Translations under genes and position numbers: made by a program
DNA from: Pseudomonadota bacterium
GTDB lineage: Bacteria > Desulfobacterota > Syntrophia > Syntrophales > UBA8958
Direction: 5' to 3'
Length of the DNA stretch: 33,473 nt
NCBI GenBank assembly: GCA_030057915.1
Contig: JASGUC010000057.1
Span: forward strand, 112,841-146,313
The notes under the pieces: generated by a model
What the model was told of the DNA's origin: nothing
What the model saw: the letters and a program-made list of their open reading frames with translations, nothing else
Database searches by the model: none
Shown here: in pieces, positions 1-33,473 of the stretch
Layout of the letters: every line of letters starts with the position of its first letter
How positions within the stretch are numbered: the first letter of the stretch is position 1

Positions 1-143
1 TGGCGGGAGGGGGGTCTGTCTGGGGTTCGGCTGCGGCGTCGCGCCTTCCGTCGTCGTTACGACAGCGTCGGGGGGACCCCCGAGGTCGAGGGGCACCCTC
101 CGTAAATGGCTTCGCCGCGGTCATTCCCGCCCGCGGCGCATGG
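1..143. other. Left-edge non-coding DNA
   Basis: GC-rich sequence downstream of the leftward purF-like gene. It contains short G and C runs and a small dyad around 50-65, but no T-tract after a stem. I see no gene, RNA or clear terminator here. Confidence 0.4.
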
Positions 144-1517
144 TCAGGTCAGGGGGCTGATGCCGTTCCAGCACTTCAGGCAGAGATCCTCCCGGGGGAT
201 GCCCAGGGCGCCTACAAAGGCATCGATGCCGTTGTATTTGACCGAATCCGCGTTGATCTGTCCGGCGATCCATGTCTCCAGTTTCCGGAGATCGTCGAAG
301 CAGTTGATGGTCCCCTCGGGGAAGCAGTGGCGGGCCGCCAGTTCCTCCAGGGTCCGGGTGGAAACGCCGAAGTCGCAGGGGTACAGCAGGGGGGGGCAGG
401 CAATCCGGACATGGACCTCCCGGGCGCCGGCGTCCTTCAGGTCCCGAACCTTGTCGCGGATCTGGGTGCCCCGGATGATGGAGTCGTCGCAGATGACGAT
501 CCGTTTGTCCTTCACCGCCGATTTGAGGAGCGAGAGCTTCCGTTTGGCCATCTTTTCCCGGGCCGCCTGACTGGACTGGGTGTAGCTCCGGTCCGCATAG
601 CGGTTGTAGAGAAACGCCTCCTGGTAGCGGATCTGGGATCGCTGGTGGTAGCCCAGGGCGTGGCCGATGCCGGACATGGGCACCGGGGCCACGATGTCCG
701 CGATCGTGTCCCCTTCGTCCAGGTCCCGCTGGGCGAGGGCCTGGCCGAGGCGGTTTCTTGCCTCCTGGACGTACAGGCCGTCGATGACGGAGTCGATGCT
801 GGCCGTGTAGGCCCATTCGAAGGCGCAATGGGCCTTCCGGGGCGACGGCAGTTGCCGGAGGGTATGGAATCCCGCGGCGTCGATGAGGATGATCTCCCCC
901 GGGCGGACATCGCGGACGACCTCCATGTCGAGATTCTGGAAGGCCCGGGACTCGGAACTGACGGCGAAGCGGGTTCCGTTCTGGCCGAGGATGAGGGGTC
1001 GGAAGCCATAAACGTCCCGGGTGGCGTAAATCCCTTCGGCGGCGAGGATAACCAGGGAATAGGCCCCCTTGATGCGCCCGGTCAGGGCGGCGATCCCTTC
1101 CACCATGTCGTCGGCCTCCATGATCGTCTTGGCGATCACCTCGACATTGTAACCTCTGTAGAAGGAATGGCCCTGATCCTTCATGGCGGCGATTATCTCC
1201 TCGGCGTTGATGACGTTGCCGCTGAAGGCCACGGAGATGTTGCCGAGGCGGGACTGCCAGGCCATGGGCTGGCGTTCCCAGAGGCTTACATGACCGATGC
1301 CCCAGTTGCCGGTGAGGTAGTGGAATTCCTGTTCGGTGAAGGTATTGCCCACCTTGCCGTGGTGGGTCACCTGGTGGATGTGCTGATCGAAAGTGGCGAT
1401 CCCGCAGAATTCCTGGCCCCGGTGCTGGAGAAAGTCTATCCCGTTGTAGATGTCGTAAACGCAGGGAAATTTAGAATAAACGCCGAATACTCCGCAATTG
1501 TCTCTTAGCTCGCTCAT
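144..1517 (-). CDS. purF: PurF-like amidophosphoribosyltransferase with a degenerate glutaminase site
   Basis: PurF makes phosphoribosylamine from PRPP and glutamine-derived ammonia, the first step of purine synthesis. The 457-residue product is of normal length. An N-terminal class II amidotransferase domain (Cys8 in NCGVFG, after a short propeptide-like leader) is followed by a PRPP transferase domain with the loop ICDDSIIRGT at 343-352. Cys232, Cys382, Cys447 and Cys450 match the spacing of the 4Fe-4S ligands of Bacillus-type PurF. The glutamine pocket is abnormal: GIGHVS replaces GIGHxR (Ser78), FSGN replaces HNGN (Ser99) and YNVE replaces the SDxE aspartate (Asn124). The gene lies 54 bp after carB on the same strand, so cotranscription is likely. 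A divergent paralogue with altered ammonia supply or substrate is possible; the family call is firm, the exact activity is not. Confidence 0.8.
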   Translation of the reverse strand: MSELRDNCGVFGVYSKFPCVYDIYNGIDFLQHRGQEFCGIATFDQHIHQVTHHGKVGNTFTEQEFHYLTGNWGIGHVSLWERQPMAWQSRLGNISVAFSGNVINAEEIIAAMKDQGHSFYRGYNVEVIAKTIMEADDMVEGIAALTGRIKGAYSLVILAAEGIYATRDVYGFRPLILGQNGTRFAVSSESRAFQNLDMEVVRDVRPGEIILIDAAGFHTLRQLPSPRKAHCAFEWAYTASIDSVIDGLYVQEARNRLGQALAQRDLDEGDTIADIVAPVPMSGIGHALGYHQRSQIRYQEAFLYNRYADRSYTQSSQAAREKMAKRKLSLLKSAVKDKRIVICDDSIIRGTQIRDKVRDLKDAGAREVHVRIACPPLLYPCDFGVSTRTLEELAARHCFPEGTINCFDDLRKLETWIAGQINADSVKYNGIDAFVGALGIPREDLCLKCWNGISPLT

Positions 1518-1571
1518 CTTGTCCGCCGTTTGTCGTTCCGTTCCATCCGGTACCTTGTCCGTGGTCTGTTT

Positions 1572-4500
1572 CTATCTGATATCGGCATGATAGTTTTGCA
1601 GGGACTTTGCCCGGCCATGCCCCTTGCGGAAGGCCGTTATCCCCTTCACCGCCGCCACGGCCGCGGCGATGGTGGTGATGTAGGGGATCTTGTACTTGAT
1701 GGCCGCCTTGCGGATGTAGGAATCGTCATGCTGACTCAACTTGCCGCTGGGGGTGTTGATGATCAGGTTGATGAGCCCGTTCTTGATGGCGTCCACGATA
1801 TTGGGCCGTCCCTCGTGCATCTTCAGGAGCGTTTCCGAGGGGATCCCCTCCTCGGCGAGGAAGCGGTTGGTTCCGGAGGTGGTCATGATCCGGAAGCCCA
1901 GTTCGTCGAAGGCCCGGGCGACCTCCAGGACCCCCCACTTGTCCCAATCGTTGACGGTGAGCAGCACCGTTCCCTCTCCGGGCAGAACCTGCTGCGCCGC
2001 CTCCTCCGCCTTGAAGAAGGCCAGGCCGAAGGAATCGGCCAGCCCCAGCACCTCGCCGGTGGAACGCATCTCCGGCCCCAGCAGGGGATCCACTTCCTGG
2101 AACATGTTGAAGGGGAGGACCGCCTCCTTGACGCCGAAATGGGGGATGGTCCGCTGCTTGATCCTGAAATCGGCGAGCCTGCCCCCCAGCATGATCTGGG
2201 TGGCGATGCGGGCCATGGAGATGTTGCAGACCTTGGAAACCAGGGGCACGGTTCGAGAGGCCCGGGGATTGGCCTCCAGGATATAGACGATGTCGTTGGC
2301 GATGGCATACTGGATGTTCATCAGGCCGACGACGCCGAATTCCACGGCGATCCGCCGGGTGTAGTCGTTGATGGTTTCCATGTGGCGGGCGGAGATGCTG
2401 ATGGGTGGGATCACACAGGCGGAGTCTCCGGAATGGACCCCCGCCAGTTCGATGTGCTCCATGATGGCGGGAACGAAGGCGTCCGAACCGTCGGAGATGG
2501 CGTCGGCCTCCACCTCGATGGCGTTTTCCAGAAACTTGTCGATGAGGATGGGCCGCTCCGGGGTCACCCCCACGGCCGCCGTCACATAGCGCTTCAGCAT
2601 CTCCTCGTCGTGGACCACCTCCATCCCCCGTCCCCCCAGGACGTAAGAAGGCCGGACCATGAGGGGGTAGCCGATCCGCGCCGCCACGGCGAGGGCCTCG
2701 GCGAGATTGCTGGCCATTCCCGATTCCGGCATGGGAATCCCCAGTTTTTTCATCATGAGGCGAAAACGATCCCGATCCTCCGCCAGGTCGATGGTCTCCG
2801 GGGAGGTGCCGATGATCCGGACGCCGGCCTGGGCCAGTTCCTGGGCGATGTTCAGCGGTGTCTGGCCGCCGAACTGGACGATTATCCCCTCGGGCCGTTC
2901 CTTTTCGTAAATGGCCAGGACGTCTTCCACCGTCAGCGGTTCGAAGTACAGCTTGTCGGCGGTGTCGTAGTCCGTGGAGACCGTTTCGGGGTTGCAGTTG
3001 ACCATGATGGATTCATAGCCCTCGTCCCGGAGGGCGAAGGCGGCATGGACGCAGCAGTAGTCGAACTCGATCCCCTGGCCGATGCGGTTGGGGCCCCCGC
3101 CCAGGACCATGACCTTCTTGTTGGCGGATACCGCCACCCGGTCCGGGCCGTTGTAGGTGGAATAATAGTAGGCCGCCTCCTCCACGCCGCTCACCGGCAC
3201 GAAGTCCCAATGCTCCGTCACCCCCAGGGCGAGGCGTCGCCGGCGGATCTCCGTTTCCGTCGTCCCCAGGAGCAGGGCGAGATAGCGGTCGGCGAAGCCG
3301 TCCTTCTTGGCCTGGACGAGCAGCTCGTCGGGGGGCGTTTCGCCCCGGTATGCCAGGAGCCGCTCTTCCAGCTCCACCAGTTCTTTCATCTGTTCGATGA
3401 ACCAGGGCTTGATATTGGTGCGCCGGTGAAGCGTCTCCACCTCCGCCCCCTTCCGGAGGGCCTCATACATGATGTGCTGGCGCTCGCTGGAGGGTTCCGC
3501 GAGGAGTTCCATCAGCTCATCGAGGGATTTGGCGTGGAAGTTCTTTGCGAAACCCAGGCCGTAACGCCCCTTTTCCAGGGAGCGGATGGCCTTCAGGAAG
3601 GCCTCCTTGTAGTTCTTGCCAATGCTCATCACCTCGCCCACGGCCCGCATCTGGGTGCCCAGGCGGTCCTGGGAACCGGGGAATTTCTCGAAATCCCAGC
3701 GGGCGAACTTGACGACGACGTAATCCCCCGCGGGGGCGTACTTGTCCAGGGTTCCCTCCCGCCAGTAGGGAAGCTCGTCCAGGGTAAGGCCGGCGGCGAG
3801 GAGGGAGGAGACGAAGGCGATGGGGAAGCCCGTGGCCTTGGAGGCCAGGGCGGAAGACCGGGAGGTTCGGGGGTTGATCTCGATGACCACCACCCGTCCC
3901 GTCTTAGGGTCGTGGGCGAATTGGACGTTGGTCCCGCCGATGACCTCGATGGCCTCCACGATGGCGTAGGAGTATTTTTGGAGCCGGGCCTGGAGTTCGG
4001 GGCTGACGGTGAGCATCGGGACGACGCAGTAGGAGTCCCCGGTATGAACCCCCATGGGGTCCACGTTTTCAATGAAGCAGACGGTGATCATCTGATTCTT
4101 GGCGTCCCGGACCACCTCCACCTCCAGTTCCTCCCAGCCGACCACGGACTCCTCGATGAGGATCTGTCCCACCATGCTGGCGGAGATGCCGCGGCCCGCC
4201 ACGGAGCGGAGTTCCTCGAGGTTGTAAACCAGGCCGCCCCCGGTGCCCCCCATGGTGTAGGCGGGACGGATGACCACGGGATAGCCCAACTCCGCGGCGA
4301 TCTTTTCCGCCTCCGCGACGGTATAGGCCGGTTCGCTCCTCGGCATCTCGATCCCGAGGCGGTTCATCGTCTCCTTGAAGGCGATCCGGTCCTCCCCCCG
4401 TTCGATGGCGTCAACGCGGACACCGATGACCTTGACCCCGTATTTATCCAGGATGCCCTGTTTGTGCAGCTCCAAGGTGAGATTCAGACCCGTCTGGCCG

Positions 4501-4772
4501 CCAAGATTGGGAAGGATGGCATCGGGCCGCTCGTTTTCGATGATTTCCGCGAGGGAGGGGATGTTCAGGGGCTCGATGTAGGTGACATCGGCCATTTCCG
4601 GGTCCGTCATGATGGTGGCGGGGTTGGAATTCACGAGGATGATCTTGTAGCCAAGCTTACGCAGGGCCTTGCAGGCCTGGGTTCCGGAATAATCGAATTC
4701 GCAGGCCTGGCCGATGACGATGGGGCCGGACCCGATGATGAGGATCGTGTGGATGTCGTCTCTCTTTGGCAT
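1572..4772 (-). CDS. carB: Carbamoyl-phosphate synthase large subunit
   Basis: CarB joins bicarbonate, ammonia from CarA and two ATP into carbamoyl phosphate for pyrimidine and arginine synthesis. The 1066-residue product has the full family length: two ATP-grasp halves (roughly 1-400 and 550-930), an oligomerisation segment between them and a C-terminal MGS-like allosteric domain. The N-terminus PKRDDIHTILIIGSGPIVIG is typical, and the glycine-rich ATP loop PAYTMGGTGGG is intact. The start was set at 4772 because AAGGAG lies just upstream of that ATG; the frame stays open 19 codons further but with atypical basic sequence. carA is not in the window. The gene is the first of a leftward unit with purF and is preceded by a strong promoter at 4883-4911. 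Confidence 0.97.
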   Translation of the reverse strand: MPKRDDIHTILIIGSGPIVIGQACEFDYSGTQACKALRKLGYKIILVNSNPATIMTDPEMADVTYIEPLNIPSLAEIIENERPDAILPNLGGQTGLNLTLELHKQGILDKYGVKVIGVRVDAIERGEDRIAFKETMNRLGIEMPRSEPAYTVAEAEKIAAELGYPVVIRPAYTMGGTGGGLVYNLEELRSVAGRGISASMVGQILIEESVVGWEELEVEVVRDAKNQMITVCFIENVDPMGVHTGDSYCVVPMLTVSPELQARLQKYSYAIVEAIEVIGGTNVQFAHDPKTGRVVVIEINPRTSRSSALASKATGFPIAFVSSLLAAGLTLDELPYWREGTLDKYAPAGDYVVVKFARWDFEKFPGSQDRLGTQMRAVGEVMSIGKNYKEAFLKAIRSLEKGRYGLGFAKNFHAKSLDELMELLAEPSSERQHIMYEALRKGAEVETLHRRTNIKPWFIEQMKELVELEERLLAYRGETPPDELLVQAKKDGFADRYLALLLGTTETEIRRRRLALGVTEHWDFVPVSGVEEAAYYYSTYNGPDRVAVSANKKVMVLGGGPNRIGQGIEFDYCCVHAAFALRDEGYESIMVNCNPETVSTDYDTADKLYFEPLTVEDVLAIYEKERPEGIIVQFGGQTPLNIAQELAQAGVRIIGTSPETIDLAEDRDRFRLMMKKLGIPMPESGMASNLAEALAVAARIGYPLMVRPSYVLGGRGMEVVHDEEMLKRYVTAAVGVTPERPILIDKFLENAIEVEADAISDGSDAFVPAIMEHIELAGVHSGDSACVIPPISISARHMETINDYTRRIAVEFGVVGLMNIQYAIANDIVYILEANPRASRTVPLVSKVCNISMARIATQIMLGGRLADFRIKQRTIPHFGVKEAVLPFNMFQEVDPLLGPEMRSTGEVLGLADSFGLAFFKAEEAAQQVLPGEGTVLLTVNDWDKWGVLEVARAFDELGFRIMTTSGTNRFLAEEGIPSETLLKMHEGRPNIVDAIKNGLINLIINTPSGKLSQHDDSYIRKAAIKYKIPYITTIAAAVAAVKGITAFRKGHGRAKSLQNYHADIR

Positions 4773-4882
4773 GGGGCGTCTCCTTAGCTTCGCCGCCGTG
4801 GTCGCCCGGGCCGCCCGTCGTTCGTGCAATGCGGCGTAATTATATGGCTTTCTTCAACAACAACGGCGCGCCAGGCTTGCGG

Positions 4883-4911
4883 AATATAGGGAAGTCCGGA
4901 CCTCCTGTCAA
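4883..4911 (-). promoter_or_regulatory. Sigma-70 promoter for carB-purF
   Basis: On the minus strand TTGACA (4906-4911) is followed by a 17-bp spacer and TATATT (4883-4888), six of six and five of six matches to the consensus. Transcription would start near 4875, giving a leader of about 100 nt before carB. The spacer contains the palindrome GTCCGGAC, which could be a repressor contact site. The promoter is read directly from sequence; the regulation is inference. Confidence 0.75.
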
Positions 4912-4951
4912 GGTGAATTCTCAGGCCGGGCAACGTCCTCACGGGGCCGGT

Positions 4952-5224
4952 CCTTGCCTCCGCAAGGCCTTTGGAAATTCCCTTTCTTCGACGCTCGGGC
5001 CTGACGAGGACAAGGGCCGGCGAAAATTTTTTTGACTCCCGACGGGAAATATGAAACAACTTTTTCCGGTGCCCGATGCCGTCAGACGGCGGAAATCGTT
5101 CTTAAAAGCATCCCGGCTCGCCGACTGCCGGGCCTGTATATTAAAGAAGCAAGTCGAGTCCGTGCCATGAAACCGACCCAAAACTGTCAGGCACGTATCT
5201 AAAAAAATCCGATTAGTTACGTGC
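4952..5224 (+). promoter_or_regulatory. Hairpin-rich leader upstream of thiM
   Basis: The 477-bp gap between carB and thiM holds several exact dyads: CCTTGC-N4-GCAAGG (4952-4967), GCCGTC-A-GACGGC (5078-5090), CCCGGC-N9-GCCGGG (5112-5132) and GCACGTA-N20-TACGTGC (5191-5224). The last ends about 12 nt before the thiM Shine-Dalgarno sequence. Thiamine genes often have a TPP riboswitch, but its conserved CUGAGA and ACCUGAUCUGG-type blocks are not visible. The dyads may be operators or an RNA switch of another kind. Confidence 0.4.
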
Positions 5225-5249
5225 GACTTACTTGGAAGGAGAAAGGGAT

Positions 5250-6065
5250 ATGACATGCCGACCGGAGGATGTCTGGGAGGCCCTGGAACGGATCAGAACC
5301 CGTGGGCCGCTGATTCATAACATCACCAACTATGTGGCGATGAACACCACCGCCAACGCCCTGCTGGCCATCGGCGCCTCCCCGGTCATGGCCCACGCGG
5401 ATCAGGAGGTGGAGGATATGGTGGGGATAGCGGACGCCCTGGTGATCAACATCGGCACCTTGAGCGAGCAGTGGACGAAGCCCATGTTCATGGCGTCGCG
5501 CAAGGCCGGGCAACGGGGCATCCCCATCGTTCTCGATCCCGTCGGCGCCGGGGCCACCCCCTATCGGACCCGGACGGCGCGGCAGCTCCTGGAGGCGATC
5601 GCCCCCGCCATCATTAGGGCCAACGGCTCGGAGACCATGGCCATGGTGACGGCGGACAGTAGAACCAAGGGGGTGGACAGCACCGCGGCGGCGGCGGAGG
5701 CCCTGACCGCCGCCCGGTCCCTGCACGCGGAATTCGGTTCCACGGTCTGCGTGAGCGGCCCGGAGGATTACATCGTCGGCGGCGGGCGGCTGTTTATCGT
5801 GGGCAACGGCCATGCCCTGATGACCCGGGTGACGGGTCTCGGGTGCGCCGCCTCGGCCCTGTGCGGGGCCTTTGCCGCCGTCGGGGGCGAGGATATCCCC
5901 GGGGCGACGGCGGCCGCCATGGCCGTCATGGGGATCGCCGGCGAGATCGCCGCCGCCGGCGCCGCTGGTCCGGGTTCGATGCAGGTCGGGTTTTTCGACG
6001 CCCTGTACGGCTTGACACGGCAGGATATCGAGGGACGGCTCAAAATGACCGTTCGGGAGCTCTAG
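5250..6065 (+). CDS. thiM: Hydroxyethylthiazole kinase
   Basis: ThiM phosphorylates 4-methyl-5-(2-hydroxyethyl)thiazole for thiamine salvage in the cytoplasm. The 271-residue product matches the family length (about 260-280). It shows the ribokinase-like ThiM signatures PLIHNITNYVAMN near the N-terminus, the GASPVMAHA segment, LDPVGAGATPYR in the middle and the C-terminal anion-hole region VTGLGCAASALCGAF. The ATG at 5250 was chosen because GGAAGGAG lies 8 nt upstream; an in-frame TTG at 5232 overlaps that site and is unlikely. thiE follows after 5 bp, so the two form a salvage operon. No TPP riboswitch is recognisable upstream. Confidence 0.96.
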   Translation: MTCRPEDVWEALERIRTRGPLIHNITNYVAMNTTANALLAIGASPVMAHADQEVEDMVGIADALVINIGTLSEQWTKPMFMASRKAGQRGIPIVLDPVGAGATPYRTRTARQLLEAIAPAIIRANGSETMAMVTADSRTKGVDSTAAAAEALTAARSLHAEFGSTVCVSGPEDYIVGGGRLFIVGNGHALMTRVTGLGCAASALCGAFAAVGGEDIPGATAAAMAVMGIAGEIAAAGAAGPGSMQVGFFDALYGLTRQDIEGRLKMTVREL

Positions 6066-6070
6066 GGAAG

Positions 6071-6724
6071 ATGCGGGGGCTGTATCTGGTCACGGACCGG
6101 GAGCTGTGCGGCGGGCGGTCCCTGGAGGAGGTCGTCGCGGCGGCGGTGGCCGGCGGGGTCGCCTGCGTCCAGCTCAGGGAGAAGAATCTCTCCACCCGGG
6201 CCTTCGTCGCCGAGGCCCGGGCGATCAAGAAACTCCTGGCGGACCGGGGCGTCCCCCTGATCGTCAATGACCGCATCGACGTGGCCCTGGCCGCGGAGGC
6301 CGACGGCGTTCATATCGGCCAGGATGACATGCCCTATCCCCTGGCCCGGCGCGTCCTTGGGAAGGGAAAGATAATCGGCCTTTCCGTGGAGACCTGGGAG
6401 GACGTGGAGGAAGCGGAGGGCTGGGACGTGGATTACCTGGGCGTGAGTCCGATCTTCGCGACGCCGACGAAGACCGACACCCGCGGCGATTGGGGGCTGG
6501 ATGGCCTGGCCAGGATCCGGGCCCGTTCCCGTCATCCCCTGGTGGCGATCGGCGGTCTCAACGCCGGCAACGCCGGGGCGGCCTTGGCCGCCGGGGCCGA
6601 TGGGATCGCCGTCGTCTCGGCGATCTGCGCCGCTCCGGACCCCCTCCAGGCGGCCCGGGAACTCTCCCTGATCATCGCGGCCCGCCCCCTTGACGACCGC
6701 CGGGCCCCAGGGGCGGACCGATAG
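6071..6724 (+). CDS. thiE: Thiamine-phosphate synthase
   Basis: ThiE couples HMP pyrophosphate with thiazole phosphate to give thiamine phosphate, using the product of the preceding thiM. The 217-residue TIM-barrel protein shows the family motifs in order: LYLVTDREL at the start, GVACVQLREKN, the substrate loop LIVNDRIDVALA, ADGVHIGQDDMP, YLGVSPIFATPTK and the phosphate-binding IGGLNAGN. The ATG at 6071 lies 5 bp after the thiM stop with a short GGGAAG upstream, so translation is probably coupled. The last 15 or so residues are a polar tail beyond the usual barrel. No terminator is evident after it. Confidence 0.96.
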   Translation: MRGLYLVTDRELCGGRSLEEVVAAAVAGGVACVQLREKNLSTRAFVAEARAIKKLLADRGVPLIVNDRIDVALAAEADGVHIGQDDMPYPLARRVLGKGKIIGLSVETWEDVEEAEGWDVDYLGVSPIFATPTKTDTRGDWGLDGLARIRARSRHPLVAIGGLNAGNAGAALAAGADGIAVVSAICAAPDPLQAARELSLIIAARPLDDRRAPGADR

Positions 6725-7040
6725 CCTTGGGGTCGTGATCGCCGTCGTCTCCTCCGGCGTCGTTGGCCGCGCCTCCCGTTTCGAGACCTTGGGCAAACGC
6801 CCTTTCGCGTGCCCTGTCGCCCGGGTGACGGCAGTCGGAATACAGTGTTTTCAGGGTGTTTTTGATCCCGACCCTTGTCGGGGCGTAAGGAGGGTGAAGA
6901 TTTTCAAAGGCCTCGCGCCGAGGATCTTCGCCGAGCCGGCGGGGGTTGGGAGGGACGCCGACGGGGGGGGCGTCGGAGGCCCGCTCCCGACGCCGGCGGG
7001 GGCGGATCGGGGGATGGACCCAATGGGCGGTGGGTAGAAG
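6725..7040. repeat. Intergenic region with dispersed-element copies
   Basis: This 316-bp non-coding stretch between thiE and the HAD-like gene contains two degenerate copies of the recurrent GAGRCCTTTGAAAAACG element: GAGACCTTGGGCAAACGCC at about 6783-6801 and, inverted, TTTCAAAGGCCTC at 6902-6914. The rest is G-rich, and I see no gene or terminator. Confidence 0.5.
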
Positions 7041-7913
7041 ATGGCTGACGCGGGGACAACCGGGATCGGGTTGACCGTTGTGTTCGACTATTCGGGGACC
7101 CTCTCCCCGGATGCCGTCGCCTTCGCCCGGAGCGACAACCTGGTGGAAGAACTCCGCCGTTCCGGCCTGGCGGAATTCGGCGTGGCCGACCCGGAGACCT
7201 TCTGGGATCGTTTCGTCAATCCCACCTGGGAAGAGGGGAGCCGCGGTTCCATCGGCTACCGCCGCCTGCTGACGCGGGAGATCGGGGCCGCCTGGCGCGC
7301 CGAGGGGAAGGAAGCCGCCCTCCCCGCCCTGGAGCGGGCGGCCTCGGCGTTCGTGACGCGGTACCTGGCGTGTTCCCGAATCGATCCCCCGTGGCATCCC
7401 CTGTTGCGATCGTTGTATGACCATCCCCTGGCCGTCGTGGTGGTGGCGACGGATCACTACGCCGAGGCCACGGCGGCGATCGGAGAGCATTTTGCCCACC
7501 TGGGGATGGAAGCCGCGCCCCTGGCCGCCGCCGACGCGGGGTGTCGTCTGCTTGTCGCCAATTCTGCCGACCTGGGCTGGCGCAAGGATGAGGAGGAATT
7601 CTGGCTTGCCGTCCGGGAGGCGCTGAAGGGGCGGATTGCCGGGCCCGTGATGCTGGTGGACGATTTCGGCGGCAACGAACCCTCCGGGGACCGCTACGGG
7701 CGGCGGGACAAGGTGGCCGCCAGGCGGCGACGGACCGAGGCGCTGCTGGCGGAGGTCTTTGCCGGCGACCCCGTGGAGATCTGCCCTTTCCTTCCCCCCG
7801 CCGGGGCCGTGGCGGAAGAGGGGACCCGGCGGCTTATCGAGGCCATCGCCGCCCGGATCACCGCCCGCATGGCGGCATTGACCAGGGCGACGGCGAACGG
7901 CCGGCCCCGGTGA
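7041..7913 (+). CDS. HAD-like protein with a DxSGT nucleophile motif
   Basis: The 290-residue product resembles haloacid-dehalogenase-superfamily hydrolases. Motif I is VVFDYSGTLS with the nucleophile Asp16, but the second, acid/base aspartate of the DxD signature is Ser18. Motif II is probably VVVATDHY with its threonine, and motif IV VMLVDDFGG with paired aspartates. A helical cap region lies between residues 25 and 110. In HAD phosphatases the second Asp protonates the leaving group, so this protein may have altered chemistry or be a binding protein. It follows the thi genes after a 316-bp gap and is not clearly part of that operon. The substrate is unknown. Confidence 0.7.
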   Translation: MADAGTTGIGLTVVFDYSGTLSPDAVAFARSDNLVEELRRSGLAEFGVADPETFWDRFVNPTWEEGSRGSIGYRRLLTREIGAAWRAEGKEAALPALERAASAFVTRYLACSRIDPPWHPLLRSLYDHPLAVVVVATDHYAEATAAIGEHFAHLGMEAAPLAAADAGCRLLVANSADLGWRKDEEEFWLAVREALKGRIAGPVMLVDDFGGNEPSGDRYGRRDKVAARRRRTEALLAEVFAGDPVEICPFLPPAGAVAEEGTRRLIEAIAARITARMAALTRATANGRPR

Positions 7914-7946
7914 CCGAAAGCGAGCCCTTTGCCTCTAGCCCCGTTG

Positions 7947-8056
7947 TGTCCTCCCCGTGGCCCTTTCCGGGAAGCGGGGAATCCCGTGTCCGCAACTATT
8001 TTCTGGATGCCGGGTCAAGACCGACAGGGCAGGGGCGGCGGTCTTTCAAAGGTCTC
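7947..8056. repeat. 110-bp dispersed repeat, copy A
   Basis: This block reappears in the same orientation at 19225-19333. Both copies share the stretch ACTATTTTCTGGATGCCGGG and end in TTTCAAAGGTCTC, the inverted form of the short element found throughout the window. Identity is high along the whole length, with a one-base length difference. It lies between the HAD-like gene and the metallo-beta-lactamase gene and is non-coding. Confidence 0.8.
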
Positions 8057-8196
8057 GGGGTGTCTTTCATCCTCGCCGGGGGGGGGGCCATCCGGCGTCG
8101 GTTTGGTTGTTCCGAGGAAGATGTCGAGGTGAAACCATCGCTGTCCTGGCCGGCGGGCCGCGCCGCCGACCGTCGTTATCCCCATCCGGAGGGGCG

Positions 8197-9228
8197 ATGA
8201 TGTTCCGCGCCTCCCTGGTGAATCCCCCCGGGGGTGATCCCGGCGTCTATGTGGAGATGAAATACCGCCGCCGGGCCCTCCTGTTCGATCTGGGGGAGAT
8301 CTACGTCCTGCCGCCCCGGAATATCCTGAAGGTCGAGCATATCTGCATCAGCCATACCCATATGGATCACTTCATCGGTTTCGACCGCCTGGTGCGCCTC
8401 TGCCTGGGAAGGAACCGTGAGGTCGCCCTATACGGCCCCCCCGGTTTTCTTGGTCAGATCGAGAGGCGCCTCGGGGCGTACAACTGGAACCTGGTGGAGG
8501 GATATGTCAACGATTTCGACATTGTCGCTACGGAGGCGAGTCCGGAGGGCCGGCAGCGGACCCGGCGTTTCTCCTGCCGCCACGGCTTCCGACCACGGGA
8601 GGAAGGGGAAGAGCGTCCCTTTTCCGGCCTCCTGTGGACCGATCGTCATTTCACCCTCCGGGGGGCCTTTCTGGATCACCGGACGCCCTGCCTGGCCTTC
8701 CGCCTGGAGGAGCGACGGCGGATCAACATCCGCAAGGACGCCCTCGCCGAACTGGGACTGCCTACCGGGCCCTGGCTCAACGAACTCAAGGACTGCCTCC
8801 TGGACGATCGTCCGCCGGATTTTCCCGTGCGGATCCGGTGGAAGGAAACGGGGGAGGCGAGGCGGGAAAGGCAGGCGCCCCTGGGGGAACTGGTGGAAAA
8901 GATCGTCCGGATCACCCCGGGCCAGAAGATCGCCTATGTCACCGACGCCGTTTACAGTGCCGCCAACGTCCGGACCATCCTCAGCCTCGCCGAGGGCGTG
9001 GACATCCTCTTCATCGAGGCGCCCTTTCTCCATGCCGACGCCGACCAGGCCGCCCGGAAGTATCATCTCACGGCCCGTCAGGCGGGCATACTGGCCGGGA
9101 AGGCCGGGGCGAAGCGGATGATACCCTTTCACTTCTCCCCTAAGTACCGGGACCGGGAAGAGGAGCTGCACGAGGAAGCGACGACGGCGTTTAGGGAAAG
9201 CGCCGAGGGCCGGGAGAGGTCCGGGTAG
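8197..9228 (+). CDS. RNase Z-like metallo-beta-lactamase-fold hydrolase
   Basis: The 343-residue product has the metal-binding signature SHTHMDH (His53, His55, Asp57, His58), a further metal aspartate in YVTDAVYS, and the C-terminal IEAPFL, HLTARQA and PFHFSPKY blocks. These are the order and wording of RNase Z-type proteins, which cut tRNA precursors at the 3' end. It is longer than a typical 300-residue RNase Z, with an insertion of about 80 residues in the middle, so the true substrate is uncertain. GGAGG at 8188-8192 supports a start at 8197 or at the adjacent ATG at 8200. The frame is open further upstream, but that part is the 110-bp repeat and not protein-like. Confidence 0.85.
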   Translation: MMFRASLVNPPGGDPGVYVEMKYRRRALLFDLGEIYVLPPRNILKVEHICISHTHMDHFIGFDRLVRLCLGRNREVALYGPPGFLGQIERRLGAYNWNLVEGYVNDFDIVATEASPEGRQRTRRFSCRHGFRPREEGEERPFSGLLWTDRHFTLRGAFLDHRTPCLAFRLEERRRINIRKDALAELGLPTGPWLNELKDCLLDDRPPDFPVRIRWKETGEARRERQAPLGELVEKIVRITPGQKIAYVTDAVYSAANVRTILSLAEGVDILFIEAPFLHADADQAARKYHLTARQAGILAGKAGAKRMIPFHFSPKYRDREEELHEEATTAFRESAEGRERSG

Positions 9229-9242
9229 GAAAGGGCGTCCGT

Positions 9243-9590
9243 TCAGGCCCTGTCGAGACAGGATCGCAGCAGCGCCTCCGCCTCCGCCAGCCCCTGCCGG
9301 TAGGCCTCGGCAAAGACGGCGTCGTCGCCCCGGCAACCGAGGAAGAGCGGGGTGAAGAGGACGGCCTGGAAAGCCTGGAAGGCGTGGGACGTCCCGCCGA
9401 AGACCTTTTCCAGCAGGGCCTCGGTTTCCCGGTGCCAGTTTCCGAACTCTGGGGAGTAGAAGGAGACGTCCCGCAACGTCGGGATCTTCTCCAGTTGACC
9501 CCGCAGGAGGTCCCGGTAGGCGGCCCCTTCCCCGGCGGCGTGGCGCGCCGGGTCCTTTGCAGAATACCTCATCAGACACCGTTCCGTCAT
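9243..9590 (-). CDS. Small conserved-looking protein of unknown function
   Basis: I do not recognise a named family for this 115-residue protein. It is predicted to be largely helical, with a central block FGNWHRETEALLEKVFGG followed by a Phe-rich helix and a C-terminal helix ending LLRSCLDRA. It converges on the RNase Z-like gene, leaving 14 bp between the stops. The first six codons may derive from the adjacent transposon relic; a second ATG at 9572 could be the true start. The ribosome site at 9590 (GAGTAGGT) is weak. Confidence 0.55.
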   Translation of the reverse strand: MTERCLMRYSAKDPARHAAGEGAAYRDLLRGQLEKIPTLRDVSFYSPEFGNWHRETEALLEKVFGGTSHAFQAFQAVLFTPLFLGCRGDDAVFAEAYRQGLAEAEALLRSCLDRA

Positions 9591-9606
9591 ACCTACTCAA
9601 ATCTGC

Positions 9607-9790
9607 TTATACAGATTCAAAGCTGATCTCCTGCTTCACTGAAGGCCGGTTTCGCGGCGGGCTTGCTGTGCCCACCGCCAGAGCCTTGCCTCTCCACAGT
9701 CTGACACCGTGGAACTCACGGCCATATTTTTCAGGTTTATAGCTGCTTCACCTATGCCTACCATTCTCTCCGTATTGCATAGAACAGGAC
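9607..9790 (-). pseudogene. tnpB: Relic of an IS200/IS605 TnpB 3' end
   Basis: Translation of the minus strand in two frames gives pieces resembling the C-terminus of IS605-type TnpB: EAAINLKNMAVSSTVSDCGE in one frame (about 9690-9790), then PSVKQEISFESV and a TAA at 9607-9609 in another. The NLxxxAVSST, CGE and VKQE blocks are typical of the end of TnpB proteins. A frameshift separates them and the frame is closed by a stop upstream. The relic has the same orientation as tnpA and the tnpB 5' fragment 1.3 kb away. Confidence 0.55.
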
Positions 9791-9859
9791 AGAATTAGTC
9801 AGATTACAGGCAAACTGTTAAAACCCTGAAGCGTGGATGGAACGCCCTCCCGTCGTTTC

Positions 9860-9912
9860 GAGGCCTTTGCATAACGCCGCTCCCCCAGTCCCTGGCGTCA
9901 TGCCGGCGGAAC
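9860..9912. repeat. Dispersed short element with CGTCAT-GGCGGAA tail
   Basis: GAGGCCTTTGCATAACGCCG is followed after about 20 bp by GCGTCATGCCGGCGGAA. The same arrangement, with small changes, occurs at 21012-21070. It directly precedes the 28-bp tandem array. Confidence 0.6.
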
Positions 9913-9920
9913 TGTAGGGG

Positions 9921-10028
9921 CAGGCCCCTGTGCCTGCCCGATGTATAGCAGGTCCCTGTGCCTGCCCGATGTATAGCAGGTCCCTGTGCCTGCCCGATGT
10001 ATGGCAGGCCCCTGTGCCTGCCCGATGT
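9921..10028. repeat. 28-bp tandem repeat array, four units
   Basis: Units start at 9921, 9949, 9977 and 10005; the last is cut to 24 bp. Each reads CAGGYCCCTGTGCCTGCCCG followed by ATGTATRG and differs from its neighbours by one or two bases. Every unit contains the imperfect inverted pair GGCAGG/CCTGCC around CCCTGTG. There are no spacers, so this is not a CRISPR array. Confidence 0.9.
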
Positions 10029-10124
10029 CCCGGACCCCGGTTTCCGCCGGGGGACGAGAGGGAGTGGATTCACAAAGGTCCCGTTTTATGGCCGCCCGGG
10101 GTCGCTCGGGCCGCCCGGGTCGGG

Positions 10125-10538
10125 CTATTTGGACCAGTCGTCCGTGAGGCTAATATTGTCCCTCGCCCAGGCGATAAGCTCGGAGATAGAGGTCCCCTTG
10201 GGGAAGAACTCCACCACCCCGGCCTCCTTTACCTTGTTGATGTCGTTGTAGTCCAGGAAGCCACCGGCCGTAACCTTTACGTAAGACAGGTCTTCCTTCC
10301 TCAGCAGCTCCATCACCCGGGCGATGTCCTCGATCCGGGCGCCGGGGAGGGTGGTGATGCCGATATGGTCCACCGCTTCCTGGAGGGCCGAGGCGACGAT
10401 GGCCTCGGGGCGCTGATTCTCCACGTAGATGACCTCGTAGCCCGCCTCTCGGAAGGCGATGCACAATTTCCCCACCGCGTCCTCGTAGCCTTCCCCCAAC
10501 TTCGCCATCAGGATCCTGATCGTGCTGTTGTCGCTCAT
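10125..10538 (-). CDS. B12-binding-like domain protein lacking the cobalt-ligand histidine
   Basis: The 137-residue product follows the C-terminal cobalamin-binding domain of methylmalonyl-CoA mutase along its full length: RILMAKLG at the start, AGYEVIYVENQRPEAIV, VDHIGITTLPGA, and a late EFFPKGTSISELIAWARDNI. In true B12 domains AKPGLDGHDRGAKV supplies the DxHxxG histidine that binds cobalt. Here the aligned stretch is AKLGEGYEDAVGKL, with no Asp or His. The SxL motif appears as TTL and the GG loop as AGGF. Base-off, His-on cobalamin binding is therefore unlikely; it may bind B12 otherwise, another ligand or a partner. It lies downstream of yjbQ on the same strand (107 bp gap), between two tnpB pieces. 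The RBS AGGGGG is close to the ATG. Confidence 0.8.
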   Translation of the reverse strand: MSDNSTIRILMAKLGEGYEDAVGKLCIAFREAGYEVIYVENQRPEAIVASALQEAVDHIGITTLPGARIEDIARVMELLRKEDLSYVKVTAGGFLDYNDINKVKEAGVVEFFPKGTSISELIAWARDNISLTDDWSK

Positions 10539-10645
10539 GTCGTCCCCCTTTTTTCCTCCGATTTATGATCATTGCCTCCCCTCCGGGCCATGCCCGGATA
10601 AGGAAACATCCTTGTCGCTCCTTGCGCGAAGAATCGTCTGTTCGT

Positions 10646-11074
10646 TCACATTCCCGTCACTTGCAGGAAAATACGGCGCTGGCGGGGGCGGTTGTCGAAG
10701 TCGAGAAGGACGATCTGCTGCCAGGTTCCCAGGACCAGGCGGCCGCCGCTGATGGGAATGGCCACCGACGGCCCCAGGAGGGCGGCCCGGACGTGGGCGT
10801 AGCCGTTGCCGTCCCCCCAGCGGGCGTCGTGCCGGTAGGCCATGCCGACGGGGGCGAGGCGCTCCAGGGCCTCGACGAGGTCCCGCACGACGCCGCTTTC
10901 GTATTCGATGGTGGTGATGGACGCCGTGGAACCCGGCACGGAGATCAGGACCTGACCTTCCCGAATCCCCGCTTCCCGGATACGGGCCGCGACGTCGGCG
11001 GTGATGTCGATGACGTCCGTTTCCGCGGAAGTGGCATAACTCAACTGATAGCTTTCGATATTCACCGCGCCCAA
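10646..11074 (-). CDS. yjbQ: YjbQ/UPF0047 family protein
   Basis: The 142-residue product belongs to the YjbQ (UPF0047, secondary thiamine-phosphate synthase) family, small trimeric proteins of uncertain main role with weak thiamine-phosphate synthase activity. The family blocks are visible in order: LISVPGSTASITTIEYE, MAYRHDARWGDGNGYAHVRA, LLGPSVAIPISGGRL and LGTWQQIVLLDFDNRP. The usual HTTAG block of bacterial members is GSTAS here, and the following NE is IEYE, so this is the variant subgroup. It begins close to a dispersed-element copy and to the truncated tnpB. A canonical thiE is present 4 kb away, so thiamine synthesis is not necessarily its job. Confidence 0.85.
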   Translation of the reverse strand: MGAVNIESYQLSYATSAETDVIDITADVAARIREAGIREGQVLISVPGSTASITTIEYESGVVRDLVEALERLAPVGMAYRHDARWGDGNGYAHVRAALLGPSVAIPISGGRLVLGTWQQIVLLDFDNRPRQRRIFLQVTGM

Positions 11075-11077
11075 CCC

Positions 11078-11106
11078 GAGGCCTTTGAAAAACGCCGTTT
11101 CCTATT
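11078..11106. repeat. Dispersed short element at the tnpB break
   Basis: GAGGCCTTTGAAAAACGCCG (11078-11097) followed by TTTCCTATTCA is nearly the same as 21012-21040 (CGAGGCCTTTGAAAAACGCC then GCTTCATATTCA). The tnpB reading frame stops inside this element, which may mark the recombination point. Confidence 0.75.
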
Positions 11107-11317
11107 CAGAAAGTCTTGTCCTTGCCTCCCGATACCGCGACAAGAACACCAATCGTTTCGCTTCCCGCATAATCCTCTGCCGTCTCAGAGCTTCGCCAAG
11201 GAGGGCATTGTAGATGCGTCGTGCCGCCTCGAAGCGGGCAAGAAGAATCCGTTCGTCGCCCGGGGCAACGACCAAGGGCAATTCAAGAATGAATGACGGC
11301 GTCTTGGCGCGAACCAT
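11102..11317 (-). pseudogene. tnpB: Truncated IS605-family TnpB, N-terminal 71 residues
   Basis: TnpB is the RNA-guided nuclease of IS200/IS605 elements, normally about 350-450 residues. Only the N-terminal start is left here: VRAKTPSFILELPL, VVAPGDERILLARFEAARR and IYNALLGEALRR are typical of the family. The frame ends with TAG inside a dispersed repeat, before any RuvC or zinc-ribbon motif, so it cannot be active. Its ATG overlaps the TGA of tnpA, the usual tnpA-tnpB coupling. Confidence 0.8.
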
Positions 11318-11724
11318 CAGACCCTCTTTTGCTGTTCGATATATTGTTTGATGATCTCCAGTGGCGCGCCTCCCGTTGTCACCACAAAATAGCTATTGGT
11401 CCATAGCGTTGGCAATCTGGACTTGATCGACGGAAACTCAGAGCGAATAATCCGTGACGATCGTCCTTTGATTGTCTTTACAAGTTTGTGAATCCCGAAC
11501 TGAGGGGCCACGTTTGCGAGTAGATGAACATGATCCGGCATGATTTCCATTTCGATCAACTGAATATCATGCTCATTGCACACAGATTGTATTATGCTCT
11601 CGAGTCGAGTGGCCACTGCGTCCAAAAGTACCGGACGACGATACTTCGGGCACCATATCACATGATATATACAAGAATAAACGACGCTCTTGTTGCTATT
11701 GTATTTTGCAGCATACTGGACCAT
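11317..11724 (-). CDS. tnpA: IS200/IS605-family Y1 transposase TnpA
   Basis: TnpA is the single-strand DNA transposase of IS200/IS605 elements, a HUH endonuclease that works as a dimer. The 135-residue product is full length. It has the metal-binding His-x-His in MPDHVHLL (His65, His67) and the nucleophile Tyr128 in IIKQYIEQQ. The YHVIWCPKYRRPVL block near the N-terminus is the family signature. It looks intact and may still move this or related elements. A hairpin-containing left end lies upstream. Confidence 0.95.
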   Translation of the reverse strand: MVQYAAKYNSNKSVVYSCIYHVIWCPKYRRPVLLDAVATRLESIIQSVCNEHDIQLIEMEIMPDHVHLLANVAPQFGIHKLVKTIKGRSSRIIRSEFPSIKSRLPTLWTNSYFVVTTGGAPLEIIKQYIEQQKRV

Positions 11725-11739
11725 GAGCAGGTCATATTA

Positions 11740-11803
11740 CATACTTCAGTATGGTGCAAGAAAAATAAAGGAAACGGCTTGACCCCATGCCTAAAGGCAG
11801 GGG
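11740..11803 (-). mobile_element. Left-end hairpins of the IS200/IS605 element
   Basis: Two imperfect palindromes lie just upstream of tnpA: CATACT-TC-AGTATG (11740-11753) and CCCC-A-TGCC-TAAA-GGCA-GGGG (11783-11803). Subterminal hairpins with a bulge are what TnpA recognises at the ends of this family. The second has the typical form. The exact cleavage site cannot be set without a comparison of empty sites. Confidence 0.6.
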
Positions 11804-11945
11804 CTTGCGCCGCTCTTTCGGTCAATTTGAACCGATCTCCACGCCCCTTCAGGGCGGCGCGGACGATCCCGCGTCGCGTCGAGTCGCATCGTTCCGTCCG
11901 CCTGACCCCGCCCGCCGCTTTCCGCCCACCGCCATCCGCCATCCG

Positions 11946-12456
11946 CCATCCGCCAGTCACCGGTCGCCCACCGCGCCGCCGCCTGCTTGCCCTTCGCCTC
12001 GCGCCCGCCGGTTTCGCCGGGCCGCCGGGACGGCTTTCCCTTGGAATTCAACCGCCCACCGCGCTGCCTCGTCCTACCCACCGCCAGCCATCAGGCACCG
12101 CTCACTAGGCACCGGTCGCCCGCCGCCATCCGCCCGCCGCCCGCCGCCATCCGCCATCCGCCAGTCACCGGTTGCCCACCGTGCCGCCGCCTGCCTGCCC
12201 TTCGCCTCGCGCCCGCCGGTTTCGCCGGGCCGCCGGGACGGCTTTCCCTTGGAATTCAACCGCCCACCGCGCCGCCTCGTCCCACCCACCGCCAGCCATC
12301 AGGCACCGGTCACCAGGCACCAGTCACCGGTCGCCCGCCGCCATCCGCCATCCGCCAGTCACCGGTCGCCCACCGCTCCGCCGCCTGCCTGCCCTTCGCC
12401 TCGCGCCCGCCGGTTTCGCCGGGCCGCCGGGACGGCTTTCCCTTGGAATTCAACCG
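11946..12456. repeat. Three copies of a 109-bp repeat
   Basis: Near-identical blocks occur at 11946-12054, 12154-12262 and 12348-12456. Each starts CCATCCGCCAGTCACCGG, passes CGCCTCGCGCCCGCCGGTTT and ends TTCCCTTGGAATTCAACCG. The DNA between the copies is also related (CAGCCATCAGGCACC and CCATCCGCC motifs), so the whole is a repeat array with periods of about 208 and 194 bp. It has no start signals and its open frames are Pro/Arg-rich by composition, so I call it non-coding. It fills the space between the IS element and the clpS promoter. Confidence 0.9.
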
Positions 12457-12482
12457 TTACGGACGGAATTCAAATACGCCCC

Positions 12483-12510
12483 TTGCTTTTCTCGCCAGAA
12501 TTCATAAAAT
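12483..12510 (+). promoter_or_regulatory. Likely sigma-70 promoter for clpS-clpA-aat
   Basis: TTGCTT (12483-12488), a 16-bp spacer and TAAAAT (12505-12510) lie just after the last repeat copy and about 35 bp before the clpS start. The -10 box matches five of six positions and the -35 box about three. Confidence 0.5.
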
Positions 12511-12545
12511 AAGGGCACTATGACGACCACGGAAAGGAGCGGGCA

Positions 12546-12866
12546 TTGTCACCCCACGGATATGCCCCGGGCTACGATGAGCGGACGGATATAGACGCGG
12601 AGAGCGAACTCCGGGAGCCGTCCATGTTCCGGGTGATCCTGCACAACGATCACTACACCACCATGGATTTTGTCGTGGAGGTGCTCATGAAGGTATTCCA
12701 AAAGCCGGCCGCGGAGGCCGTGAAGACGATGATGGATGTCCACCGGAGCGGTTGCGGCGTCTGTGGCGTCTATACCTACGATATTGCCGTGACCAAGGTG
12801 AAACGGGTCCACGCCATGGCGAAGAGTCGCGGCTATCCCCTGAAGAGCAGTTATGAAAGGGTTTGA
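12546..12866 (+). CDS. clpS: ATP-dependent Clp protease adaptor ClpS
   Basis: ClpS binds proteins with destabilising N-terminal residues and hands them to ClpA. The 106-residue product has the core VILHNDHYTTMDFVVEVL with the degron-contacting Asn and Asp, and the pocket histidine in DVHRSG, then GVCGVYTYDIAVTKV. The third residue of the NDD triad is His. The start is TTG at 12546, chosen because AAAGGAG lies 7 nt upstream and no ATG or GTG is in frame before the core. clpA follows after 19 bp. Confidence 0.96.
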   Translation: MSPHGYAPGYDERTDIDAESELREPSMFRVILHNDHYTTMDFVVEVLMKVFQKPAAEAVKTMMDVHRSGCGVCGVYTYDIAVTKVKRVHAMAKSRGYPLKSSYERV

Positions 12867-12885
12867 GGCCCATCAGGAGTAAGTC

Positions 12886-15144
12886 ATGAAAATAAGCGAA
12901 GAACTCGATTCCATATTCCGGGCGGCCTACACGGAGGCGAAACTCCGGTCCCATGAATATCTCACGCCGGAGCATATCCTGTTTGCGGCCCTGTTCTATG
13001 AATCCTCCAGCGATATCATCCGGTCCTGCGGCGGGGACGTGAAGAGCCTCCAGAACCGCCTGGAGGATTTTTTCGCCACCAAGCTGCCGAAACAGAAGCG
13101 GGAAACCGACCCGGTGCAGAGCGCCAGTTTCCAGAACGTCATCGAACGGGCGGTGTGGCACACCACCTCGGCCCAGAAGGGCGAACTCGATATCGGCGAC
13201 ATCCTGATCTCCATCTTCGACGAGCGGGAATCCTATGCCGCCTTTTTCCTCCACCGCGAGGGGATTACCCGTCTGGACCTGCTCAACTACATATCCCACG
13301 GCATTACGGCCTCGCCCCGGGAAAAGCCCGGCGGCGGGGAAGGGGAAAAGAAGGCCCCGGCGGGGCCGAAGGAAAACAAGATCCTGGCCACCTTCACGAC
13401 GGAACTGGTGCAAAAGGCCCGGGCGGGGGAACTGGACCCCCTCATCGGCCGGGAGGACATCCTCGAGCGGACCATGCAGGTCCTCTGCCGTCGCGGCAAG
13501 AACAACCCCGTCCACGTCGGGGAAGCGGGGGTGGGCAAGACGGCCATCACCGAGGGCCTGGCCCAACTGATCGCCCAGGACAAGGTTCCCGAACCCTTGA
13601 AAACCGCCAAGATCTACTCCCTGGACATGGGCGCCTTGATCGCCGGGACCCGGTTCCGCGGGGATTTCGAGGAACGGCTGAAAAAGGTGATCGCCGAACT
13701 CCAGAAGATCCGGAATGTCGTCCTGTTCATCGACGAGATCCATACGGTTGTCGGCGCCGGCGCCGCCTCCGGGGGGGCGATGGATGCGGCGAACATCCTC
13801 AAGCCGGCGCTTACCTCCGGAAAGATGAAGTGCATCGGCGCCACCACCTACGACGAATACCGGAAATGCCTGGAGAAGGACCGGGCCTTGTCCCGGCGCT
13901 TTCAATCCATTGACATCCCCGAGCCGTCGGTGGAGGATACGGTGAACATCCTCAAGGGGTTGAAGGACCGTTACGAATCCTATCACCAGGTGTCCTATAC
14001 GGAGGAAGCCCTGCGGGCGGCCGCGGAGTTGGCGGCCCGGCACATCAACGACCGTTATCTCCCCGACAAGGCCATCGACGTCATGGACGAGGCGGGGGCC
14101 AAGACCCGCCTGAGCCGCGGGGAGGACGAAGGAATCATCACCATCTTCCCGGAGGATGTGGAGCGCATCGTGGCCCGGATGGCCCGGATCCCCGAGAGAT
14201 CCGTTTCCTCGTCGGAAGGGGCCCGCCTCCGTTTCCTGGATATGGAACTCAAGACCCGGATCTTCGGTCAGGATCCGGCCATCGACCGGGTCGTCCAGGC
14301 CATCCGTCGTTCCCGGGCGGGCTTCGGGGATGTGAACAAGCCCGTGGCCTCCCTCCTGTTCGCCGGTCCCACCGGGGTGGGAAAGACGGAACTGGCCCGA
14401 CAACTGGCCCTCTCCCTGGGGATACCCCTGCACCGCTACGACATGTCGGAGTATCAAGAAAAGCACAGCGTGTCCAGGCTGGTCGGCGCCCCTCCCGGCT
14501 ATGTGGGCTACGAGGAGGGAGGGCTCCTGACGGAGGCCGTCCGGAAGGCCCCTCATTCCGTCCTCCTTCTCGACGAGATCGAGAAGGCCCATCCGGACAT
14601 CTTCAATACCCTCCTGCAGGTCATGGACTATGCGACGCTTACGGACAACAACGGCCGGAAGGCGGATTTCCGCAACGTGATTATCATCATGACGTCCAAT
14701 GCCGGGGCCCGGGACATCGGCCGGCAGGAGATCGGCTTCGGGGAGCGGCGCATCAGCCGCCAGGCGGTGGGCGAGGCCCTCAAGAAGATCTTCAGCCCCG
14801 AATTCCGCAACCGCCTGGATGCCATGGTGACCTTCAACGGACTGACGCGGGCGGATGTGATCGACATCGTGAAGAAACAGCTCCGGGAGTTCCAGCAGCA
14901 ACTGACGGAAAAGAAGATCGTCCTGGAGACGACCGATGCCGCGGTGGAGTGGCTGGCGGAAAGGGGCTATTCCGATGACTTCGGGGCCCGCCAGATCTCC
15001 CGGCTCATCCAGGAGGAGATCAAGGACATCTTCGTCGCGGAGGTCCTCTTCGGCCGGCTCACGGACGGGGGCCGGGTCCGTGTCGATGTGGCGGACGACA
15101 AGATCGACCTGACGATCCTCGATGCCAGTATTCCGGCTCACTGA
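12886..15144 (+). CDS. clpA: ATP-dependent Clp protease ATP-binding subunit ClpA
   Basis: ClpA is the hexameric AAA+ unfoldase that feeds substrates, including N-degron proteins brought by ClpS, into ClpP. The 752-residue product has the normal layout: an N-terminal repeat domain (1-145), a charged linker, AAA1 with Walker A GEAGVGKT (212-219) and Walker [10 protein letters not shown], and AAA2 with Walker A GPTGVGKT (494-501), Walker [10 protein letters not shown] and the pore-loop [13 protein letters not shown] precedes the ATG. The gene overlaps the start of aat by 23 bp. clpP is not in the window. Confidence 0.97.
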
Positions 15145-15922
15145 ACGGCTGCAGTTCCCTCCGCCCCGCCTCGCGGCGGACGAGGGGCTCCTGGCCGTCG
15201 GCGGCGATCTCGCCCCGGAGCGTCTCCTGCTGGCCTATCGCCAGGGGATCTTCCCCTGGTTTTCCGAGGGAGAGCCAATCCTCTGGTGGTCCCCGGATCC
15301 CCGTTTCGTTCTCTTCCCGGACCGTCTCCGGATCTCCCGGAGTATGCGGCGGACGCTCGAGAAGGGAGTCTTCGCCGTCACTTTCGATGCCGCCTTCGGG
15401 GAGGTGGTGAGGGCCTGCCGGGAGGAGCGGCGATACGAGGAGGGGACCTGGATCACCCCGGAGATGGTGTCCGCCTATTGGCGCCTCCACCGGTTGGGCC
15501 TGGCCCATTCCGTGGAGGCCTGGCGGGGAGGGAGGCTGGCCGGCGGCCTCTACGGCGTCTCTCTGGGAAGGTGCTTTTTCGGGGAGTCCATGTTCAGCCG
15601 GGTCGCCGACGCCTCCAAGGTGGCCCTCGTCACCCTGGTGGAAGCCCTGGCGGCCCGGGGCTTCCAGCTCATCGACTGCCAGGTCTATTCGGATCATCTC
15701 TGCCGCCTGGGGGCGGAGATGATCCCCCGGGAGAGCTTTCTGGCCCTGCTGAAACGAGGCCTCGCCGCCGCGACCCTCCGGGGTTCCTGGCGCTTCCTGG
15801 GCCGGGGGGCGGAGGTCGATCCGGGCCGGGGGAGGGCGGCTTCCGTCGTCCCGTCCGCCCCCGGGGGTCGCCGGGACAGCCCCTATTTTGGTCGAAACTT
15901 CAATAAATCATTGTCATCTTGA
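15122..15922 (+). CDS. aat: Leucyl/phenylalanyl-tRNA-protein transferase
   Basis: Aat adds Leu or Phe from aminoacyl-tRNA to proteins with N-terminal Arg or Lys, making them N-degron substrates for ClpS-ClpA. The 266-residue product shows [19 protein letters not shown], the YRQGIFPWF block, [44 protein letters not shown] and the C-terminal LIDCQV. It starts inside the end of clpA (23-bp overlap), so it depends on clpA translation. The tail of about 35 residues after the core is polar and not typical of E. coli Aat (234 residues). Confidence 0.96.
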
Positions 15923-16031
15923 GAAAAAGATACTAAGGACCCCGGAAAGACCATTCGCGGAGGCGGGGGGCCATTCGCGCCGGGCCGCCGATCCGGCCAA
16001 TTATCTTGTTCAGAGAGGTCTGTTGGGAAAA

Positions 16032-17366
16032 ATGAAAATCCGCATCCTGGTTATCGACGACGACGAGGTGGCCTGCGAATTTCTCCAGGAGGTTCTGAGC
16101 CGCGAGGGGTATGAGGCCCGCTGCTTCACCTCCGCAAAGGCCGCCCTGGACGAGGACCTTGGCCGTTACGATCTTCTCATGTCGGACATCCGCATGCCCG
16201 GGATCGACGGGCTGGAATTTCTCAAGCGGGTCCGGGGGCAATGGCCGGAATTGCCCGTGATCCTCATGACCGCCTATGGCTCCCTGGAGACGACGATGAC
16301 CGCCCTGCGGCTGGGGGCCTGGGATTACATCAGCAAGCCCTTCTCCCCCGAGGCCATCCGGGAGATGGTGAAGAAGGTCCTCGACGTGCGGGAGCTGCGT
16401 CAGAAGGGCGGCCGGAGCGGGCAGAGACCCCGGGAGGACCATCAGTTCATCGGCTCGTCGGCGACGATGGTGGACTTCTACAAGCAGGTGGCGAGGGTGG
16501 CCGACGCGGAGGCCAGCGTCCTCATCGAGGGGGAAAGCGGCACGGGAAAGGAACTTACCGCCCGATCCCTCCACCAGTTGAGCATCCGCCGGGAGAAGCC
16601 TTTCGTCGTCGTTCACTGCGGCGCCATCCCCGACACCCTTCTGGAGTCCGAACTGTTCGGATATGAAAAGGGGGCCTTTACCGGCGCCGACCACTCCCAT
16701 GCCGGGTTGATCGAATCCGCCCAGGATGGCACCATCTTTCTCGATGAGATCACGGAGATGTCCACGGGGCTCCAGGCCAAGCTGCTCCGTTTCATGCAGG
16801 ATGGGGAGGTGCGGCGCCTGGGCGGTCACACGGTGCGCCATGTGTCCCTCCGGGTCCTGGCGGCGGCCAACCGGAACATCGACGAGGAGATAAGAAAGGG
16901 CGCCTTCCGCTCCGATCTCCTCTACCGTTTCGTCGTTCGCCTCCACATCCCGCCCCTCCGGGAGCACAAGGAGGACCTGCCCCAGCTCGTGGAGTCCCTG
17001 CTCAAGAAGCTGGGATTGTCCTCGGCGCGGATCTCCGACGAGGTCATGGAGCTTTTCCTCGCCTATGACTGGCCGGGGAATGTCCGGGAACTGCAGAACG
17101 TCCTCCAGCAGACCCTGCTTTTGTCCCCCTTTGGGATGATCCTGCCGGAATATCTCCCCGAGCGGTTTCAGCGGCCCAAGGAGACGGATGTCTCGGGATT
17201 GACGCCCCTGGAGGAGGCGGAACGGGAGCAGATCCGCCAATGTCTCCGCCAGGCGGCCTGGAATCAGACCCGGGCGGCCCAGTCCCTGGGCATCGACCGC
17301 AAGACCCTCCGGGCCAAGATCCAGCGTTACGGATTGACCCGGGACGCCGATCGCCCCGCCTCATGA
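16032..17366 (+). CDS. NtrC-family sigma-54-dependent response regulator
   Basis: The 444-residue product is a two-component transcription activator. The receiver domain has acidic residues 9-11, the phosphoacceptor Asp52 in SDIRMPG and Lys102. The AAA+ domain has Walker A GESGTGKE (from residue 167) and the sigma-54 contact loop GAFTGA (214-219). A Fis-type helix-turn-helix (AWNQTRAAQSLGIDRKTLRAK) ends the protein. The start at 16032 (MKIRILVIDDDE) is where the family sequence begins; the frame is open further upstream but non-homologous. The probable partner kinase is convergent, 270 bp downstream. Targets are unknown. Confidence 0.93.
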   Translation: MKIRILVIDDDEVACEFLQEVLSREGYEARCFTSAKAALDEDLGRYDLLMSDIRMPGIDGLEFLKRVRGQWPELPVILMTAYGSLETTMTALRLGAWDYISKPFSPEAIREMVKKVLDVRELRQKGGRSGQRPREDHQFIGSSATMVDFYKQVARVADAEASVLIEGESGTGKELTARSLHQLSIRREKPFVVVHCGAIPDTLLESELFGYEKGAFTGADHSHAGLIESAQDGTIFLDEITEMSTGLQAKLLRFMQDGEVRRLGGHTVRHVSLRVLAAANRNIDEEIRKGAFRSDLLYRFVVRLHIPPLREHKEDLPQLVESLLKKLGLSSARISDEVMELFLAYDWPGNVRELQNVLQQTLLLSPFGMILPEYLPERFQRPKETDVSGLTPLEEAEREQIRQCLRQAAWNQTRAAQSLGIDRKTLRAKIQRYGLTRDADRPAS

Positions 17367-17380
17367 CGAGGCCCAGGTAG

Positions 17381-17414
17381 GATTTCTCAGTCGCTTCGCT
17401 CCTTCGAAATGACA
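17381..17414. repeat. 34-bp dispersed repeat, inverted copy
   Basis: GATTTCTCAGTCGCTTCGCTCC followed by TTCGAAATGACA is the reverse complement of 23421-23454 with one mismatch in 34. Such TTCGAAATGACA elements are common in intergenic DNA of GC-rich Deltaproteobacteria. Confidence 0.85.
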
Positions 17415-17496
17415 TCTGGGGCGGGCGCTTTCGCCCCGGCGGAGATGAAGATCATATCCACCCATTTCGCCCAGGATGGCTTCGCCGCCCCTCGAG

Positions 17497-17585
17497 ATGC
17501 CTTTCACCTCTCCATGGGCGGCCGATCGCCCTCGATCTTATGTGTCGCGAGGTTTTTATCCCTAGGGCGGAGCGGTGAAAGGCAT
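17497..17585. repeat. 89-bp structured inverted repeat between the two-component genes
   Basis: ATGCCTTTCACC (17497-17508) is exactly complementary to GGTGAAAGGCAT (17574-17585). After one mismatch the stem continues with CTCC/GGAG. Inside lie GGGCG-N6-CGCCC, CTCG-N13-CGAG and the palindrome CCCTAGGG. It may be a small inverted-repeat transposable element, a cruciform or a structured RNA. It lies between two convergent genes, so a transcription-ending role is also possible, though no T-tract follows. Confidence 0.6.
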
Positions 17586-17638
17586 GCGCCGCGCTGCCCG
17601 CGGGCCATGTCTTCGCGGTCGGGCGAAGCGCTCATCGC

Positions 17639-19150
17639 TCATGAGGTCATGCCCCCCTGATCCCGCACGGGCAGGAAGAGACTGGCCGTCGTTCCCCCGC
17701 CGGGGCGGCTGGCAATCTCCAGGGCGCCGTCAAGGATCTTCATGATGTCCTGGACGATGACCAGACCCAGGCCGCGGAGACGTTCCTCCGCATGGGTGCT
17801 GAAGAAGGGTTCGTAGATCCGGGCCAGCAGTTCCGGGGGGATGCCGGGTCCGTTGTCGTCGATGGAGATGGCGATCCGTCCGTTCGGGGCGTCGAGGGCG
17901 GCGGAGACGACGATGGCGCCGTTTCCTCGCGGGGCCAGGGCGTCGGCGGCGTTTTGGATCAGATTCATCAGGGCGGTCTGAATCCGGTGGCGATCCACAT
18001 GGACCGGCGGCAGACCTTCCGGGGCCTGAACCGTCAATGCGATTCCCGCCTTTTGGATCAGGGGCTCCACCAGCGGCAGGGTTTCGTTGAGGAGTTCCTC
18101 CACCGTCGTGGCCTCGAAGTGGGGATCCGGCGGTCGGGTCACCCGTCGGATGTTCTGAATGACCGCGTGGAGACGCTGGGTCTGCTGGACGATAAGCTCC
18201 AGCTTGCGACTTACGTCCGGGGGCCAGCCGCCCCTTTCCAAGAGCAGACTCGCCAGGCCGGCGATGGAATGCAGGGGCGTTCCCAGATCGTGGGCCAGGG
18301 TGGCCGTCAGGTGCCCCATGGCGGTGAGCCGCTGGAGCTGGTTGACCTGATTCTGTAATCCCACGACCTTGATCGTCTCCTCCTGGACGCGATTCTCCAG
18401 GTGCTGGGCCAACTCCCGGTTCCTGGCCAGGACCCGCTCGATCTCCGCGGCCATGACATTGAAATGAGCGGCCAGATGCCCCAGCTCATCCGGCCTTTTC
18501 AGGTCGATGCGGCGCTGGTAGTTTCCTTCCTGAAATTCATCGATTGTCCTGGCGATGGTCCGCAGCGACCGGCCGATCAGCCGGTCGTAACTGATGAAAA
18601 GGACGAAGAAGATTGCGGCCAGCAGACCTACGCTGCTGTAGAGCAGCAGGACCCGGGCGCGGCCCAGGATCTCCGTCCGTGTTTGAGAAAAGCTTATCAT
18701 CCCAACGACATGGATGCTCTTGTCCTTTTCCGACACATCGGGGTAGAGCAACGCCAGGGCGGGGCCGCTTTCCGTGGGGATGCTCAGATACTGGGGTTTC
18801 ATCGTCTCGATGGCGGCGGCGATGGCGTTTTCCGGCCAGTCGTAGGCGATCCGGCCGGCCCCGGCGACGAATATGACGGCGCCTTTTTCCAGGGTAAGCA
18901 GATCGATGCGGGCCAGGCGGGGATCGTCCTGGACATGGTCCTTCAGGGTGGCATCGAGGACGGACAAGCCGCGGCGGGTGGGGAAGTGTTCGTAATAGGT
19001 GCTGACGGTGTCGGCCAGCTCTTCCAGACGCCGGGCCTGCTGTTCCGTGAGGAGGCCGCCCAGCGCCTGCAGTTGCACCCATCCCCAAACGGCCATGGTC
19101 ATGGCGATGGCCAGGATGGTAACGAGCATCAGGCGGGTGCGAATGGTCAT
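17639..19150 (-). CDS. Membrane sensor histidine kinase
   Basis: The 503-residue protein has a transmembrane helix at about 7-29, a periplasmic sensor of some 135 residues, a second helix at 166-187, a HAMP linker (about 190-242), a coiled coil (242-275) and a HisKA domain with His287 in LAHDLGTPLHS. The ATPase domain has an N box around Asn396-Asn400, G1 DDNGPGI (431-437), EPFFSTH and a G2 region RGLGLVI. It would phosphorylate itself and then a receiver, most likely the NtrC-type regulator encoded convergently. The second proline-containing HisKA segment TPLH is typical of NtrB-like kinases. The signal is unknown. Confidence 0.93.
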   Translation of the reverse strand: MTIRTRLMLVTILAIAMTMAVWGWVQLQALGGLLTEQQARRLEELADTVSTYYEHFPTRRGLSVLDATLKDHVQDDPRLARIDLLTLEKGAVIFVAGAGRIAYDWPENAIAAAIETMKPQYLSIPTESGPALALLYPDVSEKDKSIHVVGMISFSQTRTEILGRARVLLLYSSVGLLAAIFFVLFISYDRLIGRSLRTIARTIDEFQEGNYQRRIDLKRPDELGHLAAHFNVMAAEIERVLARNRELAQHLENRVQEETIKVVGLQNQVNQLQRLTAMGHLTATLAHDLGTPLHSIAGLASLLLERGGWPPDVSRKLELIVQQTQRLHAVIQNIRRVTRPPDPHFEATTVEELLNETLPLVEPLIQKAGIALTVQAPEGLPPVHVDRHRIQTALMNLIQNAADALAPRGNGAIVVSAALDAPNGRIAISIDDNGPGIPPELLARIYEPFFSTHAEERLRGLGLVIVQDIMKILDGALEIASRPGGGTTASLFLPVRDQGGMTS

Positions 19151-19224
19151 GGCCGGGACTCTAACACAACCTCCCGAATCCGCAAGCCGTTTTTATCCGC
19201 CGAGAGCACAGCGAAACCCCGTTT

Positions 19225-19333
19225 TGTCCTCCCATGGTCCTTCCCGGGATAATGGGACGCCCGTGTCCACAACTATTTTCTGGATGCCGGGTCAAGCCCG
19301 ATGGGGCATGGGCGGCGGTTTTTCAAAGGTCTC
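19225..19333. repeat. 110-bp dispersed repeat, copy B
   Basis: Same-direction copy of 7947-8056, ending in TTTCAAAGGTCTC. The rest of the 366-bp gap (19151-19516) holds two more short-element copies: CTTTGAAAACGCCGC at 19426-19440 and inverted CGTTTTTCAAAG at 19483-19494. I see no gene in it. Confidence 0.8.
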
Positions 19334-19516
19334 CCGCCGGGGAGACGGCGGCGAACCGGAGGCTTGAAGATCTTTGCAAAACCATCCTTTCCTATCGTTC
19401 CGGGAAAAGCCCGGGGACCGTAACTCTTTGAAAACGCCGCATTCCAGCTTCGGTCGGAGCGAGGGCGGAGGGTCCCAAACGACGTTTTTCAAAGCACTCC
19501 CCCGGCGGCGGGACGT

Positions 19517-19933
19517 CTATCTGATGGCCGGGCCGGACGGCGGGGCCTTCGTGTCCTTCGGCGGGGCGGAGACCCTTTTCCTGGTCACCTTGCCGACCCG
19601 TTTCGCCACATGTTGAAGGTCCTTGGTGATGTAGTTGACGCCTACTTCATCGCCTATGGCGATCTTGTCGTAGGGTTTGGGAAGGATGAAATCCATGGTT
19701 TCCACGGCGCCGCGGACATTCCGTTCGATCTTCAAGGTCGTCGAGGTGATCTCGATGACCTTCCCCGTGGCCCGCATGCGCGTCTCCCGGGGTGGCGCCT
19801 TCTTGGGCGCCGGTTTGATGGGGACCGTTTTCACCGTCGCCGTCCTGTCCGGGCCGGGTTCGGGCTGGCCCACGGCCAGGGAAGCGACCACGACTAAGCA
19901 GGGAAGAATCGAGAATAATACCAGCCGGCGCAT
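19517..19933 (-). CDS. Small exported protein of unknown function
   Basis: The 138-residue product starts with a signal peptide (MRRLVLFSILPCLVVVASLAVGQ). Then come a Pro/Lys-rich linker and a beta-rich domain (about 55-115) with RATGKVIEITSTTLKIER, DFILPKPYDKIAIGDEVGV and VNYITKD, which reads like a small OB- or DUF5666-type fold. A basic, Pro-rich tail follows. It probably works in the periplasm; the function is unknown. The start at 19933 is preceded by CAGGAG, which is better than the upstream in-frame ATG at 20032. Confidence 0.75.
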   Translation of the reverse strand: MRRLVLFSILPCLVVVASLAVGQPEPGPDRTATVKTVPIKPAPKKAPPRETRMRATGKVIEITSTTLKIERNVRGAVETMDFILPKPYDKIAIGDEVGVNYITKDLQHVAKRVGKVTRKRVSAPPKDTKAPPSGPAIR

Positions 19934-19978
19934 CACCAGCAGCTCCTGTTTTTCCGTTCTGGTAACGCAAATATTATG

Positions 19979-20005
19979 CCACCGCCGGGCCACGACCGGC
20001 GGTGG
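19979..20005. promoter_or_regulatory. Strong dyad in the divergent control region
   Basis: CCACCGCCGG and CCGGCGGTGG form a perfect 10-bp inverted repeat with a 7-bp centre. On the minus strand it sits directly before CATAATAT, a plausible -10 region for the exported-protein gene. An operator is more likely than a terminator because no T-run follows on either strand. Confidence 0.5.
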
Positions 20006-20196
20006 AGGATGATAAGCTTTTGAAAAAGGCAACTTAGGCGATGGCGGACACTTTCGGCAAACCGGGGCGTGGTCGGAAGAAAAGGTGAATTAATCCCCAA
20101 GGATTGAGGAATTTTTCATCACGCCCTTGACCGTGGGAGAGCTTTCGTGTTAGCCCGGACGACTATCGGGAGGCCTTTGTTTTCCGGAGAGGGGAC

Positions 20197-20925
20197 GTGG
20201 GGAGAAAATCGCTCAAATACTACGACATGATCATGGTCCTGTTCGTAACGGTCCTGATCATGAGCAACATCCTCTCCTCGGCCAAGATCGTTGACTGGAG
20301 GATGTCCCTGCTCGGTATCCCCTTGGCCTTCGATGCGGGAACGATCCTGTTCCCCGTGAGTTATATCTTCGGAGACATCCTCACCGAGGTTTACGGCTAC
20401 CGGCGTTCCCGGCGGGTGATTTGGATGGGCTTTTCCTGCCTGATCCTTTCGAGCCTGCTGCTGTATTTCGTCAAACTCATGCCCGGGGAGGGGAACTGGG
20501 AGAAAACCGTTGGCCAGGGGGCCTACGATGCCGTTCTGTCCGGCATGACCAGCGGAGGGATCGTGGCGGCCAGCCTGCTGGGCTACTGGCTGGGGGAGTT
20601 TTCCAATTCCTATGTCCTGGCGAAGATGAAGATCCTCACCGGGGGGCGCTGGCTCTGGACCCGCACCGTGGGGAGCACCCTGGTGGGCGAAGGGCTCGAT
20701 ACCCTGGTGTTCGTATCCGTGGCGGTTTTTTGCGGCGTCTTTCCCGCCGCCCTTTTCACGACCCTGGTCGTGACCAATTACCTCTTCAAGGTCGGCGTCG
20801 AGGCGGCCATGACCCCGGCGACCTACCTCGTCGTCGGGGTCCTCAAGAAGGCGGAACAGGAGGATTACTACGATTATCGGACCAACTTCAACCCCTTCTC
20901 CCGAGGCTCCGATACCTGTTCTTGA
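20197..20925 (+). CDS. yhhQ: YhhQ-type queuosine-precursor transporter
   Basis: The 242-residue protein is predicted to be an inner-membrane protein with six or so helices. It has the COG1738/YhhQ pattern: DAGTILFPVSYIFGDILTEVYGYR in the second helix region, then YWLGEFSNSYVLAKMKI and WTRTVGSTLVGEGLDT. Members import queuosine precursors (preQ0/preQ1). The start is GTG at 20197, with GGAGAGGGG upstream. I found no preQ1 riboswitch motif upstream. It is divergent from the exported-protein gene, with a strong dyad between them. Confidence 0.92.
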   Translation: MGRKSLKYYDMIMVLFVTVLIMSNILSSAKIVDWRMSLLGIPLAFDAGTILFPVSYIFGDILTEVYGYRRSRRVIWMGFSCLILSSLLLYFVKLMPGEGNWEKTVGQGAYDAVLSGMTSGGIVAASLLGYWLGEFSNSYVLAKMKILTGGRWLWTRTVGSTLVGEGLDTLVFVSVAVFCGVFPAALFTTLVVTNYLFKVGVEAAMTPATYLVVGVLKKAEQEDYYDYRTNFNPFSRGSDTCS

Positions 20926-20961
20926 ATGATTTCGTCCACTTTCTTGAATGATTTCTTCTAC
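20919..20961. repeat. 22-bp tandem duplication over the yhhQ stop codon
   Basis: TTCTTGAATGATTTCGTCCAC is followed after one T by TTCTTGAATGATTTCTTCTAC. The first unit contains the yhhQ stop TGA, so the duplication involves the end of the gene without changing it. Confidence 0.8.
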
Positions 20962-20973
20962 TCTCTTTCTTTC

Positions 20974-20990
20974 CACGGCGAATCGCCGTG
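20974..20990. other. Perfect 7-bp stem-loop after yhhQ
   Basis: CACGGCG-AAT-CGCCGTG has no mismatches and a 3-nt loop. It is preceded by a pyrimidine-rich run and not followed by T residues, so it is not a standard terminator; it may protect the mRNA end. Confidence 0.5.
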
Positions 20991-20994
20991 ACCA

Positions 20995-21924
20995 GTGCGT
21001 TCCCCCGGAGCGAGGCCTTTGAAAAACGCCGCTTCATATTCATATCCCCTGTCGTCATTCCGGCGGAAACCGGGATGCGGCGTGCGCCCGACGTTCCGGA
21101 AGCCGGCCTTGACCGGGGCGGCGGGAAGGCCTGGCTTTGCGAAGCCCTCGGAGGGGCAAGGGGGGGAGGCCCGTCCGCGGCGTCGATTCGCGCCCCTCGT
21201 CCCGGGGGTCCGCCGCACGGTTCGTCCGCCGGGGGCCGTCGGCGATGCCCCCGGCGGCGTCCGGCGTCTGATTGGCTGGCTCATCCCGATCCTGATCCTG
21301 CTCTTCCCTCGACCCGGCGCCGGGGTTGACCAGGGGCTGCCGACGCGGCAGTTGTCGGGCCCGGCCACGGTCGAATATCAGACCGATTTCGTCGTCGCGG
21401 TCCCCCTGGAGACCTGGGAGACGTTTTTGGCCCACCCGTTGCTGATGGCCAGGCTGTGGAACGTTTACAGTTTCCAGCCGGCCTATGAGGTGAAGGATCA
21501 AAAGGAGGGGGTCTTGGTCCTCGATCCGTCCGGCATCCGGGGAACGCTGACCTTGACCGAATGCCGGCCCACCGGCCGCTGCCTATACGGTCAAGGCGCC
21601 GTCGATCACTGGGCGATTCCTTCCTTTATCAGCGCCGAGGGGCTCTTCTGTTTTCGCTACGCCGGGGAGGACCGGCAGGTGCGGGGCGTCTTCGCGGCCT
21701 CCATGAGGGGGGACAACAAGACCACCGATTTACTCATGAAACTGTTCCGCGGGAAGGTGAAGAGCCTGCTGCGCCGTCGTTTTGTCAATAATCTTGAGGA
21801 TATGAAAAAGATCGTCGCCGACATCGTCCATAATCCCGAGCGGGTCCGCGGCCGCCTCGCCGGGGGCGACCTCGAGGAGTTCGACAAGGCCTTCCCGCCA
21901 AGAAAGGGGACGGGCAACCGGTGA
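20995..21924 (+). CDS. Exported START/SRPBCC-like protein, N-terminus uncertain
   Basis: The frame encodes up to 309 residues. From about residue 90 there is a hydrophobic segment (LIGWLIPILILLF) like a signal anchor, then a domain with YQTDFVVAVPLETWETFL, LLMARLWNVYSFQPAYEV, and FISAEGLFCFRY resembling START/SRPBCC lipid-binding proteins. The first 90 residues are basic, Pro-rich and partly coded by a dispersed repeat (21012-21070), so they are unlikely to be genuine. No good ATG, GTG or TTG lies just before the hydrophobic segment, so the original start may have been lost. The stop overlaps the GTG of the next gene (GTGA). Confidence 0.55.
   Translation: MRSPGARPLKNAASYSYPLSSFRRKPGCGVRPTFRKPALTGAAGRPGFAKPSEGQGGEARPRRRFAPLVPGVRRTVRPPGAVGDAPGGVRRLIGWLIPILILLFPRPGAGVDQGLPTRQLSGPATVEYQTDFVVAVPLETWETFLAHPLLMARLWNVYSFQPAYEVKDQKEGVLVLDPSGIRGTLTLTECRPTGRCLYGQGAVDHWAIPSFISAEGLFCFRYAGEDRQVRGVFAASMRGDNKTTDLLMKLFRGKVKSLLRRRFVNNLEDMKKIVADIVHNPERVRGRLAGGDLEEFDKAFPPRKGTGNR
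21012..21070. repeat. Dispersed short element inside the START-like frame
   Basis: GAGGCCTTTGAAAAACGCCG followed by GTCATTCCGGCGGAAACCGG. The same composite is seen at 9860-9912. Confidence 0.75.
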
Positions 21925-23285
21925 CGGCCCGCGGGGAGACGGGGGGCGGGGTGATCGTCGTCGGGGCCGGCGCGGCGGGGATGATGGCGGCGGGACGGGC
22001 GGCCGAGAAGGGGGCCCGGGTCCTCCTCCTGGAGAAGATGGAGCAGCCGGGAAAGAAGCTCCTCGTGAGCGGCAAGACGCGCTGCAACCTCACCAATATC
22101 CGGGAGATCGATGAGTTCCTCCCCATGTACGGGTCCGGCGGCCCCTTCCTGCGCGGGGCCTTTCATCGCTTTTTCCGGGAAGACCTCCTGGCCCTGTTAA
22201 GTCGCTTCGGGGTGGAGACCAAGGCCGAGCGGGGAGGGAGGGTCTTTCCCGTTTCCGACCGGGCCGCCGATGTGGTTGCGGCCTTTCGGCGCTATCTCGA
22301 CGAGGGCGGGGTGGAGCTGGCGACCCGGCGGCGGGTCCTCGCCCTGGTCCGCCGGGAGGGGGAGATGAGCGGGGTGATGACGACGGAAGGCTTTCTGCCC
22401 GCCGCCGCGGTGATTGTCGCCACCGGCGGCGCCACCTGGCCCGAGACGGGGTCCACGGGTGACGGCTACGAGCTGGCCCGGGGGGCGGGGCACCAGGTCG
22501 AGCGCCTCCGCCCCGCCCTCGTGCCCCTCGTTGTCCGGGAGACCGCCCTGGCCAAGTCCCTGCAAGGGGTTGGCCTGCGCAACGTCCGGCTCACGGCCTA
22601 CCGGGGGCGCCCCGAGGATTACGACGCCGCCTTCGCGCCCGATCATGACATCGGCCGGGGGACGGGAGGAAGAAGGCCCCGCGGCCCCATTATCGAAAGC
22701 CGCTTTGGGGAGATGATGATGACCCATTTCGGGATCGGTGGCCCGACGACCCTGCTCATGAGCCTGGCCGTCGTTACGGCCCTGGAGGACGGGCCGGTGA
22801 GCGTCGCCCTGGACCTGAAGCCCGCCCTGGATGGCCAACAGCTCCGGGCGCGCCTCCAGCGGGACCTGGACGCCCACGGGAAGCGGCGTCTCCAGGGGAT
22901 CCTCGGCGGCCTCCTGCCCCGGAAATTCGTGATCCCCCTGGCGGCCCAGGCGGGGATCCCTCCGGACAAGCCGGCCCACCAGGTTACGGCGGCGGAGAGG
23001 GACCGCCTGGTGACGACGCTCAAATCCCTGCGGTTCGAGATCGTCGGCGCCCTTCCCATGACGGCGGCCATCGTCACCGCCGGCGGGGTTTCCCTGTCGG
23101 AGGTGGATCCCCGGACCATGGCCTCGCGCCTGACGCCGGGTCTTTACTTCTGCGGGGAGGTTCTGGATATCGACGCCGACACCGGGGGCTACAATCTCCA
23201 GGCCGCCTTTTCGACGGGCTGGTTGGCCGGGGAGGCTGCGGCCGCTTACGTCGCCCGGCGGTCCGGCCGGCGGTCCGGGATGTAA
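21921..23285 (+). CDS. BaiN/HI0933-family flavoprotein
   Basis: The 454-residue product has the dinucleotide-binding N-terminus IVVGAGAAGMMAAGRAAEKG, the family block GKKLLVSGKTRCNLTN, an ATGGATWPETGSTGDG segment, and the C-terminal FAD-binding EVLDIDADTGGYNLQAAF. HI0933/BaiN proteins are NAD(P)/FAD-dependent oxidoreductases, some acting on bile-acid or related enoate substrates; the substrate here is unknown. Start is GTG at 21921, overlapping the preceding stop by GTGA, so the two genes are translationally coupled. Confidence 0.92.
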   Translation: MTARGETGGGVIVVGAGAAGMMAAGRAAEKGARVLLLEKMEQPGKKLLVSGKTRCNLTNIREIDEFLPMYGSGGPFLRGAFHRFFREDLLALLSRFGVETKAERGGRVFPVSDRAADVVAAFRRYLDEGGVELATRRRVLALVRREGEMSGVMTTEGFLPAAAVIVATGGATWPETGSTGDGYELARGAGHQVERLRPALVPLVVRETALAKSLQGVGLRNVRLTAYRGRPEDYDAAFAPDHDIGRGTGGRRPRGPIIESRFGEMMMTHFGIGGPTTLLMSLAVVTALEDGPVSVALDLKPALDGQQLRARLQRDLDAHGKRRLQGILGGLLPRKFVIPLAAQAGIPPDKPAHQVTAAERDRLVTTLKSLRFEIVGALPMTAAIVTAGGVSLSEVDPRTMASRLTPGLYFCGEVLDIDADTGGYNLQAAFSTGWLAGEAAAAYVARRSGRRSGM

Positions 23286-23353
23286 AGGACGCCGCTCGGC
23301 GCGTCGCTCCCCGGTCCCGTCCGCCTTCCGGGGGAGAAAAGCGCGGATTCCCG

Positions 23354-23382
23354 TTGACACAGCCGCGGGTGTTACCTATACG
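23354..23382 (+). promoter_or_regulatory. Near-consensus sigma-70 promoter upstream of cas6
   Basis: TTGACA (23354-23359), a 17-bp spacer and TATACG (23377-23382). Transcription from about 23389 would cross a 330-nt non-coding leader before cas6 at 23716. Confidence 0.65.
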
Positions 23383-23715
23383 AGACCTTTGAAAAATGTC
23401 ATTTCGAGGAGCGCGAGCAATGTCATTTCGAAGGAGCGAAACGACTGAGAAATCTTAAGATCCCTCATGGCATTCGGGATATGGATTTCTCCCTTCGGTC
23501 GAAATGAAAAGAAAGAAGTCGAAATGACAAAAATGGCGGTTATTCAAAGCTCTCTATACAATCCCGAGACCATTGAAAAACTACCGCCCAGGCCGGCGAT
23601 CCTCGCAAGGCGTTGTTTTCGCCGCGGACGAACTGGGGGAAAAGGGGAGAGACAAGGATCGCAACGCATATGCAGGCGGGACTCCCCTCCGCCGAAGCGA
23701 TGAACGGGAGGGAAT
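23383..23715. repeat. Repeat-rich leader of cas6
   Basis: The leader holds two short-element copies (GAGACCTTTGAAAAATG at 23382-23398; GAGACCATTGAAAAACTA at 23566-23583) and a variant TATTCAAAGCTCTC at 23541-23554. It also holds the 34-bp repeat copy at 23421-23454 and several TCATTTCGA/TCGAAATGA units. I see no gene. Confidence 0.65.
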
Positions 23716-25086
23716 ATGCGCTACGGATGTTATTGTTTTTCCGCTCGTTTTCTGAATGAGGCCCGCTTGCCCGAGTACAAGGGCTCGACCTTTCGGGGCG
23801 TATTCGGCCACGCCCTCCGCTCCGTGGTCTGCGCCCTGCGCCGCCGAAGCTGCGCGGATTGCCTCCTGGCCACGCGGTGCCTCTATCCCTTCGTCTTCGA
23901 GACGACGCCGGCGGACGAGCGAAAGGCTCCCGACGGCGCCAGGGACGCCGGGGACGCCGGGGACGCCGGGGACGCCAGGGGTGCCAGGGGTGCCAGGGGT
24001 GCCGGGGGCGCAGAGGGCGCAGAGGGCGCAGGGGGCGCCGGGGGCGTAGGGGACGCCAGGGACGCCGGGGACGGCGGGCACGGCGGGGAGGGAGGCGCCC
24101 CCCGACGGCGCATCGCCGCCCGCCCCCATCCCTACGTCATCGAGGCCCCCTCCGGCGAGAGGAGCCGCTACGATGCCGGTGAGATCTTCTCCTTCAACCT
24201 CCTCCTCTTCGGCCAGGCCAACGACAGCCTCCCCTATTTCATCCATGCCTTCAACGAGGTGGGCAAAAGCGGCATCGGCGGCCGGATCGGTGGACAACGG
24301 GCCAAGTTTTCCCTCGTGTCCGTAACCGCCGCCGGACGCACGCTCTACGATGGGGCGACCAACCGACTGTATGCCGGAGAGGTCACGGAGGATCTCACGG
24401 GATTGCTCGCGCCCCCGCCGTCGGGCGTCGCCGCCCCCGTCGCTCTTCCTGATCGGATGACGGCGGAAGGGGAGGCCTTTGCGATGGCCGCCGGAGGCGA
24501 ACCGGGACCCTTTCCGCTCGCCGCGGACCCGGGTCGTTCCCCGGCGGGCGGGGAAGCCGCGCCTCTTTCGGAAACGGCCGCCGCCAACGCCGCGTCGTTT
24601 TCCGTATCGGCCCCGGTTAGCCCTGGCGCGCCTCCAAGGAAGAGACGCCCGGGGGCGACGAAGCCGCGGGAAGAGGCGCCTCCCGTCCCGGAAGGCCTCG
24701 AGGTCGAACTCCTCACCCCCCTGCGCCTGAAATACATGAACCGCCTCGGCGCCTCCCTGCCCTTTCATGTGCTGATCCGGGCCTCCCTGCGCCGCGTAGC
24801 CGCCCTGTGCCACTATTACGGCGACGGCGAGCCGGCCCTCGACTACCGGGGACTCACGGCACGGGCGCAGGCCGTGGCCGCCGATGAAACCGACCTTTTC
24901 TGGTTCGACTGGGAACGCTATTCCAGCCGCCAGGATCAACGGATGCTCATGGGCGGCATTACGGGGCGGGTTCGCTACACCGGTGAAATCGGCGAATTCC
25001 TTCCCCTCCTGAGATTCTGCGAAAAGGTCCACTTGGGCAAGCAAACCACCTTCGGCCTGGGAAGGATAAGGATAAAACACCCATGA
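23716..25086 (+). CDS. cas6: CRISPR pre-crRNA endoribonuclease Cas6 with collagen-like insert
   Basis: Cas6 cuts CRISPR transcripts into crRNAs. The 456-residue product is longer than usual for this family (about 250-350). It begins with a RAMP domain (YKGSTFRGVFGHALR), then the Cys motif CADCLLATRCLYPFVFE (Cys46, Cys49, Cys55) and HPYVIEAP. A second RAMP half ends with the Gly-rich HLGKQTTFGLGRIRI. Between FE (61-62) and HPYVIE lies a triplet repeat of (D/G)-A-(G/R/E), residues 74-127, coded by near-repeats of GACGCCGGG. Residues 231-325 form a second low-complexity Ala/Pro/Gly-rich insert. The core still looks complete. RBS CGGGAGGGA precedes the ATG. It is GC-rich compared with the csm genes downstream. 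Confidence 0.9.
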   Translation: MRYGCYCFSARFLNEARLPEYKGSTFRGVFGHALRSVVCALRRRSCADCLLATRCLYPFVFETTPADERKAPDGARDAGDAGDAGDARGARGARGAGGAEGAEGAGGAGGVGDARDAGDGGHGGEGGAPRRRIAARPHPYVIEAPSGERSRYDAGEIFSFNLLLFGQANDSLPYFIHAFNEVGKSGIGGRIGGQRAKFSLVSVTAAGRTLYDGATNRLYAGEVTEDLTGLLAPPPSGVAAPVALPDRMTAEGEAFAMAAGGEPGPFPLAADPGRSPAGGEAAPLSETAAANAASFSVSAPVSPGAPPRKRRPGATKPREEAPPVPEGLEVELLTPLRLKYMNRLGASLPFHVLIRASLRRVAALCHYYGDGEPALDYRGLTARAQAVAADETDLFWFDWERYSSRQDQRMLMGGITGRVRYTGEIGEFLPLLRFCEKVHLGKQTTFGLGRIRIKHP

Positions 25087-25761
25087 CGGCGTGTCCCGGC
25101 AGGGGAGATCCCTGAAAAAATCAGCCTTCGCCTGCCGTCCTGTCCCAAGCCGGGGCCAGAACGTCTTGAACCGACAAATCTTCCATGGGAAAGTTCAGCG
25201 GAAACCTCCTGATGGAAAATTTGGGTTGAAAACGTTGACGGGCGGGAGGAGAGGAAAATGGCGAACAAAATCGTCCGGTGAGGGGCTGCCTATCCGCCAC
25301 TTGGCGTGACGGGTAAGGTAGCCGCCGTCGTCGATTCCCTGGAATTCCAGAATTGCCTTCGCGCCACGCCCCTATTTGCCCGAGCACCATTACGCAAGGG
25401 CCGATTTATTTACTCAACGGTTGCCACAGCGGCATCGACCGCCCGTTGGTCCGCATCGACGACGATATGTCGATGTCACATCAGGATTGCTTCTTTGAGG
25501 ATATAGTGATAAGAGAAACGAATATTTTTGCCCGATCACATCTTTACTCAAGTACAGGTGACCCATGATTCAGGCAACATCAAAAAACCCGTAAAGCCCG
25601 CGTACCTAAAAACCAGGAAGCGGGCTTTTGTGTTTCTGGAAACGGCAGCATTGCCGTTCCGGAATTGTTCTTGGGCATATGAGAGAAACAGGCGATTGGC
25701 GAGGCTGCTTTTTTTACGCAATAGAGGCGGATTCAATAGTTACGCATAAGGAGGTTATGGA
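25087..25761. other. Gap between cas6 and csm1 with vestigial ORFs
   Basis: This 675-bp stretch has no convincing gene. ATGGCGAACAAAATCGTCCG then GTGA (25258-25281) has a good Shine-Dalgarno site (GGAGGA) but stops after seven codons. A frame at 25353-25568 has no recognisable family. A terminator-like stem is at 25593-25628. The region may hold remains of lost cas-associated genes. Confidence 0.45.
25593..25628 (+). terminator. Rho-independent-type terminator before csm1
   Basis: AAAGCCCGC (25593-25601) pairs perfectly with GCGGGCTTT (25620-25628) across an 18-nt loop and is followed by TGTGTTTC. It would stop transcripts coming from cas6 before csm1, implying a separate csm promoter. Confidence 0.6.
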
Positions 25762-28320
25762 ATGAAATTCGATAAACATCAAGAAATACTGACCGCCGCC
25801 TTACTGCACGATGTCGGCAAAGCGTTGCAAAGGACGGGAATATCTCCGGAAAGCATGGGGGCGCGGGATTACGATTTTCAGAATATCCTTCCCGCACGCA
25901 AGCGTGACGGCGGCTACACGCATTTGCATGCCCTATTCACTTTTCTTTTTCTGTCTCAAATGCAAGCTGAAGGTTATCTGCCCTCTTTCTCCGAATTTGG
26001 TGGTCGGGATGAAAATATCATTCTTCTGGCCGCCCGGCATCATAAGCCTTCATCGGTATATGACACGATTGTTTCCGAAGCCGACTGGATTAGCTCGGGC
26101 ATGGATCGCAAACAATATGATGCCGTTGTCGAGGAACCGCCTACAGCGGATCATCATATTACAGAGCGATTGTCGCCGGTGTTTGAAGAAGTATCCTTGC
26201 GGAAGAACAAGTTTACCGCCTTTTCTATGCGTTATCCGCTCAAGTGCTTTAGCCCGGAGGCGATTTTCCCAATCCCCATGGCGGGAGAAGATAAGCGGCC
26301 CCGCGACCAGGCCGCCGCTGAATATCGTCTCCTCTTCGACCATTTTACCAGCGGGTTCAAAAGGATTGGACATTTCCTTCAATTCTCCAACTATCTGGAA
26401 TCGCTGGTGTCTCTTCTCGAAGAATCATTCTGGTCTGTTCCATCGGCTACCTACAGCGCCGGCCGGAAGGCGTGGAGCGACATCTCCCTTTACGACCATT
26501 CCGTCACCACTGCCGCGCTGGCCCACAGCTTGCTGCTCTACCACGAGGAAACAAAGACGCTTACGGAAAGCGACATCCGTAACCGTTCACTCAACAAATT
26601 CCTCTTTATAAATATCGACGTAAGCGGCATCCAAAGATTCATCTTCGACATTACCGTGGACGCCGCCCGCGGCGCCGCCCGGATGCTGCGAGCCCGCTCC
26701 TTTTATCTGGGTCTCCTCATGGAGGGCGTATTTCGCATCCTCTGCAAGGAACTTGGGTTGTTTACCGTTCACCGTCTTGTCGATGCCGGTGGACGCGCCT
26801 TGGTGCTGGCCCCCAATCTTGCCGAGACGGAGGAAAGGCTAAAGACAATTCAAGATCAGGTCGATCTATTCTGTCTAAAAAACTTCAACGCCGAACTGAC
26901 GGTGAATCTATCCTGGTTGCCCGCGTCCGGTCATGACCTTGAGATGGACCGCTTCGACGGTTTCCTGACCGCCTTGAACGAGAAGGCGCAGGAAGCGAAA
27001 CTTCACAAACTCTCCGGGTTGATAGGCAAAAAGGAGAGCCATCGTCTCGAAAAATTTTGGACGGACTATCAGCCGGGCAAGGGGCTTTGCCATGTTTGTC
27101 AAAAGATGCAGGCCGCGGTTTCCGATTCCGACCGCCATGATCACTTCATTTGTTCCTGGTGCCGTCGTTTCGCTATTTTAGGCAGCCGCATCGCGCACGG
27201 CAATTTTATTGCCTACCAGGGTGATGAAGACCGCCACGACGCCATTCCGGTTCCCGGTGGCTGCTTTGAGATTAGCCGGCAAGCGCCCCAGGAAACCCAA
27301 TGGTCACTCATCTGGGATATTTCCCGCAGCGCCGCCACCCCCTTCGCCAGAAAGCCAATCCCCAACGCTATCCCTCTCTACCATGACGGAGACCCGGTCA
27401 ATCCTTTGCTGACCGATCCCGGCTATAACTCCAGCGAGTTGATTAACGACGCGATCAAGGGGATCGCCCAGGGCGCGCCGAAGACATTCCACCACATCGC
27501 CCTTTCATCCCTAAGATTGAAGGCCGGGGGGAACAAATACGAGGGCAGGCCTTATCTCGCCGTTTTCAAGGCCGACGTGGACAACCTGGGAATGCTTTTC
27601 GGATACGGGCTCCGGGGCGACGATGGAAAGGGAAACCGTCTTACCATCGGCCGCTACGCCACCTTCAGCCGCATGATGGATCGCTTCTTCTCCGCATATT
27701 TGCCGCATCTCTTTGCCAGTAATCCGGATTTTGCCGATACATACACGGTCTTTGCCGGCGGCGACGACCTCTTCATCATCGGTCCCTGGACAAGGACCTT
27801 TCTCCTTGCGAAGCGCATCTACGATGATTTCCGCCGTTATACATGCCGTAATCCCGACATTACCCTTTCGGGGACCCTGAATCTCATGAAGAGCCGCCAT
27901 CCCGTGAACTACATAGCCCACGTGGCGGAAGCGGGGTTGCATCTGGCAAAGAACCGCAGCCTTGCCAAGGACAGCTTCCATATTTGGGACGAGGTGCTTC
28001 CATGGTCCGTTTTTCCCCTTCTTGTGGATACCAAGGAGCGCCTCGATGGACTGATGAACGATCCCAAATCAAAAGTCAGCCGCGGGCTCGTCTATGATTT
28101 CCTGACCCTCAAGGAGATGAAGCGCCGTTTTGAAAGCCGACTCAGCCTGCAATGCGGCGCCTACATTTCATTGTTCCGATACAAGTTGGGGCGCCTGAGG
28201 AAAAACAACGCGCCGGAATCGGCCGTTGATGAGTTGACGAGGCTTTTCGGAAATTATGTCGAGGGTGACGAACCGCTGCATATCGCCATCCAATGGGCCG
28301 TCTATTTAAACAGAAGATAA
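25762..28320 (+). CDS. csm1: Type III-A CRISPR protein Csm1 (Cas10)
   Basis: Csm1 is the large subunit of the type III-A effector. It cuts non-template DNA and makes cyclic oligoadenylates when target RNA is bound. The 852-residue product has an N-terminal HD domain (LLHDVGKAL, His16-Asp17), a first palm region around FINIDVSGIQRFIF, a four-Cys zinc motif (Cys443, Cys446, Cys464, Cys467) and a second palm with FAGGDDLF (GGDD at 666-669). AAGGAGG 7 nt upstream fixes the start. Both active sites are intact. csm2 follows after 30 bp. Confidence 0.97.
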   Translation: MKFDKHQEILTAALLHDVGKALQRTGISPESMGARDYDFQNILPARKRDGGYTHLHALFTFLFLSQMQAEGYLPSFSEFGGRDENIILLAARHHKPSSVYDTIVSEADWISSGMDRKQYDAVVEEPPTADHHITERLSPVFEEVSLRKNKFTAFSMRYPLKCFSPEAIFPIPMAGEDKRPRDQAAAEYRLLFDHFTSGFKRIGHFLQFSNYLESLVSLLEESFWSVPSATYSAGRKAWSDISLYDHSVTTAALAHSLLLYHEETKTLTESDIRNRSLNKFLFINIDVSGIQRFIFDITVDAARGAARMLRARSFYLGLLMEGVFRILCKELGLFTVHRLVDAGGRALVLAPNLAETEERLKTIQDQVDLFCLKNFNAELTVNLSWLPASGHDLEMDRFDGFLTALNEKAQEAKLHKLSGLIGKKESHRLEKFWTDYQPGKGLCHVCQKMQAAVSDSDRHDHFICSWCRRFAILGSRIAHGNFIAYQGDEDRHDAIPVPGGCFEISRQAPQETQWSLIWDISRSAATPFARKPIPNAIPLYHDGDPVNPLLTDPGYNSSELINDAIKGIAQGAPKTFHHIALSSLRLKAGGNKYEGRPYLAVFKADVDNLGMLFGYGLRGDDGKGNRLTIGRYATFSRMMDRFFSAYLPHLFASNPDFADTYTVFAGGDDLFIIGPWTRTFLLAKRIYDDFRRYTCRNPDITLSGTLNLMKSRHPVNYIAHVAEAGLHLAKNRSLAKDSFHIWDEVLPWSVFPLLVDTKERLDGLMNDPKSKVSRGLVYDFLTLKEMKRRFESRLSLQCGAYISLFRYKLGRLRKNNAPESAVDELTRLFGNYVEGDEPLHIAIQWAVYLNRR

Positions 28321-28350
28321 AAGCTAATAAAGCTAATAAGGAGGATTTTT

Positions 28351-28824
28351 ATGGAACAGAAAAAACCACAGGGGCCAGTCGGCAAAAGCTATACCTATTA
28401 CGACGGAGAGGGCAGGGTCCGGACAGAGCTTTTCTCCTCCGAGGCTGAACGTATTGGCCGGGACTTGGTGGAAAAGAAATCGGAGAAGCTCAAACGTAGA
28501 GGCGATGTAGAGATAAGCCCTACCCAACTCCGACGCTTCTTTGATGATGTTAAAGCCATGGAACGTTATCTGGATCAGTTTCATGGAAAGGAGCGGGAGA
28601 ATGTCTTTCTCAAGAAACTTCCCGAGATACTGATGCTCAAGGCCAAGGTCTCTTACGCCCGAGGCAGGGATACGGTGACGGATGTCTTTCAGGATTTTAT
28701 CGAGCGCAACATGAATACAATCAGAACAATCAATGATTTTGAAGTCTTTTGCAAATTTTTCGAGTCTGTGTACGGCTTTTTTTACTACTACAACGTCAAA
28801 AAAACGGCGCCGCAGAAAAGGTAA
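28351..28824 (+). CDS. csm2: Type III-A small subunit Csm2
   Basis: Csm2 forms the inner helical filament along the crRNA-target duplex in the Csm complex. The 157-residue, mostly helical product has TQLRRFFDDVKAME, a family block, and a C-terminal FCKFFESVYGFFYYY helix. It starts after a 10-bp tandem repeat (AAGCTAATAA-AGCTAATAAG) leading into GGAGG. Its position between csm1 and csm3 fixes the assignment. Confidence 0.93.
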   Translation: MEQKKPQGPVGKSYTYYDGEGRVRTELFSSEAERIGRDLVEKKSEKLKRRGDVEISPTQLRRFFDDVKAMERYLDQFHGKERENVFLKKLPEILMLKAKVSYARGRDTVTDVFQDFIERNMNTIRTINDFEVFCKFFESVYGFFYYYNVKKTAPQKR

Positions 28825-28841
28825 TGAAAGGAGACACGCCA

Positions 28842-29543
28842 ATGATACTCAAAGATATTATCACCATCAAAGGACAAATCGTATTGAAGAGCGGTCTCCA
28901 TATCGGTGGCAGTAAGGACGACATCGAGATCGGCGGCATCGATTCCCCTGTAATCAAGCACCCTAATGGAGAGCCATACATTCCCGGCTCCTCCCTGAAA
29001 GGAAAGATGCGCTCTCTGACTGAGTGGATGGAGGAAAAAATCAATCCCAGAGGCCTGGTCCACACTTGCAGCGACGCCAAATGTCCGGTCTGTCGCATCT
29101 TCGGAACTACCGGAGATAAATGGCTTTTTGGGCCGACCCGCCTGGTGGTGCGGGATGCCTTCCTCAATGCCGCCTGGAAAAACGATATTCTTGAAAGAGG
29201 CCTTTCCCTTACCGAGGAAAAGATCGAAAACTGGATCAACCGTCTCGAAGGCAAGGCGGGGATGGGTGGCATCAGGAATATCGAGCGGGTGCCTGCCGGG
29301 GCGTTATTCGATTTCGAGATGAGTTACAAGATAATGGACATCGACAATGATGAGAAACTGGATCGGGCGAATTTCACCAAAGTGGTCCACGCCCTGGCCA
29401 TGGTGCAGATGGATGCCCTGGGGGGTTCGGGCAGCCGTGGCTACGGCAAAATTCTTTTTGCCAATATCACCAAGACGGAGAATGGCAAGGAAGAACCGCT
29501 GGTGATTCCCACGCCTGACCGTATTTTCGGGAGGGCGGCATGA
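28842..29543 (+). CDS. csm3: Type III-A RAMP protein Csm3
   Basis: Csm3 makes the backbone of the Csm complex and cuts target RNA at 6-nt intervals. The 233-residue protein begins with LKSGLHIGGS and IEIGGIDSPVIK, in which Asp34 aligns with the catalytic Asp33 of Streptococcus thermophilus Csm3. It has YIPGSSLKGKMRSL and the zinc motif CSDAKCPVCRIFG. The start at 28842 has AAAGGAG upstream and fits the family; an open extension upstream overlaps csm2 and is not used. It overlaps csm4 by ATGA. Confidence 0.97.
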   Translation: MILKDIITIKGQIVLKSGLHIGGSKDDIEIGGIDSPVIKHPNGEPYIPGSSLKGKMRSLTEWMEEKINPRGLVHTCSDAKCPVCRIFGTTGDKWLFGPTRLVVRDAFLNAAWKNDILERGLSLTEEKIENWINRLEGKAGMGGIRNIERVPAGALFDFEMSYKIMDIDNDEKLDRANFTKVVHALAMVQMDALGGSGSRGYGKILFANITKTENGKEEPLVIPTPDRIFGRAA

Positions 29544-30532
29544 AAACTTACCGGGTAAGGATTCGTTTCACGAGCCCATGCCGGACGCCGTTGCATTCCG
29601 ACACCATTTTTGGCCATCTCTGTTGGATGATTCTATACGAACAGGGGCAAACGGCGTTGTCGGAAATGCTGCGGGAATACGACGCCAAACCGGCTTTTCT
29701 CGTCTCCGAAGGCTTTCCCGCCGGCGCTCTTCCCTATCCTTTACTACCACCGCTGACGCAGGCCGCGGAAAAAGAGTTGTTCGCCGAACTGCACCCAGAT
29801 CAGGAGAAGCTTCCTCCCGAGCGACAACGCGAAAAGTATTTCGATTTCAAGGCCGATATAAAAAAGCTGCGTCGAGTATCATGGATAGATGCGGGAGAAC
29901 TGGCCGACAATAAAGGGCCGGTAACCGCCAAAAGACTGGTAAGGCATCTTTTGACCACGACGACAGGTAAAGCCGATCCACGGACTCTCACGGCGCATAA
30001 CACCATCAACCGCCTTTCCGGCACGGTGGAAAAATCCGGCGGCGGCTTCTATCATACGACGGAACTATCCTATCGTGGCCGGGCTTTCGATATTTATCTC
30101 AAGACATCCCTGCCCTGGGATGACGGCCAGATAAGATACCTGTTCACACGCTTGGGCAAGTGGGGTTACGGTGGCGACCGTTCCGTCGGCAAGGGACAGT
30201 TTGAAGTCGAGGATGCCTCCCTATGCAACCTGCCGGAGAAGGCCAATTCCGTCATGTCGCTCTCCCGATTTGTTCCCGACCCCAGCCTCGGTAAGGGTTA
30301 TTACAGCATAGAAACGAAATACGGCAAGCTTGGAGGATCTTATGCCCAGGGGGGAGGGGCCTTCCCCAAGACCCCCCTTGTCATGCTTGTCGCCGGCAGC
30401 GTCTTTTCCGTTCAAGATATAAAACCCTATTATGGGATAAGCTTGGGCACTGTTCATCCCGATCCGGCCCTCGCCAACGTTCGGCAACAGACATATCTAT
30501 TCCCTTATTTCATCAACTTGGGGGAGGCGTAA
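29540..30532 (+). CDS. csm4: Type III-A RAMP protein Csm4
   Basis: Csm4 binds the 5' tag of the crRNA and contacts Csm1 at the foot of the complex. The 330-residue protein has the N-terminal PLHSDTIFGHLCW block, and a C-terminal RAMP half with FTRLGKWGYGGDRSVGKGQF. The ATG overlaps the csm3 stop (ATGA) and csm5 begins one base after its stop, so the genes are tightly coupled. Confidence 0.95.
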   Translation: MKTYRVRIRFTSPCRTPLHSDTIFGHLCWMILYEQGQTALSEMLREYDAKPAFLVSEGFPAGALPYPLLPPLTQAAEKELFAELHPDQEKLPPERQREKYFDFKADIKKLRRVSWIDAGELADNKGPVTAKRLVRHLLTTTTGKADPRTLTAHNTINRLSGTVEKSGGGFYHTTELSYRGRAFDIYLKTSLPWDDGQIRYLFTRLGKWGYGGDRSVGKGQFEVEDASLCNLPEKANSVMSLSRFVPDPSLGKGYYSIETKYGKLGGSYAQGGGAFPKTPLVMLVAGSVFSVQDIKPYYGISLGTVHPDPALANVRQQTYLFPYFINLGEA

Positions 30533-30533
30533 A

Positions 30534-31775
30534 ATGTATCAGCCGATAAAATCCATATCCATCGCAGGGACGTTTCTCTCGCCTGTCCACATTGGCACAG
30601 GCCAGGAGATAGACCCTTTTTCGAGCTTCATAAAGCAAGATCGCCTTTATTATTTTGAATTATCGTCCGTTTTGGCGAGATTGCCCGACGCCGAGCGCGC
30701 TGCCTTCATGAAACTCCTGGGCGAAGGTTCCCTTGTGGAAGTGAGAAAATTCCTGGCAGCGAGGGTTGATCAGCGACAAGACGCCATCGGCAGCATCGCG
30801 GTCGCCCCTGATATTGCCGCCGAATATGCGGGAAAGATCGGTGACCAACACAACCAGCTCATCTTTCAGCCGTTTTTCAGAAACGGGCACAATTTTAAAC
30901 CCCTTCTGCCCGGCTCGTCACTCAAGGGGGCCATCCGCACCGCCGTTATCGACGCCCTCATCCGGGAACGAAATATTAACTTGAGCGACAGGGCAAAACG
31001 CGACCCCCGGTATATGGAAAGAGAAGTCCTTGGACACCAGGACATCGATCAGGATCCGTTCAAGGCCCTCAAATGCGCCGACATACCGCTGCCCGAGGAC
31101 GGCACCATTATCCAGCGCGTTTACAACTATTCGGAACGTCGTGAAAAGCTCACCGACCTTGGCTTGCGGATCGAAATGACCAAATCCCTCTTGGATGGGG
31201 CCGCTCTGCATTTTGAAGGCCTTCTCGATTTTTTTGAGGGATACCGGGGCAGGACCATTCCAAATCGTGATAAGAAAGCGATTTCCCTCTATTTGACGCC
31301 GGCGGAGCTGCTGTCCGCTTGCCGGTACTTTTACGCAAACAACCTTCGGGAGGAGCATGAACGCTTTTACCGGGACTCCCCCTATGAGGCGACATCGGCA
31401 AGGTTGCTTCAAATAGGCGATGAGCTGGGAAGCGACGAGTGCCTGTTACGGCTGGGTCGATTCACCCAGGCGGAATCCAAGAGCATCAACAAGTATCGCA
31501 CCGTCAAGGTGCGTGGAGAAGGCGGCACGCGGGACATGCTGCACGGCACGACGCGCAACCTGGCGGCAGGACGCTATCCGATGGGATGGATTAAATTGAA
31601 GTTCAGCGGTGTGGATGCAACGGTGAGGCCAGGGACGGATGACAATCACCCCTCGGTCACGCGGCAAACTCCTCCCACCGGGCGTCGGGTGATCATAACG
31701 GATACCGGCAAAAAGAACGCGCCGGTGGACTTAAGCAGACTTAAGGATCGTTTCCCTTCAAGAGGGAGACGATAG
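30534..31775 (+). CDS. csm5: Type III-A RAMP protein Csm5
   Basis: Csm5 caps the 3' end of the crRNA in the complex and is needed for crRNA maturation. The 413-residue product starts with FLSPVHIGTGQEIDPF, and has the glycine-rich RAMP motif LLPGSSLKGAIRTA at about 124-137 and a C-terminal region ending with MGWIKLKF. One nucleotide separates it from csm4. A tail of about 50 residues after the core is polar. Confidence 0.95.
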   Translation: MYQPIKSISIAGTFLSPVHIGTGQEIDPFSSFIKQDRLYYFELSSVLARLPDAERAAFMKLLGEGSLVEVRKFLAARVDQRQDAIGSIAVAPDIAAEYAGKIGDQHNQLIFQPFFRNGHNFKPLLPGSSLKGAIRTAVIDALIRERNINLSDRAKRDPRYMEREVLGHQDIDQDPFKALKCADIPLPEDGTIIQRVYNYSERREKLTDLGLRIEMTKSLLDGAALHFEGLLDFFEGYRGRTIPNRDKKAISLYLTPAELLSACRYFYANNLREEHERFYRDSPYEATSARLLQIGDELGSDECLLRLGRFTQAESKSINKYRTVKVRGEGGTRDMLHGTTRNLAAGRYPMGWIKLKFSGVDATVRPGTDDNHPSVTRQTPPTGRRVIITDTGKKNAPVDLSRLKDRFPSRGRR

Positions 31776-32018
31776 CCGTGGCAAAAGATGCGTCACACTC
31801 ATCCTTAGTTATGGCGCGCTCGTGTCATTCCCCGGAGATATAAGGTTAACATCGTAAGATCCAGGCATCGTTAACTGCATCGCCCCAGCGGGCGCCTCCG
31901 GGACTAAGATGTCGGCAATGGTTGATTATCGCCGGGCTAAGGCCACAGCCGCCCCGCGTAGTCTAGCGGAAGCATTGAATCATGTTGTAAAGTTGCTTTT
32001 GCGGGAGGATGTCCAGTC
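31776..32018. other. Gap between csm5 and the CARF-HEPN gene
   Basis: This 243-bp stretch has a short frame, GTG at 31778 to TAA at 31843 (21 codons), preceded by GGGAG, that may be the remnant of a lost gene. GTTAAC occurs twice (about 31846 and 31870). GGGAGGATG lies before the next ATG. Confidence 0.4.
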
Positions 32019-33296
32019 ATGAAAATAATGATTCTTTCCGTAGGCGGTTCCCCCGATCCCATTGTCAAGGCCATTAAAGCGGGGAGGCCCGACCAGGTTT
32101 ATTTTTTCTGTTCCCGGGGTCCAAAAGGCAGCGAACATACCATTGCCGGACCCGGCAACCCCTGTGGGGATACGCGCAAGGTTAAATGCAATGCCTGTGG
32201 AAACGAGCAATACCTGGGCGATCCCAAGGGTAAGGCTATTGCAGTCCAGGCGGGGCTTGACGAATCCTGTTATGAAATCGTGTCCGTTGACAATCCCGAC
32301 GATCTTGAGGAATGCTATGCCACCCTCCGGGAATTGCTGACAAGAATCGAAGGGAAATACGGCGCTCGTTGCGATGTGGTCGCCAACTACACCGGTGGCA
32401 CCAAAACCATGTCGATAGCGATGGCCCTTGCCGGTTTGATGACGGAATGCTGCGATCTGGCCGTCAATATCGGACCACGAAGCGACTTGATCAAGGTCCG
32501 CCATGGCGATGCCCCGGTCGCGGTGGACAAGTGGCGGATATTCGGTGAACTTCAGGTGGAGTTGGCCAGGAAAATCATCGGCGATTTCGATTACGCCAAT
32601 GCCTATCTCATCCTCTCGGAGATCCTGAAACGTCCTCTCGACAAGGATTTCAAGGCCAAGATTCTAAAGGCCGTTCAGTTATGCGAAGCCTTCGATCTCT
32701 GGGATAAATTTGAGCATGCGAAGGCTTGTGAACTACTGGCCTCCTGCAACGTCCCTTTGCCCTCTCATCATAAGGCGATAAAAGCGATCCTTGGACAGAG
32801 CAGGAAGGCCAACGGTTATGAGTTGGTGGGCGAACTCCTCAACAACGCGGCCCGTAAAGCCCATCGCCGCAACTACGACGACGCTGTTGCGAGGTTGTAC
32901 CGGGCGATGGAACTTTTTGCGCAGATACGCCTGAAGAAGCAATTCGATCTCGACTCGGGCAGCATACCCCTGGAAGGCCTTCCCGAGACACTTCAAGGCG
33001 CCTACAAGAGCCGAGTTCGGGAAAATAACAAGCTGATCCTGGGACTCAACGACGTTTACGAACTACTCGGCAAGCTAAGCGATCCCGTTGGCAAGGCTTA
33101 CGAGGGAAACCGGGAAAGGATTCTCAACTCCCTTAGCAAACGCAACAACAGCCTCTTTGCCCATGGAACCGCGCCTCTCGAAGAAGAAGATTATCAGGAA
33201 GTGCTCGATAACCTGGGCGGTTTTTTGACAGGCACGGCACGAATGATCGGTGTAGATATTGATTTGCCGCAGTTGCCACAAGCGGGAATAGTCTGA
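32019..33296 (+). CDS. CARF-HEPN CRISPR effector, Cas02710 (TIGR02710) family
   Basis: The 425-residue product matches Cas_Cas02710-type proteins, Csm6-like effectors that sense cyclic oligoadenylate through a CARF domain and cut RNA with HEPN. The CARF part begins ILSVGGSPDPIV and has YTGGTKTM (TGGTK at 125-129), a conserved ligand-site block. The C-terminal helical part has RNNSLFAH, an R-x6-H motif (Arg375, His382), the HEPN RNase signature. An insertion in the CARF domain carries Cys49, Cys57 and Cys60 (C-x7-C-x2-C), possibly a small metal site. The cognate cyclase is Csm1 in the same locus. GGAGG is about 9 nt before the ATG. Confidence 0.88.
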   Translation: MKIMILSVGGSPDPIVKAIKAGRPDQVYFFCSRGPKGSEHTIAGPGNPCGDTRKVKCNACGNEQYLGDPKGKAIAVQAGLDESCYEIVSVDNPDDLEECYATLRELLTRIEGKYGARCDVVANYTGGTKTMSIAMALAGLMTECCDLAVNIGPRSDLIKVRHGDAPVAVDKWRIFGELQVELARKIIGDFDYANAYLILSEILKRPLDKDFKAKILKAVQLCEAFDLWDKFEHAKACELLASCNVPLPSHHKAIKAILGQSRKANGYELVGELLNNAARKAHRRNYDDAVARLYRAMELFAQIRLKKQFDLDSGSIPLEGLPETLQGAYKSRVRENNKLILGLNDVYELLGKLSDPVGKAYEGNRERILNSLSKRNNSLFAHGTAPLEEEDYQEVLDNLGGFLTGTARMIGVDIDLPQLPQAGIV

Positions 33297-33473
33297 AAGA
33301 CCGCCCCTTGCCCCTTGACAACCGAATATCGTTGACCTGATTTACGAACTTGAGAGTCCAAAGTTTTTGGCTTGTAACGTAACAAGCTTTGAATAACGTG
33401 CGTTTGTTAAATAGTCAACGGTGATATGCGTTGCAGTATAGGGCGGTAAAGATTATCAAAAAATATTTAATGT
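33297..33473. other. AT-rich right edge after the CRISPR effector gene
   Basis: The composition turns AT-rich from about 33,330 to the end. GCTTGT-N6-ACAAGC (33370-33387) followed by TTTG could be a weak terminator. CRISPR leaders are often AT-rich, and an array could start beyond the edge, but no repeat is seen. Confidence 0.35.

Follow-up and report, generated by a model that had tools for sequence, protein, structure and literature searches.

The Cas6 protein encoded at positions 23716..25086 (forward strand, 456 aa) of the window, i.e. the whole stretch of 33,473 nucleotides that was analysed, contains 17 in-frame copies of a 9-bp unit within a loop of its N-terminal domain. Slippage expansion in the tolerant α1-β2 loop, resulting in a disordered and nearly neutral insert, is the probable explanation. 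The repeat insert is unusual for Cas6 and represents no new kind of system.

Identification of Cas6 and its type III-A neighbourhood

The gene is intact. Its product affiliates with the family PF10040 (CRISPR_Cas6) over residues 330-451 (E=1.8e-18, 67.5 bits, cut-off 25) and reached 20 bits against the NCBIfam cas6 equivalog TIGR01877, under the cut-off of 58.65. Judged by these profile scores, the protein is outside the TIGR01877 equivalog, yet within the Cas6 superfamily. An AlphaFold2 model calculated with 33 homologues contained two confident domains, with high confidence over approximately residues 1-60, 135-230 and 327-456 and a pLDDT <50 over residues 74-125 and 255-305. Both domains are ferredoxin-like (RAMP) folds resembling those of solved Cas6 structures. 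The best Foldseek match was Cas6 4ill (E=5.8e-08), and the VIA Z values were 19.7 to the Cas6 domain of 6dd5 from MMB-1 (rmsd 3.2 over 239 residues), 18.4 to 4ilr and 17.5 to the Cas6 of S. thermophilus. With the solved members of PF10040 (6dd5 MMB-1 Cas6-RT-Cas1, 4ilr/4ill, 7kft and 6fjw) the window protein shares the two ferredoxin-like domains and the glycine-rich C-terminal loop, in which G441, G447 and G449 were invariant among 33 aligned sequences. All residues invariant in this alignment are kept in the window Cas6.

On the same strand, the gene is followed by a type III-A csm operon composed of cas10/csm1 (25762..28320; TIGR02578, E=2.9e-172), csm2 (28351..28824; TIGR01870, E=9.8e-14), csm3 (cas7; 28839..29543; TIGR02582, E=4.1e-60), csm4 (cas5; 29540..30532; TIGR01903, E=9.6e-24) and csm5 (30534..31775; TIGR01899, E=7.3e-12), followed by a gene for a CARF-domain protein of the family TIGR02710 (32019..33296; E=8.2e-58). 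The latter closes the operon just short of the contig end, which is also the end of the window. Among the genes examined there was no cas1 or cas2, and the window and the sampled contigs of the host genome yielded no CRISPR array. Taken together, the profile match, the fold, the glycine-rich loop and the gene neighbourhood identify the gene as cas6. Similar to other Cas6 endoribonucleases, it is placed upstream of cas10-csm genes, and its model compares to solved structures with VIA Z values of 17-20; it differs from them in its length (456 aa vs ~300-350) and in two large inserts predicted to be disordered, one of which holds the 17-unit repeat.

The tandem array and the two inserts

Insert 1 (residues ~67-128; 23914..24099, + strand), as delimited by the alignment and a pLDDT <50, is an expanded α1-β2 loop of the N-terminal ferredoxin-like domain. 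Within it, TRF applied to the window detected an in-frame tandem array of 153 bp at 23937..24089 (+ strand; period 9, 17.0 copies, score 124). The consensus unit is GCC-RGG-GRY, encoding Ala-Gly/Arg/Glu-Asp/Gly, and the successive units read ARD AGD AGD AGD ARG ARG ARG AGG AEG AEG AGG AGG VGD ARD AGD GGH GGE. The identity at lag 9 was 0.90 (100 bp). Codon shuffles of the whole cas6 gene gave 0.424 +/- 0.028 with a maximum of 0.540 (n=2,000), and shuffles of the insert's own codons gave 0.549 +/- 0.041 with a maximum of 0.690 (n=5,000). Since the observed value lies above every shuffle, the array is real and exceeds what a biased composition produces. Across the 33-kb window, scanned in 50-bp steps, no further 100-bp stretch had a lag-9 identity >0.6.

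The triplet repeat in Cas6 reported by a preliminary description was thus borne out, the 17 copies found by TRF lying far beyond the shuffles, and its second low-complexity insert at residues 231-325 proved real as well. The term collagen-like, which it had applied to the repeat, fails. The fixed residue is Ala and not Gly; the position of Gly moves between AGD and ARG units, its best phase covers 10 of the 17 triplets with a longest unbroken run of 8, and Pro is absent. A collagen-like protein with Gly at every third residue and Pro-rich X and Y positions was accordingly rejected. Bacterial collagen-like (Gly-X-Y)n proteins share with the array a triplet periodicity of amino acids encoded by 9-bp DNA units; they differ from it in the invariant Gly phase and the Pro that it lacks, and a triple helix is not expected.

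In-frame tandem repeats (aaTRs) are defined by a unit length that is a multiple of three, three or more copies, a location within an ORF and absence from homologues. The array consists of a 9-bp unit in 17 copies, lies inside an ORF and is missing from all relatives. The ORF repeats of Borgs have units all divisible by three, almost never occur in homologues and are usually disordered (PMC9879509). Both kinds share in-ORF units divisible by three, a local origin, homologues without the repeat and disordered regions (PMC9879509). In contrast to Borg repeats, which are A-enriched and mostly perfect, the copies in the window are imperfect and GC-rich, and they reside in a bacterial Cas enzyme.

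Insert 2 (residues ~232-325; 24409..24690, + strand) is non-repetitive, rich in Ala, Pro and Gly, and expands the segment that connects the two ferredoxin-like domains. It was delimited by loop lengths and by a pLDDT <50, the latter over residues 255-305. A DNA search of the genome with insert 2 returned short weak matches alone (best E 0.0085) and no convincing second copy.

Comparison with Cas6 relatives

Loop lengths were surveyed in 32 Cas6 relatives, mostly from the same order. The repeat-bearing loop 1 comprises 77 residues in the window Cas6 vs 7-53 (median 20) in the relatives, and the inter-domain loop 129 residues vs 39-55 (median 43.5). With a range of 7-53 residues among the relatives, loop 1 is naturally prone to changes in length; its expansions in other Cas6 proteins are shorter and non-repetitive. 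The closest relative, from genome G005 of the same genus (C-terminal domains ~77% identical), has a loop 1 of 26 residues and aligns directly across the insert. The array was missing from every relative recovered (0 of the 32) and no other genome of the order had it, which rules out an insert that was inherited or is common to relatives. The second loop of the G005 protein, at 55 residues, is the longest among the relatives, and hence the expansion leading to insert 2 may predate the split between the two species. The expansion of two loops in one Cas6 may be a coincidence or a sign of relaxed constraint.

Between the window gene and that of G005, 287 aligned core codons differ 56, 35 and 124 times at positions 1, 2 and 3, respectively. 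The concentration at third positions argues that the Cas6 core has been under purifying selection since the split.

The relatives are ~300-356 aa long, in line with the normal Cas6 length of 250-350 residues that had been assumed at the outset. Among the listed PF10040 open frames of 395 genomes of the phylum, only one (912 aa) was longer than the window Cas6, and it consists of a normal Cas6 of ~317 aa behind a long upstream open stretch. Other long Cas6 proteins with similar inserts were sought among the frames of 362-912 aa and rejected: these were mostly upstream read-through, and none had a tandem repeat in loop 1. The earlier statement that no Cas6 with such a segment was known therefore held within this sample of listed frames. 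A literature search for Cas6 with repeat inserts, with most subscription journals outside its reach, retrieved no report. In the crystal of SsoCas6 (3zfv), residues 43-50 and 90-93 are disordered (PMC3652601). These stretches are 4-8 residues long and the window inserts are far larger.

Origin of the array in a repeat-prone genome

Neighbouring units of the array differ at 1.31 of 9 bases, next-neighbours at 1.93 and units at least four apart at 2.7-3.1, and adjacent units are the most alike (permutation p = 0.0001). This similarity of neighbours indicates repeated local duplication of units. Nowhere else in the host genome does such an array occur, and 154 further genomes from the order lack it; therefore, insert 1 is not a dispersed repeat or mobile element. 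One other of the 395 phylum genomes (G433) has a short similar array. The latter (locus L160, contig C118) is independent: its 9-bp unit is very similar, but the frame used there is a different one and yields GAPGAPGAPGVPGV, a Gly-Ala/Val-Pro sequence, within what is apparently an exported protein or lipoprotein.

In the 526 kb sampled, the host genome contained 11.6 tandem arrays per 100 kb, and five relatives contained 0, 1.4, 2.4, 5.0 and 6.1; these densities were computed from sampled stretches of the genomes, and GC content (59% in the host vs mostly lower values of 44-58% in the relatives) explains part of the difference. At 57.8% GC, G005 still had 5.0 arrays per 100 kb. The period was divisible by 3 in 39 of 61 arrays. 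Arrays with a period <=30 bp and at least four copies numbered six in the 526 kb of the host vs none in 637 kb of the relatives. If arrays are taken as proportional to the bases sampled, the probability of finding all six in the host is ~0.009, or 0.019 without the Cas6 array (calculated by hand). In a histidine kinase-like PAS protein of the host, the linker contains (PPT)n encoded by a perfect 9-bp array of ~7 copies (L098:2337-2398, contig C3); this array was missing from 6 of the 6 same-genus histidine kinase homologues examined.

Further in-frame arrays of the host with periods divisible by three were located at L086:5285-5476, L088:15919-15977, L091:6615-6701, L094:8019-8323 and L099:19504-19658; by eye, the proteins concerned are secretin-like, SpoIID-like, an AAA ATPase, a membrane protein and a small exported protein. 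Three other repeats were observed in the window itself. A 208-bp unit in 2.7 copies with nested 7/14/21-bp arrays of the CCGCCAT type (11908-12456) is apparently intergenic, a 28-bp repeat in 3.9 copies with 96% match (9920-10028) is apparently non-coding, and a 22-bp unit in 2.2 copies (20919-20967) lies at the end of a membrane-protein gene (20197-20925).

From the pattern of the units we infer the following course. Replication slippage or unequal exchange would have multiplied a GC-rich 9-bp unit to 17 in-frame copies in a normal Cas6 associated with a type III-A system, at a surface loop that tolerates changes in length. As the unit comprises three codons that specify small, polar or charged residues only, each gain or loss of a unit would keep the frame and merely change the length of a disordered loop. 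The two-domain core presumably still folds and still cleaves pre-crRNA. In a genome prone to repeats, the insert is most likely carried along as a nearly neutral passenger. Slippage in a surface loop, as proposed in the preliminary description, is well supported by the similarity of neighbouring units, the unique locus, the absence from relatives, the variable loop and the other in-frame arrays. The host species is represented by one genome.

Alternative explanations

Alternatively, selection could maintain the insert as a flexible tether or a docking segment that governs how Cas6 interacts with the Csm complex, with pre-crRNA or with itself. Such a role would fit the maintained frame, the hydrophilic composition and the predicted disorder, and the in-frame repeats of Borgs have been proposed to create functional disordered regions (PMC9879509). 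A frame kept without a stop codon is equally expected if the insert is useful. Within the array, what is kept is the frame and the small, hydrophilic composition, whereas the changes between units mostly alter the amino acid (Gly/Arg/Glu and Asp/Gly); this free variation suggests that the peptide is not tightly constrained. In addition, the insert is missing from every Cas6 relative examined, and the host genome makes similar arrays in unrelated proteins. A selected tether is hence unlikely.

An assembly error that created the array, or gave it a wrong copy number, is very improbable. The assembly is fragmented into 64 contigs, and tandem repeats can mislead assemblies (PMC6868369), but the array is just 153 bp long and its units can be told apart by variants whose order is not random; the reading frame is undisturbed on either side, and the homology resumes exactly in frame.

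A decaying Cas6, in which the inserts mark a loss of function, might be expected to show two large inserts and to lack a CRISPR array in the window and in the sampled part of the genome, as is the case here. Yet the gene contains no frameshift or stop, all invariant residues are kept, and csm1-csm5 follow downstream. The third-position bias of the core is strong, though averaged over both lineages, so that a recent decay would be less visible in it. Taken together, decay is extremely unlikely.

The idea that the relevant frame is the antisense ORF at 23581-25080, which is open over 499 codons and reads GVPGVPGVPG, or the +2 frame, with the array as a truly collagen-like G-V/T-P repeat akin to that of the apparent exported protein of G433, can be dismissed on homology, since the sense frame has Cas6 homology along its length. 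In addition, GC-rich genes often contain long antisense frames, and in the +2 frame the array is interrupted by a stop codon.

The four-cysteine motif

Just upstream of the repeat insert, the alignment revealed a four-cysteine motif, C-X6-C-X2-C-X5-C (Cys39, 46, 49 and 55; 23830..23880, + strand). It was invariant in the 33-sequence alignment, and its exact spacing occurred in 35 of 40 Cas6 proteins, namely the window protein and 34 of 39 others (e.g. L018-L030 and L052-L077). The cysteines of the endonuclease III [4Fe-4S] loop are spaced identically, as is also visible when endonuclease III is aligned with the Cas6 profile. A search of the PDB with the Cas6 alignment profile matched endonuclease III chains weakly (E ~0.23), over the four-cysteine segment alone, and the iron-sulfur loop family PF10576 matched one of 33 Cas6 members with E=0.0059, a score weak on its own. 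Despite these weak profile scores, the iron-sulfur lead is worth testing because the spacing is exact and conserved. Tentatively, and going by the cysteine pattern, this Cas6 group may be an iron-sulfur RNA-processing enzyme, in which case crRNA maturation would possibly depend on the cluster and the insert would be an expansion at the base of the metal site. More plainly, the motif could be a zinc site. No report linking Cas6 to iron-sulfur or 4Fe-4S was found in a literature search that left most subscription journals outside.

Implications

As the window protein shows, ~60 residues of tandem repeat in loop 1 and ~85 residues in the inter-domain loop can be accommodated by a central CRISPR enzyme whose core remains intact and apparently under purifying selection. 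The two inserts thereby mark two permissive insertion sites in Cas6. The four-cysteine motif beside the first of them is possibly a more useful lead than the repeat. Strains differing in the copy number of the repeat, if they exist, would offer a natural experiment on how a crRNA-processing enzyme responds to loop length.
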